Assembly: GCF_900107435.1 (NCBI RefSeq)
Contig: NZ_FNPZ01000004.1
Location: 62,001 to 126,000 of the forward strand
Length of the DNA stretch: 64,000 nt
Source: Herbiconiux ginsengi
Lineage (GTDB): Bacteria > Actinomycetota > Actinomycetes > Actinomycetales > Microbacteriaceae
Reading direction: 5' to 3'
Below are positions 1-64,000 of this stretch, piece by piece (positions within the stretch are counted from its first letter, which is position 1; every line of letters starts with the position of its first letter). The notes under the pieces were generated by a model, which saw nothing but the letters and a program-made list of their open reading frames with translations, did not search any database and had not been told where the DNA came from. The position numbers and the translations under genes were made by a program.

Positions 1-436
1 CCAGTCCGCCCTCGCCCACGATCAGCCGGCCGCCGGGCGCGAGCCGGGCGGCGAGCCGGCGCAGGCCGTCGACCTGATCGGGCAGATGCCGCACCATCTG
101 CCGGGAGACGACGAGATCGAACGGGCCGGGCTGGCTCTCCGGGTCGAGGACATCGCCGTGCTCGATCAGCACCCGGTCGCCGAGTGCGAGGGTGGTCACC
201 AGGGAGCGCGCGGCGTCGAGCGATTCCTCGTCGTGGTCGGCCCCCACGATGTGTGCCATGGGGGCGATATCGGCCAGGTAGGGCAGGAAGCCCCCGGGCC
301 CGCAGCCGATGTCGAGGATGGTGCTGTGCGGTTGCGGGGCGATCCACTCCGCCATGGCCGCGTACTGCCCGGCCGACAGGTGGTCGGTCGCCTGGATCTG
401 GGAAACCCAGCCGCTGTCGTGTCGCACGATGACCAC
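1..436 (-). CDS. Class I SAM-dependent methyltransferase (partial, C-terminus off the left edge)
   Basis: The minus strand encodes the N-terminal ~145 residues of a Rossmann-fold methyltransferase that should transfer a methyl group from S-adenosylmethionine to an unidentified substrate. SAM motif I reads ILDIGCGPGG at residues 40-49. It is followed by an acidic GADHDEES strand that would bind the ribose, and by the FDLVVSRQMV and LAPGGRLIVGEGG segments typical of the Methyltransf_11/25 group. GTG at 436 is chosen because AGGAG lies 5 nt upstream; GTG at 427 is the alternative. The gene is divergent from the LexA-box radical SAM gene, so the 79-bp gap holds both promoters. The substrate cannot be inferred, because the distinguishing C-terminal half is outside the window. 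Confidence 0.85.
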   Translation of the reverse strand, partial: MVIVRHDSGWVSQIQATDHLSAGQYAAMAEWIAPQPHSTILDIGCGPGGFLPYLADIAPMAHIVGADHDEESLDAARSLVTTLALGDRVLIEHGDVLDPESQPGPFDLVVSRQMVRHLPDQVDGLRRLAARLAPGGRLIVGEGGL

Positions 437-480
437 CGCCTCTCCTGACGCGTGTGGTTACATTGTGGCCCCATCCGCAC

Positions 481-509
481 TTGACCGATATTCGAATGTA
501 TGTTCGAAT
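481..509 (+). promoter_or_regulatory. LexA (SOS) box overlapping the promoter of the radical SAM gene
   Basis: A -35 element TTGACC (481-486), a 17-bp spacer and a -10 element TCGAAT (504-509) end 6 nt before the ATG at 516. Overlapping the -10 is TCGAATGTATGTTCGA (492-507), which matches the actinobacterial LexA consensus TCGAAC-N4-GTTCGA at 11 of 12 defined positions. A repressor bound here would cover the -10 element. I recall, without being able to check, that Rv2578c is reported in the mycobacterial LexA regulon. Confidence 0.7.
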
Positions 510-515
510 CTCTTC

Positions 516-1574
516 ATGCGCTGGAACGGACAGACCCTCGACACCGAAGCGCCCTCGACGTTGCCCGGGCTCGCGCGGCTGAACAATCTCGTGCGGTCGG
601 TGCAGACGCCGGAGTTCGCGGGCATCACCTTTCACGAGGTGCTCGCGAAGAGCGCACTCAACCACGTGTCCGGAGCCAGCAAGGTGATGCCTTTCGCCTG
701 GACGATCAATCCCTATCGCGGCTGCTCGCACGCCTGCGTCTACTGCTTCGCCCGGCCCACCCACGGCTATCTCGAACTCGACGCCGGGAAGGACTTCGAT
801 CAGCAGATCGTGGTGAAGGTGAACGTCGGCGAGGTGCTCACCCGCGAGGTCACACGAAAGTCGTGGCAGCACCCGTCGGTCGCGCTCGGCACCAACACCG
901 ATCCCTACCAGCGGGCCGAGGGGCGGTATGCGCTGATGCCGTCGATCATCGAGGCGCTCGCCGGGTCGGGCACACCGTTCTCCATCCTCACCAAGGGCTC
1001 TCTGCTGCGGCGCGATCTGGGGTTGATCGCGTCGGCCGCCGAGGTCGTGCCGGTGAGCATCGCGATGTCGATCGCGGTCTACGACGACGAGTTGCAGCAG
1101 TCGATCGAGCCCGGCACCCCGAGCACCAAGGCGAGGCTGGCCACGGTCACGGCGGTGCGCGAGAAGGGTCTCGAGTGCCAGGTGTTCCTGATGCCGATCC
1201 TGCCGCTGCTCACCGACTCGGTGGAGCATCTCGACCGGGCGCTCGCCCGGGTGGCAGAAGCCGGGGCGTCGAGCATCGTCTATTCGGCGCTCCATCTCAA
1301 GCCGGGTGTGAAGGAGTGGTTCATGGCCTGGCTCAGCCGCGAGCATCCGGAGCTCGTGTCGGCCTATGCGCGCATCTACGCGAAGGGAACCTATGCGCCG
1401 AAGGAATACCGAGAGTGGCTCTCCGAACGGATGCGGCCGCTGGTGCGCAAGCACGGGCTCAACCGCAGCCGGCCGTCGGGTGTCACCGGGGGAGTGGCCC
1501 CGCCGGGGCGGCTCGACAAGCCGGTGGGCCCGAGTTTCGGGCCGGTGGGCGACAGCCAGCCGATGCTGTTCTGA
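516..1574 (+). CDS. Rv2578c-family radical SAM protein (copy 1)
   Basis: This 352-residue protein carries the radical SAM cluster motif CX3CX2C (C70, C74, C77 in RGCSHACVYC), which should hold a [4Fe-4S] cluster that cleaves SAM to a 5'-deoxyadenosyl radical. The surrounding INPYRGC and YCFARPTH blocks are characteristic of the Rv2578c family, distantly like spore photoproduct lyase; the substrate is not known. ATG 516 is chosen although the frame is open further upstream, because the paralogue at 35566 aligns from MRW onward and because a promoter ends 6 nt before it, implying a leaderless mRNA. A LexA box on that promoter suggests a role in DNA damage. Residues 325-352 form a Gly/Pro-rich tail. 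A paralogue of the same length lies 35 kb away. Confidence 0.88.
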   Translation: MRWNGQTLDTEAPSTLPGLARLNNLVRSVQTPEFAGITFHEVLAKSALNHVSGASKVMPFAWTINPYRGCSHACVYCFARPTHGYLELDAGKDFDQQIVVKVNVGEVLTREVTRKSWQHPSVALGTNTDPYQRAEGRYALMPSIIEALAGSGTPFSILTKGSLLRRDLGLIASAAEVVPVSIAMSIAVYDDELQQSIEPGTPSTKARLATVTAVREKGLECQVFLMPILPLLTDSVEHLDRALARVAEAGASSIVYSALHLKPGVKEWFMAWLSREHPELVSAYARIYAKGTYAPKEYREWLSERMRPLVRKHGLNRSRPSGVTGGVAPPGRLDKPVGPSFGPVGDSQPMLF

Positions 1575-1597
1575 TGAGCGTCGTCAGAAAAGAAGAA

Positions 1598-1670
1598 GAC
1601 CGGCCGCGGGATGGGGAACCAACGGCCGGTCAGGCGACCGATCGCGAGGATGGGGAATCTGCGATCGGTC
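1598..1670 (+). ncRNA. Twin hairpins with identical G-rich loops (3'UTR structure)
   Basis: Two adjacent perfect hairpins follow the radical SAM stop codon. Hairpin A pairs GACCGGCCG (1598-1606) with CGGCCGGTC (1623-1631). Hairpin B pairs GACCGATCGC (1636-1645) with GCGATCGGTC (1661-1670). The stems differ in sequence, yet both loops (16 and 15 nt) contain GGATGGGGAA. No T-run follows, so this is not a standard intrinsic terminator. Pairing kept while the stem sequence changes, with the loop constant, suggests a functional RNA structure. The GGGGAA loops are complementary to the UUCCCC in the loops of the 6C RNA near 9940-9980; that link is inference. Confidence 0.5.
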
Positions 1671-1784
1671 TGCAATTCGGGTGAACTGATGACTCAATGG
1701 TGCGCTGCGAACGGGTACAACTGTGGCGAAACCCGGTCAATTCACCCTCCGGGTCACCCTCGACCGAGGCATGGAGAAGGGGCA

Positions 1785-1790
1785 TAAGGT
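1785..1790 (+). promoter_or_regulatory. -10 element of a leaderless tdk promoter
   Basis: TAAGGT fits the TANNNT -10 consensus and ends 6 nt before the GTG of tdk, placing transcription start on the start codon. No Shine-Dalgarno sequence is present and no convincing -35 box is visible. Confidence 0.5.
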
Positions 1791-1796
1791 ATTCGG

Positions 1797-2408
1797 GTGG
1801 CGAAACTGTATTTCCGGTTCGGGGCGATGAACAGCGGCAAGAGCACCGCGATGCTGCAGGCCGCCTACAACTACGAGGAGCGCGGTCAGCAGGTGCTCAT
1901 CGCGAAGCCCGCGATCGACACCAAAGGCGACATGCAGATCGTCTCGCGCCTGGGGGTCACTCGCGACGCCGACTTCCTGATCGCGCCCGACACCGACGTG
2001 CGGGTCGAGTTCGCTGCCCGGCGCGACGAGATCGTGGCCGAGACCGGGGTCGACGTGAACTGCCTGCTCATCGACGAGGCGCAGTTCCTCACGCCGGCAC
2101 AGGTCGACGACGCGCTGCGCATCGCCATCATGGACGGCGTGCCCGTGCTGGCCTACGGCATCCGGAGCGATTTCCAGACCGCCGGCTTCCCCGGCAGCAT
2201 CCGGCTGCTCGAGGTCGCGCACAGTCTCGAAGAACTCAAGACCATCTGTCGCTGCGGGCGCAAGGCCATCTTCAACGCCCGCAAGATCGGCGATCGCTAT
2301 GTGTTCGATGGCGCTCAGGTGGCGATCGACGGCGAAGACGTGACCTATGAGTCGCTCTGCGGTGCCTGCTACCTCGAAGAGTCCCACGGTGTGCTCGGCC
2401 GGATCTGA
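1797..2408 (+). CDS. tdk: Thymidine kinase (type II)
   Basis: A 203-residue cytosolic enzyme that phosphorylates thymidine to dTMP with ATP in pyrimidine salvage. The P-loop GAMNSGKS lies at residues 9-16, the Walker B/catalytic region is LLIDEAQFL, and the lasso/zinc region has paired cysteines in ICRCGRKA and LCGACY. The length is normal for the tetrameric type II family. The start is GTG at 1797: no ribosome binding site precedes it, but a -10 hexamer ends 6 nt upstream, so the mRNA is probably leaderless. It lies downstream of the radical SAM gene, separated by the twin hairpins, and upstream of a lipoprotein gene in the same direction. Confidence 0.95.
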   Translation: MAKLYFRFGAMNSGKSTAMLQAAYNYEERGQQVLIAKPAIDTKGDMQIVSRLGVTRDADFLIAPDTDVRVEFAARRDEIVAETGVDVNCLLIDEAQFLTPAQVDDALRIAIMDGVPVLAYGIRSDFQTAGFPGSIRLLEVAHSLEELKTICRCGRKAIFNARKIGDRYVFDGAQVAIDGEDVTYESLCGACYLEESHGVLGRI

Positions 2409-2468
2409 GCGGCGAACTGCTACGTTTTAGCCGTTGATCCGAACACACAGCGAACATCCCAGGGGGCA

Positions 2469-2900
2469 ATGATGCATCACCAGACGACTCGAGTTCTCGC
2501 CGCTTTCGCCATCGTCGGCGCCGCGGCCCTCGGACTCTCGGCCTGCTCGACGACGAGCGGCACCGATTCCGGCTCGAACCCCACCAGCAGCGCCACCTCG
2601 AACTCCGTGCTCCCCCCGATCATCGTCGAGTTGGCCGACGCCGACGGAACGACCGTCGAGGTGCCGCTCGACAACGTGGTCGACCTGGTGACGGGAGACG
2701 ACGAGAACGTGGCCGCCTGGACGGCGAAGATCTCCGACGAATCGGTGGTGGAGTTCGTGCCCGGCAAAGACGACGGCAGCGCACAGTTCAACCCGGGTCT
2801 CAAGCCGTTGACCGAGGGCACAGCGGATGTCGTGCTCTCGAACTCCGAGACCGATTCCACCGTGTCGTTCACCGTCACCGTGACGGCCGCCGCGAAGTAG
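2469..2900 (+). CDS. Small secreted lipoprotein of unknown function
   Basis: The 143-residue product has a lipoprotein signal peptide: a hydrophobic stretch at residues 9-22, then lipobox LSAC with the lipidated cysteine at position 26. A Ser/Thr/Asn-rich linker (27-46) follows, then about 95 residues predicted to be all beta, ending in alternating hydrophobic strands (VVLSNSETDSTVSFTVTV) that recall an Ig-like or BIG-type sandwich. It should sit on the outer face of the membrane. The start is ATG 2469 (or 2472), with AGGGGG upstream. No specific family is recognised. The spacing suggests it is transcribed independently of tdk. Confidence 0.75.
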   Translation: MMHHQTTRVLAAFAIVGAAALGLSACSTTSGTDSGSNPTSSATSNSVLPPIIVELADADGTTVEVPLDNVVDLVTGDDENVAAWTAKISDESVVEFVPGKDDGSAQFNPGLKPLTEGTADVVLSNSETDSTVSFTVTVTAAAK

Positions 2901-2965
2901 CCGCCGCTCGCGCCGGCCGGTCGGCCGGGGTTGCCGCTCCGGGTGACCAGGAGCATGGTGGAGAG

Positions 2966-3301
2966 ATGAAGAGTGTCTCCTATGCAGGCTTGACGTTCTC
3001 GACGGCGGACGTCATCGCCGACACGCTGTTGCAGCTCGCAGCGGCACTCGGTCAGAACGAACGGGCGGAGACCGTGGACATCCCGGTCGTCGACGACGAC
3101 GGGCGGCCCACCTCGGTGCAACTCGTGATCGGGCCGGCCAGCCAGTTCATCAGCCGGCCCATCGAGTCCAGCTACGCCGACCCGCAGGACGACGCGCTGC
3201 TCGACGGCATGCGGCGGCGCATCCGCTCACTCGACATGCCGCGCGCGGCCGCCGTGTCGCACAGCGAATTCGACCGTTTCGACATCGACAGCCCCGGGTG
3301 A
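2966..3301 (+). CDS. Conserved hypothetical protein, 111 aa
   Basis: A soluble acidic protein with no signal peptide or membrane segment, starting at ATG 2966 after a GGAGAG ribosome binding site. The central stretch DIPVVDDDGRPTSVQLVIGPASQ looks like paired beta strands, and the C-terminus is charged. I recognise no family. It is followed by a strong inverted repeat and by a converging tRNA-Pro gene, so it is probably the last gene of a short transcript. Codon use matches its neighbours. Confidence 0.65.
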   Translation: MKSVSYAGLTFSTADVIADTLLQLAAALGQNERAETVDIPVVDDDGRPTSVQLVIGPASQFISRPIESSYADPQDDALLDGMRRRIRSLDMPRAAAVSHSEFDRFDIDSPG

Positions 3302-3352
3302 CGTCGGCCCGGGATGGTGACGTCGCCTCGGCGACCTGCCCGTGAAAACGAA

Positions 3353-3385
3353 GAACCGGCCGGAGACGATGTCTCCGGCCGGTTC
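3353..3385. terminator. Bidirectional terminator, 15-bp stem
   Basis: Positions 3353-3367 pair perfectly with 3371-3385 around a 3-nt loop (GAT), with a core of CCGGCCGGAGAC. It lies between the plus-strand gene ending at 3301 and the minus-strand tRNA-Pro, so it can stop transcription from both sides. Confidence 0.75.
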
Positions 3386-3392
3386 TGTTTCG

Positions 3393-3466
3393 TCGGGGTA
3401 GCGGGATTCGAACCCACGACCTCCTCGTCCCGAACGAGGCGCGCTACCAAGCTGCGCCACACCCCG
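3393..3466 (-). tRNA. tRNA-Pro (anticodon CGG)
   Basis: The minus strand folds as a complete cloverleaf. The acceptor stem CGGGGTG pairs with TACCCCG, the anticodon stem CCTCG/CGAGG encloses the loop TTCGGGA (anticodon CGG, reading CCG), and the T-arm has GGGTTCGAATCC. The discriminator is A. CCA is not encoded. Confidence 0.95.
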
Positions 3467-3548
3467 AGGTGTGTGTGCTCCAGCGCAAACCGCGGCTGAG
3501 GCCTTAACAAGGATAGCCGAAATTCCTGCAGCCGGAGACCGCTCCCGC

Positions 3549-4481
3549 TCACGCCCTGGCGGTGAGCGTCAGCAGTGTCGCCTCGGGGCGGCAGGCGAAC
3601 CGGAACGGGGCATAGATCGAGGTGCCGAGGCCCGCGGAGACGTTGAGGTAGGCCGAGTGGAAGCCGTGCCGCCAGAGACTCAGACCCTTGACCTGCTTGC
3701 GCGGGATGTCGCAGTTGGTGACGATCGCGCCATAACCCGGCACGCAGACCTGTCCGCCGTGCGTGTGCCCCGCAAAAATGATCTCCGCGCCGTGGGTCAC
3801 GAAGGAGTTCAGCACGTATTGATAGGGGGCGTGGGCCACACCGATGGTGAGACGCGGACCGCGGTCGTCTTCCTCCCGGAGCTCGTCGAGAGCGCCGGGG
3901 ATGCGCTCCAGCTTGTCGTAGTGCCGGTGCGGATCGTCCACGCCGAAGAAATCGATGATCGTGCCGTTCACGTCGGTGGTGGCGGCGCGGTTGTTGAGAT
4001 TCTTCCAGCCGAGCGAGTCGAAATACGCCTCGAGCCGCTCGGTGTCGAGCCGCTCGGCGGTGCCGGTGTGTTTGGAGGGGCCCATGAAGTAGCGCAGCGG
4101 GTTCTTGAACGAAGGCCCGAAGTAGTCGTTCGAGCCGTTCACGTAGACGCCGGGAACGCCGCGGAAGACGTCGAAGGCCGCCTGCACCCCCGGGATGCCG
4201 TCGCGGTGACCGAGGTTGTCGCCGGTGTCGACGATCAGGTGCGGGTTCAAGCGCGCGAGGCCGCGAATCCACTCCTGTTTGTCGGTCTGCCAGGGCGCCA
4301 TGTGCAGATCGGAGATGTGGAGCACCCGGATGTCGGCTGCGCCGGCCGGCAGCACCGGCACGGTCGCCGTGCGCAGGGTGTACTGCCGACGCTCGACGAA
4401 GGTGCCATAGGCGAACGCCGCAGCTCCGGCCACCGCGACGACGCCGAGCGAAGTCGCGGTGGCCCGGGTGGCAGCAGTCAC
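3549..4481 (-). CDS. Membrane-anchored metallophosphoesterase
   Basis: A 310-residue calcineurin-like phosphoesterase. An N-terminal membrane anchor lies at residues 11-25. The dimetal motifs follow in order: DLH (D58, H60), a GDN block, GSND in place of the usual GNHD (so the histidine usually present there is absent), and GHTHGG near the C-terminus. Relatives of the YkuE/YaeI type act on lipid-linked phosphoesters such as UDP-diacylglucosamine; the true substrate is unknown. The GTG start at 4481 lies one base beyond the TAG of the upstream PBP gene, so the two are translationally coupled, which suggests a function at the cell envelope. Longer starts exist but would run deep into the PBP gene. 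Confidence 0.85.
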   Translation of the reverse strand: MTAATRATATSLGVVAVAGAAAFAYGTFVERRQYTLRTATVPVLPAGAADIRVLHISDLHMAPWQTDKQEWIRGLARLNPHLIVDTGDNLGHRDGIPGVQAAFDVFRGVPGVYVNGSNDYFGPSFKNPLRYFMGPSKHTGTAERLDTERLEAYFDSLGWKNLNNRAATTDVNGTIIDFFGVDDPHRHYDKLERIPGALDELREEDDRGPRLTIGVAHAPYQYVLNSFVTHGAEIIFAGHTHGGQVCVPGYGAIVTNCDIPRKQVKGLSLWRHGFHSAYLNVSAGLGTSIYAPFRFACRPEATLLTLTARA

Positions 4482-4482
4482 C

Positions 4483-6987
4483 CTAGCCCGCCTTCGTGGT
4501 GACCCTGAGCCTGTCGGTTCCGAACCGGATCGGATTTCCCGCCCCGGGGTTCGTGGCCGTGACCTTGGCATTGCCCGACGACGGGCCGTCGAACACGATC
4601 TGGCCCGCCTCGATACCCGCACCGGTGATGGCCTTCTTCGCGTCGTCGGGGCTCATCCCGACCACGTTGGGCACGGTGCGCAGCTGGCCGTTCGAGGTGA
4701 AGACGGTGACGGTCGACCCCTTCGACGCCGTGCCGCTCGGCGAACTGCTGTCGACCTTGTTGGCCGGCTGCACCGAGTCGATCACGCCGCCGTCGTCGTA
4801 GTCGAAGCCCGCCGCGGTGAGGGCGGCCTTCGCGTCGTCGACCGACATTCCCGCGATGTTCGGGATCTGTACCTGCACGCCGTTCCGGAGCAGTGACGGA
4901 GCGTCGGGGAAGGCGTCGCCGCCATACTTGCCGTCGGCATCCGTCATGTACTGCTTCCACACGTCGTGACGCACGTTTCCGCCGCTCTCGCCGTTGATGG
5001 AGGTGTTCCTGATCGACACGGTGCCCACGACGTTCCCGATCCACACGGCCGTGGCGAGCTTGGTGCTCGCGCCCACGAACCAGGTGTCCTTCTCGGAGTC
5101 GGTGGTTCCGGTCTTGCCGAAGTGCGGAATGCCGTCGTTCGGGTTCGACTGCGAGCCGGTGCCGCCGTTGATGACGCCCTGGAGCGCGACCGTCATGGCT
5201 GCTGCGATCGTCGGATCGACAGCCTGGGTGCAGGTCGACTGGGGAGCGGGGAGCTCGTTGCCGGACGAATCCAGGATCTTGCTGATCGCGATGGGCGAGC
5301 AGTAGGTGCCCTGGTTGGCCACGGCCGCGAAGGCCGCTGCCATCGTGAGCGGGGCGATCTCGTTCGTGCCCAGCACGTCGGCCGGGTTCTCGCCGAGGGG
5401 GTCGCCGTCGGCCCGGTGCACTCCGAAGGCCTCCGCCGTCTTGCGGATCTCGCACTGGTCGAGCTTCTGCGCCATGCGCAGGAAGGCGAGGTTGACCGAG
5501 TCGCGCGTGGCCTGCATCACGGTGACGTTTCCGGGCGCCGATCCGCCGTCGTTCTTCACCGAGTACGTGCCGCCGTTGCCGCCGGTGCAGCTGTCCTTGA
5601 ACTGCGCGAGATTCAGCGTGCCGGGGTTTCCGTTGATCACGTCGCCCAGTGAGTGGCCGGTCTTCAGCCATTCGGCGAGGGTGAAGATCTTGTAGGTCGA
5701 GCCCACCTGGAATCCGGTCGATCCGCCGTAGTCGTAATCGGTGCTGTAGTTGATCGCCGAAGCACCCAGGTTGGTGGCCGTGACCTCGGGATCGTCGCTG
5801 AAGTCCTTGTTCTGCACCATCGCGAGGATGCGCCCGGTGCCGGGCTCCACTGTCACGAGTGCGCCGCCGAGGTCGAAGTCGTAGGTGTAGGGCACGTAGT
5901 TGTCGATGGCGCTCTTGGCCGCGGTCTGCAGATCGACGTCGAGCGTCGTGTAGATCTGGTAACCGCCGGTCTTGAAGTTCGTCCACCGCGTGTCTTCGTC
6001 GGCGCCGAAGGCGGGGTCGTTCTTCACGACGTGCGTGATGTAGTCGCAGAAGAACCCGGCCCCGATGGGGTTGGCGGTCTGACAACCGGTCGACGGTTGC
6101 ACGATGTTCGCCGTCACGGGCGTCGCGATGGCCTCGTCGTACTGCGCCTGCGTGATCTTGTGCTCCTTGAGCATCGCGGGCAGCACGTCTTTGTCGCGAC
6201 GCGCCTGGTTGTCGGGGATGTTCTCTTCCTGGTCGATACGCAGGCCGTTGGGCTCGTTCACCGTGGCGATCAGGCTGGCCGCCTGGGCGACTGTCAGGTC
6301 GGAGGCGTTGACCCCGAAGTAGTACTGCGCTGCCGACTGGATGCCGTAGACCCGCCCGCCGAAGGGGGCGATGTTGAGGTAGCCGAGCAGGATGTCGTCT
6401 TTCGAGAACTCCTTCTCGAGGCCGATCGCGAGCTTCATCTCTTTCAGCTTGCGGTCGACCGAGGTCTTCGTGGCCTCGGCGTACGCGGCGTCGCGCTCCG
6501 CCTCGTCTTGGATGGCCTCGGCCTTCTGTACCAGGATGTTGCGCACGTACTGCATCGAGATCGTCGACGCACCGCTCGCGGAGGTCTCGAGCGCGTTGCC
6601 CGCCGCCGCACGCAGGGTCGACGCGATGTCGACGCCGCCGTGGCTGTAGAAGCGGGGGTCTTCGGTGGCGATCACCGCATCCTTCACGTACTGGGAGATC
6701 TGGTCCCAGCCCACCTCTTCGCGGTTCTGCTCGAACACCGAGGCGAGCAGCACGGGGGTGCCGTCGCTCTTCGTCGCGTAGATGTTCGTCTTCTCGGCGA
6801 GCGCATCGGGCTTGATGTAGCTCGGGAGGTTCTCGAACATACCGATGGAGTTGTTCGCGGCAATGCCGGTGACAGCGAGCGCGGGCGTGACCATGGCAGT
6901 GACGAGGATGCCCGCGATTGCGCTCATCCCTACTATGCCGAGAATGGCCCCGACCACACCGCTAGCCGTGGCTTTCGGGGCAGACAT
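4483..6987 (-). CDS. Bifunctional class A penicillin-binding protein with PASTA domains
   Basis: An 834-residue peptidoglycan synthase with glycosyltransferase and transpeptidase activities, anchored by a membrane segment at about 12-40. The GT51 domain carries EDPRFYSHGG (residues 109-118). The transpeptidase domain carries the catalytic SxxK (S430-K433), SVN (497-499) and KTGT (625-628). Two PASTA domains (about 704-770 and 772-833), which bind peptidoglycan or beta-lactams, close the protein. This is the PonA2-type architecture. ATG 6987 is chosen because upstream residues do not resemble PBPs. It is the first gene of a pair with the metallophosphoesterase and is divergent from the DUF4177/RidA pair, an arrangement I recall from ponA2 in mycobacteria. 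Confidence 0.95.
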   Translation of the reverse strand: MSAPKATASGVVGAILGIVGMSAIAGILVTAMVTPALAVTGIAANNSIGMFENLPSYIKPDALAEKTNIYATKSDGTPVLLASVFEQNREEVGWDQISQYVKDAVIATEDPRFYSHGGVDIASTLRAAAGNALETSASGASTISMQYVRNILVQKAEAIQDEAERDAAYAEATKTSVDRKLKEMKLAIGLEKEFSKDDILLGYLNIAPFGGRVYGIQSAAQYYFGVNASDLTVAQAASLIATVNEPNGLRIDQEENIPDNQARRDKDVLPAMLKEHKITQAQYDEAIATPVTANIVQPSTGCQTANPIGAGFFCDYITHVVKNDPAFGADEDTRWTNFKTGGYQIYTTLDVDLQTAAKSAIDNYVPYTYDFDLGGALVTVEPGTGRILAMVQNKDFSDDPEVTATNLGASAINYSTDYDYGGSTGFQVGSTYKIFTLAEWLKTGHSLGDVINGNPGTLNLAQFKDSCTGGNGGTYSVKNDGGSAPGNVTVMQATRDSVNLAFLRMAQKLDQCEIRKTAEAFGVHRADGDPLGENPADVLGTNEIAPLTMAAAFAAVANQGTYCSPIAISKILDSSGNELPAPQSTCTQAVDPTIAAAMTVALQGVINGGTGSQSNPNDGIPHFGKTGTTDSEKDTWFVGASTKLATAVWIGNVVGTVSIRNTSINGESGGNVRHDVWKQYMTDADGKYGGDAFPDAPSLLRNGVQVQIPNIAGMSVDDAKAALTAAGFDYDDGGVIDSVQPANKVDSSSPSGTASKGSTVTVFTSNGQLRTVPNVVGMSPDDAKKAITGAGIEAGQIVFDGPSSGNAKVTATNPGAGNPIRFGTDRLRVTTKAG

Positions 6988-7036
6988 AGGATCAAGGGTA
7001 AGCGACAAACCTACAAATAGCCGTGAAAGGGGCCCT

Positions 7037-7201
7037 GTGCCTGCCTGGGAATACGTGACGACACCGCTCATGATCCACAACACCGCCGCGATTCTGAACA
7101 CCTGGGGATCGGACGGCTGGGAGCTCGTTCAGATCGTCACCGGCCCGGAAGGCGGGCTCGTGGCCTATCTGAAGCGCCCCGTCGCAAGCGAAGGGAAGTG
7201 A
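7037..7201 (+). CDS. Small DUF4177-like protein, 54 aa
   Basis: A GTG at 7037, preceded by GAAAGGGG, opens a 54-codon frame beginning MPAWEYVTTPLMIHN. The pattern WEYVTTPL...GSDGWELVQIV is typical of the small DUF4177-like proteins found next to ridA in actinobacteria (mycobacterial counterpart Rv3678A, from memory). Its function is unknown. It ends 5 nt before the ridA start, so the two are coupled. Confidence 0.8.
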   Translation: MPAWEYVTTPLMIHNTAAILNTWGSDGWELVQIVTGPEGGLVAYLKRPVASEGK

Positions 7202-7206
7202 CCCGG

Positions 7207-7677
7207 ATGTCGCAGATCAGCGATCGCCTGGCCGACCTGGGAATCAGCCTGCCCTCCGTGTCGGCGCCCGCCGGGGCCTACACCCCGGCCCTCGTCTCGG
7301 GCAACCTCGTCTTCACCGCGGGCCAGCTGCCGTTCGTCGGCGGCCAGCTCCCGCAGACCGGCAAGGTCGGCGACGGCCCGCTCCTGGTCTCGCCGTCGGC
7401 GGCGAAGGAATTCGCGCAGGTCGCGGCCCTCAACGCCCTCGCCGCGGTGGAGAGCGTGCTCGGTTCGCTGGATCGCGTGACGCGCGTGGTGAAGGTCACC
7501 GGCTTCGTCGCATCCGATCCCTCGTTCACCGGGCAGCCCGGCGTCATCAACGGGGCGTCGGAGTTCCTGGTCGACGTGTTCGGCGACCGCGGCGTGCACG
7601 CCCGCTCCGCCGTCGGCGTCGCGGTGCTGCCCTTGGATTCCCCGGTCGAGGTCGAGCTCATCGTCGAATTCGCCTAA
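7207..7677 (+). CDS. RidA family protein
   Basis: A 156-residue member of the YjgF/YER057c/UK114 family, which hydrolyses reactive enamine/imine intermediates released by PLP enzymes and forms trimers. Recognisable segments are the N-terminal VSAPAGAYTPALVSGNLVFTAGQ block and the C-terminal HARSAVGVAVLPLDSPVEVE block. The length is somewhat above the usual 130 residues, as in the actinobacterial Rv3678c-type subgroup. ATG 7207 is preferred because GAAGGGA lies 10 nt upstream; GTG 7198 overlaps the preceding stop codon and is possible. It ends before a 25-bp perfect palindrome that separates it from converging acs. Confidence 0.92.
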   Translation: MSQISDRLADLGISLPSVSAPAGAYTPALVSGNLVFTAGQLPFVGGQLPQTGKVGDGPLLVSPSAAKEFAQVAALNALAAVESVLGSLDRVTRVVKVTGFVASDPSFTGQPGVINGASEFLVDVFGDRGVHARSAVGVAVLPLDSPVEVELIVEFA

Positions 7678-7686
7678 CCCTCCTCG

Positions 7687-7742
7687 CGAGACGTCAAAAT
7701 CCGCCCGAAAAGTCGCGTTTTCGGGCGGATTTTGACGTCTCG
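7687..7742. terminator. 25-bp perfect palindrome between ridA and acs
   Basis: Positions 7687-7711 pair without mismatch with 7718-7742 around a 6-nt loop (GTCGCG). The outer arm begins CGAGACGTCA, and the inner part carries an A4/T4 run flanking CCGCCCG. It lies between converging genes and ends 7 nt from the acs stop codon, so it should act as a bidirectional terminator. The outer 10 bp are identical to those of the palindrome at 47394-47449. Confidence 0.8.
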
Positions 7743-7748
7743 CCGAGG

Positions 7749-9707
<1,959 letters not shown>

Positions 9708-9867
9708 GCTCCCGCTGCTCCTTCGCACTGCATCCTGCTCCGACGATACTGCACGCCATCGGCGGGTGAGCGGTGGGGTCGCCGGTCGGGCCGGGCCGGC
9801 GTCGCGGGCCCAGCCCGCATGGCCGCGCGCGTTGGGCCGGGCGTCGCTGAGAATTCGCTGGAGTGGT

Positions 9868-9895
9868 TTGCCTCTATGTTTCGAGCGGGTAAACT
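9868..9895 (+). promoter_or_regulatory. Promoter of the 6C RNA
   Basis: TTGCCT (9868-9873), a 16-bp spacer and TAAACT (9890-9895) form a good housekeeping promoter. Transcription should start near 9902. The preceding part of the intergenic region (9708-9867) shows no gene or structure that I can support. Confidence 0.65.
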
Positions 9896-9901
9896 CGGAG
9901 C

Positions 9902-10003
9902 TACCAAACCTCGTGTTTGGATGCAGCGCAATAGAGATTCCCCCCAATCCAGCGTTGCTGCGGCGGCACCCTTCCCCCCATTGGGTGCCGCCCCTTTACT
10001 TTT
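9902..10003 (+). ncRNA. 6C small RNA
   Basis: About 100 nt with the hallmarks of the actinobacterial 6C RNA. A 5' hairpin pairs CCAAAC (9904-9909) with GTTTGG (9915-9920). A second hairpin (GATT/AATC, inside an outer GCAGC/GCTGC pairing) presents exactly CCCCCC at 9940-9945. The last hairpin, a 10-bp stem 9962-9971/9983-9992, presents a second CCCCCC at 9974-9979 and runs into TTTACTTTT, so it doubles as an intrinsic terminator. The mycobacterial homologue (B11) lies next to the same Tad ATPase region, from memory. In that genus 6C RNA regulates mRNAs through its C-rich loops; targets here are unknown. Confidence 0.88.
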
Positions 10004-10129
10004 AACGGCCGGGTGCGTCTTCACGGCCCACACCCCTCCCGGCGGGTGAGCGAGTTCTCCACAACGGGGTGCGCGAGCCGAGTTCTCCACCGATCTTCGG
10101 GCTTTCGTCCGGCGGCGCTCCGAGCCTCG

Positions 10130-10135
10130 TAGATT
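10130..10135 (+). promoter_or_regulatory. -10 element of the Tad operon
   Basis: TAGATT ends 6 nt before the ATG at 10142, and there is no Shine-Dalgarno sequence, so the pilus operon mRNA is probably leaderless. The -35 region is not convincing. Confidence 0.45.
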
Positions 10136-10141
10136 CTCGGC

Positions 10142-11230
10142 ATGACCCCCGCTCTCGACTCGGTCTTCGGGCCCCTCGCCCCGTATCTCGACGACCCGTC
10201 CGTCACCGACCTGTTCGTCAACGGCCATCGGGAACTGTGGATCGATCGGGGTTCGGGCGCACTCCTCGAGCCGGATTGGTCGTGCCCCGGTGAAGACCGG
10301 CTGCGCGAGTTCGCGGTGCGACTGGTGGCGCGCGGCGGGCGCCACATCGACGAGTCGGCGCCGTGCGTCGACGTGCGGGTGGAGGGTCGTCGAGTGCACG
10401 TCGTGCTGCCGCCGATCTCCACCGGCGGAACCCTCATCTCCGTGCGAGTGCCACCGCGCGGGCGTCCTCGGCTGGGCGAGCTCGACCGGCGAGGGGTGTT
10501 CGGGGCGGGCGCACTGAGCGCATCCCGCCATGCCCTGGTCGAGTCGGCGGTGCGCGACCGCACCAATGTGCTGATCTCCGGCGCGGGAGGCAGCGGCAAG
10601 ACCACCTTCCTCTCGGCGTTCCTCGCGGCAGCGGACCCCGGTGATCGCATCGTCGTCATCGAAGACGTCGCCGAGCTGCGCATCGATCACCCCCACGTCG
10701 TCGCGCTCGAAGCGCGACAGCCCAACCTCGAAGGCGCCGGCGCCGTCGGCCTCGCCGAACTCGTGCGTCAGGCGCTGCGGATGCGCCCCGACCGACTCGT
10801 GCTCGGCGAGTGCCGTGGGGCCGAGATCCGCGAACTGTTCTCGGCATTGAACACCGGGCACGACGGGGGAGCCGGCACGCTGCACGCGAATGCCATCGCC
10901 GACGTTCCCGCCCGTCTCGAAGCGCTCGGCGCGCTGGCCGGGCTGAACGCCGAGGCCGTGGCGCGGCAGGCGGTCAGTGCGATCGGGCTGGTGTGCCATC
11001 TGCGGCGGTCGAAGCAGCGACGCGAGATCGAGGAGTTCGGCCGACTGGCCCTCGATGCGCGCGACCGGCTGGTGGTCGAGCCGGTCGCGCTGCCGGCGCC
11101 CGGCTCGGCGGCGGAGGTTCTGGGAGAAGCGGCGCCCGCCGGTGATGTTCCGCTGCCGGACTCAGGCCGCCCACCAGCGCTGCTCGAGGGCGGAGCCGCC
11201 CAGGGAGCGCGCGACGGTGTGCCGTGTTGA
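10142..11230 (+). CDS. tadA: TadA/CpaF family ATPase of the Flp/Tad pilus
   Basis: A 362-residue secretion ATPase that should power pilus assembly at the inner face of the membrane. The Walker A motif GAGGSGKT is at residues 147-154, a Walker B/Asp-box VVIEDVAEL at about 171-179, the GECRGAEIRELFSALNTGH segment further on, and the His-box GTLHAN. The N-terminal DPSVTDLFVNG opening is typical of CpaF proteins. It is short, lacking the N-terminal extension of many CpaF proteins. It is the first gene of the Tad operon; the next start overlaps its stop codon. No CpaE/Ssd-type gene precedes it, unlike mycobacteria. Confidence 0.93.
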   Translation: MTPALDSVFGPLAPYLDDPSVTDLFVNGHRELWIDRGSGALLEPDWSCPGEDRLREFAVRLVARGGRHIDESAPCVDVRVEGRRVHVVLPPISTGGTLISVRVPPRGRPRLGELDRRGVFGAGALSASRHALVESAVRDRTNVLISGAGGSGKTTFLSAFLAAADPGDRIVVIEDVAELRIDHPHVVALEARQPNLEGAGAVGLAELVRQALRMRPDRLVLGECRGAEIRELFSALNTGHDGGAGTLHANAIADVPARLEALGALAGLNAEAVARQAVSAIGLVCHLRRSKQRREIEEFGRLALDARDRLVVEPVALPAPGSAAEVLGEAAPAGDVPLPDSGRPPALLEGGAAQGARDGVPC

Positions 11231-12246
11231 CGCGGCGGCGGGTGGAGCAGCCCACGGCCGAAGCGTCCGCGGGTGGGTCGCGCCGCTCGCACGGGCGGGA
11301 GAGAAATCGGAACCGACGGCCGGTGGCCGAGCAGATCGGGGCGATCGTCGAGCGGCTGGCTGCTCTGATCGGTGCGGGGGTGTCGCCGAGCGCCGCCTGG
11401 AGTCACGTCTCCGACGGGTCCGGCGATCGCCGGCTTCTCACCATCGCCCGACGGATCGACGGCGGCGCAGCGGTCGCCGAGGCCATCGCCGCCTCCGCTC
11501 GCGAAGCACCGTCTCCGACGAGGCGGCCGGGCGTGGGTGCCGGTGACCCGTGGAAGGTTCTCGCCGCCGCGTGGTCGGTGGCGACAGAGGCCGGCTCGCC
11601 CCTCGCCCGATGTCTCGGAGACATCGCCGATTCGCTGCGTGCGGTCGGCGGGGTCGAGCGCGAGACGGCCGCGGCGCTGGCCGGGCCGGCAGCCACCACG
11701 CGCCTGGTCGCCGTGCTGCCGCTCCTCTCTCTCGCCTCCGGCTGGTTGCTGGGCCTCGACACCGGAACAGCCTTGCTCGGCTCCCCGGCCGGGATCGTGT
11801 GCCTCATGACCGGCCTGCTGCTGATGGTGGGCGGCCGGTTCTGGAGCGGAGCGCTGCTCCGCCGAGCTCGTCGCGTCGATCCGGCGCCGGGCCTGATGCT
11901 CGATCTGGTGGCCGTCGCCGTAGCCGGCGGAGGCTCGCTTCCCCAGGCGAAGTGCCTGGTCACCGAGACGATGCGGAGTTTCGGTCTGGACACCCAACGC
12001 GATGCGGCGGCCGTGGAGTCGGTGCTCGCGCTCGCAGCCCGTTCCGGAGCACCGCCCGGCGAGCTGCTACGCAGCGAAGCGGGCCGCGTCCGTCGCGACT
12101 CGGTGAGCCGAGCGACCGAACGCGCCGCCGCGCTCGGCACCTGGTTGATGCTTCCGCTCGGCGTGTGCGTGCTGCCGGCCTTTCTGCTGCTGGCGGTCGC
12201 ACCGGTTCTCCTCGGCGTGCTCGACACCAGCGGACTCGCCGGATGA
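11224..12246 (+). CDS. Tad pilus inner-membrane platform: TadB and TadC modules in one chain
   Basis: The 340-residue protein carries two type II secretion F (T2SF) modules in tandem. Module 1 (about 38-145, beginning VAEQIGAIVERLAALIGAGV) is followed by two membrane segments (about 160-215). Module 2 (about 222-310, beginning LMLDLVAVAVAGGGSLPQA) is followed by a final hydrophobic stretch (about 300-335). Other actinobacteria commonly encode these as separate TadB and TadC proteins, so this looks like a fusion. It would form the membrane platform driven by the TadA ATPase. GTG 11224 overlaps the tadA stop; TTG 11227 is the alternative. The N-terminal 35 residues are Arg-rich and unstructured. 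Confidence 0.85.
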   Translation: MLTRRRVEQPTAEASAGGSRRSHGRERNRNRRPVAEQIGAIVERLAALIGAGVSPSAAWSHVSDGSGDRRLLTIARRIDGGAAVAEAIAASAREAPSPTRRPGVGAGDPWKVLAAAWSVATEAGSPLARCLGDIADSLRAVGGVERETAAALAGPAATTRLVAVLPLLSLASGWLLGLDTGTALLGSPAGIVCLMTGLLLMVGGRFWSGALLRRARRVDPAPGLMLDLVAVAVAGGGSLPQAKCLVTETMRSFGLDTQRDAAAVESVLALAARSGAPPGELLRSEAGRVRRDSVSRATERAAALGTWLMLPLGVCVLPAFLLLAVAPVLLGVLDTSGLAG

Positions 12247-12309
12247 CTCAGACATCACCGGATCACCGGGCAACCGACCACACACCCCATCCCTGAAGAA
12301 AGGAACACC

Positions 12310-12579
12310 ATGAACACCACTGCAATCGCCGTGCGCGGCTCGGGCCGCCACGACACCGACGCGACGCCGGCCGGGTCGGCCTTCGCGACCCCCGCCGGTG
12401 CGCTTCACCGAGTCGCGCTGGCCGTGCGCGACGAGTCAGGAGCAGCCACCGCGGAGTATGCGATCGCCACCCTCGCGGCTGTCGGCTTCGCCGGGCTGCT
12501 CGTCGCCATCCTGCGAGGCGACGAGATCAAAGGCATGCTGACCGACCTCATCCATCGTGCCCTCACCCTCTCGATCTGA
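12310..12579 (+). CDS. DUF4244 Flp-like pilin
   Basis: An 89-residue protein with a Rv3656c/DUF4244-type pilin core: RDESGAATAEYAIATLAAVG, in which G-A-A-T-A-E-Y-A matches the prepilin cleavage and Glu5 region, followed by the hydrophobic helix AAVGFAGLLVAIL (about residues 57-70) and a short polar tail. It should be the major pilus subunit after prepilin processing. The N-terminal leader (about 45 residues) is unusually long. AAGAAAGGA precedes ATG 12310. It lies between the platform gene and the TadE gene. Confidence 0.85.
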   Translation: MNTTAIAVRGSGRHDTDATPAGSAFATPAGALHRVALAVRDESGAATAEYAIATLAAVGFAGLLVAILRGDEIKGMLTDLIHRALTLSI

Positions 12580-12943
12580 GCGATGGCGATCGGAATCGGG
12601 TTCCGTCACGGCGGAGTTCGCGATGATCCTGCCCGCGGTGGCCCTCGTCCTCGCGCTCGGCGTCGGTGTGATCCACATCGGGGCCGTGCGGGTGGCGCTG
12701 ACGGACGCGGCGGCCGACGCCGCGCGCCTGATCGGCCGCGGCGACTCCGAGGGGGCCGCGGCCTCACGAGTGTCCCAGGCGCACTCCGGCGCGCAGATGA
12801 GCGTCGACCACGTCGGTCCGGTGGTCTGCGTGACCGCACGAACCGAGGTGACGCCCGGTCTGCTGGGCGCCCTGTTCACCTTCGAGGCGCGCGGCTGCGC
12901 TCTCGACGACACGGCGCTGTCGGGAGGCGAGTCGTCGCCATGA
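12557..12943 (+). CDS. TadE-type minor pilin
   Basis: A 128-residue TadE-like protein. After a short basic N-terminus it has SGSVTAEFAMILPAVALVLAL (about 15-35), the TadE prepilin-like membrane helix with the conserved Glu, then a small pseudopilin domain with two cysteines that could form a disulphide (C90, C113 approximately). The only start upstream of the conserved helix is GTG 12557, which overlaps the 3' end of the DUF4244 gene by 23 nt. The stop overlaps the next ATG. It should be a minor structural component of the Tad pilus. Confidence 0.85.
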   Translation: MPSPSRSERWRSESGSVTAEFAMILPAVALVLALGVGVIHIGAVRVALTDAAADAARLIGRGDSEGAAASRVSQAHSGAQMSVDHVGPVVCVTARTEVTPGLLGALFTFEARGCALDDTALSGGESSP

Positions 12944-13857
12944 TCCGTCGACAGCCGTCTGGCGTGCAAGCTGCCATCGAGAAGCTCGCGAGAGCTCGCC
13001 GGGTCGGCGCCGTGGCTGCGAGGGTTCGCGGGGTCGTCGTCGCGGTCGCCGGCGAGCAGGGGAGCGGCGGGATCGCGGGAGTCGCCGTGATCGGAGTGCT
13101 CTGTGCCCTGCTCGTGGTGATCGCGCCGATCGGTGGAGCGCTCGCTGCGCGGCAAAGCCTTCAGGGTGCCGCCGACGCGGCAGCGCTCGCCGCGGCGGAC
13201 ACCGCGTCGGGCCGTGTGGCCGGTTCACCCTGCGAGGCGGCGGCGATGCTCGCATCGGCGCTCGGCGTCTCGCTGACGGCGTGTGCCGTCGACGCGCGGG
13301 GGATCGCCACCGTCGGTGTCTCGGCGACCGTGCTCGGCGTCGGCATCGACGCCTCGGCGCGCGCCGGGCCGCCGGAAGCCGCCGGTGGTCTCGGCCCCCC
13401 CCCGACTGAGACGTCAGCCGACGATGGCCTCGACGTAGCGGTAGTCGACGGCGCTCGGTCGTTCGGACTCGCCGAACTCCAGCCCGGAAGAACGTCGGTA
13501 GAGATAGGTCTTCGCATTCGACGCGGCCGGGATCGTGAGCCGCGCCTGTGGTTCACCGGCCTCGGTGAAGTCGGTGCGGATGGTCTTTCCCTCGAGCGGT
13601 CCGTCGGTGAACTTCGCCGTGTAGCTGTCGTTCTCAGTTGCTGCCATGGTGCCCAGCCCCTCTCCGTTGAAGTGGTCATCACCATTGTCCCCTCTTACGC
13701 TGCACGCGCAATGGGAGCCGATTTCTTCGTGGGCGAACGCCTGATTAGGTTCACCCGGGGAGGGTATGTGTATGGTGTGCCTGACGGATCAGTCGTGTCC
13801 GTCATCGGCCGCGAAGGTAACCGGAGTCGCTCCGGATGCTCGTCGGCCGCCTTGTGA
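12940..13857 (+). CDS. TadG-like (Rv3654c-type) pilus protein, C-terminus altered at a C9 tract
   Basis: Residues 1-151 form a normal Rv3654c-type protein: an N-terminal membrane helix (GIAGVAVIGVLCALLVVIA), QSLQGAADAAALAAADTASG, and a small domain with paired cysteines. At 13395-13403 a run of nine C keeps the frame open for another 154 residues that lie antisense to the 77-aa gene and resemble nothing. One extra C would give Pro-Pro-Pro-Asp and an immediate TGA (13407-13409), a 156-residue product of the usual size. So either the sequence lacks a base, the gene is frameshifted, or the tract varies in length. The ATG overlaps the tadE stop, as in an operon. Only the first half should be trusted. 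Confidence 0.7.
   Translation: MIRRQPSGVQAAIEKLARARRVGAVAARVRGVVVAVAGEQGSGGIAGVAVIGVLCALLVVIAPIGGALAARQSLQGAADAAALAAADTASGRVAGSPCEAAAMLASALGVSLTACAVDARGIATVGVSATVLGVGIDASARAGPPEAAGGLGPPPTETSADDGLDVAVVDGARSFGLAELQPGRTSVEIGLRIRRGRDREPRLWFTGLGEVGADGLSLERSVGELRRVAVVLSCCHGAQPLSVEVVITIVPSYAARAMGADFFVGERLIRFTRGGYVYGVPDGSVVSVIGREGNRSRSGCSSAAL
13395..13403 (+). repeat. C9 homopolymer in the TadG-like gene
   Basis: Nine consecutive C follow GGTCTCGG. With nine, the pilus gene reads through; with ten, it stops 6 bases later. Runs of this length are prone to slippage in replication and to miscalls in sequencing. Confidence 0.9.
13414..13647 (-). CDS. Conserved small protein, 77 aa
   Basis: A compact acidic protein (MAATENDSYTAKFTDGPLEG...) with alternating beta-type segments and no signal or membrane helix. 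GGAGAGG lies 7-8 nt before its ATG at 13647, and a fair promoter (TTGCGC, 16 bp, GACAAT) lies upstream, so it is a real gene. The 3' end of the read-through form of the TadG-like frame lies antisense to it. I recognise no function. It converges on the pilus operon and is divergent from topA. Confidence 0.75.
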   Translation of the reverse strand: MAATENDSYTAKFTDGPLEGKTIRTDFTEAGEPQARLTIPAASNAKTYLYRRSSGLEFGESERPSAVDYRYVEAIVG

Positions 13858-13875
13858 CATATATAAGGAGAACAG

Positions 13876-16698
13876 TTGTCCAGCCCGAGAAAGCTCGTCA
13901 TCGTCGAGTCGCCGACGAAGGTGAAGTCGATCGCCCAGTACCTGGGCGAGGGCTTCGACGTGATGGCCTCGGTCGGACACATCCGCGACCTCGTCGAGCC
14001 CAAGAATCTGCCGCCGGAGCTCAAGAAGGGCTCGCTCGGCAAGTTCTCCGTCGACGTGGAGAACAAGTTCGAGCCCTACTACGTGGTCTCCGACGCGAAG
14101 AAGAAGACGGTCGCCGAGTTGAAGAAGGCGCTCGCCGGCGCCGACGAACTCTACCTCGCAACTGATGAAGACCGCGAAGGCGAGGCGATCGCCTGGCACC
14201 TGCTGCAGGTGCTGAAGCCGAAGGTGCCCGTGCACCGCATGGTCTTCCACGAGATCACCCGCGAGGCGATCGAAGCGGCGCGCGACAACACCCGCCAGAT
14301 CGACGACGCCCTCGTCGACGCCCAGGAGACCCGCCGCATCCTCGACCGTCTCTACGGCTACGAGGTGTCACCGGTGCTCTGGCGCAAGGTGGGCCCGGGC
14401 CTCTCGGCCGGTCGCGTGCAGTCCGCCGCCACCCGCCTCGTGGTCGACCGGGAGCGCGAACGTCTCGCCTTCACGAGCGCGAACTACTGGGACCTCACGG
14501 CCGTGCTCGCTCCCGAAGGAGCAGTGAAGGGCGCCGACGGCGCGGTCACCGATTTCTTCGAAGCCCGTCTGGCTCGGCTGAACGGCGAGCGCGTGGCGAG
14601 CGGCCGCGACTACGACGAGCAGGGAAAGCTCAAGAGCAAGGCGGTCGCCCTCGGTGAGAGCGCCGCGAACGCACTGAAGGTGGCCCTCGAGGCCGACGGC
14701 GTCGACATCCGGGTCGCCACTCTCGAATCGAAGCCGTACACCCGCCGACCGGCCGCGCCGTTCACGACGTCGACCCTGCAGCAGGAGGCTTCGCGCAAGC
14801 TCCGTTTCTCGGCCCGCCAGACCATGAGTGTCGCCCAGTCGCTCTACGAGAACGGCTACATCACCTACATGCGCACCGACTCGCCCTCGCTCTCGCAGCA
14901 GGCGATCTCGGCGGCGCGCAATCAGGCCACGAAGCTCTACGGCGCCGACACCATTCCCGACAAGCCGCGTCTTTACAGCGGCAAGGGCAAGAACGCGCAA
15001 GAGGCGCACGAGGCCATCCGGCCGGCCGGCGAGGTCTTCAAGACGCCGTCGGAGGTGTCCTCCGCGCTCCGCGGAAACGACTTCAAGCTCTACGAGCTGA
15101 TCTGGAAGCGCACGGTGGCCTCGCAGATGGCCGATGCACGCGGATCGACCGCCTCGGTCACGATCACGGCCGGCCCGGTCACGGTCGAGGAGCTCGGCGG
15201 CGCGACGACGGCCGAGTTCACGGCATCCGGAACCGTCATCACCTTCCGCGGCTTCTTGCATGCCTATGAAGAAGGGCGCGACGAGGAGCGTAACGCTTCG
15301 AACGAGCCCACCGAGTCGAAGTTGCCGCCGCTGAAAGAGGGCCAGGTGCTCGACGCGGTCGACATCGACGCCGCGGGCCACGACACCACCCCGCCCCCGC
15401 GCTACACCGAGGCGAGCCTAGTGAAGGCGCTCGACGAACTCGGCATCGGCCGGCCGTCGACCTACGCGTCGATCATCTCCACGATCATCGACCGCGGCTA
15501 CGTCACACCGCGGGGCCAGGCGCTCGTGCCGAGCTGGACCGCGTTCTCCGTGGTGCGCCTGCTCGAAGACTTCTTCGCCGACCTGGTCGACTACGACTTC
15601 ACCGCGGCGCTCGAGGCCGACCTCGACAAGATCGCCGACGGCGAAGAAGACCGGGTCGACTGGCTGAACGGCTTCTACTTCGGCAGCGAGGGTCACCCCG
15701 GCCTCCGCAACGTGATCGACAACCTCGGCGACATCGACGCGAAGGCCGTGAACTCGGTGACGATCACCGATGACATCACGCTCCGCATCGGCAAGTACGG
15801 TCCCTACCTCGAGGTGCTCGATCCCTCCGGCGACATCGAGGCCCCGCCCCGCCGCGTCAACCTGCCGCAAGACCTCGCGCCCGACGAGCTCACCCCGGAG
15901 AAGGCCCGCGAGCTGGTCGACGCCCCCGTCGTGACCGACCGCGTCATCGGAGTGAACCCCGACAACGGCAAGGAGATCGTGGCGAAAGACGGCCGATTCG
16001 GTCCCTACGTCACCGAGCTCGATCCCGTCGTTCCGGAAGCCCCCGCCGCCGAGACCGTTCCCGCCACGACCGACTCCGCTGCGGCGGGTGGCACGGCGAC
16101 CGCCACCGCGACGAAGAAGGCTCCGGCCAAGAAGCCCGCCGCGAAGAAGGCGGCCGCCGCGGTCAAGCCGCGCACCGCATCCCTCTTCAAGTCGATGGAT
16201 CTCGCGACCATCGATCTCGACACCGCCCTGCGTCTGCTCAACCTCCCGCGCACTGTCGGCGAGGACCCCGAATCGGGCGAACCGATCACCGCTCAGGGCG
16301 GCAAGTTCGGCCCCTACCTGAAGAAGGGCACCGACACCCGTTCGCTCTCCAGCGAAGACCTCATCTTCGAGATCGATTTGCCCGGTGCCCTCGAGCTGTT
16401 CGCCCAGCCGAAGTACGGCGCACGTCAGGCCTCCTCGGCCCTCAAGGAATTCGAGGCCGACCCGGTGAGCGGCAAGCCGATCCGGGTGAAGGACGGCCGT
16501 TTCGGCCCGTACGTGACGGATGGCACGACCAACGCCACGATCCCGCGCGGCGAGACCGTCGAGGAGATCGACTTCGACCGGGCGGTGCAGCTGCTGGCCG
16601 ACAAGCGCGCGAAGGGCCCGGCGAAGCCGAAGGCCGGCGCCGCCAAGAAGCCGGCGGCGCGCAAAGCGCCCGCACGGAAGGCCGCCCCGAAGAAGTGA
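13876..16698 (+). CDS. topA: DNA topoisomerase I
   Basis: A 940-residue type IA topoisomerase that relaxes negative supercoils by single-strand passage. The TOPRIM domain begins KLVIVESPTK and contains ATDEDREGEAIAWHL. The catalytic tyrosine is Y331 in TYMRTDS, as in family members. The C-terminal region has the D1-D4-type repeats recurring as GKFGPYL/GRFGPYVT typical of actinobacterial topA, and ends in a Lys/Ala/Pro-rich tail that in mycobacteria drives processivity. The start is TTG 13876, chosen because AAGGAGA lies 6 nt upstream and the protein begins at the usual place. It is the first gene of topA-tmk-holB, with the tmk start overlapping its stop. Confidence 0.97.
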   Translation: MSSPRKLVIVESPTKVKSIAQYLGEGFDVMASVGHIRDLVEPKNLPPELKKGSLGKFSVDVENKFEPYYVVSDAKKKTVAELKKALAGADELYLATDEDREGEAIAWHLLQVLKPKVPVHRMVFHEITREAIEAARDNTRQIDDALVDAQETRRILDRLYGYEVSPVLWRKVGPGLSAGRVQSAATRLVVDRERERLAFTSANYWDLTAVLAPEGAVKGADGAVTDFFEARLARLNGERVASGRDYDEQGKLKSKAVALGESAANALKVALEADGVDIRVATLESKPYTRRPAAPFTTSTLQQEASRKLRFSARQTMSVAQSLYENGYITYMRTDSPSLSQQAISAARNQATKLYGADTIPDKPRLYSGKGKNAQEAHEAIRPAGEVFKTPSEVSSALRGNDFKLYELIWKRTVASQMADARGSTASVTITAGPVTVEELGGATTAEFTASGTVITFRGFLHAYEEGRDEERNASNEPTESKLPPLKEGQVLDAVDIDAAGHDTTPPPRYTEASLVKALDELGIGRPSTYASIISTIIDRGYVTPRGQALVPSWTAFSVVRLLEDFFADLVDYDFTAALEADLDKIADGEEDRVDWLNGFYFGSEGHPGLRNVIDNLGDIDAKAVNSVTITDDITLRIGKYGPYLEVLDPSGDIEAPPRRVNLPQDLAPDELTPEKARELVDAPVVTDRVIGVNPDNGKEIVAKDGRFGPYVTELDPVVPEAPAAETVPATTDSAAAGGTATATATKKAPAKKPAAKKAAAAVKPRTASLFKSMDLATIDLDTALRLLNLPRTVGEDPESGEPITAQGGKFGPYLKKGTDTRSLSSEDLIFEIDLPGALELFAQPKYGARQASSALKEFEADPVSGKPIRVKDGRFGPYVTDGTTNATIPRGETVEEIDFDRAVQLLADKRAKGPAKPKAGAAKKPAARKAPARKAAPKK

Positions 16699-17327
16699 AC
16701 GGCGTGTTCATCACGCTCGAGGGCGGAGACGGCTCCGGAAAGTCCACCCAGGCCGAGATCCTGGAATCGTGGCTCACCGCGCTCGGCCGCACCGTTGTGC
16801 GCACCCGCGAACCCGGCGGCACCGAGTTCGGCACCGAGGTGCGCGAGATCGTGCTGCACAGTCGTGGCCACATCTCGCCGCGTGCCGAGGCCCTGCTCTA
16901 CGCCGCCGACCGCGCTCAGCACATCGCCACCAAGGTGCGCCCGGCGCTCGAGCGCGGGGATGTCGTCGTGCAAGACCGCTACCTCGACTCCTCGGTCGCC
17001 TACCAGGGCGCCGGCCGGGTGCTCGATGCCGGGGAGATCCGCAACCTCTCGCTCTGGGCCGCCGAAGGGCTGCTGCCCGACGTGACGATCCTGCTCGACC
17101 TCGACGAGGATGTCGCCCGCGCGCGCCTCGACGGTGCGAACAAGCGCTTCGACCGTCTCGAAGCCGAGAAGAGCGACTTCCACCGCCGGGTGCGCGAAGC
17201 CTTCCTCGCTCTCGCGGCCGCGGAACCCGAGCGGTTCCTCGTGGTCGACGCGGCGCTTCCGCCCGAGGAGATCGCGGCGGTTGTGCGGGCCCGGGTCGAA
17301 GAGCTGCTTGTCAGACGCTCCCAGTAG
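16695..17327 (+). CDS. tmk: Thymidylate kinase
   Basis: A 210-residue cytosolic enzyme converting dTMP to dTDP. The P-loop is EGGDGSGKST at residues 9-18, the DR(Y/H) motif is DRYLDSSVAYQG, and the LID region LDGANKRFDRLE has the arginines expected. The GTG start at 16695 overlaps the topA stop (GTGA), indicating translational coupling. It lies 9 nt upstream of holB, giving a small replication cluster. Confidence 0.96.
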   Translation: MNGVFITLEGGDGSGKSTQAEILESWLTALGRTVVRTREPGGTEFGTEVREIVLHSRGHISPRAEALLYAADRAQHIATKVRPALERGDVVVQDRYLDSSVAYQGAGRVLDAGEIRNLSLWAAEGLLPDVTILLDLDEDVARARLDGANKRFDRLEAEKSDFHRRVREAFLALAAAEPERFLVVDAALPPEEIAAVVRARVEELLVRRSQ

Positions 17328-17330
17328 ATT
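17325..17330 (+). promoter_or_regulatory. -10 element before holB
   Basis: TAGATT overlaps the tmk stop codon and ends 6 nt before the holB ATG, so holB may also have its own leaderless transcript inside the operon. Confidence 0.4.
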
Positions 17331-17336
17331 GAAGCC

Positions 17337-18533
17337 ATGACCGTCTGGGACGACCTCACGGGCCAAGGGGCCGCCATCGAGGTGTTCCGCGCCGCCGCCG
17401 AGAGTTCCGCCGTGCCCGTCGGCACGGCCACCGACGCGCCCGATTCGATGACGCACTCCTGGCTCATCACCGGCCCTCCCGGCTCGGGCCGCTCCAACCT
17501 CGCCTACGCCTTCGCCTCGGCACTGCTCTGCCGCGAAGGCGGATGCGGTGTGTGCGCCGACTGCCGGCAGGTGGCCGCCCGCTCGCATCCGGATCTCGCG
17601 ATCCTCGCCACCGACCGCGTCGTCATCACGATCGACGAGGTGCGCAAACTGGTCTCGTCGTCGCAGTTCTCGCCCTCGGTCGCGCGCTACCGCGTGGTCG
17701 TCATCGAAGACGCCGACCGGATGGCCGAACGTACCTCGAACGTGCTGCTGAAGGCTCTCGAAGAGCCGCCCGAGCGCACGGTCTGGATTCTCTGCGCGCC
17801 CAGCGAGGCCGACCTGCTCCCCACCATCCGTTCGAGGGTGCGTTCCGTTCGTCTCCGGGTGCCGAGCACCGGAGACGTTGCTGCGCTACTCGTCAAGCGC
17901 GACGGGGTCGACGCCGAGACGGCCGAGCGCGCCGCTCGCGAGTCGCAGAGCCACATCGGCATGGCCCACCGCCTCGCCACCAACGACGAGGCGCGCGCCC
18001 GGCGCGCGGAGACCATCGAACTCGCCCTCTCCGTCGCCTCGGTGGGAGACGTCGTGCGCGGTGCCGCGAAGCTGCTCGAGATTGCGGGCGCCGACGCCCA
18101 GGCGATCACCGAGGAACGGGATGCCGAGGAGCGCGCCGCGGCGCTGCGTTCGCTCGGTGTCGAGCCCGGCCAGGCCATCCCGCCCGGGCTCCGCTCCCAG
18201 ATCAAAGCGCTCGAAGACGACCAGAAGCGGCGGGCGACCCGCAGTCTCCGCGACGGCATCGACCGCATCCTCACCGACCTGCTCTCGCTCTACCGCGACA
18301 TCGTGCTGCTGCAGCTGGGCGCCCGGGTCGAACTGGTGAACGAGGCCATCTCGGCCGAGGTGCGGCGGGTGGCGGAGAATAACGATTCGTCATCGACCCT
18401 CGCTGCGATGGACGCGATCTCCGACGCCCGTCGGAGGATTGCCGCTAACGTGGCCCCGGCCCTTGCGCTCGAAGCCATGCTGATCACGCTCGCCGAGGCG
18501 GGCCGTTCCGCCTCACGAAAGGTTGCCCGGTGA
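17337..18533 (+). CDS. holB: DNA polymerase III subunit delta prime
   Basis: A 398-residue clamp-loader subunit. The AAA+ fold has a Walker A-like GPPGSGRS (46-53) with Arg in place of the catalytic Lys, in keeping with delta prime being a stator that does not hydrolyse ATP. The zinc module uses C65, C70, C73 and C76 (CREGGCGVCADC). The sensor region VVVIEDADRMAERTSNVLLKALEEPP follows. It lies after tmk, and its stop overlaps the start of the next lipoprotein gene. The topA-holB neighbourhood matches mycobacteria, from memory. Confidence 0.93.
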   Translation: MTVWDDLTGQGAAIEVFRAAAESSAVPVGTATDAPDSMTHSWLITGPPGSGRSNLAYAFASALLCREGGCGVCADCRQVAARSHPDLAILATDRVVITIDEVRKLVSSSQFSPSVARYRVVVIEDADRMAERTSNVLLKALEEPPERTVWILCAPSEADLLPTIRSRVRSVRLRVPSTGDVAALLVKRDGVDAETAERAARESQSHIGMAHRLATNDEARARRAETIELALSVASVGDVVRGAAKLLEIAGADAQAITEERDAEERAAALRSLGVEPGQAIPPGLRSQIKALEDDQKRRATRSLRDGIDRILTDLLSLYRDIVLLQLGARVELVNEAISAEVRRVAENNDSSSTLAAMDAISDARRRIAANVAPALALEAMLITLAEAGRSASRKVAR

Positions 18534-20122
18534 TCCGACAGACACGGAGTCGACGAACCCCTGCGAGACGCGCCCTGGCAGCGCTGACGATCGTCACCGC
18601 TGCGATGCTCGCGCTCTCCGGATGCGCGACCTGGTTCACCGGCCCGATGAACGGCTACCCGGGTGCCGGCTCCACCACGGCGCCCGTAACGTCGTCGCCC
18701 ACGGGCGAAGACGTGCCGGCTGAGCTCCAGCCCTTCTACCGGCAGGTGCTCGAGTGGGAGTCCTGTGGCGACGGCTTCTTCTGCACCACCGCCACCGCGC
18801 CCCTCGACTGGTCGAACCCCGGCGGCGACACGATCTCGCTCGCGCTGATCAAGAAGCCCGCCTCGGGCGGCACGAAGCTCGGCAGCCTGTTCGTGAACCC
18901 GGGCGGACCGGGTGGCTCGGCCTACGATTTCGTGCAGCAGTCCGCCGACTACGCGGCGCATCCGTCGCTCCAGGGCAGCTACGATCTGATCGGCTACGAC
19001 CCGCGTGGAACCGGGCATTCCGACGCCGTGCACTGCCTCACCGACAAAGAACGCGACGCCTACCTCTACGACATCATCCCGGGCGAGCGCGGCTCGCAGG
19101 AATGGATCGACGCCTACACGGCCGCCGCCAAAGACTTCGCCGACAAGTGCGCCCAGAACACCGGGCCACTGCTCGAGTTCATCGACACCGAGAGCACCAC
19201 CCACGACCTCGACATGCTGCGCGCCGTGGTGGGCGACCCGAAGCTCAACTACCTCGGCTACTCCTACGGCACCTTCCTCGGCGCCGAATACGCCGAGAAC
19301 TTCCCCGGCAAGGTGGGGCGGATGGTGCTCGACGGCGCGGAAGACCCCACGTCGAGCGGATTCGACATCTCGATCTCACAGGCGGAGGGTTTCGAGAACG
19401 CTCTGAAGTCCTACCTGCAGAACTGCGTCAGTGGCTCCAGCTGTTGGTTCGACGGCACGGCCGATCAGGCTCTCACGAAGGTGCAACAGCTGCTCGCCCA
19501 GGTGGAGCAGAGCCCGCTGCGGGCCAGCGACGGGCGCGAACTCGGCGCCTCCAACCTGCTCACGGCGATCTTCTACCCGCTCTACAACCAAGAGAACTGG
19601 ACCTACCTCGATCAGCTGTTCAGTTCGGTCGAAGACGGCGACGCCGACTTCGCGTTCCAGTTGGCGGATGCCTACAACAGCCGCAACCCCGACGGCAGTT
19701 ACGCCGACAACCTGATCGAGTCGTTCAACGCGATCTCCTGCGCCGACTACCCGGCAGCGACCGATCCCGCGGTGGTGGCCGAGCAGAACGCCGAGCTGGT
19801 GAAGGCCTCGCCGACCGTCGGGCCGTACTGGACCTATGGCGACATCTCCTGCTCGCAGTGGCCCTACCCGAGCCGCCGCGTTCCGGCCCCGGTGACCGCG
19901 ACGGGCTCCGGTCCGATCCTCGTCGTCGGCACCACCGGCGATCCGGCCACGCCCTACAAATGGGCGCAGGCACTCGCGGGTCAGCTCGAGAACGGCCACC
20001 TGGTGACCTTCCAGGGCGAGGGGCACACGGCCTACAACTCGTCGACGTGCGTGGCCGACGTGGTCGACGCGTACTTCCTCGACGGAACGGTTCCCTCGAG
20101 CGATCCGAACTGCTCGAACTGA
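18530..20122 (+). CDS. Secreted alpha/beta hydrolase lipoprotein (TAP-type tripeptidyl aminopeptidase family)
   Basis: A 530-residue exported enzyme. The signal peptide ends in lipobox LSGC with the lipidated Cys at 32, so it should be tethered outside the membrane. The alpha/beta hydrolase core starts with an oxyanion block (NPGGPGGSA) and has the nucleophile elbow GYSYGT with S245. The C-terminal TAP-like domain contributes H499 in GEGHTAY, and cysteines around it (NCVSGSSC, STC, PNC) probably form disulphides. Relatives are the Streptomyces tripeptidyl aminopeptidases and mycobacterial CaeA-like esterases; peptidase versus esterase cannot be decided here. GTG 18530 overlaps the holB stop codon. 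Confidence 0.88.
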   Translation: MIRQTRSRRTPARRALAALTIVTAAMLALSGCATWFTGPMNGYPGAGSTTAPVTSSPTGEDVPAELQPFYRQVLEWESCGDGFFCTTATAPLDWSNPGGDTISLALIKKPASGGTKLGSLFVNPGGPGGSAYDFVQQSADYAAHPSLQGSYDLIGYDPRGTGHSDAVHCLTDKERDAYLYDIIPGERGSQEWIDAYTAAAKDFADKCAQNTGPLLEFIDTESTTHDLDMLRAVVGDPKLNYLGYSYGTFLGAEYAENFPGKVGRMVLDGAEDPTSSGFDISISQAEGFENALKSYLQNCVSGSSCWFDGTADQALTKVQQLLAQVEQSPLRASDGRELGASNLLTAIFYPLYNQENWTYLDQLFSSVEDGDADFAFQLADAYNSRNPDGSYADNLIESFNAISCADYPAATDPAVVAEQNAELVKASPTVGPYWTYGDISCSQWPYPSRRVPAPVTATGSGPILVVGTTGDPATPYKWAQALAGQLENGHLVTFQGEGHTAYNSSTCVADVVDAYFLDGTVPSSDPNCSN

Positions 20123-20221
20123 ACCGGGCGCGCCGATTGTCAGTGCTCTGCCGGGCGCCGTGCCCGGTGCCCGGCTCTGTGAAAACGCATCGACCTCCGT
20201 GAAGTCTGCGATCATGGATAC

Positions 20222-20887
20222 ATGACCGCCCGTCGTCAGCCGCAAGCCGAAGAGCTCGGCCTGCGCGAGCGCAAGAGGCGGGCCACGCGCCGTGCCATCC
20301 AGGTCGCCGTGCTCCGCCTGACGGCAGAGAACGGCCTCGACCAGGTGACGATCGAAGACATCAGCCGCGACGCCGGCGTCTCGCCGCGCACCTTCTTCAA
20401 CTACTTCCCGTCGAAGGAGGCCTCGCTCGCGGGCGACGCCCCGTTCGCGCTCACCGACGACATCGCGGAGGCGTTCGAGAACGCCGGGCCCGATGGCGAC
20501 CCGCTCGAGGATCTGATGGCGATCATGGCCGCGCAGGCAGCCGAAGACGGCGGTGTCGACCCTGAGTTGCACGAGCTGCGGCGCAACCTGATGACCCAGT
20601 ACCCGCAGATCTTCGCGTTGAAGATCGACCGCATGCGCGAATTCGAGGCCGAGGTGTGCGCATCCGTCGCCCGTCGTCTGGAGAAGGATGCGGGCCAGCG
20701 CGGCGAGGATCTCGACGTCGCCGAGGCCACGGAGCGGTCGCGCCTGATCGGGTTGCTCTCGTTGACCCTCGCGCGCTCCGCCTGGGTGGCCTGGGCCGAG
20801 CATCCGGACACAGCGTCGCTCCCCGACCTGGTGATGCGGTCGTATCAGCGCCTGCGCGACGTGGTCGGGGTTCCCGAGCGCGTCTGA
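20222..20887 (+). CDS. TetR family transcriptional regulator
   Basis: A 221-residue repressor. The N-terminal helix-turn-helix spans about 15-65 with VTIEDISRDAGVSPRTFFNYF, the recognition helix pattern of the family. The remaining all-helical domain would bind an unknown ligand. It follows the hydrolase gene by 99 bp in the same direction and precedes tRNA-Thr. No obvious palindromic operator is visible next to it, so the target is not clear; the hydrolase or a distant exporter are possible. Confidence 0.9.
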   Translation: MTARRQPQAEELGLRERKRRATRRAIQVAVLRLTAENGLDQVTIEDISRDAGVSPRTFFNYFPSKEASLAGDAPFALTDDIAEAFENAGPDGDPLEDLMAIMAAQAAEDGGVDPELHELRRNLMTQYPQIFALKIDRMREFEAEVCASVARRLEKDAGQRGEDLDVAEATERSRLIGLLSLTLARSAWVAWAEHPDTASLPDLVMRSYQRLRDVVGVPERV

Positions 20888-20996
20888 GCCCCGGGCCCTG
20901 TCTGACTGCCCGCGCCCGTCCGGCCTCGCGTGTCCGCGGGGGCCTCACGGATCGGCTATGCTTTGTTGCTGTGCCGAGCGCCAGTCGCGAGGCCAG

Positions 20997-21069
20997 GCCG
21001 CCTTAGCTCAGTCGGCAGAGCGATTCACTCGTAATGAATAGGTCCCGGGTTCGATTCCCGGAGGCGGCC
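20997..21069 (+). tRNA. tRNA-Thr (anticodon CGT)
   Basis: A complete cloverleaf: acceptor GCCGCCT/AGGCGGC, D-arm GCTCAGTCGGCAGAGC, anticodon stem ATTCA/TGAAT with loop CTCGTAA (anticodon CGT, reading ACG), and T-arm with GGTTCGATTCC. The discriminator is C at 21069. Nothing downstream resembles an integrated element. Confidence 0.95.
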
Positions 21070-21085
21070 CCACTCCGACCAGACA

Positions 21086-21109
21086 AGAAGCCCGGATCTC
21101 CGGGCTTCT
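21086..21109 (+). terminator. Terminator after tRNA-Thr
   Basis: AGAAGCCCGG (21086-21095) pairs with CCGGGCTTCT (21100-21109) around a 4-nt loop, followed by GTCGTTTCT. It ends the tRNA transcript before the oxidoreductase gene. Confidence 0.75.
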
Positions 21110-21146
21110 GTCGTTTCTGAACACGCACGAACGAGTGGAGACACCG

Positions 21147-22130
21147 ATGTCGCAGCCCATCCGCTGGGGAATTCTCGGAACCGGCGGCATCGCCGACAGC
21201 TTCGTGAAAGATCTGCTCGCCGTGGGGCTCACCGTGACCGCGGTGGGGTCCCGCACCCCGGCGTCGGCAGACGCGTTCGCGGAGAAGTTCGGCATCGCGG
21301 CCGCGCACGGGAGTTACGAGGCGCTGGTCGCCGATCCGTCGGTCGACGTCGTCTACGTGGCCACGCCGCACACCTTCCACGCCGAGAACGCGCTGCTCGC
21401 CATCGAGGCGGGCAAGCACGTGCTCGTCGAGAAGGCGTTCACCCTGAACGGAGCGCAGGCTCAGCGGGTCGCCGATGCGGCGGAGCAGGCCGGCGTCGTG
21501 GTGATGGAGGCGATGTGGACGCGGTTCCTCCCGCACATGGTGCGCATCCGCGAGATCATCGCCGCGGGAACGCTCGGCGAGGTGCGCACCGTCATCGCCG
21601 ACCACGGCCAGAAGCTTCCGTCCGACCCGAGTCATCGCCTCAACGACCCGGCGCTCGGAGGTGGTGGGCTGCTCGACCTCGCGATCTATCCCGTGTCGTT
21701 CGCGATCGACATCCTCGGCCTCCCGACTCGGGTGCTCGCGAGCGCCACCATGACCGCCACCGGCGTCGACCGCCAGACCGCGCTGATCTTCGAGCACGAG
21801 GGCGGGCGTCAATCGATCTCCCAGAGCGCGCTCGATGCGTCCGGCCCGGTGCACGCCGCCGTCATCGGCACCGACGGCTGGATCGACATCGACCGCTGGT
21901 GGTACGGCCCCACCACCTTCACCGTCTACGACGCGCAGCACGAGGTGATCGAACGGTTCGAGCAGCCTGTCGTCTCGCGAGGGATGCAGTACGAGGCGCT
22001 CGAGATCGAGCGCGTGATCGCGGCGGGGGAGAAGGAGAGCCCGCTGATGCCGCTCACGCAGTCGGTGGCGATCATGCGGGTGCTCGACGAGGTGCGCGAG
22101 CAGATCGGGCTGCGCTACCCCGGCGAGTGA
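21147..22130 (+). CDS. Gfo/Idh/MocA family oxidoreductase
   Basis: A 327-residue NAD(P)-dependent dehydrogenase. The N-terminal Rossmann motif is GILGTGGIA (residues 8-16), followed by VYVATPHTFH and the cofactor/active-site EKAFTLNG, the Glu-Lys equivalent of the family's EKP. The C-terminal alpha/beta domain contains GGGGLLDLAIYP with the conserved Asp. It most resembles trans-1,2-dihydrobenzenediol or xylose dehydrogenase-type members; substrate uncertain. ATG 21147 is chosen for the GGAG 7 nt upstream; GTG 21135 is also in frame. It stands alone between a tRNA terminator and the D,D-carboxypeptidase. Confidence 0.9.
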   Translation: MSQPIRWGILGTGGIADSFVKDLLAVGLTVTAVGSRTPASADAFAEKFGIAAAHGSYEALVADPSVDVVYVATPHTFHAENALLAIEAGKHVLVEKAFTLNGAQAQRVADAAEQAGVVVMEAMWTRFLPHMVRIREIIAAGTLGEVRTVIADHGQKLPSDPSHRLNDPALGGGGLLDLAIYPVSFAIDILGLPTRVLASATMTATGVDRQTALIFEHEGGRQSISQSALDASGPVHAAVIGTDGWIDIDRWWYGPTTFTVYDAQHEVIERFEQPVVSRGMQYEALEIERVIAAGEKESPLMPLTQSVAIMRVLDEVREQIGLRYPGE

Positions 22131-22157
22131 CCCCGCCAGGCCCCCCGCTCGGGTGAC

Positions 22158-22188
22158 TCTTCGGCAATGGACGCGTACCATGGCTGAG
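22158..22188 (+). promoter_or_regulatory. Leaderless promoter of the D,D-carboxypeptidase gene
   Basis: A -35-like GTGACT lies at 22153-22158, and 17 bp further TACCAT (22176-22181) is the -10. It ends 7 nt before ATG 22189, which decides the start against GTG 22153 and ATG 22180. Confidence 0.45.
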
Positions 22189-23721
22189 ATGTCGGACTCA
22201 GGGGTGCCACGGACGCGGCGCGAGATCCGCGAGGCGCAGGCGCGTGCCGGGACGGGCGCCGCCCCCGCGACATCCGCTCCGCCACCGCCACCCCCTCCCG
22301 GCTTCTGGGCGCTGGTGGGCCGGCACCCGCGCATCTGGCTCGCGTCGGCGGCCGCCGCCGTGCTGCTCGTTCTCGGGGGCGGCGCCTTCGCCGCCGGAGC
22401 CGCGATCGGAGCCGCCACACCCGCGGCCGCGCCTCTGGTCGTCGGCACGAGCAGCGCGCCGACGCCGACTCCCACAGCCACTCCGACGCCCACGCCCGAT
22501 CCCCGCGCGCAGCCGGCCGCTGCTCCCGGCCCCGCGCTCCTCCGCACCTGCTCGGTCGCCGACCTCGCCACCGACGGGCGGCTCGGCACCTTCCTCGGAG
22601 CCGTGCGCAATGCGGCCACCGGCGAGGTGCTCTTCGACCGCGGCGCGACCACCTCCGCCCGCACCGCCAGCGTCATGAAGGTGCTCTCCAGTTCCGCCGC
22701 ACTCGCCGTGCTCGGCCCCGACTACCGGGTGCCCACCACCGTCGTGAAGGGCACCCAGCCCGGGCAGGTGGTGCTCGTCGGCGGCGGCGACATCACGCTC
22801 GCCAGCGGGTCGTCGAACATCTACACCGGCGCAGCGAGCATGCTCGATCTGGCCGCTCAGGTGAACGCGGCCTGGGCCGCCGATCCGTCGACCGCGGGCA
22901 CGCCGATCACGTCGATCGTGATGGATGCCAGCGTCTTCTCGGGAGATCGCTGGCAGCCCTCCTGGAACCGCAAGGAACAGGTCGACGGCTACTCCTCGGA
23001 GGTCACCGGCCTCCAGGTCGACGGCGACCGCGCCGACCCCTCCGCCAACGTCTCCACCCGCAGCGACAACGCCGTGCTGCGCGCCGGCCAGGCGCTCGCG
23101 CTCGCGTTGGGCGCGCCGGACGCCGACCTCGCCGAAGGGCTCGCCACGCCCGGTGCGCCGCAGCTCGGCCAGGTGCTCTCGGCGCCGGTGTCGACCATGA
23201 TCCCGGATGCGCTGCAGCGCTCCGACAACACCGAGGCCGAGATGCTCGCGCGGCTGGTCGCGGTGAAGCTCGGCGTGGGCAACGACTTCGCCGCCCTGCA
23301 GACCGCCATCCCGCAAGCTCTCGCCACCTACGGCCTCGACACGAGCACGCTCACCATCGTCGACGGCTCGGGACTCAGCGACGACAACGGCGTCTCGCCG
23401 AACTTCCTCACGCAGCTCTTCGTCAAGATCAACGCACGAGAGGGCAATCTCGGCGTGATCTACGACGGGCTCCCGGTGGCCGGCCAGAGCGGCACCCTGG
23501 CCGGCCGGTTCGGCGGCTCGCCGGCCGCGGGCAACGTCATCGCGAAGACCGGCTGGATCGACACCGGCTACACCCTCTCCGGAATCATCAACGCGGCCGA
23601 CGGCACCGTGCTGACCTTCGCGTTCTTCGCACTCGACGACGTCGGCGACAGCGCGAAAGACGCCATCGACACCCTCACCACTGCCGTCTACGCCTGCGGA
23701 AACGGCCTGTCGAACAACTGA
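22189..23721 (+). CDS. dacB: D-alanyl-D-alanine carboxypeptidase (PBP4/DacB family)
   Basis: A 510-residue peptidase S13 enzyme that trims or cleaves peptidoglycan stem peptides outside the membrane. A cytoplasmic N-terminus with a Pro tract leads to a membrane segment at about 50-75, then a Thr/Pro wall-spanning linker (TPTPTATPTPTP). The catalytic motifs are SVMK (S161, K164), SDN (345-347) and KTG (453-455). The start ATG 22189 is set by a -10 element 7 nt upstream. The length fits actinobacterial DacB with an N-terminal extension. It stands between the oxidoreductase and nicotinamidase genes. Confidence 0.92.
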   Translation: MSDSGVPRTRREIREAQARAGTGAAPATSAPPPPPPPGFWALVGRHPRIWLASAAAAVLLVLGGGAFAAGAAIGAATPAAAPLVVGTSSAPTPTPTATPTPTPDPRAQPAAAPGPALLRTCSVADLATDGRLGTFLGAVRNAATGEVLFDRGATTSARTASVMKVLSSSAALAVLGPDYRVPTTVVKGTQPGQVVLVGGGDITLASGSSNIYTGAASMLDLAAQVNAAWAADPSTAGTPITSIVMDASVFSGDRWQPSWNRKEQVDGYSSEVTGLQVDGDRADPSANVSTRSDNAVLRAGQALALALGAPDADLAEGLATPGAPQLGQVLSAPVSTMIPDALQRSDNTEAEMLARLVAVKLGVGNDFAALQTAIPQALATYGLDTSTLTIVDGSGLSDDNGVSPNFLTQLFVKINAREGNLGVIYDGLPVAGQSGTLAGRFGGSPAAGNVIAKTGWIDTGYTLSGIINAADGTVLTFAFFALDDVGDSAKDAIDTLTTAVYACGNGLSNN

Positions 23722-23770
23722 GCGGCGTAAAATCGAAGCGTCCACGTCACCCGAAACGACGGAGAAGACG

Positions 23771-24370
23771 ATGTCGAGAGCACTGTTCATCATCGACGTT
23801 CAGAACGATTTCATCGAAGGCGGCGCGCTCGGCGTCGAGGGCGGAACCGCGGTGGCCGAGGGGATCTCGGCGCTCCTTGCTGCGCATCCGGATGCCTACG
23901 ATTTCGTGATCGCCTCTCGCGACTGGCACGACCCCGACAACGACAACGGCGGCCATTTCGCGACGGATGCGGAGCCCGACTTCGAGTCGACCTGGCCCGT
24001 GCACTGCGTTGCCGGCACCCCCGGCGCCGACTACCACGACCAGCTGACGACGGAGGCGATCGACTTCCACGTGCGGAAGGGCCAGGGCCAGCCCGCCTAC
24101 TCGATCTACGAGGGAACCACCGAGGAGGGTGGCACCGTGCACGAGCTGCTCGACGCCAACGGCATCACCGAGGTCGATGTCGCCGGGCTCGCCACCGACT
24201 ACTGCGTGCGCGCCTCGGCGCTCGATGCGATCGAGCACGGCCGGCACGTGCGCATCCTCACCGACCTCGTGGCCGGGGTGTCACCGGATGCGTCCCGCGC
24301 GGCCATCGCCGAGCTCGCGCACGCGGGCGCCGACCTGATCACCTCGGATCTCGTCGAGCGGGAGCGGTAG
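23771..24370 (+). CDS. pncA: Nicotinamidase / isochorismatase-fold amidase
   Basis: A 199-residue cysteine hydrolase that deamidates nicotinamide to nicotinate in NAD salvage. The catalytic triad is visible as D9 (IIDVQNDF), K103 (HVRKGQG) and C145 (ATDYCVRASA). The metal-site block SRDWHDPDN...HF is the zinc- or iron-binding DxHxxH pattern of PncA. GGAGAAG lies 6 nt before ATG 23771, and a TAAAAT at 23727-23732 is a likely -10 for its own transcript. Length and motifs argue for nicotinamidase rather than isochorismatase. Confidence 0.92.
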   Translation: MSRALFIIDVQNDFIEGGALGVEGGTAVAEGISALLAAHPDAYDFVIASRDWHDPDNDNGGHFATDAEPDFESTWPVHCVAGTPGADYHDQLTTEAIDFHVRKGQGQPAYSIYEGTTEEGGTVHELLDANGITEVDVAGLATDYCVRASALDAIEHGRHVRILTDLVAGVSPDASRAAIAELAHAGADLITSDLVERER

Positions 24371-24442
24371 TCCAGGAGTCTCGTCGTCCGCTGCGCGGTA
24401 GCGCAAAAGGTGCCTCCCGGCCTTCGGGGTCGCACATTCGGG

Positions 24443-26059
24443 CTACCGTGCGGGAGTGCGGGCGTTGTCGATGGCGCTCACCCCCGCCGCGGTGAGCAGC
24501 GCCCAGAGCTCGGCGCGGTCGGCGAAGGCGTCGAGGTCGAGGTCGAGCGCTGCGCCGAGTGCGGCGATGCGCGCTTTCAGGCTGTGCCGGTGGAGTCCGA
24601 GTTCGCGGGCCGCCGGGTCCCACTGACCGTTGCGGCGCAGCCACACCGCCGCCTGCTCGAGCAGTTCCTCGCCGTCGGGCCGCGCCAGCACCTCGTCGAG
24701 GCGCACCCGGGCCACGTTCGCGACGGCCCCCGCGTCGAACAGGCCGAGGAAGCTGCGCGCGGCCAGCTCGCCGAACTCGCCGATCTCCCCGGCGCCGGCC
24801 GCCTCGAGAGCGCGTGCCGCTTGGCCGAGCCCGACGTCGAGCGCGGGCCAGCCGACCGTCTCGGAGACCCCGGCTCGCGCCTCACGCGCGTCGAGCATCC
24901 GTCGCACCGACTCCCAGCGCCGTTCGTCGACGAGCAGTACCAGGCGGCCCGCGCGATGCACCAGGAAGATGCCACTCGTGGTCGCGAAGGCGCGGCGCTC
25001 GAGCTGATCGGCGAGGCCGGGTGCGGCTTGGTCAGCATCGAGAGTCACCACCCGGAAGCGGTCGTCGGGAACCGAGACCGGGATCGACGCGGTCGCGCGC
25101 CGCACCACGCCCACCTGCCCGTCGTGCAGCAACTCGAACAGCTGATCGGCCAGCGACCGGAGGCTCGTGCGCACCACTTGCCCCTGCTCGAGCGACACCT
25201 CGGCGAGGGCGGTGAGGGTGGTGAGCACCGAGAGGTCGGTGCGGTCGAAGGGCTCGGTGCGGCGAGCCACCAGCACTCCACGGATGCGACGGGTGCCGCC
25301 GAGGGTCTGCACGATCGCGTGGTCGGCGGCGTCGACGTCGGCGCGAGAGCGGCGGCCCGCGCGCAGCAGACGCTTCACCTCGGGCACGAGGTCGGCGAAG
25401 CGCTCCTGGGGTGTGCCGGCACGCGTCGCTGCGGTCGCGGTCGGGGTGGCGTCGGATGCTCGGGATGCTCGGGATGCAACACCGCCACTCGGCGTCACGG
25501 ATGCGCCTCCCGGCGACGAGACGATCACGTCGGCATCCGGGTCGAAGACCGCGATGGCGCAGCCCAGCCGCTCGGCGGCCTTCGTCACCGCCGAGGTGAG
25601 CCCTCCGTTGCCGAGCGTGGCCAGCGACACCGCCCGCTGCGCTTCGAGCGCCCAGTCGAGACGGGCGCGCGCGTCGGCGGCCTGCGCATCCGCCACCCAC
25701 CGGCTGATGGCGATGAACGGCGTGCGATACGGCACCTCGAGCAGCGGGAGGCCCTGCCGGCGGCAGGCGCGCACGAGCTCCGGCGGGGTTCCGCTCTGCA
25801 CCACCTCGGTGCCGAAGCCGAGAGCCACCACGCCTGCGGCGAGGAGACGGGACACATACTCGTCGATGAGGTGCGGCACCGCGCCCGAGAACTGGCGGCC
25901 GGTGGTGAGCAGCAGCTGACCGGCGCTCAGAAACGGGGTGGGATCGTCGAGGTCGGAGCCGTGCGCCCAGAGCACCTCGACCGTGGGCGAAGCGGCGGGC
26001 ACGATGACGCGCAGATGGAACGGCTCGTGGGCCAGGAGGGCGTTCAGGGTGGCGGGCAC
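24443..26059 (-). CDS. PucR family transcriptional regulator
   Basis: A 538-residue regulator with the N-terminal PucR domain (FLSAGQLLLTTGRQF, VVALGFGTEVV), a GAF-like middle region and a C-terminal helix-turn-helix_30 domain (LEQAAVWLRRNGQWDPAARELGLHRHSLKARI has the family's pattern). A Ser/Ala/Thr/Arg-rich low-complexity insert lies at about 185-210. PucR proteins control purine, polyamine or amine catabolism by sensing a metabolite. The GTG start at 26059 is divergent from an aldehyde dehydrogenase gene, with two TGCCA inverted repeats between them, so it probably controls that gene and itself. Confidence 0.9.
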   Translation of the reverse strand: MPATLNALLAHEPFHLRVIVPAASPTVEVLWAHGSDLDDPTPFLSAGQLLLTTGRQFSGAVPHLIDEYVSRLLAAGVVALGFGTEVVQSGTPPELVRACRRQGLPLLEVPYRTPFIAISRWVADAQAADARARLDWALEAQRAVSLATLGNGGLTSAVTKAAERLGCAIAVFDPDADVIVSSPGGASVTPSGGVASRASRASDATPTATAATRAGTPQERFADLVPEVKRLLRAGRRSRADVDAADHAIVQTLGGTRRIRGVLVARRTEPFDRTDLSVLTTLTALAEVSLEQGQVVRTSLRSLADQLFELLHDGQVGVVRRATASIPVSVPDDRFRVVTLDADQAAPGLADQLERRAFATTSGIFLVHRAGRLVLLVDERRWESVRRMLDAREARAGVSETVGWPALDVGLGQAARALEAAGAGEIGEFGELAARSFLGLFDAGAVANVARVRLDEVLARPDGEELLEQAAVWLRRNGQWDPAARELGLHRHSLKARIAALGAALDLDLDAFADRAELWALLTAAGVSAIDNARTPAR

Positions 26060-26077
26060 GCTCCGATCCTAGGCCCT

Positions 26078-26122
26078 GCTGCCACACTGGCAGCGATAGC
26101 AGCGGCATCTGCCAGAAGGGCA
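26078..26122. promoter_or_regulatory. Paired inverted-repeat operators between pucR and the aldehyde dehydrogenase gene
   Basis: GCTGCCACACTGGCAGC (26078-26094) is a perfect 7-bp inverted repeat with a 3-bp centre. TGCCA-GAA-GGGCA (26110-26122) is an imperfect second copy of the TGCCA-N3-TGGCA core. The centres are 30 bp apart, about three helical turns, so two dimers would lie on the same face of the DNA. PucR is the obvious candidate ligand. Confidence 0.5.
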
Positions 26123-26200
26123 AGCCGCGGCTGTGTGCTGCGGGCGTACGGTCGGACTGAGCCCGAACTTCGAAAGCCGAACCCTTCGAAAGGAACCGAC

Positions 26201-27667
26201 ATGAGCGCAGCATCCGAGGCCGACGTTCTCGCATCCGTGCCCGACCGCCTCTTCATCGGAGGCAAGTGGGTCGCGTCGTCGAGCGGCACGACCATCGATG
26301 TCTACGATCCCGCCACCGGCGCCGTGCTGAAGTCGATCGCCGATGCCACACCCGAAGACGGCATCCGGGCGCTCGACGCCGCCGTCGCGGTCGCCGACGA
26401 ATGGGCCGCCACCGCTCCGCGGGCACGCGGCGAGATCCTCCGCGGCGCCTTCGACCTGCTGCAGGAGCGCAAAGACGCGGTCGCGCTGCTCATGACCATG
26501 GAGATGGGCAAGCCCCTCGCCGAAGCCGCGGGCGAGGTCGCCTACGGCGGCGAATTCCTGCGCTGGTTCAGCGAGGAGGCCGTGCGCATCGCCGGCCGCT
26601 ACGGCCGCAACCCCGAAGGCACGGGCCAGATGGTGGTCTCGCAGCGGCCGGTCGGCCCCTCCTTCCTCATCACGCCCTGGAACTTCCCGCTCGCCATGGC
26701 CACCCGCAAGATCGCGCCGGCGCTGGCCGCGGGCTGCACCGTCGTGGTGAAGCCCGCCACGCTCACGCCGCTCACCACCCTCTACATCGCGCGCCTGCTC
26801 GAGCAGGCCGGGCTCCCCGCCGGCGTCGTCAACGTGATCACCACGTCGACCTCGAACGCCGTGTCGGCGCCGATCATCGCCGACCCGCGCCTGCGCAAGC
26901 TCAGTTTCACCGGCTCGACCGGCGTCGGCCGGGCGCTGATGAAGCAGGCCTCCGAGAACGTGCTGCGCACCTCGATGGAACTCGGCGGCAACGCTCCCTT
27001 CGTGGTGTTCGAGGACGCGGATCTCGACAAGGCCGTGGAGGGCGCTCTGCTGGCCAAGTTCCGCAACATCGGGCAGGCCTGCACCGCCGCGAACCGCTTC
27101 ATCGTGCACCGTTCGGTGTCGGCGGAGTTCTCGCGGAGGGTGGCCGAGAAGGTGGCGGCGTTCCGCATCGGGCGCGGCACCGAAGAGGGCGTCAGCATCG
27201 GGCCGCTGATCAACGACGACGCCGTCGACAAGGCCGACGAGCTGGTTCAGGATGCGGTCTCCCGCGGCGCCACTTTGGTGGCCGGCGGACACCGCATCGA
27301 AGGAGTCGGCAGCTTCTACGAGCCGACAGTGGTCACGAACGTTCCGGCCGACAGCGAGATCCTGCGCGAGGAGATCTTCGGACCGGTCGTGAGCGTGGTC
27401 GAGTTCGACGACGAAGACGAAGCGGTGCGGCTCGCCAACGACACCGAGTACGGGTTGGTGAGCTACGTCTTCACCGAGAGCCTGGCGCGCGGGCAGCGGA
27501 TGATCGAGAAGCTCGACACCGGCATGATGGGCCTGAACGTCGGCGTCATCTCGAACGCGGCGGCTCCGTTCGGTGGTGTGAAGCAGTCGGGACTCGGCCG
27601 CGAGGGCGGGCTCGAGGGCATCCACGAGTACCTCTCGACGAAGTACACCCTCATCCCCAACTCCTGA
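26201..27667 (+). CDS. NAD(P)-dependent aldehyde dehydrogenase (succinate-semialdehyde dehydrogenase type)
   Basis: A 488-residue ALDH. The catalytic residues are E260 (MELGGNAP) and C294 (GQACTAANR); the cofactor block is TPWNFPLAM and TGSTGVGR. Overall it is closest to GabD-type succinate-semialdehyde dehydrogenases, but the aldehyde substrate cannot be fixed from sequence. GAAAGGA lies 8 nt before ATG 26201. It is divergent from pucR across paired operators and converges on the APH/aminotransferase fusion gene, whose predicted product would be an aldehyde, so the three genes look like one pathway. Confidence 0.9.
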   Translation: MSAASEADVLASVPDRLFIGGKWVASSSGTTIDVYDPATGAVLKSIADATPEDGIRALDAAVAVADEWAATAPRARGEILRGAFDLLQERKDAVALLMTMEMGKPLAEAAGEVAYGGEFLRWFSEEAVRIAGRYGRNPEGTGQMVVSQRPVGPSFLITPWNFPLAMATRKIAPALAAGCTVVVKPATLTPLTTLYIARLLEQAGLPAGVVNVITTSTSNAVSAPIIADPRLRKLSFTGSTGVGRALMKQASENVLRTSMELGGNAPFVVFEDADLDKAVEGALLAKFRNIGQACTAANRFIVHRSVSAEFSRRVAEKVAAFRIGRGTEEGVSIGPLINDDAVDKADELVQDAVSRGATLVAGGHRIEGVGSFYEPTVVTNVPADSEILREEIFGPVVSVVEFDDEDEAVRLANDTEYGLVSYVFTESLARGQRMIEKLDTGMMGLNVGVISNAAAPFGGVKQSGLGREGGLEGIHEYLSTKYTLIPNS

Positions 27668-27678
27668 GGGATCACCCC

Positions 27679-27763
27679 TCCACCACCTTCGCCGACCCGT
27701 CACTTGGTGCCGTTGTGGAAGCCTCATAGCGACGTCAAGTGACGGGTCGGCGAAGGGGGTGGA
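27679..27763. terminator. 28-bp inverted repeat between converging genes
   Basis: Positions 27679-27706 pair with 27736-27763 with one mismatch, around a 29-nt loop. The core is CCTTCGCCGACCCGTCACTTG split by the loop. It ends 3 nt from the aminotransferase stop codon and should terminate both transcripts. Confidence 0.75.
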
Positions 27764-27766
27764 GGA

Positions 27767-30700
27767 TCACCAACCGTGCGTGAGGACTGCGTCGAGGGTG
27801 TGCACGAAGTAGTCGGCGCTCTCGATCGTGAGGGTCATGGGCGGTTTGATCTTCAAGACGCACTGGCGGTCGGAGGTGGGCTGCACGATCACGCCGAGCT
27901 CGCGCATCCGCTCGCAGATCATCGCCGTCTCGAGGTCGGCGGGCTCGCGCGTCGCCCGGTCGCGCACGAGTTCGACGCCGAGATAGAGCCCCAGGCCGTG
28001 CACCGCGCCGATGAGCTCGTGCTTCTCGGCCAGGTCTTCGAGGCGGGATTTCAGGTGGGCGCCGACGACCCGGGCGTTCTGCTGCAGGTGTTCGTCAGCC
28101 AGGATGTCGAGCACCGTCGTTCCCACGACGGAGCTGACCGGGCTGCCACCGGCCGAGGAGAAGAAGTAGCCCTGCGAACGGTAGCGGTCGGCGATGGCGC
28201 GGGTCGTGATCACGGCGCCGAGCGGATGTCCGTTGCCCATCGCCTTGGCCACGGTGACGATGTCGGGCAGCACGCCCTGCTGCTCGAAGCCCCAGAAATA
28301 CTCGCCCAGCCGGCCGTAGCCGACCTGCACCTCGTCGGCGATGCAGAGCCCGCCGGCGGCACGGATCGCGGGGTAGACGGCTCGGAGATAGCCATCGGGG
28401 AGCGGCATCCCGCCCGCGTTGCCGTAGAAGGCCTCCGCGATGAAGGTGGCGGGTGCCCGGCCGTCGGCCTGGAGCCGCTCGATGGACGCGACGGCGTCGG
28501 TGGCGTAGCGGTGGGCGTCGGCGCCCCGGTGGCGGCCCCGGTAGGCGTTGGGCGCGTCGAGCGTGTGCACCCAGGGAGGCCGCGTCTCGAGGGCCTGGGG
28601 GTTGTCGGCGACGGACGTCGAGACGGCGTCGGCCGCATCCGACCAGCCGTGATAGGCCTCGCGCACCGCGACGACGTCGCGCCGGCCCGACCAGGCCCAG
28701 GAGAGTCGCAGCGCGAGGTCCACCGCTTCGGTGCCGCTGTTGACGAGGAAGACGGTGTCGAGCGGATCGGGCAGCAAGGCGGCCAACCGTTCGGAGAACT
28801 CGGCGATCGACGCGTAGTTGAACCGTGAGTTCGTGTTGAGCAGGTTCAGCTGCCGGCCCACGGCTTCGGCGATGCGCGGATGGGCGTGGCCGACCGCGGC
28901 GACGTTGTTCACCATGTCGAGGTAGGGGCGGGCGTCGGTGTCGAAGAGGTGGTGGCGCCACCCGCGCTCGATCTCGGGCGGATCGGCGAAGTAGTGCTCC
29001 TGCACGGCGGCCAGGTGGCGTTCGCGGCGCCGCACGAGTGCTGCGGCCTCGGGCGTCGTTCCGTTTCGCAAAGGAAACGTCGACCGAGGCTCCCTTGGGC
29101 GCGGTTGCAGCGACGTTTGCGGAATCGAACTACCGGCGGTGTCGAATCCGGTGATCAGCGGGGTGGGGTCGAGCACGGAGGGCAGCCAGCCGGGCAGGAG
29201 TTCGGCGGTGGTGAACCACGGCACCTCGTCGAGGGCGACGTCGCCGGTGGTCAGGCGGATGCCGAGCGGCGTGCCCGCGACGGCGATGCCGAGCGGGTCG
29301 CCGGCGCGCACGGGCACCTCTGCGGCTTGCCCCGTGACGGTCTGAGGCCCGGTGGCGGCGTCGAGCGCCGAGGTGACGGCTGTGCCGGCCGTCTGAGTGG
29401 CGGCGATGTCAGGACCGGGTCGAGGCAGGTCTGAACCATCGGGAGCCACGATTCCGGTCAGTTCCAGCGTGAGGCCGGAAGCGGTCGTGAGGCGCAGGGG
29501 CGCTCCGCCGGCCGGTGAACGGTCGAGGGTTCCGGGCCACGGAGCGCGCACGACCTGGCCCGGCTCGGCGAAGGTGACCTCGACGCCGAGTGCGGCACAC
29601 GGATGCGGAGTGCACGACTCGCGGAAGGAGCGCGTCAGGCGGCGCTCGCCGAACCGCGTCGCCGCGGCGGCAGTGCGACCCGTCGTGCCGGCGCCGGCGG
29701 GAGCTGCACCGGAGTCCGGGGCCGCGCTCGCCACGGCGGAGTCCACGTGCGAGGAGCCGGCCGTCCCGGACTCGGGGAACACCCCGGCGACCGGGTCGAT
29801 CCCAGGGCCCCCGCGCGAGGAGCCGGCCGCTTCGGACTTGGAGAAGTCCTCAGCGACCGGGCCCGCACCAGCGGCCGCGTCTGTGAAGGGCCCCGCCGGG
29901 CGGATGCGGAGGGCGGCGGCCGCCACGAGGCGTTCGGCATCCGGCGAGGCGAACAGGCCGGCGGCCAGGGCGTCGCTGGTGGAGGAGAGGTCGACGAACC
30001 GCACCGCCGCCGCCACGAGACCCGGCAACAGCGGGTGCATCGGCGCAGGAACGGACGGCGCCGACGCCGGCGGGAAACCCGCCGCCTGGCGCACCAGCTC
30101 GGTCATCACGCCGAGCGGCACGCTCGTCGCGACGTCGAAGATGCGGTGCTCATGAGCCGCGTTCGCCCGGGTGTAGTCGTTGCCGGGGTCGGTCGCTGCC
30201 GCGTGGTGAGCGCTCACGACCAGGGTGGCGGCCCGCGCCACGACGAGCGGCCACAGAGCATCCGCCTCCGCCGACGACAACGGACGCAGCGCCTGGAAGG
30301 CGCGCACCGCCGGCAGGATCGACACCGCCGACGCCCCGTGATGGTGGAGCACCGACGAGCAGGTCACCGCGAGCTCCGCCACCGCCCAGGTCGACATGAC
30401 GTCGCCGAAGTCGATGATGCCGCATGGCTCCATCCGCCCGCCCGGCACCGACGCCCGCGCGACCACGTTGTCGTCGGTGATGTCGCCGTGGATGACTTGC
30501 CGCGGCAGCTCGGCATCGAGGTCGGCCAGCGCATCCGTGCACGACGACATCGCGGCCCGGAGGCGCGCGGCCAGCGCTGGGCCGGTCACCGAGGGCAGGA
30601 GGTCGTCGACCAGCCGGCCGGCGTTCCGCAGGTCCCACTCGAGCACGCGCTGCGTTCCCGGATGCTCGAACCCGGCCAGGGCGAGCACCGACCGCGCCGC

Positions 30701-31159
30701 GTAGGCGCCGAGCTGTGCGACGACGGAGGGCGCCAGATAGCGCGATCCTGAGAGCGGAGAGCCCGAGACGAAGTCGAGCATCCGCACTAGCAGGCGCGAA
30801 CCACCGTCGCCGAGCGGCACTGCGCTCACGAGGGCGCCGTCGAGGGCGCGGTGCGTGCGCGGTGCGGCGATGTCGGCCGCCAGCGAGCCGAACCGTTCCG
30901 CGGCCAGCGATTGCGCGGTCAGCTCGGCGACGGTGGTGGACGGATGCGCGAACTTCAGCAGCAGGCGTCGCCCGTCGGTCGCTTCCAGCAGGAAGTTCGC
31001 GTCGTGCTGGCTCCCCAGTGCTGCGACCATGCCCGGCACACCGAAGACCGCCGCCGCCACCCGGGAGGCGGATGCCGCGTCGACCGCCGGCGCGGGCGTG
31101 ACGACCTCGGCGAAGCTCCGGGCGCCGGGCTGAGGATTCTCGGTCGAAGACGCGGTCAC
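27767..31159 (-). CDS. APH-type kinase / degenerate M23-like / class III aminotransferase fusion
   Basis: A 1130-residue three-part protein. Residues about 15-330 are an APH/homoserine-kinase-type phosphotransferase with the catalytic HGD (H224) and IDFGD (about 247-251). A low-complexity Ala/Ser/Gly/Pro stretch (about 400-500) holds two similar 19-residue repeats. Residues about 500-680 resemble the M23-peptidase-like domain of this family but lack its zinc ligands. Residues about 700-1130 are a class III PLP enzyme with DEVQVGYGR and the Schiff-base lysine K972 (TVAKAMGNG). Relatives include ethanolamine-phosphate phospho-lyases, so kinase plus phospho-lyase in one chain is plausible. GTG 31159 is chosen; TTG 31198 is an in-frame alternative. 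A palindromic element encodes the linker before the PLP domain. Confidence 0.87.
29058..29130. repeat. Coding copy of a 73-nt palindromic element
   Basis: This segment has the same total length (29+15+29 nt) as the intergenic palindrome at 38985-39057. The right arm (29102-29130) matches that element's right arm at 25 of 29 positions, sharing CGGTTGC, GCGACGTTTGCG and TCGAAC. The left arm is decayed: self-pairing is about 19 of 29. It lies in frame in the linker just before the aminotransferase domain (about residues 677-701 of the fusion protein). Confidence 0.65.
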
Positions 31160-31181
31160 GCCCCCATCTTGGCATCCGCTC

Positions 31182-31233
31182 TTGACAGAGCGCAGCAAGC
31201 CTGATTGGTTAGTTACATGAGTAATGAACCAAT
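31182..31233 (+). promoter_or_regulatory. Promoter and 30-bp operator of the GntR-ABC operon
   Basis: TTGACA (31182-31187) is a consensus -35; a poor -10 (TTGGTT) follows 17 bp later. The region 31204-31233 is a nested palindrome: ATTGGTT (31204-31210) with AACCAAT (31227-31233), enclosing TTAC (31213-31216) with GTAA (31221-31224) around ATGA. It overlaps the -10 region and lies 14 nt before the gntR ATG, as expected for autorepression by a YtrA-type GntR protein. Confidence 0.7.
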
Positions 31234-31247
31234 GAACGGTCGTAGCG

Positions 31248-31604
31248 ATGGATGAGTCGCGGCCGATCTTCGTTCAGATCGCGGAACAGATCGAGAACGA
31301 CATCATCGCCGGCATCCTGCCCGAAGAGGGTCAGGTGCCGTCGACGAACGAGTTCGCGGCGTTCCACCGCATCAACCCGGCGACCGCCGGAAAAGGCGTG
31401 AACCTGCTCGTCGACGACGGGGTTCTGTACAAGAAGAGGGGAATCGGCATGTTCGTGGCAGCCGGGGCGCGCGACCGGCTGGTCGCCAAGCGTCGCGACC
31501 AGTTCCAGAGCGAATACGTCAGGCCGCTCGTCACCGAGGCCGGCAAGCTCGGCATCTCGGAGACGCAGCTGGTCGAGATGATCAGACAGGAGGGCGCCGA
31601 ATGA
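31248..31604 (+). CDS. GntR regulator, YtrA subfamily
   Basis: A 118-residue regulator with only the winged helix of the GntR family (PIFVQIAEQIENDIIAGIL, then NEFAAFHRINPATAGKGVNLL) and a short C-terminal dimerising helix, the YtrA pattern. Such proteins repress the ABC transporter operon they head. ATG 31248 follows a 30-bp palindromic operator, and its stop overlaps the ATG of the ABC ATPase gene (ATGA), so the three genes form an operon. Confidence 0.93.
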   Translation: MDESRPIFVQIAEQIENDIIAGILPEEGQVPSTNEFAAFHRINPATAGKGVNLLVDDGVLYKKRGIGMFVAAGARDRLVAKRRDQFQSEYVRPLVTEAGKLGISETQLVEMIRQEGAE

Positions 31605-32491
31605 GCGCGGTGATCGAGGTCTCCGGCCTCAGCAAACGGTTCAAGAACGTCACGGCCGTCGATGACGTCGACTTCTCCGTCGAGGAGAACACGATCTGCG
31701 GCCTCCTCGGCCGCAACGGCGCCGGCAAGACCACGCTGATGCAGCTCCTGACGGGTCAGGATTTCGCGACCCGCGGCAGCATCCGCGTCTTCGGAGAGAC
31801 GCCGGTGGAGAACAGGAACGTGCTCCAGCGCGTCTGCTTCATCAAGGAGAGCCAGAAGTACCCGGAGGAGTTCACCGCGAAGCACGTCTTCCGCAGCGCT
31901 CCCTGGTTCTTCCCGAACTGGGACGCCGAGTTCGCCGGGCGGCTGATCGACGACTTCCGGGTGCCGTTGACCCGGCGCATCAAGAAGCTCTCGCGCGGCC
32001 AGCTCTCCTCCATCGGCGTGATCCTGGGGCTCGCCTCGCGCGCCCCGCTCACCTTCTTCGACGAGCCCTACCTCGGGCTGGATGCGGTGGCGCGGCAGAT
32101 CTTCTACGACCGCCTGCTCGCCGACTACGCCGCGCATCCGCGCACCGTCATTCTCTCCACCCACCTGATCGACGAGGTGTCCAACCTGCTCGAGCACGTC
32201 TTCGTGATCGACGAAGGCCGGCTCATCATCGATCAGGATGCCGACAGCCTCCGCGGCTCGGCGGTCACCGTCGTCGGCACGCGCGCCGCGGTCGACGCCT
32301 TCGTCGCCCGTCGTGAGGTGCTCCACACCGATCACCTCGGCGGACTCGCCTCCGTCACCGTCGACCGGCTCAGCCAGAGCGAGCGTGTCGAGGCCACCGA
32401 AGCCGGCCTCGAGCTGTCGCCCGTGTCGCTGCAGCAGCTGGTCGTGCAGAAGACCAACATCCCACACCAGGAATTCGAGCAGAGCGCATGA
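31601..32491 (+). CDS. ABC transporter ATP-binding protein
   Basis: A 296-residue ATPase with Walker A GRNGAGKT (37-44), signature LSRGQLSS, Walker B LTFFDEPYLGLD and the His switch STHLIDEV. It is of the YtrB/CcmA type that pairs with small membrane partners controlled by YtrA-like regulators; related systems respond to cell-wall antibiotics or envelope stress. The signature has R in place of the usual G at position 3 (LSRGQ). It overlaps both neighbours by 4 nt. Confidence 0.92.
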   Translation: MSAVIEVSGLSKRFKNVTAVDDVDFSVEENTICGLLGRNGAGKTTLMQLLTGQDFATRGSIRVFGETPVENRNVLQRVCFIKESQKYPEEFTAKHVFRSAPWFFPNWDAEFAGRLIDDFRVPLTRRIKKLSRGQLSSIGVILGLASRAPLTFFDEPYLGLDAVARQIFYDRLLADYAAHPRTVILSTHLIDEVSNLLEHVFVIDEGRLIIDQDADSLRGSAVTVVGTRAAVDAFVARREVLHTDHLGGLASVTVDRLSQSERVEATEAGLELSPVSLQQLVVQKTNIPHQEFEQSA

Positions 32492-33276
32492 CCACACACA
32501 CCCTCACCGACGCAGCGCCCACGACCGCGGCGGCTCCCGGCGGAAGCCGCATCACGGCCGTGATGAAGCTGCACCTCGTCAACCGGTTCAGCGTGTTCGC
32601 GATCCCGTGGATGATCCTGGGCTTCGTTCTGCTGATCAACGTGATCATCTGGTGGATCATCGTGTCGGCCACCCGCGACCCCGATGCGGTGGCGGATGCG
32701 CAAGACGGTCTGCAATACAGCGGCGCGACCTTCTACATCTTCGTCTACATGATGGTGCTCGGCATCCAGGGTGTCGCGCTCACCTTTCCGTTCGCACTCG
32801 GCTTGAGCGTCACCCGGCGCGACTTCTGGCTCGGCAGCGCGCTCGGTTTCGGTGTGCTCTCGGCCCTCTACAGCGCCGGGATGACGGCGCTCGCCGTGAT
32901 CGAGCAGGTCACGAACGGCTGGGGCCTGGGGGGCCGGATGTTCACGGCGCTCTACTTCGGCGCCGCCGACGAGGCCTGGTGGTTGCGCTTCCTGATCTTC
33001 TTCGTGATCTTCCTGTTCTTCTTCTTCGTCGGTTCGGCGATCGCCACGATCTACCTGCGCTGGCGGGTGAACGGCATGTTGGTGTTCTTCGCCGGCCTCG
33101 CGCTGGTTCTCGTCGGACTCCTGGCGCTCGTGATCTTCACCGACAGCTGGCCCGCTGTGGGTGCGTGGTTCGCTCAGAACGGCACGGTTGGCGTGGTGTT
33201 CTGGAGTCTCGTGCCCACCGCGTTCGCGGCTCTCACCGGCTTCGTGCTGCTGCGCCGAGCCACCCCGAAGAACTGA
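32488..33276 (+). CDS. ABC transporter membrane subunit
   Basis: A 262-residue membrane protein with about six hydrophobic segments: roughly 33-57, 80-105, 118-140, 168-192, 195-220 and 235-255. It begins after a polar N-terminus rich in Thr and Ala. No specific family motif is evident; from its position it is the permease partner of the ATPase upstream. The stop is followed by a 12-bp-stem terminator. Its substrate is unknown. Confidence 0.85.
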   Translation: MTTHTLTDAAPTTAAAPGGSRITAVMKLHLVNRFSVFAIPWMILGFVLLINVIIWWIIVSATRDPDAVADAQDGLQYSGATFYIFVYMMVLGIQGVALTFPFALGLSVTRRDFWLGSALGFGVLSALYSAGMTALAVIEQVTNGWGLGGRMFTALYFGAADEAWWLRFLIFFVIFLFFFFVGSAIATIYLRWRVNGMLVFFAGLALVLVGLLALVIFTDSWPAVGAWFAQNGTVGVVFWSLVPTAFAALTGFVLLRRATPKN

Positions 33277-33278
33277 GT

Positions 33279-33313
33279 CGGCCGGGGCCCACCTCGGTGG
33301 CGGGCCCCGGCCG
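33279..33313. terminator. Bidirectional terminator, 12-bp stem
   Basis: CGGCCGGGGCCC (33279-33290) pairs with GGGCCCCGGCCG (33302-33313) around 11 nt. It lies between converging transporter operons, 4 nt from the exporter stop codon. Confidence 0.8.
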
Positions 33314-33316
33314 CGC

Positions 33317-35203
33317 TCACACCAGCAGCTGGTGCTTCGCCAGTTCGCGATAGAGCGGGGTGGATGCGACGAGCTCGGAGTGCGTGCCCACCCCCACTAC
33401 GCGGCCGTGGTCGACGACGACGATCTGATCGGAGTCGACCACGGTCGAGAGCCGGTGCGCGATCACGATCAGCGAGCGGTTCTCGGCCACGGCGTCGATC
33501 GCCTCGCGGAGCATCTGTTCGTTCAATCCGTCGAGCGATGACGTCGACTCGTCGAGCAGGAGCACCGGGGGAGCGGCCAGCAGGGCCCGCGCGATGGCCA
33601 GGCGCTGGCGCTCGCCACCGGAGAGCATGACGCCGTCTTCGCCGACTGCCGCGTCGAGCCCCTCGGGGGAACGGGAGAGCACCTCGCCGAGGTTCACGGC
33701 GTGGAGCACCTCCACGCAGTCGGCGTCGGTGGCCTCGGGCGAGCCGAGCAGCAGGTTCTGGCGGATGCTGCCGGCCAGCACCGGAGCATCCTGCTCCACG
33801 TAGCCGATCTGCGATCGCAGTTCGACGCGGTCGAGCTGCCGCACGTCGACGCCGCCGAAGCGCACGGCCCCGGAGGTGGGGTCGTAGAAACGCTCGATCA
33901 GGGCGAGGATGGTCGACTTGCCGGCACCAGAGGGGCCCACGATGGCGGTGCGCTTGCCACGGCCGGCGGCGAAGCTGATGCCGTGCAGCACACCCGTCTC
34001 GACCTCTTCCTTCTCGGCGCCCTGCTCTGAGGAGTCACCCGGGGCGACCTTCTCGTCGTAGCGGAAGTGCACGTTCTCGAACTCGATCGCCGGAGCATCC
34101 GGGGATGCCGAGCCCGGCGCCGCGAGAGCCGCGATCGCCCGGTCGTCCTGCCCCTCGATCGGCAGGTCGACGATCTCCTGGATGCGGCCGAGTGCACCGA
34201 GTGCCTGGTTCACCGAGTTGATGGCGCCGAACGCCTGGCCGAGCGGCATGATCATCATGAACAGGAACAGGATGAACGACACCAGGCTCGCGATGGTGAT
34301 GGCTCCGGAGGCCACGCGGAATCCACCGACGCCGAGCACCACGAGGAATGAGACCTGCAGTGCGATGCCCGCGATCGGCACCACGAGGGCCGAGATCTTC
34401 GCGACCTTCACGCCCTGCTCCCACGCGCCCTGAGCATCCTTGTCGACCGCCGCGATCTCGCGCTCGGTGGCGTTCGAGGCCCGCACGGTGCGGATGGCGC
34501 TGATCGAGCGCTCGACCGCCGCTGCCAGGTCGCCCACCTTCTCCTGCTGCTTGCGGCTCGCCGTGCGCACCCGGCCCGAGATCGAGACGACCGTCACCAC
34601 GGAGACGGCGATCACGAGCACGGTGAGGCCGAGCAGCACGGGGTCGATGACGAGCATCGCGATCAGGGCGCCGAAGAACACCAGCGAACCGCCGATGGCA
34701 TCCACGAGGCCCTGGGTGATCACGGCGTAGAGCAGGGTGGTGTCGGAGCCGACGCGCGACACCAGGTCGCCGGTACGGCGGGTGTCGAACTGGCTGATCG
34801 GGAGGCGGAGCATCCGGTGCACCAGCTGACGGCGGGCGGACAGCACCACGCTCGTGCCGGTGCGCTGCAGCAGGTAGTGCTGGAAACCGCTGATGAGGCC
34901 CGAGATGATGACGAGCGCGATGAGCGCCCAGACCAGCATGTCGAGCGGGTTGCCCGCCTGCACGACCGTGATCACCTGGCTCACGAGCAGCGGCTGCGCC
35001 AGGCTCGCCGCGGCGCCGAGGATGCTCAGCACGATCACGACCGAGAGCACCTTCTTGTGCTCGAACAGGAAGGGAAGCAGCTGGCGGAACTTCGCGCGCG
35101 GGCCCTCGTCGGGCTTGCCGCCGCGGCCTCGGCCGAACGGACTCCGCGAGCGCGGGGCGGGGCGGTCGTCTTCCTTCTCAGGCGTGGACGTGGTGGTCGA
35201 CAT
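33317..35203 (-). CDS. ABC multidrug exporter (fused membrane and ATPase domains)
   Basis: A 628-residue half-transporter of the BmrA/MsbA type. Six membrane helices span about 50-340, and the ATPase domain has Walker A GPSGAGKS, Q-loop, signature LSGGERQR and Walker B VLLLDESTSSLD, ending with the H-loop IAHRLSTV. It should work as a homodimer exporting drugs or lipids. An acidic insert (VAPGDSSEQGAEKEEVETG) lies early in the ATPase domain. It follows a small HTH gene by 45 nt on the same strand, so expression is probably controlled by the two TGTCAA-N6-TTGACA operators upstream of that gene. Confidence 0.94.
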   Translation of the reverse strand: MSTTTSTPEKEDDRPAPRSRSPFGRGRGGKPDEGPRAKFRQLLPFLFEHKKVLSVVIVLSILGAAASLAQPLLVSQVITVVQAGNPLDMLVWALIALVIISGLISGFQHYLLQRTGTSVVLSARRQLVHRMLRLPISQFDTRRTGDLVSRVGSDTTLLYAVITQGLVDAIGGSLVFFGALIAMLVIDPVLLGLTVLVIAVSVVTVVSISGRVRTASRKQQEKVGDLAAAVERSISAIRTVRASNATEREIAAVDKDAQGAWEQGVKVAKISALVVPIAGIALQVSFLVVLGVGGFRVASGAITIASLVSFILFLFMMIMPLGQAFGAINSVNQALGALGRIQEIVDLPIEGQDDRAIAALAAPGSASPDAPAIEFENVHFRYDEKVAPGDSSEQGAEKEEVETGVLHGISFAAGRGKRTAIVGPSGAGKSTILALIERFYDPTSGAVRFGGVDVRQLDRVELRSQIGYVEQDAPVLAGSIRQNLLLGSPEATDADCVEVLHAVNLGEVLSRSPEGLDAAVGEDGVMLSGGERQRLAIARALLAAPPVLLLDESTSSLDGLNEQMLREAIDAVAENRSLIVIAHRLSTVVDSDQIVVVDHGRVVGVGTHSELVASTPLYRELAKHQLLV

Positions 35204-35248
35204 GGTCTTCTTTCTGTGCGGAGTGCGGATGCCGGTGGGGGCGAGTGG

Positions 35249-35464
35249 TCAGTGCCGCCCGTATTTCTTGTGCACAGCCTGGCGTGAGACGCCGAGCGCG
35301 AGCGCGATCAGCTGCCAGGAGGCGTTGGCGTTGCGGGCGCGGCGCACGGCCACGGCCTCGATGCGGTCGAGTTCGTGCCGCAGTTTCGCCACGGCCCGGA
35401 GCGAGACGATCGGGTCGTTGCTCCCCGCATCCGCCGCCAGCGTGTGCACATCGGTGACATCCAT
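35249..35464 (-). CDS. Small helix-turn-helix regulator, 71 aa
   Basis: A 71-residue DNA-binding protein. The C-terminal helix-turn-helix is ASWQLIALALGVSRQAVHKK (about 48-67), and the N-terminal half is a helix likely to dimerise. Proteins of this size occur in front of transporter or Clp-related genes in actinobacteria; I recognise no named family. ATG 35464 directly follows a promoter whose -35 and -10 lie in two perfect inverted repeats, so autoregulation is likely. It is cotranscribed with the ABC exporter. Confidence 0.85.
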   Translation of the reverse strand: MDVTDVHTLAADAGSNDPIVSLRAVAKLRHELDRIEAVAVRRARNANASWQLIALALGVSRQAVHKKYGRH

Positions 35465-35465
35465 G

Positions 35466-35510
35466 TGTCAACCTTAGTTGACGTCTTCGGTTTGTCAATT
35501 CAGGTTGACA
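35466..35510 (-). promoter_or_regulatory. Double operator on a leaderless promoter of the HTH-exporter operon
   Basis: TGTCAATTCAGGTTGACA (35493-35510) is a perfect inverted repeat, and TGTCAACCTTAGTTGACG (35466-35483) a near-perfect copy, centres 27 bp apart. Read on the minus strand, -35 TTGACA (35498-35493) lies in one operator and -10 TAAGGT (35476-35471) in the other, with a 16-bp spacer; transcription would begin on the ATG at 35464. The divergent radical SAM gene may share the site. Confidence 0.75.
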
Positions 35511-35565
35511 CCGAGCACTGTCGTGGGTGGTCCGTAGACTCTGCTGCGACGAAAGGATGTCGCCG

Positions 35566-36621
35566 ATGGACGCCTCGATGCGCTGGGCCGGGCAACGCAT
35601 CGACGCCCTCGCGCCCGGAACGTTGCCGGGCCTCGCGCGGGTCAGCAACCTCGTGCAGAGCGTGCGCTCGCCGGAGTTCGCGGGCATCACCTTTCACGAG
35701 ATCCTCGCGAAGACCGCGCTGAACCACGTGCCCGCCACCGCCCGGATGCTCCCCGACGAGTGGACCATCAATCCCTACCGCGGCTGCACCCACGCCTGCG
35801 TCTACTGCTACGCGCGGCCGACGCACGAGCACCTCGGGCTGAACGTGCTCGGCGACTTCGACGACCAGATCGTGGTGAAGACCAACATCGTCGATGTGCT
35901 GCGCGCCGAGCTGGCCAAGAAGCGCGTGCTGCCGCCGCGCGTCGCGCTGGGCACGAGCACCGATCCCTATCAGCGCGCCGAGGGTCGTTACCGGTTGATG
36001 CCCGGCATCATCCAGGCGCTGGGGGAGTCACGCATCCCGTTCTCGGTGCTGACCAAGGGCACGCTGATCCGCCGCGACATCCCGCTGCTCGTCGAGGCGA
36101 ACCGGCGGGCGCACGTCGAACCGGGGCTCTCGATGTCGTTCGTCGACGAGGAGTTGCAGCAGTCGTTGGAGCCCGGCACCCCCACGACCGCGGCGCGACT
36201 CACCGCTCTCGCCGAGATCCGGGCGGCGGGGCTCGACTGCACCGTTTTTCTCGCGCCGATCCTGCCGATTCTCAGCGACCGGCCGCACCAGCTCGAACGG
36301 ATGGTCCGCCAGATCGCCGAGGCGGGCGCCACCGCTGTGCTGCCCACGCCGTTGTATCTCAGCTCGGCCGTGCGACCGGGGTTCTTCGCCTGGCTCGGGC
36401 GCACGCATCCGGAGCTCGTGGCCGACTACGAGCGCATCTACTCGGGCGGCTCGGAGGCCGACCCGCGTTACCGGCGCTGGCTCGACGAGCAGCTGCAGCC
36501 GCTGCTCACCAAGCACGGGCTGCCGGCTCCGGATGCGGGGGTGCAAGACAAGTTCGCCCTGCACGGCCGCCGCGCCGCCGCGCCTGGGGCTGACGCCCCT
36601 GTACCACCGACACTGTTCTGA
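35566..36621 (+). CDS. Rv2578c-family radical SAM protein (copy 2)
   Basis: A 351-residue paralogue of the gene at 516. The cluster cysteines are C74, C78 and C81 in RGCTHACVYC, and the same INPYRGC, YARPTH, LGTSTDPYQRAEGRY and EELQQSLEPGTP blocks occur in both. ATG 35566 is favoured because AAAGG lies 9-10 nt upstream; ATG 35557 is too close to it. Unlike copy 1 it has no LexA box. It is divergent from the HTH-exporter operon, across the TGTCAA operators, and is followed by a GC-rich terminator. Its reaction is unknown. Confidence 0.88.
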   Translation: MDASMRWAGQRIDALAPGTLPGLARVSNLVQSVRSPEFAGITFHEILAKTALNHVPATARMLPDEWTINPYRGCTHACVYCYARPTHEHLGLNVLGDFDDQIVVKTNIVDVLRAELAKKRVLPPRVALGTSTDPYQRAEGRYRLMPGIIQALGESRIPFSVLTKGTLIRRDIPLLVEANRRAHVEPGLSMSFVDEELQQSLEPGTPTTAARLTALAEIRAAGLDCTVFLAPILPILSDRPHQLERMVRQIAEAGATAVLPTPLYLSSAVRPGFFAWLGRTHPELVADYERIYSGGSEADPRYRRWLDEQLQPLLTKHGLPAPDAGVQDKFALHGRRAAAPGADAPVPPTLF

Positions 36622-36626
36622 GCACG

Positions 36627-36665
36627 CGGGCGGGCCCGGGCGGCGTGCGGCCGCCGGCCCGCCCG
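36627..36665. terminator. Terminator between radical SAM copy 2 and the MHS transporter
   Basis: CGGGCGGGCC (36627-36636) pairs with GGCCCGCCCG (36656-36665); the loop holds an inner GC-rich hairpin. It separates two converging genes. Confidence 0.7.
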
Positions 36666-36673
36666 AGCCTGCG

Positions 36674-38071
36674 TCAGCTGAGCGCGTTGTCGAAGTCGAT
36701 GTCGCGGGTCTCCTTGCTGATGATGAGCGCACCGAGGGTGATCAGCGCCATCAGCGAGAGGTAGTTGCCCACGAGCGCGGGGCTGCCGTCGGCCGCCTGC
36801 CAGAGAGCCACGGCGATGAACGGGGCGACCGCCGCGCCGAGGATCGACGCCACGTTGTAGCTGATGGCCGATCCGGTGTAGCGCACGTTGGCCGGGAAGA
36901 GCTCGGGCAGTTCGGAGCCCATCGGCCCGAAGGTGAGGCCCATCAGGGTGAAGCCGATGATGAGCAGCGCCATCACGCCCACGAACCCGCCCGCGAACAG
37001 CGGCACGAAGAAGAGGCCGAAGGCGGCGATGGCGATCGTGGTCCAGATGAGGGTCATGCGACGGCCGAAGCGTTCGGCGAGCGGGCCGGCCACCAGCGTG
37101 AAGACTCCGAAGAACACGCAGCCGATGACGAGCATGATCAAGAAGTCGTTGCGACCGTAGCCGAGGCCGGGCACGAAGGAGGCGGCGTCGAAGGGCTTGC
37201 CCGCGGCATCCGCTGCGGCCTGGGCGGTCTCGACCGACGACGCGGTGGTGCCGAAGGTGAGCGTGAACGTGGTCATGAGGTAGAAGAGCACGTAGGTGGC
37301 CAGCATGATGAAGGTGCCGAGGATGAGCGGACGCCAGCTGGTCTTGAACACGCGGGCGAGCGGCAGCTTCGCCACCTCGCCGGCGTTCACGACCTTGGTG
37401 AAGGCCGGGGTCTCGACGAGCTTGAACCGCACGTAGAGGCCGATGATCACGAGCACGGCACTCGCCAGGAACGGCACACGCCAGCCCCAGGCGAGGAAGG
37501 CCGCGGAGTCGAGCGTGGTGCTGAGCACCAAGAAAACGACGTTCGCGATGATGAAGCCGATCGGCGCCCCGAGCTGCGGGAAGGTGCCGTAGACCGCGCG
37601 CCGGCCCTTCGGCGCGTTCTCGGTGGCGAGCAGGGCCGCGCCCGACCATTCGCCGCCGAGGCCGAGGCCCTGGCAGAAGCGGAACAGCACGAGCAGGCCC
37701 GGAGCGAGGATCTGCCAGCCCGGCGTGAGCCCGGTCGGCAGCGCGCCGATGAGCACGGTCGCGATGCCCATCGTGAGCAGCGACGCCACCAGGGTGCGCT
37801 TGCGCCCGATCCGGTCGCCGAAGTGGCCGAACAGGATCGAGCCGATCGGGCGCGCCACGAACGCCACGCCGAACACCGCGAACGACTGCAGCAGCGAGAT
37901 CGTCGGGTCGGCGTTCGCGAAGAACAGGGTGGGGAAGACCAGCACGGCCGCCGTGGCGTAGACGTAGAAGTCGTAGAACTCGATCGAGGTGCCGATGAGG
38001 CTGGCGAGGATGACGCGGCCGCGGGTGTTGGCGGGTGCGGTGGGAGGGGCGTCGAGCACGGTGGAGGACAT
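36674..38071 (-). CDS. MHS family MFS transporter (metabolite:H+ symporter)
   Basis: A 465-residue membrane protein with twelve predicted helices. It has the MHS hallmarks: SIEFYDFYVYATAA in helix 1, the RPIGSILFGHFGDRIGRKR loop between helices 2 and 3, and GLGLGGEWSGA in helix 4. Family members import osmolytes, shikimate, citrate, alpha-ketoglutarate or other organic acids; the substrate cannot be chosen. ATG 38071 is used, with a TTG directly upstream in frame. It is divergent from a ribokinase-like gene, and a 13-bp palindrome lies between them. Confidence 0.92.
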   Translation of the reverse strand: MSSTVLDAPPTAPANTRGRVILASLIGTSIEFYDFYVYATAAVLVFPTLFFANADPTISLLQSFAVFGVAFVARPIGSILFGHFGDRIGRKRTLVASLLTMGIATVLIGALPTGLTPGWQILAPGLLVLFRFCQGLGLGGEWSGAALLATENAPKGRRAVYGTFPQLGAPIGFIIANVVFLVLSTTLDSAAFLAWGWRVPFLASAVLVIIGLYVRFKLVETPAFTKVVNAGEVAKLPLARVFKTSWRPLILGTFIMLATYVLFYLMTTFTLTFGTTASSVETAQAAADAAGKPFDAASFVPGLGYGRNDFLIMLVIGCVFFGVFTLVAGPLAERFGRRMTLIWTTIAIAAFGLFFVPLFAGGFVGVMALLIIGFTLMGLTFGPMGSELPELFPANVRYTGSAISYNVASILGAAVAPFIAVALWQAADGSPALVGNYLSLMALITLGALIISKETRDIDFDNALS

Positions 38072-38090
38072 CAAGCGCTTTCGGTCAGGA

Positions 38091-38103
38091 GCGCGAATCG
38101 CGC
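38091..38103. promoter_or_regulatory. Palindrome in the transporter/kinase divergent region
   Basis: GCGCGA-A-TCGCGC is a perfect 6-bp inverted repeat around one base, 20 bp before the MHS transporter start. It could be an operator; no regulator gene is adjacent. Confidence 0.3.
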
Positions 38104-38167
38104 AGAATTCTTCAGCTTACGCCTGCCCTTAGGATGTCGGGGGTACGTCTTCAAGAAGGAGTGGCTC

Positions 38168-38980
38168 GTGGGCAGAGTGGTCGTCGTGGGTTCGTTGAAC
38201 ATCGATTCGACGGTGGAGGTCGAGCGCCACCCGCAGCCCGGCGAGACGCTCCTGGGTGGAGACCTCGTGAAGCACTTCGGCGGCAAGGGAGCGAATCAGG
38301 CCGTCGCGGCCGCGCGTGCCGGCGCCCGGGTCTCGTTCGTGGGCCGGGTCGGCGACGACGCCGACGGAGACGCCTACATCAGCCGCCTGGCCGGTTACGG
38401 CATCGACACCGCGCACCTCTCGCGCACCACCGGAGTCTCCACGGGACACGCGGCGATCGCCGTCGCCGCCGATGGAGAGAACACCATCATCGTCTCGCCG
38501 GGCGCCAACGGCCGGGTGACCGTGGGCGACCTCGCGACGCTCAACGACCTCGGGCCGGGCGACGTGCTGCTCGGCTCGCTCGAGATCGACGCGGATGTCG
38601 TGGCCGAGGCCGCGCGCATCGCCGCCGCTCGGGGGGCCCGCGTCATCCTGAACCTCGCTCCCTACGCCGCGTTGCCGGGCGACGTGCTCGACCTGGCCGA
38701 CCCGATCGTGGTGAACGAGCACGAGAACGAGCTGCTCGCCGCCGACGGGTACACGCCGCGCTCGGTGCTCGTGACCCTCGGGTCGAAGGGCTCGCGCTGG
38801 GGGGCGCACGAGGTTCCGGCGGGCGCGGTCTCGGTCGTGGTCGACACCACGGGCGCCGGCGACTGCTTCTGCGGCACGCTCGCGGCCGGCCTCGCCGCCG
38901 GGCTCAGCGAGCCCGACGCGATGCAGGCGGCCTCGCTGGCCGCTGCCGCATCCGTCGGCTGGGTTGGCGCCCAGCCCTGA
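38168..38980 (+). CDS. Ribokinase-like PfkB family sugar kinase
   Basis: A 270-residue carbohydrate kinase. The N-terminal VVVVGSLNIDSTVEVERHPQ block, the substrate motif GGKGANQAVAAARAG (PfkB signature 1) and the C-terminal DTTGAGDCFCGTLAAG (signature 2, with the catalytic Asp in GAGD) fit ribokinases. It is shorter than typical ribokinase (about 300) at the C-terminus. GTG 38168 is chosen because AAGGAG lies 7 nt upstream. No ribose transporter is linked, so the sugar is unproven. Confidence 0.88.
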   Translation: MGRVVVVGSLNIDSTVEVERHPQPGETLLGGDLVKHFGGKGANQAVAAARAGARVSFVGRVGDDADGDAYISRLAGYGIDTAHLSRTTGVSTGHAAIAVAADGENTIIVSPGANGRVTVGDLATLNDLGPGDVLLGSLEIDADVVAEAARIAAARGARVILNLAPYAALPGDVLDLADPIVVNEHENELLAADGYTPRSVLVTLGSKGSRWGAHEVPAGAVSVVVDTTGAGDCFCGTLAAGLAAGLSEPDAMQAASLAAAASVGWVGAQP

Positions 38981-38984
38981 CGCT

Positions 38985-39057
38985 GTTCGAAATCGCAAAC
39001 GTCGCCGCAACCGGCGCCTCTATGGCCTCGGTTGCGGCGACGTTTGCGATTTCGAAC
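38985..39057. terminator. 29-bp perfect palindrome (element also found inside the kinase/aminotransferase gene)
   Basis: Positions 38985-39013 pair with 39029-39057 without mismatch around a 15-nt loop; the arm carries ATCGCAAACGTCGCCGC. It fills the gap between the converging kinase and ribH genes and ends 3 nt from the ribH stop. Its length and right arm match the segment 29058-29130. Confidence 0.8.
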
Positions 39058-39059
39058 GG

Positions 39060-39539
39060 CTAGGCGCCGCGGATCGCCCGGAGGGTGAGCGCGGTGGCGA
39101 TGGCGGCCTCGGCCGCCTCGGCGCCCTTGTCCTCCTTCGAGCCGGGGAGTCCGGCGCGATCGAGGCCCTCCTGCTCGTCGTTCAGGGTCAGCACGCCGAA
39201 GCCCACGGGTTTGCCGGTGAGGATGCTCACCTGCGTGAGACCGCTGGTCGCGGCATCCGAGACGTATTCGAAGTGCGGTGTGCCACCGCGGATGATGACG
39301 CCGAGCGCCACCACCGCGTCGGCGCCCGCCTCCAGGGCGGCGCGAGACACCACCGGCAGCTCGAAGCTGCCCGCGACGCGCACCTCGGTGACGGTCACGT
39401 TCGCCGCCGCAAGGGCGCGGCGGGCGCCCTCCAGCAGGCCGTTCGTGATCTCCTCGTGCCAGGTGCCGGCGACGACGGTGATGTTCAGTCCTGTTCCGTC
39501 GAGATCGACGTCGAGACTCGGGGCTCCCGCTCCGCTCAT
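39060..39539 (-). CDS. ribH: 6,7-dimethyl-8-ribityllumazine synthase
   Basis: A 159-residue enzyme that condenses 5-amino-6-ribitylaminouracil with dihydroxybutanone phosphate, forming icosahedral or pentameric shells. Family blocks VAGSFELPVV, ALGVIIRGGTPHFEYV (with the catalytic His) and PVGFGVLTLN are present. ATG 39539 follows GGAAAGG. It is the last gene of the rib operon, 26 nt after ribBA, and ends at a 29-bp palindrome. Confidence 0.96.
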   Translation of the reverse strand: MSGAGAPSLDVDLDGTGLNITVVAGTWHEEITNGLLEGARRALAAANVTVTEVRVAGSFELPVVSRAALEAGADAVVALGVIIRGGTPHFEYVSDAATSGLTQVSILTGKPVGFGVLTLNDEQEGLDRAGLPGSKEDKGAEAAEAAIATALTLRAIRGA

Positions 39540-39565
39540 GGGTTGTCCTTTCCGCGTTGTTCGGG

Positions 39566-40855
39566 TCAGCGCACGGCCGAGGGCAGCACGTGCCCCATGC
39601 GGTCGCGCTTGGTGTCGAGGTACTTCTGGTTGAAGGTGGAGGCGCCCACCACGAGGGGGATGCGCTCTGCCACGTCGATGCCGTGGGCCTCGAGCTGCCG
39701 CACCTTCTCGGGGTTGTTGGTGAGCAGGTGGATGCTCGTGGTGCCGAGGTCGTCGAGGATCGCGACCGCCGCACCGTAGTCGCGCGCATCGGCGGGGAGG
39801 CCGAGCGCGACGTTGGCGTCGAGGGTGTCGAGTCCGTCTTCCTGCAGGCGGTAGGCGCGCAGCTTGTTCACCAGGCCGATGCCACGCCCTTCGTGCCCGC
39901 GGAGGTACACCACGACGCCGCCGTGCTCGGCGATCAGGTCGAGCGAGGCGTCGAGCTGCGGGCCGCACTCGCACTTGAGGGAGCCGAACGCCTCGCCGGT
40001 CAGGCACTCGGAGTGCACGCGCACGAGCGATCCGGGCGCCGTCGGGTCGCCCGAGACGATCGCCACGTGGTCGGCGCCGGTCTCGAGGTCACGGTAGGCG
40101 CGCATCCGCAACAGGCCGTGCGTGGTGGGCACGCTTGTCTCGACCTCGAAGTGCACGCGCGGGGAGGCGGCGGGCACGTCGTCGGGGCTGGTCGCGGGGG
40201 TGGTGACCCGCGCGCTCGCCGAGGTGGGGGCATCCGGCTCCCGCCCGTCCTGCTCGTTCAGCCACTCGATCAGCAGTTCGATGGTGGTCACGGGCAGGCC
40301 TTCGCGCTCGCCGGTGGCGAGCAGGTCGTCCATCCGCATGGCCGAGCCGTCTTCGGCGATCATCTCGCCGATCACGCCCACCGGCGAGAGCCCGGCGGCG
40401 CGCATCAGCTCCACCGCGGCCTCGGTGTGCCCCGCCCGCTCGCGCACGCCGCCGTCGACGGCGCGCACGGGCAGGATGTGTCCGGGGCGGATGAAACTGG
40501 CCGGCGTCGAATCCGGGTCGGCCAGGAGGTTGAGCGTGCGCGCGCGATCGTGGGCGCTGATGCCGGTGGTCACACCCGAGGAAGCATCGACCGTGATCGT
40601 GTAGGCGGTGCGCCGGGTGTCTTCGTTGTTGACCACCATGGGCGGCAGCGCGAGGCGGTCGGCCAGCTCGCCGGGCAGCGGCGCGCAGAGGTAGCCGGAG
40701 GTGTTGCGCACCATCCAGGCGATCCACTCGGGCGTGGCGAGCGCGGCCGACATGATCGCGTCGCCTTCGTTCTCGCGGTCGGCCGCGTCGGAGACGATCA
40801 CGGGCTTGCCGGCGCGCAGTGCGTCGAGCACGTCGGAGATGGGGGAGAACGTCAT
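39566..40855 (-). CDS. ribBA: Bifunctional DHBP synthase / GTP cyclohydrolase II
   Basis: A 429-residue two-domain protein. Residues about 1-205 are 3,4-dihydroxy-2-butanone-4-phosphate synthase (SDAADRENEGD, SGVTTGISAHDR, GHTEAAVEL). Residues about 235-429 are GTP cyclohydrolase II with zinc ligands in HSECLTGEAFGSLKCECG and the RGHEGRGIGL motif. A Pro/Ala/Ser linker of about 30 residues joins them. Both branches feeding ribH are thus supplied. ATG 40855 overlaps the ribE stop (ATGA). Confidence 0.96.
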   Translation of the reverse strand: MTFSPISDVLDALRAGKPVIVSDAADRENEGDAIMSAALATPEWIAWMVRNTSGYLCAPLPGELADRLALPPMVVNNEDTRRTAYTITVDASSGVTTGISAHDRARTLNLLADPDSTPASFIRPGHILPVRAVDGGVRERAGHTEAAVELMRAAGLSPVGVIGEMIAEDGSAMRMDDLLATGEREGLPVTTIELLIEWLNEQDGREPDAPTSASARVTTPATSPDDVPAASPRVHFEVETSVPTTHGLLRMRAYRDLETGADHVAIVSGDPTAPGSLVRVHSECLTGEAFGSLKCECGPQLDASLDLIAEHGGVVVYLRGHEGRGIGLVNKLRAYRLQEDGLDTLDANVALGLPADARDYGAAVAILDDLGTTSIHLLTNNPEKVRQLEAHGIDVAERIPLVVGASTFNQKYLDTKRDRMGHVLPSAVR

Positions 40856-41469
40856 GAGTTGCTCCTTTCGAAGGACACCAGGCGTTGCACGTGGCGGGCC
40901 AGGATGTCGGTCTCGAGATTCACCCGATCGCCCACGGAGAGGGCGCCGAGCGTGGTTGCCGTGAGGGTTTCGGGAATGAGGGAGACCTCGAACCAGTGCG
41001 AGCCATCCGCCTCGTCGCCGATGTTCGAGACGGTGAGCGAGACGCCGGAGACCGAGATCGACCCCTTGTCGACCACGAGGGGGGCGAGGGATGCGTCGAT
41101 CGAGAACCGCAGAACGCTCCACGCCTCGCCGGGGGTCACGCTGAGCACCTCGCCGGTGCCGTCGACGTGACCCTGCACGATGTGCCCGCCGAGACGGTCG
41201 CCCACCTGGGCGGCGCGTTCGAGGTTCACGCGATCGCCGACGGCCAGGCTTCCGATGGTCGACATGGCGAGGGTCTGCGCCATCACGTCGGCTGTGAAAC
41301 TGTCGGCGGTCTGGTCGATGACCGTGAGGCAGACTCCCGAGACCGAGATCGAGTCGCCGTGGCCGGCGTCGCTCACGGCGAGTGGGGCGCGCACCGTGAT
41401 GACGGCGGCGTCGGAGGTGCGCTCGAGAGCGAGCACCTCGCCGAGTTCTTCGATGATTCCCGTGAACAC
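40852..41469 (-). CDS. ribE: Riboflavin synthase alpha chain
   Basis: A 205-residue enzyme performing the final dismutation of two lumazines to riboflavin. Two homologous beta-barrels are visible (GDSISVSGVCLTV at about 38-50 and GSISVSGVSLTV in the second half), with the catalytic VFTGIIEELG N-terminus. GTG 41469 is therefore the start. It lies 4 nt after ribD and overlaps ribBA. Confidence 0.96.
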   Translation of the reverse strand: MFTGIIEELGEVLALERTSDAAVITVRAPLAVSDAGHGDSISVSGVCLTVIDQTADSFTADVMAQTLAMSTIGSLAVGDRVNLERAAQVGDRLGGHIVQGHVDGTGEVLSVTPGEAWSVLRFSIDASLAPLVVDKGSISVSGVSLTVSNIGDEADGSHWFEVSLIPETLTATTLGALSVGDRVNLETDILARHVQRLVSFERSNS

Positions 41470-41473
41470 CGGG

Positions 41474-42568
41474 CTACTCCTTCGTGGGCGCCGAGGCGCC
41501 CGGTCGTGCGACGATCCTGATGTCGTCGCCCAGTCGTGTGACATCGGTGACGGTGAGCCTGAGCTGCTCGCCGATGGTGCCGACCCCGAGGTCGGTGAGG
41601 GCGGTGCGCGGGCCGCCGATCAGGGTGGGCGCGAGGTAGACGAGCACCTCGTCGACCAGTCCGGCCGCAACGAACGCGCTGGCCAGCGTCGGGCCGCCCT
41701 CGACGAACACCGAGCGCACCTCGTCGGCGTAGAGCTCGTCGAGCACCGCGGCGAGGTCGTGGGTGGCGAACACGCGGGCGGGCACCGGATGCGCGTGCAC
41801 GCGCGCGGTGGCCGGCACGGCGCGATTGCCGATCACCACGGGTGCCGGCTGATGCGGCAACAGGCCGTCGACCGAGTCTGTGCGGGCCGCGCCGGCCGGT
41901 CCGGCAGCCGCCTGTTCGGCCGTGCCGGCGGTACGGGCGGTGAGCGCGGGGTCGTCGGCCAGCACCGTTCCCGTGCCCACCACGATCGCGTCGGCGTCTG
42001 CGCGCCGGAGGTGCACGTCGGCGCGGGCCGCGGGCCCGGTGATCCACTGGCTCGTGCCGTCTGCCGCGGCGGCGCGGCCGTCGAGGCTCGACGCCCACTT
42101 GACCGTGACGAAGGGGCGATGCAGGCGCACCGAGGTGAGCCACGGCCGGATCGCCTCTTCGACGGCGGGCGCCCCGAGACCCTGCTCGACGTCGATGCCG
42201 GCTTCGCGCATCCGCTCGGCTCCGCCGTGGGAACGCTCGCCGGGATCGGCGACCGCGTACACCACACGGGCCACGCCGGCTTCGATGAGCGCGACGCTAC
42301 AGGGCCCGGTGCGACCCAGGTGGTTGCAGGGCTCGAGGGTCACGACGGCGGTGGCTCCGCGGGCGAATTCGGGATCGGCCAAGGCGGAGAGGGCGGCGAC
42401 TTCCGCGTGAGCGGTTCCCGCGCCACGATGCCAGCCTTCGGCGAGCACCTCGCCCTCGGGCGAGAGCAGAACGCAGCCGACCTGCGGGTTCACCCCGTGC
42501 CGGGGGCCGCGGAGCGCGAGCTCGAGCGCGCGAGTCATCGCGTCGTTCTCGGTCGTCCTGGCGTTCAT
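41474..42568 (-). CDS. ribD: Riboflavin biosynthesis deaminase/reductase
   Basis: A 364-residue bifunctional enzyme. The N-terminal deaminase has HAEVAAL and PCNHLGRTGPC, the zinc ligands of the cytidine-deaminase fold. The C-terminal NADPH-dependent reductase begins PFVTVKWASSLDG and contains VFVEGGPTLASAF. ATG 42568 follows GAGGA. It is the first gene of ribD-ribE-ribBA-ribH and is preceded by an FMN riboswitch. Confidence 0.96.
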   Translation of the reverse strand: MNARTTENDAMTRALELALRGPRHGVNPQVGCVLLSPEGEVLAEGWHRGAGTAHAEVAALSALADPEFARGATAVVTLEPCNHLGRTGPCSVALIEAGVARVVYAVADPGERSHGGAERMREAGIDVEQGLGAPAVEEAIRPWLTSVRLHRPFVTVKWASSLDGRAAAADGTSQWITGPAARADVHLRRADADAIVVGTGTVLADDPALTARTAGTAEQAAAGPAGAARTDSVDGLLPHQPAPVVIGNRAVPATARVHAHPVPARVFATHDLAAVLDELYADEVRSVFVEGGPTLASAFVAAGLVDEVLVYLAPTLIGGPRTALTDLGVGTIGEQLRLTVTDVTRLGDDIRIVARPGASAPTKE

Positions 42569-42647
42569 CCGGTCCTCGTCTGCTGACGCGGCTCCGGGGA
42601 TGCGCTCGAAAGCGCCGACGGCTCCGCGATCGGCGGAACCGTCCGTG

Positions 42648-42800
42648 CATCCTCCCATCCGGACTTGGACAGGCCTTGCGGCACTGCCATTACCGTCGGT
42701 TCTGGAATTCCACCAGATCAACCTCACCCCACTGCGAACAGCAGGCCTTCGGCTCGCGGACTATAACCGCCGGTTCAGAATCTCACTGACCCCGGAGCAC
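42648..42800 (-). promoter_or_regulatory. FMN riboswitch (RFN element) of the rib operon
   Basis: On the minus strand the conserved RFN blocks occur in order: CTCCGGGGTC, GAACCGGCGG, GATCTGGTG, CCAGAACCGACGG and AGTCCGGATGGGAGGA. Between it and ribD (42569-42647) a hairpin GACGG-TCCGC/GCGGA-CCGTC and other GC-rich pairings form the likely expression platform. FMN binding should lower ribD operon expression. A TATAAC/TAGATA region at 42805-42822 is the likely -10. Confidence 0.95.
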
Positions 42801-42873
42801 GTTTCTTGTATCTAGTTATACCCCAACGCCTCGGGGCGGAAAGTATTCCCCACTCGTGTGACGGCGCGCTCCG

Positions 42874-43632
42874 CTAGGGAGTGCTCCGCGCGGCCGGCAG
42901 GCGGAGCGGCTCAGGCGCCCGGCCGACCATGCTCGCCAGCCCCCACGAGGTGACCTTCGCCAGCGCTTCGACCACGATGCCGGTCGACATCTTCGACACG
43001 CCCTCGGCGCGCTCCACGAAGGTGATGGGGAATTCGCCGATCGTGCCGCCCGAGCGCTCGAACAGCCAGGCTAGCTCGATCTGGAAGCAGTAGCCCTGGG
43101 AGTTGACGGTGCCGAAGTCGATCGTGCGCAGCGAATCGGCGCGGAAGCCGCGGTAGCCGCTCGTGAGGTCGTGCAACTTCGACTGCAGCATGATGCGTGC
43201 GTAGGCGGTGCCCGAGCGCGAGATGAGCTTGCGGTAGGCCGGCCAGTTCTTGATGACGCCACCGGGGATCCAGCGCGTGCCGATCGCCATGTCGGCCCCG
43301 TCGCGCAGGAGCGCGGTCAGCCGGGGCAGCTCTTCGGGCTGGTGCGAGCCGTCGGCATCCATTTCGACCACGAAATCGTAGTCGCGTTGCAGGGCCCAGC
43401 GGAAGCCCGCGGCGTAGGCCGCGCCCAGACCGTTCTTCTCGGTACGGTGGATGACATGGATGCGGATGTCGTCGGCGGCCAGGTCGTCGGCCAGCTGACC
43501 GGTGCCGTCGGGCGAGTTGTCGTCGACGATGAGAACCTCGACACCCGGCTCGGCGGCGAGAACCCGCTGGGTGACACCGGCGATCGAGCCGATTTCGTTG
43601 TACGTCGGTATCACCACGACAGTTTTCGCCAT
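42874..43632 (-). CDS. Polyprenol monophosphomannose synthase (DPM1/Ppm1 type)
   Basis: A 252-residue GT2 glycosyltransferase that transfers mannose from GDP-mannose to polyprenyl phosphate, providing the donor for lipoglycans and protein mannosylation outside the membrane. The fold shows VIPTYNE, VDDNSPDGTG, the metal-binding MDADGSH (DAD) and the acceptor-site TRWIPGG. No membrane helices follow, so it is a single-domain form. GAGGAA lies before ATG 43632. It is divergent from gtrA and fits the manC and mannosyltransferase genes near 56000. Confidence 0.93.
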   Translation of the reverse strand: MAKTVVVIPTYNEIGSIAGVTQRVLAAEPGVEVLIVDDNSPDGTGQLADDLAADDIRIHVIHRTEKNGLGAAYAAGFRWALQRDYDFVVEMDADGSHQPEELPRLTALLRDGADMAIGTRWIPGGVIKNWPAYRKLISRSGTAYARIMLQSKLHDLTSGYRGFRADSLRTIDFGTVNSQGYCFQIELAWLFERSGGTIGEFPITFVERAEGVSKMSTGIVVEALAKVTSWGLASMVGRAPEPLRLPAARSTP

Positions 43633-43675
43633 AGTTTCCTCAATCGATCAGGTAGTGCCAAGTCTGGCGGCGCTG

Positions 43676-43765
43676 GAAAGCGTATCGATGCTTTCTGTTC
43701 ATTTTCCCCAGTTACGCTCAGCATTCTCTTGGAAGATACGAAAAGTTCTCTTCTTTGGTTTCGTA
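43676..43765. promoter_or_regulatory. Divergent regulatory region between the mannose synthase and gtrA genes
   Basis: Two inverted repeats lie in this A/T-richer gap: GAAAGC (43676-43681) with GCTTTC (43690-43695), and TACGAAA (43737-43743) with TTTCGTA (43759-43765). Their role is unknown; they could be operators or hairpins in the gtrA leader. Confidence 0.3.
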
Positions 43766-43787
43766 CGTCAGAAACGGTAGATCCTTC

Positions 43788-44297
43788 ATGAGCAGTGCCC
43801 CCGTCACGAGGTCGCGCCTCCGTATTCTCGCCGTGGAGTTCATCCGCTTCGGCCTGGTCGGAGGACTCGGTTTCATCGTGGACGTGGGAGTGTTCAACCT
43901 CCTCCGCACGACGATCATGGATCCCGCACACATGCACGAGGGCCCGGTCGTCGCGAAGCTCATCTCGACCACGCTCGCGATCCTGGTGAACTGGCTGGGC
44001 AACCGGTACTGGACCTTCAAAGAGCGTCGTCGCGCCGACATGCTGCGCGAGAGCATCGAGTTCTTCGCCGTGAGCATCGTCGGCATGGGGATCGGCCTGG
44101 TCTGCCTCTGGTTCTCGCACTACGTGCTGCACTTCACCTCGCTCTGGGCCGACAACATCTCGGGAAACGTCATCGGATTGGTGCTCGGCGCGATCTTCCG
44201 CTTCGTGCTCTACCGGGTGTGGGTGTTCGGGGAGCACCGGGTGCGGGTTCCGGATGCGCGGATCGAGGCCGCGGGAAAGACCACCTCGATCTCCTGA
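43788..44297 (+). CDS. GtrA family membrane protein
   Basis: A 169-residue protein with four membrane helices (about 20-42, 58-75, 90-112 and 118-140), the GtrA pattern: FIRFGLVGGLGFIVD, LVNWLGNRYWTF and a C-terminal FVLYRVWVF. GtrA proteins are thought to help flip polyprenyl-phosphate sugars or take part in wall polysaccharide modification. The divergent polyprenol-phosphate mannose synthase is consistent with that. ATG 43788 is the start. Confidence 0.9.
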   Translation: MSSAPVTRSRLRILAVEFIRFGLVGGLGFIVDVGVFNLLRTTIMDPAHMHEGPVVAKLISTTLAILVNWLGNRYWTFKERRRADMLRESIEFFAVSIVGMGIGLVCLWFSHYVLHFTSLWADNISGNVIGLVLGAIFRFVLYRVWVFGEHRVRVPDARIEAAGKTTSIS

Positions 44298-44382
44298 GGC
44301 CCGTCTGATAGGTTCTGGATCAGTCGACCGGAGTATCCAGTCAACGGGCAGTATCCAATTGAACAAGCCTTCGAACAGCAGC

Positions 44383-44580
44383 GGGAGAGTCCGCCCGAGA
44401 GCCATCGGGCCGGCGCCGTAGGAGCAATTCCTCTCCGGGAAACTCTCAGGCCCACGCACCGCTGCAGTTGGGCGACTCTGGAGAGCGGTTCACGGCGGCG
44501 CACCCGCGGTCGTGATCCCACCGACGGGGCAAGCGGCGATCGCCGCGGAATCTCTCAGGTCAGGTACAGAGCGGAGAGGA
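44383..44580 (+). promoter_or_regulatory. Tandem glycine riboswitch
   Basis: Two glycine aptamers lie end to end. Aptamer 1 (44383-44485) has GGGAGAGTCC, GCGCCGTAGGAGCAA, ACTCTCAGGC and CTCTGGAGAG. Aptamer 2 (44486-44580) has CACCGACGGGGCAAGC, AATCTCTCAGGT and AGAGCGGAGAGGA. It ends 44 nt before the L-serine ammonia-lyase start, so glycine should switch that gene on. Confidence 0.95.
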
Positions 44581-44624
44581 CCCGATGGGCTGCGCGCCGC
44601 TGCGCCGCCCGCGAACGGAGTCCT

Positions 44625-46112
44625 ATGACACTCAGCATCTTCGACCTCTTCTCGGTGGGCATCGGCCCGTCGAGTTCACACACCGTCGGTCCCATGCGCG
44701 CAGCGGCATATTTCGCTTCGTCTCTCGCGGCCGATGGAGTGGTCGAGCGCGTGAGCGCCGTGCGGATCGACCTCTACGGGTCGCTCGCCGCAACCGGACC
44801 GGGGCACGGCACCCCGACGGCCGTGCTGTTGGGGCTGGAGGGGCTGCAGCCCGAGAGCGTGACCCCGGCGCAGGTCGACGAGCGGAGGGCGTCGATCGCG
44901 GCCACCGGAACGACGCTGCTCGCCGGGCGACGGCCACTCGCGCTGACGGAGAACGATGTGGTGATGCATCCGCTCACCGTGCTGCCCCGGCACACCAATG
45001 CGGTTCGATTGACGGCCTTCGCGAGCGGCGGAGCGGTGCTCGCCGAGGAGACGTACTACTCGGTCGGCGGCGGATTCGTGGAGCGGGAGGACGGGGCTGC
45101 TGCCGCGGGTGCGGGTGGTGGTGCGGGTGCGGGTGCGGGTGCGCGTGCGTCTGGCGTCGTGGCGGGCGCGACGGATGGCGCGGCTCAGCCGGCGGTGCCC
45201 TACCCCTTCCGCACCGCGGCCGAGCTCCTGCAGCACTGCCGCGAATCGGGGCTCGGGCTCGGCGGCGTGATGCTCGCGAACGAGGTCGCGCTGGCGGGCG
45301 CTGGTGACGATGCCGCCGAGAGCGTGCGCGCCCGCCTGCTCGCGATCCGCGACGTCATGGACGAGTGCGTGGCCACGAGCCTCGTTCGCACCGGCGTGCT
45401 CCCCGGCGGCCTGGCGGTGCGCCGTCGCGCGCCCGAGTGGCGGGAACGGCTGCGGGTTGAAGACCCGACTGGCGCGCCGGAATTCTGGCAGGAGTGGGTG
45501 AACCTCATCGCGCTCGCCGTGAACGAGGAGAACGCCTCCGGGGGGCGCGTGGTGACGGCTCCGACCAACGGCGCCGCAGGAATCGTGCCGGCCGTGCTGC
45601 ACTACGCGCGCACCTACCTGCCTCACCATCCGGCGGTCGGAGCGGATGCGCCGGTGCCGGTCCTCTCCGACGACGACGTCTGCGTGCGGTTCCTCCTTGC
45701 GGCCGCCGCGGTCGGCGTGCTCTACAAGGAACAGGCCTCCATCTCGGGCGCCGAGGTCGGATGTCAGGGCGAGGTCGGATCGGCGTCGTCGATGGCCGCG
45801 GCGGGGCTCGCCGAAGTGATGGGCGGCACGCCGGAGCAGGTCGAGAACGCCGCCGAGATCGCGATGGAGCACAATCTCGGCCTCACCTGCGATCCGATCG
45901 GCGGGCTGGTGCAGATCCCGTGCATCGAACGCAACGCCATCGCCGCCTCCAAAGCCATCAACGCGGCGAAGATGGCGCTCTGGGGCGACGGCAGCCACCA
46001 CGTCAGCCTCGACCAGGTGATCGCCACCATGCGCGAGACCGGGCGCGACATGAGCGACAAGTACAAGGAGACCGCACTCGGCGGACTGGCGGTCAACGTC
46101 GTGGAGTGCTGA
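44625..46112 (+). CDS. sdaA: L-serine ammonia-lyase (single-chain, iron-sulphur)
   Basis: A 495-residue enzyme that deaminates L-serine to pyruvate and ammonia. The N-terminal beta-domain ([15 protein letters not shown]) and the C-terminal alpha-domain ([39 protein letters not shown]) are joined, with cluster cysteines in the latter and in [15 protein letters not shown] Gly/Ala/Arg-rich insert (about 155-190) encoded by a hexanucleotide repeat lengthens it. GGAG lies 4-5 nt before ATG 44625. A tandem glycine riboswitch sits in its leader: glycine converted to serine by hydroxymethyltransferase would then be burned here. Confidence 0.95.
45105..45146 (+). repeat. GCGGGT hexanucleotide repeat in sdaA
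   Basis: Seven 6-bp units in phase with the codons: GCGGGT five times (45105, 45111, 45123, 45129, 45135), a GGTGGT and a GCGCGT variant. They encode Ala-Gly repeats in a linker, so gain or loss of units keeps the frame. Confidence 0.85.
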
Positions 46113-46230
46113 AGGCGAGTTCGGCGCTGTCGTCGCGGTCGAGGTCGTCGCCGCTGCGGTCGCAGCCAGGGTCGCCGTCGCCGCTTCGGTCGGGGTCGCC
46201 GTGCATCCGGACGCCGACTGCCGCTCGCAC

Positions 46231-46236
46231 TACTGT
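46231..46236 (+). promoter_or_regulatory. -10 element of the FUSC gene
   Basis: TACTGT ends 6 nt before GTG 46243, again suggesting a leaderless transcript. The segment 46113-46230 is GTCGCCG-rich, and I see no gene in it. Confidence 0.4.
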
Positions 46237-46242
46237 GGAATC

Positions 46243-47376
46243 GTGAGCTCGGGCGGAACATCGAACGGCACCGGCTCGCCCGCTCCACGGACCGGGCGCT
46301 GGCGCTCACTGGCGCGGGCCACCATGGCGCCGGTGCGCACCTTTCAGGCCAGCGCGCGCACCCCGCTGCTGCAGGTGCTCAAGACGGCTGCCGCGGCCGC
46401 CATCGCGTGGATCGCCTGCTCGTTCATCGCCAGCGACGAACCGCCGATCTTCGGAGCGATCGCTGCGATCATCGTCGTGCAACCGAGCATCAACCAGTCG
46501 TTCAGCCGGGCGGTCGAGCGCTCGATCGGGGTCATCGTCGGTGTGGTGGTGGCCTATCTGGTGGCGCTGATCTTCGGGGCCCCGAGTTGGCTCATCCTGG
46601 CCGCCATCGTCATCTCGCTGCTGGTGGGCTGGGCGCTGCGTTTTCCGCAGTCGTCGACCGTGCAGATCCCCATCAGCGCGATGCTCGTGCTCTCGGTGGG
46701 CGCTCAGACCCCGGGCTACGCCGTCGAGCGCATCGTCGAGACCATCATCGGTGCGATCATCGGCGTGTTCGTCAACTGGTTGATCGTGCCGCCGCTCGCC
46801 GTACAGCCGGCGCACGACGCGGTGGCGACGCTCGGCCGGGAGGTGGCCGCCATCATGGACGGGCTGGCGGCGGTGCTCAGCGAGCCGACCGACGAGAAAT
46901 ACCGCACCCTCCTGCTGGTCGAGGCGCGACTGCTCCGGCCGATGCAGACGAAAGCGCTGGCCACGCTCGAGACCGCCGAGGACAGTCTGCGCTTCAACCC
47001 GCGCCGTTCAGCCCATCGTGACGTGCTGAAGACGGATGCGGAGCTCATGACGATGCTCGGCACCGTGGTCACGCGGGTGCTCGGCATGGCCCGGGCCGTG
47101 AAGGATCATTTCGACGACAGCCTGCGGTCGGAACCGGTGGCGGTCTCGATCGCGGAGGAGTTGCGGCGGGCCGCCCACGACCTGCGGCTCGTGATGGAGA
47201 ACGTGGCGCTGCCGCGCGGGGAAGAGGAGCGACTCGCCGATCCCGAGCCGGCCCTCACCGCGCCCATCCCCACGGTCTCACCCGACCCGGCGCACTGGAT
47301 CCTGATCGGCTCGTTGCTCGAAGACCTCCGGCGTGTGCGTGAGGAGATCGTGGGCGCGGTCGACGACCTGCATTGA
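46243..47376 (+). CDS. FUSC / aromatic acid exporter family membrane protein
   Basis: A 377-residue protein with six closely packed N-terminal membrane segments (about 40-185), including IFGAIAAIIVVQPSINQSF and SRAVERSIGVIVGVVVAYL, typical of the FUSC/ArAE (fusaric acid resistance-like) family. The C-terminal half (about 190-377) is a soluble helical domain. Such proteins are putative exporters of aromatic acids or envelope components. GTG 46243 is preferred to the GTG at 46201, because a -10 lies just before it and the N-terminus then matches a short cytoplasmic tail. Confidence 0.85.
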   Translation: MSSGGTSNGTGSPAPRTGRWRSLARATMAPVRTFQASARTPLLQVLKTAAAAAIAWIACSFIASDEPPIFGAIAAIIVVQPSINQSFSRAVERSIGVIVGVVVAYLVALIFGAPSWLILAAIVISLLVGWALRFPQSSTVQIPISAMLVLSVGAQTPGYAVERIVETIIGAIIGVFVNWLIVPPLAVQPAHDAVATLGREVAAIMDGLAAVLSEPTDEKYRTLLLVEARLLRPMQTKALATLETAEDSLRFNPRRSAHRDVLKTDAELMTMLGTVVTRVLGMARAVKDHFDDSLRSEPVAVSIAEELRRAAHDLRLVMENVALPRGEEERLADPEPALTAPIPTVSPDPAHWILIGSLLEDLRRVREEIVGAVDDLH

Positions 47377-47393
47377 CCCCCACCACTTCTCAC

Positions 47394-47449
47394 CGAGACG
47401 TCACGGTCCGCGCCACAGCGGGCGACGGTGCGCGGGCCGTGACGTCTCG
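47394..47449. terminator. 20-bp palindrome between the FUSC gene and trpS
   Basis: Positions 47394-47413 pair with 47430-47449 (one G-T pair) around 16 nt. The outer CGAGACGTCA is identical to the palindrome at 7687-7742, while the inner arm differs (CGGTCCGCGC). It separates converging genes and ends 12 nt before the trpS stop. Confidence 0.75.
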
Positions 47450-47460
47450 ACAGCGCAACG

Positions 47461-48474
47461 CTAGCGGCGGGGGAGGAGACCGACCCGGTCGTAGACCGAG
47501 GCGAGGGTCGCCTCGGCTACCTCGTTGGCCCGATCGGCATTCACCCCGAGGATGCGGTCGAGCTCGCCCGGGTCGTCGAGCAGCTCGAGCGTGCGCTCGC
47601 GGATCGGGGCGACCGTCTCCACGACCACCGCGGCGAGTGCCTTCTTGAGCGTGCCGTAGCCGCCACCGGCGAACTCCTCCACCACGTCGTCGACGGTGCG
47701 GTTCGTGAGGATCGCGAAGATCGTGAGCAGGTTCGCCAGCCCCGGCTTGGTCTCGCGGTCGAACCGCACCTCGCCGTCGGCATCCGTCACCGCGCGCATG
47801 ATCTTCTTCTCGGTGACTTTGGGGTCGTCGAGCAGCCAGATCAGCCCCGCGGTCGACTCCGACGACTTCGACATCTTGGCCGTGGGGTTCTGCAGGTCGT
47901 AGATCTTCGCGGTGTCTTTGAGGATGTAGGGCTTCGGCACCGTGAAGGTGTCGCCGAACCGCGAGTTGAAGCGGGTCGCGAGGTCGCGCGTGAGCTCGAC
48001 GTGCTGCCGCTGGTCTTCACCCACCGGCACGTCGACCGCCTGGTAGAGCAGGATGTCGCCGGCCTGCAGGATCGGGTAGGTGAACAGCCCGACGGAGGCC
48101 GCCTCCTGCCCCTGCTTCGCCGCCTTGTCTTTGAACTGCGTCATCCGCGCCGCCTCGCCGAAACCGGTGATGGTGTTGAGCACCCAGGCGAGCTCGGCGT
48201 GCGCCGGAACGTGCGACTGCACGAACAGGGTGGAGCGCGTCGGGTCGATGCCGGCCGCGATGTACTGGGCCGTGGTGCGGCGGGTGTTGGCACGGAGGGC
48301 GGCCGGGTCTTGCGGCACGGTGATGGCGTGCAGGTCGGCGAGGAAGAAGAACGCGTCGTGCGTCTCCTGCAGCGCTTTCCAGCTCAGCAGGGCCCCGATG
48401 TAGTTGCCGAGGTGGAGCGAGTCGGCGGAAGGCTGCATGCCCGAGAGCAGGCGGGGCTTTGAGGTATCAGTCAT
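47461..48474 (-). CDS. trpS: Tryptophanyl-tRNA synthetase
   Basis: A 337-residue class I aminoacyl-tRNA synthetase charging tRNA-Trp. The HIGH-like motif is LHLGNY (about 20-25), the tryptophan pocket includes DLHAI and the KMSKS motif is MSKSS ([10 protein letters not shown]). Length is normal. ATG 48474 is the start. It is followed by a converging FUSC gene across a palindrome and preceded by the exonuclease gene on the same strand; trpS next to a YihY gene is also seen in mycobacteria, from memory. Confidence 0.97.
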
Positions 48475-48538
48475 GGGGTGCTTCTCACAGTTCTGGTACG
48501 AACGCTGCGTCGCGGGAGCGGCGGCGCAGCAATGAAAT

Positions 48539-49375
48539 CTACAGGTCGTAGTCGACGACGACGGGAGCGTGGTCGCTCCAGCGCTCGGCGTGCGTGGCCG
48601 CGCGGTCGATCGTGTAGTTCGTGATCGTGGCGGCGAGTTCGGGCGTGGCCAGCTGGTAGTCGATGCGCCAGCCGGTGTCGTTGTCGAAGGCGTGGCCGCG
48701 CTGCGACCACCACGTGTAGGGGCCTTCCACCTCGCCCGACCATCGGCGGCCGATGTCGACCCAGCCGAGACCGGCGCCGCGGTTGTACTCCGGGTCGCCC
48801 TCGGCGCCGAGGAACTTGTCGAAGTACTCGCGCTCCGCGGGCAGGAAGCCGGCGCGCTTCACGTTGCCCTTCCAGTTCTTGATGTCGAGGGTGCGGTGGC
48901 CGACGTTGAGGTCGCCCACCACCAGCGCGAGCGGGTTGTGCTCGCGCAGCATCGGCAGGTGCACGAGCATCGCGTCGAGGAACTTGTATTTCTCGTCTTG
49001 CTTCGGGGTGTCGGCCACGCCGGAGTGCACATAGGTGGAGACAACGGTGACGAGCTCGCCGTTCCACTCGTAGTCGGCCTCGAGCCAGCGGCCGGCGCTG
49101 TCGAAGTCGTCGGGCCCGAAGGTGACCCGGTGGATGTTCGCCTTGTCGCGACTCGCCAGTGCCACGCCGGCCCGGCCCTTGGCGGTCGCCGGGTCGTGCA
49201 GGATGTTCCAGTCGGGCCCGAGCAGGTTCTCGAGGTCACTGGTCTCGGCTCGCACCTCCTGCATCGCCAGGATGTCGACGTCTCGCCCGTTGAGCCACTC
49301 GCCCATGCCGTTGCGGAAGGCGGCGCGCACGCCGTTCACGTTGACTGAGGCGACTCGGAGGGGCTTCTGGGGCAT
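48539..49375 (-). CDS. xth: Exodeoxyribonuclease III
   Basis: A 278-residue endonuclease/exonuclease/phosphatase-fold AP endonuclease for base excision repair. N-terminal [13 protein letters not shown], the metal-binding MQEVRAE, GDLNVGH and the C-terminal [12 protein letters not shown] with the catalytic Asp-His are all present. A -10 TACAGT (49387-49382 on the minus strand) ends 6 nt before ATG 49375, so the mRNA is probably leaderless. No LexA box is visible. Confidence 0.95.
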
Positions 49376-49488
49376 GGTTCTACTGTAGCGGCGGCCGCCG
49401 ACACCGCTTGCGGGTCGCGGCCCCGGTCATCCGTCATCCGTGTCCGGTCCACGCCCCTCTCTCGCGTGCCGCGTCCCGTGCGCCGGGC

Positions 49489-50697
49489 TCAGAGCTTCTT
49501 CGAGAGCTTCACCGTGTCGGCGTGGTCGAGCTCGTCGAGGCGCTCGAGCTTCTTGCGCACACGCCGGCGGGCGAGGCCGTGGGTGGTGGCCAGCTCGCTC
49601 TGCAAGCGTTCGCGCTCGGCCGAGACCAGGGTGTCGCGCGCCTCCGCCACCCGGCGCTGTCGTTCGGCCTCCTGCTCCTGTGGGCTCAGCGAGCGCGCGT
49701 CGATTCCGGCGTCGTTCATGCCGACCGCGATCCAGGCGGAGCCGATCAGCAGCACCCGGCAGATCAGGTTGAGCCAGATCATGATCCCGATGATCGCGGC
49801 GAACGATGCGAGCAGAGGATTCGAGGTCGCTCCGCCGAGGAGGGCGGAGCCGAGGACCTTGAGCACACCCATGACCCCGGCGGCCAGCGCCGCGCCTGCG
49901 AGCAGCCGCCGCAAGGGCACCTTGACGCCCGAGAGCACCCGGTAGGCGATGCAGAGCACGAAGGTGTCGAACACGAACACCACGAGCACCGAGATGATCC
50001 AGCCGGTCGTGGTCGCGACCGGCGACTCGTCTTCGACGCCGAGGAGGTCGAGCACGAACCCGAGCGCCGCGGTGCTCGCGAGCGACACCCCCGCGGAGAG
50101 GATGATCGCCACCCCGAAACCAAAGGCCAGGCCGAAGTCTTTGAGCTTCAGCAGCGCGAAGTTGGTGGTGGGCGGCGGCACCGCGAAGATCCGGCGGATG
50201 GCGTCGCGGCTGGAGGCGAGCCAGCCCACCGCCGTGAGCACCAGACCGACGAGAGCGATCGCGCCTGTCCAGCCGAAGATCCGGGCCTGCTGCAATGCCT
50301 CGACGTCGATCGCCCCGCCGTCGCCGATCAGGCCGGGGATCGACGTGCTGAGCTGCGCGAGCACCGCATCCTGGAGCTCCTGGTTGCTGTCGAGCACGAT
50401 GCCGAAGATCGAGAAGCCCACCCAGATCGCCGCGAACACGGCGAAGACGGCCTGGAACGACATGCCCGAGGCGAGGAGCTCTCCGCCGCTCGCCGAGAAA
50501 TGCTGGAACACCCGCACCGGCCGCAGCTTCATCACCCGGGCGATCAGCGCCTGGATACCGGCCTTCGGCTTCTCGGGCGCGTTCTTCTCGTCGACGGCGA
50601 TCGACGGAGTCCCCGCGGCCGAACTCGCGGTGGTGGCCTTGTCGTCGACGACCGCTGTGTTGCCGGAACCTCTCTGTGCCGCACCCCGCTCGCTCAT
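49489..50697 (-). CDS. YihY/BrkB family membrane protein
   Basis: A 402-residue inner-membrane protein with about six membrane helices between residues 70 and 330 (for example VFQHFSASGGELLASGMSFQAVFAVFA and the AGAALAAGVMGVLKVLGSALLGG block) and polar termini. The family includes the misnamed RNase BN and mycobacterial YhjD, linked to lysophospholipid transport or LPS export; function is not settled. ATG 50697 lies 43 nt after the stop of the DUF559 gene, so they may be cotranscribed. Confidence 0.9.
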   Translation of the reverse strand: MSERGAAQRGSGNTAVVDDKATTASSAAGTPSIAVDEKNAPEKPKAGIQALIARVMKLRPVRVFQHFSASGGELLASGMSFQAVFAVFAAIWVGFSIFGIVLDSNQELQDAVLAQLSTSIPGLIGDGGAIDVEALQQARIFGWTGAIALVGLVLTAVGWLASSRDAIRRIFAVPPPTTNFALLKLKDFGLAFGFGVAIILSAGVSLASTAALGFVLDLLGVEDESPVATTTGWIISVLVVFVFDTFVLCIAYRVLSGVKVPLRRLLAGAALAAGVMGVLKVLGSALLGGATSNPLLASFAAIIGIMIWLNLICRVLLIGSAWIAVGMNDAGIDARSLSPQEQEAERQRRVAEARDTLVSAERERLQSELATTHGLARRRVRKKLERLDELDHADTVKLSKKL

Positions 50698-50740
50698 GCC
50701 TCCACCCTAAGACGGCACCGGCGGCCCCGCCCGTCTCCCG

Positions 50741-51607
50741 TCATCGTGATCCCGCGGCCGCCGGCCCGGCGAACAGGACGCGCCGGATCGCCTCGATCAC
50801 GGTGTGCCATTCGAACATCACCTGCCGGTAGTCGAAATGCAGCACGGTGGAACCCTGACGCGTGAGGATGGCGTCGCGGCGGCAGTCGCGAGACGAGGCG
50901 TCGGCGGTGCCATGGAACTCCCGGCCGTCGACCTCGATCACGAGCCAGCCGTCCACCAGCAGGTCGACACGGATGCTCGCCGTCATCCACACCTGCACGG
51001 CCGCGTCGATGCCGGCCTCGCTCAACCGGAATCGAGCCACCGATTCCGTGCCGGACTCGGCGCGAGCGTCGGTGTGCGAGAGAACCTGAAGAGCCCGGGT
51101 GGAGCCCAGGAACGCCGACGCGAGCTCGGCCCGGGTGGTCAGCTTCTGATGCAGCGCCGAGTCGATCGCCGCGACGACGTAGTCGGGTTCCCAGGTGGTG
51201 GCGGCCTGGCGCAACGCACGAGCGATCGGCACCAGCCCGTAAGGGTTCCCGCTGCGCGACTCGTTCGTCCAGTGCGCGACGGTGTCGGCGCGGGCGACGA
51301 ACGGCTCGCCGCTGTCGGGGTCTTTCGGATGGCCTGACGACCGCGCGAGCTCCACGTGCAGCCGGTCGTCGGGCGGCACCCACACTCCGAGCAGGCGGAG
51401 GGCTGAGACATCCGTCAACCGGCCGCCCATTCGAGCCGCCCGGACGAGCGCCTCAGGGGCGTCGGGCGTCGCGAAGACGCCCCGCCTCACGCGACGCAGG
51501 GTTCCGGAGCCCACCGCCTCGCGCAACCGGGCCGGTGAGACGTTTCTCGCCGAGAGCTGCCGGGTGGTGCTGATCGGAGGAATGCTGCGGAGAAGGCTGT
51601 CGTGCAT
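50741..51607 (-). CDS. DUF559 / AbiEi-antitoxin-like protein with endonuclease-type domain
   Basis: A 288-residue protein. The N-terminal third resembles the AbiEi-type winged-helix domain (LRRVRRGVFATPDAPEALVRAARMGG, LTDVSALRLLG). The C-terminal third is DUF559, a Vsr-like PD-(D/E)XK fold, with VIEVDGREFHG, a following RDCRRDAILTRQG and VLHFDYRQV. These proteins are common, often solitary, in Microbacteriaceae; a role in defence or DNA repair is unproven. No cognate toxin gene is next to it. ATG 51607 is used. Confidence 0.75.
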   Translation of the reverse strand: MHDSLLRSIPPISTTRQLSARNVSPARLREAVGSGTLRRVRRGVFATPDAPEALVRAARMGGRLTDVSALRLLGVWVPPDDRLHVELARSSGHPKDPDSGEPFVARADTVAHWTNESRSGNPYGLVPIARALRQAATTWEPDYVVAAIDSALHQKLTTRAELASAFLGSTRALQVLSHTDARAESGTESVARFRLSEAGIDAAVQVWMTASIRVDLLVDGWLVIEVDGREFHGTADASSRDCRRDAILTRQGSTVLHFDYRQVMFEWHTVIEAIRRVLFAGPAAAGSR

Positions 51608-51726
51608 GCTGCTCAGACTGACCGACCCGGAGCGCCACGGGGTGAGCCCCGGAGGATCTGTGGACGAATTCCCGAGAGCGCGCAATTGTGCAGGAAACGC
51701 TCGGGAGGAGACTTCGGCCGAAAACA

Positions 51727-51757
51727 CGTTCGGGAGGACTCGAAGTCCTCCCGAACG
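51727..51757 (-). terminator. Intrinsic terminator of the sdh operon
   Basis: CGTTCGGGAGGACT (51727-51740) pairs with AGTCCTCCCGAACG (51744-51757) around CGA; on the minus strand TGTTTT follows. It lies 45 nt after the sdhB stop and also precedes the DUF559 gene. Confidence 0.85.
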
Positions 51758-51801
51758 GTGGTGGTCCTCCCGTACCGCGCCGGTACCGGCGGGGCGGGAG
51801 C

Positions 51802-52569
51802 CTACGGCTTGCCGCGCATGATGGCCTGCTTGACCTCGGCGATGGCCTGGGTCACCTGGATGCCGCGGGGGCAGGCATCCGTGCAGTTGAAGGTGGTGCG
51901 GCACCGCCACACGCCCTCTTTGTCGTTGAGGATATCGAGGCGCGTCTGGGCCGCCTCGTCGCGCGAGTCGAAGATGAAGCGGTGCGCGTTGACGATCGCG
52001 GCGGGGCCGAAGTACTGCCCGTCGGTCCAGAACACGGGGCACGAGGAGGTGCACGCGGCGCAGAGGATGCACTTCGTGGTGTCGTCGAAGCGGGCGCGGT
52101 CGGCGACCGACTGGATGCGCTCCTTGTCCTTCGGCGGCGCGGTGTTCGACTGCAGGAACGGCTGCACCTCGCGGAAGGACTCGAAGAACGGGTCCATGTC
52201 GACGATCAGGTCTTTCTCGAGCGGCAGACCCTTGATGGCCTCCACGTAGATCGGCTTGGTGATGTCGAGGTCTTTGATGAGCGTCTTGCAGGCGAGGCGG
52301 TTGCGGCCGTTGATGCGCATCGCATCCGACCCGCAGATGCCGTGCGCGCAGGAGCGACGGAAGGTGAGCGATCCGTCCTGCTCCCACTTGATCTTGTGCA
52401 GGGCGTCGAGGATGCGGTCGGTCGCGAACATCTGCACGTCGAAGTCCTGCCAGCGCGGCTCGTCGTCGACATCCGGGTCGAAGCGGCGGATGATCAGCGT
52501 GACGGTGAACGCCTCGATGGGCGCTTCGGGGGCGGGACCGGAGGCGGGGGCGTCGGCTACGAGCGTCAT
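51802..52569 (-). CDS. sdhB: Succinate dehydrogenase iron-sulphur subunit
   Basis: A 255-residue subunit carrying electrons from FAD to quinone. The [2Fe-2S] ligands are in CAHGICGSD...LAC, the [4Fe-4S] and [3Fe-4S] ligands in CILCAACTSSCP and CTDACPRGI. The ATG 52569 overlaps the sdhA stop. It is the last gene of sdhCDAB and ends at a strong terminator. Confidence 0.97.
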   Translation of the reverse strand: MTLVADAPASGPAPEAPIEAFTVTLIIRRFDPDVDDEPRWQDFDVQMFATDRILDALHKIKWEQDGSLTFRRSCAHGICGSDAMRINGRNRLACKTLIKDLDITKPIYVEAIKGLPLEKDLIVDMDPFFESFREVQPFLQSNTAPPKDKERIQSVADRARFDDTTKCILCAACTSSCPVFWTDGQYFGPAAIVNAHRFIFDSRDEAAQTRLDILNDKEGVWRCRTTFNCTDACPRGIQVTQAIAEVKQAIMRGKP

Positions 52570-54380
52570 CAGTACTTCCTCTCCATCGGCTGGTAGCGCG
52601 TGATCACCACGGGCTTCCAGTCGAGCCGGATGTGGTCGGCGGCATCACTCGAGTGCGGGTCTCCGGAGAGATACGCCATCGTGTGCTTCATGTAGGTCTC
52701 GTCGTCGCGCTTCGGGTAGTCGTCGCGCATGTGGCCGCCGCGGCTCTCCTGGCGGTTGCGGGCCGAGAACACCACGACCTCGGCGAGGTCGAGCAGGAAC
52801 CCGAGCTCGATCGCCTCGAGCAGGTCGGTGTTGAAGCGCTTGCCTTTGTCTTGCACCTGGATGTTGCGGTAGCGGTCGCGGAGGCGATGGATCGTCGCAG
52901 TGACGGCGGCCAGCGACTCGTCGGTGCGGAACACCTGGGCGTTCTTGTCCATCTCGTCTTGCAGCTCTTTGCGGATGGCGGCGATGCGCTCGGTGCCGGT
53001 TCCGTTGCGGAGCGACGCCACGAGCGACACGATCGCGCCGGCCGGGTTCTCGGGCAGCGGCGTGAAGTCCACGGTCTGCACGTATTCGGCGGCGTTGTTG
53101 CCCGAGCGCTTGCCGAACACGTTGATGTCGAGCAGCGAGTTGGTGCCGAGGCGGTTCGAGCCGTGCACCGAGACGCAGGCGCACTCGCCCGCGGCGTAGA
53201 GGCCGGGAACGACGGTGTCGTTGTCGCTGAGCACCTCGGCCTTGATGTTGGTGGGGATGCCGCCCATCGCGTAGTGGGCCGTGGGCATCACGGGCACCGG
53301 CTCCACCACGGGGTCGACACCGAGGTAGGTGCGGGCGAACTCGGTGATGTCGGGGAGCTTCGTCTCGAGCACCTCGGCGCCGAGGTGGGTGCAGTCGAGC
53401 AGCACGTAATCCTTGTGCGGACCGGCGCCGCGACCCTCCGCGACCTCTTGCACCATGCAGCGGGCGACGATGTCGCGCGGCGCCAGGTCTTTGATGGTGG
53501 GGGCGTAGCGCTCCATGAAGCGCTCACCGGAGGCGTTGCGGAGGATCGCTCCCTCGCCTCGCGCTCCCTCGGTGAGCAGGATGCCGAGCCCCGCCAATCC
53601 GGTCGGGTGGAACTGGAAGAACTCCATGTCCTCGAGCGGCAGGCCCTTGCGCCAGATGATGCCGACACCGTCGCCTGTGAGCGTGTGGGCGTTCGAGGTG
53701 GTCTTGTAGATCTTGCCGAAGCCGCCGGTGGCGAAGATGACGGCCTTCGCCTGGAAGACGTGGATCTCGCCCGTCGACAGCTCGTACGCGACGACGCCGG
53801 AGGGCTTGTCGACGCCATCCACGTTCGTCATCACCAGGTCGAGCACGTAGTACTCGTTGAAGAAGTTGATGCCGAGGCGCACGCAGTTCTGGAAGAGGGT
53901 CTGCAGGATCATGTGACCCGTGCGGTCGGCCGCGTAGCAGGCCCGGCGAACGGGTGCCTTGCCGTGGTCGCGGGTGTGGCCGCCGAAGCGCCGCTGGTCG
54001 ATCTTGCCCTCGGGGGTGCGGTTGAAGGGCAGGCCCATGTTCTCGAGGTCGATGACCGCGTCGATGGCCTCCTTCGCGAGGATCTCGGCGGCATCCTGGT
54101 CGACCAGGTAGTCGCCGCCCTTCACCGTGTCGAAGGTGTGCCACTCCCAATTGTCTTCCTCGACGTTCGCGAGGGCGGCGGCCATGCCGCCCTGCGCCGC
54201 GCCCGTGTGGGAGCGGGTGGGGTAGAGCTTCGAGATGACGGCGGTCTTGGCCTTCGGCCCCGCCTCGATGGCGGCGCGCATGCCGGCGCCGCCGGCGCCT
54301 ACGATCACGATGTCGAATTGGTGGTAATGCACGCCGTCGATCACGGCGCCGTCTTCGTACTGGGTCACAGGCTCACTCAT
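52569..54380 (-). CDS. sdhA: Succinate dehydrogenase flavoprotein subunit
   Basis: A 603-residue FAD protein oxidising succinate to fumarate. The dinucleotide fold is [13 protein letters not shown] (about 25-37), the FAD-linking His lies in [10 protein letters not shown], and the catalytic region has HPTGL and [11 protein letters not shown]. Length and motifs match the SdhA family. It lies 19 nt after sdhD. Confidence 0.97.
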
Positions 54381-54399
54381 ACTGATTGGCTGGCTCTAA

Positions 54400-54849
54400 C
54401 TAGTTGACGGGGCAGAACGACGGCAGCAGATCTGCCGGGGAGCCCGCAGGGCACGGGTCGAAGGTGAAGATCACGAGCGTTCCGAGCACGATCTCGGCCA
54501 CCACGGCGACCAGGATGCCGGCGAGCAGGATCTTGCGGGTGAGCGCTCGCGTGGCGTAGTCGTTCACGATGGTGCGCATCCCGTTGCCACCGTGGATCAT
54601 CGCGAGCCAGAGCATCACGCAATCCCACACCTGCCAGAACGGATCGGACCACTTGCCGCCCACGAAGGCGAAGTCGATGGCCTTGATGCCGTCGCCGAGC
54701 CAGAGGTTCACGAAGAGGTGGCCGAAGATGAGGATGAGCAGCACCACGCCCGAGGCGCGCATGTAGATCCAGCCCCACTTCTCCCAGTTCACACCGCGTG
54801 AGCGGCGGACGGTGTGCGGGGCGCGGGGGGAGTCGATCGTCGTCGCCAT
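54400..54849 (-). CDS. sdhD: Succinate dehydrogenase membrane anchor SdhD
   Basis: A 149-residue protein with three membrane helices (about 30-50, 72-92, 110-130). The first helix contains IFGHLFVN, whose His is a likely haem b ligand. Start ATG 54849 overlaps the sdhC stop. Together with SdhC it anchors SdhAB and binds quinone. Confidence 0.93.
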   Translation of the reverse strand: MATTIDSPRAPHTVRRSRGVNWEKWGWIYMRASGVVLLILIFGHLFVNLWLGDGIKAIDFAFVGGKWSDPFWQVWDCVMLWLAMIHGGNGMRTIVNDYATRALTRKILLAGILVAVVAEIVLGTLVIFTFDPCPAGSPADLLPSFCPVN

Positions 54850-55262
54850 CAGTGACCGACCTCGCTGAACACGTTGATGAGGTGCCGCGGCGCGAAGCCG
54901 AGCATCGTCACGACCCAGAGGCCGATGACGATCCAGAACATGACCCGCTGGTACTTCGCGCCCTTCGACCAGAGGTCGATCAGGATGATGCGGATGCCGT
55001 TGAAGGCGTGGAACACGATCGCGGCCACCAGGGCGGTCTCGCCGAGACCCATGATCGGGTTCTTGTAGGTGTCGATGACCGCGTTGTAGGCACCAGGAGC
55101 GACCCGCACCATCGCGGTGTCGAGCACGTGCACGAGTAGGAAGAAGAAAATGGCGACGCCGGTGATGCGGTGCAGAACCCACGACCACATGCCCTCACGG
55201 CCGCGGTACAGGGTGCCTGCTGGCCGCCGCGGTGTCATCGTTCCCGCCGGATTATTGGGCAC
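54849..55262 (-). CDS. sdhC: Succinate dehydrogenase cytochrome b556 subunit SdhC
   Basis: A 137-residue protein with three membrane helices: about 29-50, 70-90 and 108-128. It has the family signature GMWSWVLHRITGV and LLVHVLDT with a haem-ligand His. The start is GTG 55262, chosen because AGGAGG lies about 7 nt upstream; the in-frame TTG 55268 is too close to it. It heads sdhCDAB. Confidence 0.93.
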   Translation of the reverse strand: MPNNPAGTMTPRRPAGTLYRGREGMWSWVLHRITGVAIFFFLLVHVLDTAMVRVAPGAYNAVIDTYKNPIMGLGETALVAAIVFHAFNGIRIILIDLWSKGAKYQRVMFWIVIGLWVVTMLGFAPRHLINVFSEVGH

Positions 55263-55371
55263 GAACAACCCTCCTTGGCTTCAGTAGGATTCGCGATCGC
55301 CCGCACGTCGAACGGTGCGCACTCGATCCACGACCGCTAGCAGTCTACGCTCAGAAATCACCGGATGCTTG

Positions 55372-55465
55372 TTAGGCAAGCCTTATTTGTATACATGACC
55401 GGACTGACGAGGATCCCGCGTAAACACACGCCGAGACGGGTGCTGAATACCAATTTGTATTCATG
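55372..55465. promoter_or_regulatory. sdh upstream region: DtxR-like palindrome and repeated ATTTGTAT motif
   Basis: TTAGGCAAGCCTTA (55372-55385) is a near-palindrome with AGGC-AA-GCCT core that partly resembles an iron-regulator (DtxR/IdeR) box. ATTTGTATACATG (55385-55397) recurs as ATTTGTATTCATG (55453-55465), 12 of 13 positions, and the second copy is embedded in the perfect inverted repeat GAATACCAATTTGTATTC (55445-55462) at the mannosyltransferase stop codon. Which proteins bind is unknown. Confidence 0.35.
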
Positions 55466-56642
55466 CATGTGAGCCGGCTGGAGTGCGCTTGCGCGTCTTC
55501 GCCGGGCTGGCGACCGAGGCGTAGTGCGCCATCAGCTCGTCGCACAGAGCCTCCCACGACTTGCCGATCACCGCTCGTCGACCGGCCTCGCCCATCCGCA
55601 TCCGGAGCGCCGGGTCTTCGACCAGGGAACGGATGCCTGTGCGCAGGTCGCCCGGGTCGTCGGGGTCGAAGAGGTAGCCGTTCTCCCCGTGCCGAACCAG
55701 GTCGATCGGCCCACCGGCCGCCGGCGCGACGACCGGGAGACCCGTCGCGTGCGCTTCTTGCAGGGTCTGCCCGAAGGTCTCCTCGGTGCCGGTGTGCACG
55801 AACACGTCGAAGCTCGCGTAGGCGTCGGCGAGCTGCTCCCCGGAGAGCCGCCCGAGGAACGTCACCGGCATGCCGCGGAGCAGGCCCCGGATGTGGTCGT
55901 CGCTCGGCCCGTCGCCCACGATCGCGAGATGGAGGTTCGGCAGGCCGCGGAGGGACGCCAGGCGTTCCAGGCCCTTCTCGGGCGCGATCCGGCCGACGTA
56001 GCCCACGACGGTGTCGCGGCCGGAGTGGCCGGCCCCGCCGGTGCCACCCGCGCCGCCCGCCAGCAGCGTGTTCAGCGCGCGGGCCGTGGGGCGCATCCGG
56101 TTGTTCGGGTGATAGCGGGTGAGGTCGACGCCGCGACCCCAGAGCTTGATGCGCTCGACGCCCGCGTTCTCGAGATCGCTCCGCGACGCCTGAGAGGGTG
56201 CGAGGGTGAGGTCGGCGCCGTCGTGGATCCAGCGCACGAAGCGCCAGGCGAGCTTGGATGCCGAACCGAGGCGGTTGCGCTTGGCGTAGCCCGCGACATC
56301 CGTCTGGAAGATGGCGACCGTCGGGATGCCGAGCCGGTTGGCGGCGGCGATGCCCTGCGCCCCGAGCAGGAACGGCGACGCGGCGTGCAGCACGTCGGGC
56401 GCGAACCTCGAGATCAGGCGGGCGACCTGGGCGTTGGGGATGCCCATGGGGAACTGCCGGTAGGCGACCGACGGCACCTGGTGCACCGGGAATCCGCGGT
56501 AGTGCGCGGGCGACCCCGCGGCCGGGGCGATCACGATCGCCTCGTGGCCGTGATCGGCCAGATAGTCCAGCACCTTGCAGACGCTGTTCGTGACTCCGTT
56601 GACGGTGGGAAGGAAACTCTCGCTGATGATCGCAACTCGCAT
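55461..56642 (-). CDS. GT4 GDP-mannose-dependent mannosyltransferase (MgtA/PimB'-like)
   Basis: A 393-residue glycosyltransferase of GT-B fold. N-terminal RVAIISESFLPTVNGVTNSV and acceptor-side HAASPFLLGAQG are typical of actinobacterial mannosyltransferases acting on glycolipids; the C-terminal donor site has VGYVGRIAPEKGLERL and the EX7E region GTEETFGQTLQEAHATG. A Gly-rich insert lies at about 250. ATG 56642 is chosen, because the protein begins there in the family. It is divergent from a GDP-mannose pyrophosphorylase gene, which supplies its donor. Confidence 0.9.
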   Translation of the reverse strand: MRVAIISESFLPTVNGVTNSVCKVLDYLADHGHEAIVIAPAAGSPAHYRGFPVHQVPSVAYRQFPMGIPNAQVARLISRFAPDVLHAASPFLLGAQGIAAANRLGIPTVAIFQTDVAGYAKRNRLGSASKLAWRFVRWIHDGADLTLAPSQASRSDLENAGVERIKLWGRGVDLTRYHPNNRMRPTARALNTLLAGGAGGTGGAGHSGRDTVVGYVGRIAPEKGLERLASLRGLPNLHLAIVGDGPSDDHIRGLLRGMPVTFLGRLSGEQLADAYASFDVFVHTGTEETFGQTLQEAHATGLPVVAPAAGGPIDLVRHGENGYLFDPDDPGDLRTGIRSLVEDPALRMRMGEAGRRAVIGKSWEALCDELMAHYASVASPAKTRKRTPAGSHA

Positions 56643-56812
56643 GACAGGCCTCCGCTTGTCGCCGTGCGGCCTCATCCGGCCACGTTCTGACGCTAAGAAG
56701 ACGAGGTGGACCGACGGTGACATCGAGGTGGCGCGCCGGTGAGCGTCTGGCTTCCATCGCAGGCGGACATCGGTGGTCACGGGCCTGACATCCGGCCGTC
56801 ATCGGCGCCGAT

Positions 56813-56818
56813 TAGGCT
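56813..56818 (+). promoter_or_regulatory. -10 element of the manC promoter
   Basis: TAGGCT ends 7 nt before ATG 56826. No Shine-Dalgarno sequence is present, so translation is probably leaderless. Confidence 0.5.
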
Positions 56819-56825
56819 GTGCCTC

Positions 56826-57947
56826 ATGAATTCCACCCCCTCCGCGCTCGACCGGCTCTACAGCGTCATCCCGGCAGGCGGGATCGGATCGCGGCTCTGG
56901 CCGCTCTCCCGTGCCGACGCGCCGAAGTTCCTGCACGACCTGAGCGGCTCCGGGCAGAGTCTGCTGCGCGACACCTGGGACAGGCTGGCGCCGCTCTCGG
57001 GTGAACAGCGGATCATGGTGGTCACCGGTCGCGCGCACCGCGCCGCCGTGGAGGAGCAGCTGCCCAACCTCGAAGACCTCAACGTGGTGCTCGAGAGCGA
57101 GCCGCGCGACTCCACCGCCGCGATCGTGCTCGCCGCCGCCATCCTCGAGCAGCGGGAGCCGGGCGTCATCGTCGGCTCGTTCGCCGCCGACCACGTCATC
57201 TCGAACCCCGATCGCTTCCGCGCCGCCGTCGTGCAGGCGGTCGCGGTGGCCGACGCGGGCTACATCGCGACCATCGGCATCACCCCGACAGATGCCGCGG
57301 TGGGCTTCGGCTACATCCGCACCGACGAGGAGCTCGCGATCGACGGAGCGCCCCGGGCGCTGCGGGTGGGGAACTTCGTCGAGAAGCCCGACCTCGCCAC
57401 CGCCCGGCGCTACCTCAGCTCGGGCAAGTACCTCTGGAACGCGGGCATGTTCATCGCCCGCGCCGACAAGCTGCTCGAACAGCTCGGCCTCACCGAGCCC
57501 GAGCTCCTCGCCGGCATCCTGGAGCTCGCCGAGGCCTGGGACACGCCGCGCCGCGGCATGGTGGTCGACCGCGTCTGGCCGACGTTGAAGAAGATCGCCA
57601 TCGACTACTCGATCGCCGAGCCGGCCGCCGCCGCGGGAACGCTCGCGGTCATCCCGGGCGACTTCGACTGGGACGACGTGGGCGACTTCGCCTCGATCGC
57701 CAAGCTGCACAGCGCCGGCCGGGGCAGCGAACTCGCCATCCTGGGCAAGAACGCGCGGGTGCTGGCCGACTCGTCGAGCGGCATCGTGGTCTCGCAGTCC
57801 AAGCGCGTGATCAGCCTCATCGGGGTGCACGACATCGTCGTGGTCGACACGCCGGATGCGCTGCTCGTGACGACCAGCGAGCATGCGCAGAGGGTGAAGT
57901 CGGTTGTGGATGCGTTGCGGGCTGGTGGGTCGGGGGACGTGCTGTAG
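56826..57947 (+). CDS. manC: Mannose-1-phosphate guanylyltransferase (GDP-mannose pyrophosphorylase)
   Basis: A 373-residue nucleotidyltransferase making GDP-mannose from mannose-1-phosphate and GTP. The nucleotide loop is VIPAGGIGSRLWPLSR (about 13-28), with PKFLHDL, ESEPRDSTAAI, ADHVI and FVEKPD further on and a C-terminal DWDDVGDF. It lacks the C-terminal isomerase domain of the bifunctional enzyme. It is divergent from a GDP-mannose-dependent mannosyltransferase. Confidence 0.95.
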   Translation: MNSTPSALDRLYSVIPAGGIGSRLWPLSRADAPKFLHDLSGSGQSLLRDTWDRLAPLSGEQRIMVVTGRAHRAAVEEQLPNLEDLNVVLESEPRDSTAAIVLAAAILEQREPGVIVGSFAADHVISNPDRFRAAVVQAVAVADAGYIATIGITPTDAAVGFGYIRTDEELAIDGAPRALRVGNFVEKPDLATARRYLSSGKYLWNAGMFIARADKLLEQLGLTEPELLAGILELAEAWDTPRRGMVVDRVWPTLKKIAIDYSIAEPAAAAGTLAVIPGDFDWDDVGDFASIAKLHSAGRGSELAILGKNARVLADSSSGIVVSQSKRVISLIGVHDIVVVDTPDALLVTTSEHAQRVKSVVDALRAGGSGDVL

Positions 57948-58106
57948 GAACTTGTAACCCTCCGCCTGGGGCGATTGAACTTGGTACCGCCTCGCCACTG
58001 CCCGCGCTGAGCTGCCCTGCCGGGTAGCTCGGCGCTCGTTGCTCGCGCCGCCGCTTCTGCGGCGCGAGGCGACATGTTCGGCTGAGGTCGCTGACGCGGC
58101 CTCGGC

Positions 58107-58202
58107 CTCACCCTGGGTCATCTGAGCGCGGCCCGCGGCTTTCGATCTCGTGCTCCTCACCCTGGGTCGTCGAGCGCGGTCCGCGGCTTTCGATCTCGGG
58201 CT
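58107..58202. repeat. Tandem 47-48 bp repeat in the manC-BMP gap
   Basis: Two copies, 58107-58154 and 58156-58202, share CTCACCCTGGGTC, GAGCGCGG, CCGCGGCTTTCGATCTCG and GCT with a few differences. The 285-bp gap (57948-58232) otherwise shows no gene. The GGGTC...GAGCG...TCGA layout resembles dispersed intergenic repeats that I associate with Microbacteriaceae. Confidence 0.7.
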
Positions 58203-58220
58203 GCCGTGGCGGGTGGTGCC

Positions 58221-58226
58221 TAGACT
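58221..58226 (+). promoter_or_regulatory. -10 element of the first BMP gene
   Basis: TAGACT ends 6 nt before ATG 58233; no ribosome binding site is visible, so the mRNA is probably leaderless. Confidence 0.5.
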
Positions 58227-58232
58227 TCCTTC

Positions 58233-59309
58233 ATGAGCAGAATGCGGATCGTTTCACTCGCCTCCGGGATTGTGGCCGGGGTCGTTCTCGTCGCACTGGC
58301 GGGGTGTGCGCCTGCGCCGACGGCGGGGACGGACGGGGCCACGGGGGATGCGGGGGAGTACTGCGCCCGGATGGTGACCAACTCCGGGGGGCTCGACGAC
58401 CGGTCGTTCAACCAGTCGAGCTGGGAGGGCATGCAGGCGGCGCAGAAGGAGTTCGGCATCGACGCCCAGGTGCTCGTGTCGACGGCCGAGACCGATCTCG
58501 CTCCGAACGTCACCCAGGCGGTGGACAGCGGATGCGGCTTCGTGCTCACCGTCGGCTTCGAGCTCGCCGACGCCACCCTCGCCGCGGCCGGTGAGAACCC
58601 CGACGTGCACTTCGCGATCGTCGACGAGACGGTCGACGCGCCCAACGTGAAGCCCATCCTGTTCGACACCGCCCAGGCCTCCTACCTCGCCGGCTATCTC
58701 GCGGCGGGGGTCTCGAAGACGGGCAAGGTGGCCACCTTCGGCGGCGGCAACCAGCCGCCCGTGACCTTGTTCATGGACGGGTTCGTCGACGGCGTCGCCA
58801 AGTACAACGAGGCGCACGGCAGGCAGGTACAGGTGCTCGGCTGGGACAAGGCGGCGCAGGACGGCGTGTTCACCGGTGACTTCGAAGACATCAACAAGGG
58901 CAAGACGGTGACACAGGGCTTCATCGACCAGGGCGCCGACGTCATCCTGCCGGTCGCCGGCCAGGTCGGCGAGGGCGCGGCCAACGCCGCCTCGGAGGCC
59001 GGCGGCGTGTCGATCATCTGGGTCGACAACGACGGATTCGAGACCCTGCCCGACGAATACCAGCCGATCGTGCTCACCAGCGTGATGAAGAACACCGGCG
59101 ACGCGGTGGTCGAGATCATCGGCGACGACATCGACGGATCATTCTCCCCCGAGCCCTTCGTCGGCACGCTGGAGAACGGAGGAGTGGCCCTCGCGCCCTT
59201 CCACGATCTGGCCTCCGCGGTGCCGAGCGAGCTCTCGGCCGAGATCGATGCGCTGAAGGCCGAGATCGTGGCAGGCACCATCGTGGTCGATTCGCCCTCG
59301 ACGCCGTAG
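58233..59309 (+). CDS. BMP family lipoprotein (nucleoside-binding, copy 1)
   Basis: A 358-residue solute-binding protein. The signal peptide ends in lipobox LAGC (Cys about 25). The mature part is a BMP/PnrA fold: VTNSGGLDDRSFNQSSWEGM, then APNVTQAVDSGCGFVLTVGF, LFDTAQASYLAGYLAAGV and FMDGFVDGVAKYN. Such proteins bind purine nucleosides for an ABC importer. A paralogue follows 200 bp downstream, then the ATPase and permeases. It has its own leaderless-type promoter. Confidence 0.92.
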   Translation: MSRMRIVSLASGIVAGVVLVALAGCAPAPTAGTDGATGDAGEYCARMVTNSGGLDDRSFNQSSWEGMQAAQKEFGIDAQVLVSTAETDLAPNVTQAVDSGCGFVLTVGFELADATLAAAGENPDVHFAIVDETVDAPNVKPILFDTAQASYLAGYLAAGVSKTGKVATFGGGNQPPVTLFMDGFVDGVAKYNEAHGRQVQVLGWDKAAQDGVFTGDFEDINKGKTVTQGFIDQGADVILPVAGQVGEGAANAASEAGGVSIIWVDNDGFETLPDEYQPIVLTSVMKNTGDAVVEIIGDDIDGSFSPEPFVGTLENGGVALAPFHDLASAVPSELSAEIDALKAEIVAGTIVVDSPSTP

Positions 59310-59509
59310 TCGCCGCCACCGCATCCGAAGGCGCCCGACCCTGTTTCATGCGGATGCAGTGGACATTTCGCGCAGATTACGACGTGATCGCGGCTTTGTA
59401 ACGCTTGCGACGCGAAGTCGGATCCCCCCTGTCGCGGGGCGTAACTTTCGGTAACGTGTCTCTCACACAGCACCTGCGCACCTTGCAGGGCAGCAACTTG
59501 GAGGACATC

Positions 59510-60592
59510 TTGAGCATCAATCTGCGCCGTGCCAGCCTGGTCGGCTTCGCCACCCTCGGGGTGGCCGCTCTTCTCGCCGGGTGTGCGTCCGCGCCGTCCG
59601 ACACCGCCTCGACCAGTGGCAGCGACACCGCGAGCGACTTCGTTCCCTGCATGGTCTCGGACTCGGGTGGATTCGACGACAAGTCGTTCAACCAGGCCGG
59701 CTACGAAGGCCTCAACGAAGCGGCCGACAAGCTGGGTGTCAAGCCCGTCACCGTCGAGTCCTCGGCCGACACCGACTTCGCCCCGAACATCGACCAGCTC
59801 GTCAGCGGTGGCTGCAACCTGATCATCTCGGTCGGCTTCCTCCTGGCCGACGCCACGAAGGCGGCCGCCGAGGCCAACACCGACGTGAACTTCTCGATCA
59901 TCGACGACTCGTCGATCGACCTGCCGAACGTGAAGCCGATCGTCTTCGACACCGCCCAGGCCGCGTTCCTCGCCGGGTACACCGCCGCGAGCTACAGCAA
60001 GTCGGGCACCGTCGGAACCTTCGGTGGCATGCAGATCCCGTCGGTCACCATCTTCATGGACGGCTTCGTCGACGGCGTGAACTACTACAACGAGCAGAAG
60101 GGCACGAGCGTCAAGGCCATCGGCTGGGACGTCGCGGCGCAGACCGGTTCGTTCACGGGTGGCTTCGCCGCCGGTGTCGAGGCCAAGACCGCGGCCCAGG
60201 GTCTCATCGACCAGGGTGCCGACGTCATCCTCCCCGTCGGTGGACCGATCTTCCTCTCTGCCGGTGAGGCGATCCGCGACTCCGGTAAAGACATCGCGCT
60301 GATCGGCGTCGACTCCGACAACTACGAGACCGCCCCTGACCTCAAGGACCTCTTCCTCACCTCGGTGCTGAAGGGCGTGAAGGCCGGTGTGGTCGACGTG
60401 GTCGACACCTCCGCGGCCGGCAACTTCGACGCCGAGCCCTTCATCGGAACCCTCGAGAACGACGGAGTGGGCATCGCCCCGTTCCACGACTTCGAGAGCA
60501 AGGTGAACCCCGACCTGCAGGGTGAGCTCGACGCCATCAAGGCCGGCATCATCGACGGCGCCATCCAGGTGGAGTCGCCCTCCACCCCGTAA
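59510..60592 (+). CDS. BMP family lipoprotein (nucleoside-binding, copy 2)
   Basis: A 360-residue paralogue of the upstream BMP protein, with lipobox LAGC and the same blocks (VSDSGGFDDKSFNQAGYEGL, APNIDQLVSGGCNLIISVGF, FMDGFVDGVNYYN). TTG 59510 is the start: GGAGG lies 5 nt upstream, unlike the leaderless copy 1. Both end in the shared V(D/E)SPSTP tail. A 14-bp terminator follows, so it is probably produced in excess of the membrane components. Confidence 0.93.
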   Translation: MSINLRRASLVGFATLGVAALLAGCASAPSDTASTSGSDTASDFVPCMVSDSGGFDDKSFNQAGYEGLNEAADKLGVKPVTVESSADTDFAPNIDQLVSGGCNLIISVGFLLADATKAAAEANTDVNFSIIDDSSIDLPNVKPIVFDTAQAAFLAGYTAASYSKSGTVGTFGGMQIPSVTIFMDGFVDGVNYYNEQKGTSVKAIGWDVAAQTGSFTGGFAAGVEAKTAAQGLIDQGADVILPVGGPIFLSAGEAIRDSGKDIALIGVDSDNYETAPDLKDLFLTSVLKGVKAGVVDVVDTSAAGNFDAEPFIGTLENDGVGIAPFHDFESKVNPDLQGELDAIKAGIIDGAIQVESPSTP

Positions 60593-60608
60593 CACCGGAA
60601 CATCGACG

Positions 60609-60641
60609 GTCGGGGGGACCAGCCTTGCTGGTCCCCCCGAC
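60609..60641 (+). terminator. Intrinsic terminator after BMP copy 2
   Basis: GTCGGGGGGACCAG (60609-60622) pairs with CTGGTCCCCCCGAC (60628-60641) around CCTTG, followed by TTCTTT. It separates binding-protein and transporter transcription. Confidence 0.9.
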
Positions 60642-60649
60642 TTCTTTAA

Positions 60650-60677
60650 TGGACACACTTCCGCAGGTAGGTAGATT
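60650..60677 (+). promoter_or_regulatory. Promoter of the importer ATPase gene
   Basis: TGGACA (60650-60655), a 16-bp spacer and TAGATT (60672-60677), which ends 6 nt before ATG 60684: a leaderless arrangement, directly after the terminator. Confidence 0.6.
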
Positions 60678-60683
60678 GACTCT

Positions 60684-62218
60684 ATGAAGCTCGAACTCCG
60701 GGGCATCACGAAGCGATTCGGTGCCCTCACCGCCAACGATCACATCGACCTCACCGTCGAGCCCGGCGAGATCCACTGTCTCCTCGGCGAGAACGGCGCC
60801 GGCAAATCAACATTGATGAACGTGCTCTACGGGCTCTACCAAGCCGACGAGGGCGAGATCGTGCTCGACGACGTCGTCCAGCACTTCGCCGGCCCCGGCG
60901 ACGCCATGAACGCCGGCATCGGCATGGTGCACCAGCACTTCATGCTCATCCCCGTCTTCACGGTCGCCGAGAACGTCATGCTCGGCCACGAGCAGACCGG
61001 TTTCGCCGGATTCCTCGACCTCTCCGCAGCGCGGCGGCGGGTGCGCGAGATCAGCGACCAGTTCGGTTTCGACGTCGATCCGGATGCGCTGGTCGACGAC
61101 CTGCCCGTCGGCGTGCAGCAGCGGGTCGAGATCATCAAGGCCCTGTCGCGGGATGCGAAGGTGCTGGTGTTCGACGAGCCGACCGCGGTGCTGACACCGC
61201 AGGAGACCGACGAGCTGATGGCGATCATGCGGCAGCTCAAGGAGGCCGGCACGTCGATCGTGTTCATCACCCACAAGCTGCGCGAGGTGCGCGAGGTGGC
61301 CGACCGGATCACCGTCATCCGCCTCGGCAAGGTGGTGGGCGAGGCCTCGCCCACGGCGACGAACGCCGAACTGGCGTCGCTGATGGTGGGTCGCGCGGTC
61401 GAGCTCACGGTGCACAAAGACCCGGCGAAGCCAGGCGCCCCGGCTCTCGTGGTCTCGAACCTCTCCGTCATCGACGCCCGCGGGCAGGTGGTGGTGAACG
61501 ACGTGTCCTTCGACGTGAAGGCGGGCGAGATCCTCGCCATCGCCGGCGTGCAGGGAAACGGACAGACCGAGCTCACCGAGGCGCTGATGGGTCTGCAGGA
61601 GCGCGTGACCGGCGAGGTCACCCTCGACGGCAAGTCGCTGAGCGGACTGTCGGTGCGGAAGGTGCTCGACTCGGGTGTCGGCTTCGTTCCGGAGGACCGC
61701 AAGGAAGACGGTCTCGTGGGCGAATTCACCATCGCCGAGAACCTCATGCTCGACCGCTCCAACGGGGCGCCGTTCGTCAAGGGCGGTGGCCTGCAACTGG
61801 CCTACCTCTCGACCTTCGCCGAAGAGAAGTCGAAGGAGTTCGACGTGCGTTCGCAGGGCATCGGCACCGAGGTGGGCCGACTCTCCGGCGGCAACCAGCA
61901 GAAGGTCGTGCTGGCGCGGGAGCTCTCGCGCGGGCTGCGACTGTTCGTGGCGGCGCAGCCGACCCGCGGCATCGACGTCGGGTCGATCGAGTTCGTGCAC
62001 AAGCGGATCGTCGCCACCCGCGACGAGGGCATCCCCGTGGTCGTGGTCTCGACCGAGCTCGACGAGGTGGTGGCGTTGGCCGATCGGATCGCGGTGATGT
62101 ATCGCGGCGGGATCGTCGGGATCGTTCCCGGCACCACCCCGCGCGACATCCTCGGCCTCATGATGGCGGGGGAGATCCCCGCCGGGGTCGAACCCCTCGA
62201 CCCGGAAGGAGCGGCCGC

Positions 62219-62222
<4 letters not shown>
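60684..62222 (+). CDS. Nucleoside-type ABC importer ATPase (two ATPase domains)
   Basis: A 512-residue protein with two fused ATPase domains, as in RbsA/NupA-type importers. Domain 1 (about 1-245) has Walker A GENGAGKS and a degenerate signature (DLPVGVQQRVEI) with Walker B LVFDEPTAVL. Domain 2 (about 255-512) has VQGNGQTE in the Walker A place and signature LSGGNQQK, with REL-SRGLRLFVAAQPTRGID. It overlaps the permease gene by 4 nt. Confidence 0.95.
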
Positions 62223-63537
<1,315 letters not shown>

Positions 63538-63541
<4 letters not shown>

Positions 63542-64000
63542 GCGACCGGCTTCCCGAGAACGTGACCACCAGCAACCTCGCCCCGACCGGCGGCCTGCCG
63601 CCCACCGAGCACAACAATCCCGACTCCACGCCCGCGCTCGCGACGGTGCTGGTCAAGAGCTGGAAGGCGCCGATCGCGTTCGGCATCTTCGCGCTCGGCG
63701 CCATCATCCTGTTCGTGGTGTTCGGCCGCGACGGCGAGTCGACGTTCAAGCTCTCCACCGACGTCGACCTGATCCAGCTGCCGGTCGTCGTGCTGCCCAC
63801 CCGCACCACGGGCATCGTCATCTCGATCGTGCTGGTGCTGCTCGCAGGCCTCAGCGTGTGGCTGGTCGCGACCGGCCGCAAGGTGCGGATCTGGCTGATG
63901 GCCGTGTTCGCGGTCCTGTTCCTCGTCGCGTTCCTCACCTGGGCGTCGGCCGGTCAGACCATCCCGGTGCCCGGACTCCTGGTCGGGGCGGTCTCGCTCA
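63538..64000 (+). CDS. ABC importer permease 2 (partial, runs off the right edge)
   Basis: ATG 63538 overlaps the stop of permease 1. The first 154 residues show a polar N-terminus (residues 1-43) and four hydrophobic segments (about 44-63, 82-110, 117-133 and one beginning at the edge with IPVPGLLVGAVSL). The IPVPG-LLVG segment is typical of the second BPD_transp_2 permease of BMP-dependent importers. The rest is outside the window. Confidence 0.88.

Follow-up and report, generated by a model that had tools for sequence, protein, structure and literature searches.

An aminotransferase linker of Herbiconiux ginsengi matches a dispersed 73-nt palindromic repeat that is also found in frame in other proteins

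The segment 29058-29130 of the window (the whole stretch of 64,000 nucleotides that was analysed) is, judged from its sequence, a diverged member of a family of 73-nt palindromic repeats dispersed in Herbiconiux. It lies in frame in a gene on the reverse strand and accounts for residues 677-701 of a product of 1130 amino acids. The repeat is designated family A, with the intergenic element at 38985-39057 as type copy; G and L numbers are used below for genomes and loci, G000 being the present genome. The following features of the window are needed for the comparison:

27767..31159, reverse strand: host gene, with an APH domain and an aminotransferase class-III domain, a PRK06149-type aminotransferase according to domain and profile matches
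29058..29130, reverse strand: family-A palindromic element, in frame, forming the linker that precedes the aminotransferase class-III domain
38985..39057, no strand assigned: intact family-A element (90.2 bits) between the convergent stops of two genes that we take, by name and not from a family scan, to be a ribokinase-like gene and ribH

The linker copy and its orthologues

The host product has 1130 residues when started at 31159 and 1143 residues if the TTG at 31198 is used. Its match to the NF004800 (PRK06149-type) profile reached 1231 bits, and the best stretch of this match starts with the final residue of the insert (701). A preliminary description of this DNA had given the segment at 29058-29130 a length of 73 nt and the arm and loop layout of the element at 38985-39057; coordinates, length and layout were all found to be correct, both elements being built as 29/15/29. 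The right arm on the forward strand agrees with the family-A arm consensus at 25 of 29 positions, the same number that had been counted earlier, and the same four mismatches appear when it is set by eye against the arm of the 38985 element. The likeness had also been said to lie beyond chance. This was borne out with a covariance model made from 21 intergenic family-A copies, the four coding copies being left out of the alignment: the model scores 29058-29130 at 34.8 bits (E 2.3e-6) and its match spans all 73 positions of the linker copy (search of 19 sources, 294,814 bases, with rough E-values). The left arm, described as decayed, does have a shortened core, but its outer tag GTTCCGTTTCGCAAA is still kept, so that it is not simply decayed; read by eye, the arm consists of this tag, a 5-nt insertion GGAAA and then the shortened core.

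The RNA fold of the linker copy is no better than that of shuffled sequences (z of -0.5 versus -15.4 for 38982-39060). This fold, and the hypervariability of the linker region among orthologues, would suit a coincidence or codon-level convergence by which the linker merely resembles an intergenic palindrome. Such a chance origin is opposed by the E-value obtained from a model built without the linker copy, by three further in-frame family-A copies and by the orthologous linker of the sister species G288, which independently matches the repeat family of G288 itself. At the level of sequence the chance resemblance is largely refuted, and we give it next to no credence.

The comparison of orthologues that had been proposed as a check showed that the linker is not conserved, its length ranging from 26 to 89 residues in the ten congeneric orthologues readable through it. 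At the 11 aminotransferase loci scored with the family-A model, of which ten reach the linker and the G302 contig does not, the linker copy was found in G000 only. A good match of the linker to copies of family C was confined to G288 (E 2e-11 with copy L067), and the other orthologous linkers align with ten family-C copies over stretches of at most 25 nt. In a genome search, the G288 linker element matched the next G288 copy at E 5e-10. The de novo palindrome scan of the linkers is insensitive and misses the G288 copy too; absence is judged by the model and by the family-C comparisons. On these sequence matches, a palindrome of G288's own family C occupies the same aminotransferase linker in the sister species, which is newly seen here. 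Since the corresponding position in G288 is occupied by a palindrome whose core is similar, the linker palindrome would predate the split of G000 and G288, and the copy at 29058-29130 is probably old. The proposed entry of a palindrome into a coding region, where it was tolerated as linker, gains support from the variable linker and the three additional in-frame copies. As for the proposal of a mobile or recombining palindrome, further copies and patchy presence agree with it, but transposition itself was not seen.

Palindrome families in the genome and in the genus

The recommended search for additional copies of the arm brought up copies here and in other Herbiconiux species. Within the 4.85 Mb of this genome there are 25 occurrences of the core 12-mer GCGACGTTTGCG and none of its reversed control. 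All 25 lie within 73-nt elements: 16 of them make up eight pairs 43 nt apart, and for nine the other arm differs. Across 299 genomes of the family, G205 contains the 12-mer 30 times and genomes other than these two at most eight times (G208); pairs with the 43-nt spacing were absent outside the genus among the matches listed. The 12-mer also occurs outside palindromes, namely in G205 at L240, one of 13 places retrieved there, and in G011 at its single place, L246.

With the family-A model, strand-matches at E <= 0.01 numbered 69 in G000, 61 in G205, 60 in G306, 47 in G301, 45 in G307, 34 in G288, 24 in G093, 21 in G303, 16 in G299 and 11 in G305; five more of the 16 congeneric genomes gave six or fewer and G011 gave none. 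These counts are rough because most elements match on both strands, 150 candidates per genome were scored and some family-C copies are included (the model also picks up the family-C copy at L069 1931-1994). A set of 33 copies from G205, G307, G301 and G306, chosen from 12-mer matches and the best model matches, consists throughout of 73-nt elements. Beyond the genus, nothing better than E 0.18 was obtained with the model against 73 named loci (1.27 Mb, including a few from the genus itself). Changes on both sides were counted in 14 of the 29 arm pairs, as many as in none of 500 shuffles, and sliding the partners by 1-3 columns left only four to nine pairs with two-sided changes. The outer ends (about 12-20 nt) are conserved in sequence and the inner sides of the stem covary. 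An Rfam search of 13 kb returned only sub-threshold microRNA-type matches, which were set aside as chance matches due to the hairpin shape, and one snoRNA-type match.

Two identical 73-nt elements were found in G205 (L231 458-530 and L236 401-473), beside paralogues with 89% identity (405/455) that are presumably glpK. Recent transposition was considered for this pair and not adopted, as the neighbouring genes are paralogous and gene duplication or conversion may explain the identity; the elements may have been copied or converted after the gene duplication, or duplicated together with the genes.

Further palindromes were recognized in the window, where a de novo scan gave seven at a score of at least 14 compared with 0, 0 and 0 in three base-composition shuffles:

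27677..27765, no strand assigned: family-B palindrome of 89 nt, filling the spacer between the convergent stops of the host gene and a gene that we take to be aldehyde dehydrogenase-like
7686..7743, no strand assigned: long palindrome of family D, between convergent genes
47394..47449, no strand assigned: palindrome of family D that shares its GAGACGTCA end with 7686-7743, likewise situated between convergent genes

Family B has 15 further places in the genome at E <= 1e-3. In G288 the orthologous spacer has no such element, and its sequence can be interpreted as a short CCCTCCTCGCG/CGCGAGGAGGG hairpin. Family E comprises three stretches of G000. Family C is the family of G288, its 14-mer being present 26 times in G288, seven times in G302, once in G000 and not in the other 13 genomes.

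Some observations were made beside these families. At the ribH gene end, two neighbouring palindromes of local spelling are present in G205 (L191 2024-2165) and likewise in G299 (H. daphne; L194 2020-2159, reverse complement). A palindromic stretch of GCGACGATCCACAGGATCGTCGC type is situated at the start of scpB, inside the gene in G300 (L257) and just before the ATG in G301 (L260), thus at the same end of scpB that carries a family-A insert in G000. In Agreia, L117 and L120 contain a long palindrome with CCCTTCGACAAGCTCAGGGAAC arms, which we assume to be a repeat widespread in bacteria. Within the window, 516-1382 and 35578-36444 are two diverged gene copies, 72-81% identical over several stretches, with a CxxxCYxY motif that presumably is that of radical SAM proteins.

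Copies inside proteins and shared sites in the sister species

Among 27 family-A copies examined in G000, four are in frame within genes. Apart from the linker copy these are:

ScpB, residues 8-32: in-frame copy
Heavy-metal P-type ATPase, residues 570-594: in-frame copy
FGE-sulfatase-domain protein, residues 580-604: in-frame copy

These three share a reading frame (F-E-x-A-N...), from which that of the linker copy differs. Each coding copy adds about 25 residues, at a variable loop, an N-terminus or an interdomain stretch. Three coding copies were checked in orthologues and are missing from most of them. By the model, the ScpB copy is present in G000 and in none of the 15 other congeners; ScpB proteins could be read in 15 of the 16 genomes, and the 14 other N-termini are without the insert. 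No in-frame ATG, GTG or TTG was seen by eye between the ScpB insert and the conserved domain. An ORF match of G307 with the peptide of the ScpB insert proved to be an intergenic copy and was dropped. The ATPase copy was detected by the model in two of 14 genomes (G000 and G288), the protein loops of the other 12 being without it. In G288, the FGE-sulfatase-type gene contains two palindromes, one of C type (L069 1928-2001) and one of A type (L069 2269-2341, 59.6 bits); at the first of these places G000 has a similar peptide and a weak DNA match (E 0.09). Because in-frame copies are present in few congeners, as in the cases of ScpB and the ATPase, it follows that palindromes enter proteins in Herbiconiux. 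Gain within a lineage appears to be the simplest reading for the ScpB copy and, at greater age, for the ATPase copy. Decay of the hairpin as a rule for coding copies was rejected: it was seen in the linker only, as the other three still pair at 22-26 of 29 positions, the intergenic mean being 23.3.

When 16 family-A sites were mapped to G288, nine held a family-C palindrome, four a family-A palindrome, one another palindrome and two none, in a biased sample, most G288 loci having been selected for the element they contain. The remaining 11 of the 27 family-A copies fall outside this mapping, and L008, L008b and L010 were placed by one flank or a looser match. Five sites came from blind stretches, which missed several other sites, and gave C, A, another palindrome, none and none. 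The C sites L067 and L076 are without room for an element in G000. At the ribH site (38985-39057), G288 and G302 have family C with a near-identical core and G000 has family A. In a midpoint-rooted tree of ribH and scpB, G302 was placed outside G000 and G288 with supports of 98 and 89. Because G302, also of type C, branches there, a replacement of C by A in G000 is the probable history of the ribH site.

The similarity of cores at the same site gave a sum that was reached in 9 of 20,000 permutations, a signal carried by three of 12 pairs, namely L001 (both A), L006/L068 and the linker; L008b and L007 rank 24th and 21st of 25 in core similarity. At L006/L068 and at the linker the cores are alike and the outer tags of ~12 nt differ, being of GTTCGAAAYCGC type versus CGGACTTCTCC type (compared by eye, the tags of the linker being imperfect). 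From this comparison it looks as though the hairpin core was inherited and the outer tags were changed at these two places. For the remaining pairs, full replacement and independent occupation of favoured sites are equally open, because these pairs are without a clear partner-specific core. It is possible, though doubtful, that gene-end sites and even one in-frame protein insert keep their palindrome while the tags of both arms are rewritten to the dominant spelling of the species (A in G000, C in G288) and the core is sometimes left.

Position, spread and relation to known repeats

For 92 intergenic elements (23 of family A in G000, 14 of family B, 22 of family C in G288 and 33 of family A in other species) the neighbouring genes were determined with our own codon-usage gene caller and not a standard one; six copies located in genes were left out, as was L233, situated at the edge of a stretch. 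Convergent genes flank 55 elements, tandem genes 34 and divergent genes three, compared with 12.6, 44.3 and 35.1 expected by spacer length from the spacers in the window and in 26 stretches of G000 and G288. In 31 of the 34 tandem cases the upstream stop is the nearer one, and the facing stop is a median of 9 nt away and at most 25 nt away in 76 of 89. A stable hairpin directly behind stop codons, as seen in the position and in the fold of 38982-39060, is a feature of terminators; no T-run follows the 38985 element. Adjacency to stop codons, along with the fold, thus suggests that the intergenic copies are transcript-end hairpins.

Regarding mobility, neither a transposition event nor a target-site duplication was seen in seven aligned spacer pairs, in which spacers with and without the element align poorly. 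Six of these pairs gave no clean junction of the kind that an insertion with target-site duplication would leave; the seventh (L106 10736) has a similar palindrome in both species. A search of the 12 contigs of this genome with the exact 12-mer revealed no longer element with the family-A core that could be an IS partner. The RAYT gene Y1_Tnp (PF01797) was not found in G000, G288, G205, G301, G306 and G307; the only one of the 16 genomes that has it is G011, the sole genome without a family-A model match.

We consider it reasonably probable that a dispersed Herbiconiux repeat, kept for its 3'-end hairpins and copied in trans, also gives rise to tolerated in-frame inserts. Intergenic copies beside convergent or tandem genes would form the 3'-end hairpins of the transcripts and would be kept because of this putative role, new copies would be made by a trans-acting copying process on the conserved ends, and a copy in an ORF would persist only if its length, its frame and the lack of stop codons permit a tolerated linker. 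The small size, inverted ends, dispersed copies and patchy presence could also come from a MITE, non-autonomous and moved by a DDE-type transposase encoded elsewhere, to which the outer ends would serve as terminal inverted repeats. This is unlikely, because within this genome the exact core motif was not found in any longer element, no target-site duplication was seen, and the elements have a strong preference for the sides of stop codons. That preference, with few elements in divergent spacers, would in turn be expected from function without any mobility, where terminators are selected in place and the shared ends reflect binding of a species-specific termination or nucleoid protein; sites common to the sister species with different outer ends, and a conserved outer sequence around a covarying inner stem, agree with it as well. 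However, copies in ORFs lie away from transcript ends, only one of 16 congeners has the ScpB copy, and selection alone would hardly produce a long sequence common to unrelated loci, so that we hold purely functional convergence to be unlikely. A REPIN-type element moved by a RAYT transposase would be palindromic and intergenic, with several families per genome and occasional intragenic copies, the latter being described for REPs in the available part of PMC3733652. It is very improbable here and was rejected, since the carriers lack Y1_Tnp; moreover, the arms are paired to their ends and no unpaired GTAG/CGTC tag is present.

The parallel with the Rickettsia palindromic elements (RPEs), already drawn in the preliminary description, holds for the way in which they work, compared by description rather than by sequence: these too are dispersed palindromic families, located outside genes and in frame in unrelated genes as an added peptide, and in G000 such in-frame insertion was found in four unrelated genes. 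RPEs have a length of about 150 bp, and in the first set to be reported almost half lay within ORFs, according to the available part of PMC10969869. The Herbiconiux repeat, in contrast, has 73 nt, is in ORFs in 4 of 27 cases, belongs to an actinobacterium and is found mainly behind stop codons. REPs are intergenic, mostly between convergent or unidirectional genes, with some in ORFs and several families per genome; they measure 20-40 bp and one of their ends bears a tetranucleotide tag, the GTAG type being associated with RAYT (PMC3733652, available part). The term "Actinobacteria" is absent from the main text of PMC3733652. Like REP/REPIN sequences, the Herbiconiux palindromes lie between convergent or tandem genes, some are in ORFs and several families exist; unlike them, family A has 29-bp arms paired to the ends over 73 nt, in place of a stem-loop of 20-40 nt with an unpaired GTAG/CGTC end, and its carriers are without RAYT. 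The Cod-2 stem-loop family consists of very small repeats that lie in diverse coding sequences and are translated in different frames, and its authors liken it to the R. conorii repeats (PMC2267715, available part). Family A resembles Cod-2 in these respects; by description, Cod-2 is genic, whereas the Herbiconiux copies are mostly intergenic. MITEs are likewise short, non-autonomous and bounded by inverted repeats, but the searches described above found neither a partner transposase nor a target-site duplication for the Herbiconiux repeat. Uptake sequences (DUS), the spelling of which is species-specific, share with it a repeated motif in inverted pairs. Such pairs can form terminator hairpins, as cited in the available part of PMC2267715. 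The large genome-wide excess of single motifs typical of DUS was not found, all exact core 12-mers of this genome being in 73-nt palindromes. A literature search for palindromes of Herbiconiux gave an endophyte review, available in part, as sole match, and one for repetitive extragenic palindromes and RAYT in Actinobacteria gave no match. The closest known systems are the Rickettsia palindromic elements and intragenic REPs, the definition of tagged REPs with RAYT not applying.

Repeated in-frame insertion of palindromes, best known from Rickettsia, is thereby extended to a GC-rich actinobacterium, in which ScpB and the P-type ATPase offer comparisons with and without the insert among congeners. 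For repeats that have no known transposase, a pair of sister species with different spellings at some common sites provides a direct test of how short palindromes spread and are homogenised. If the spelling of such sites is indeed replaced, dispersed palindromes, the coding one included, would be homogenised by an active process or by a switching recognition protein.
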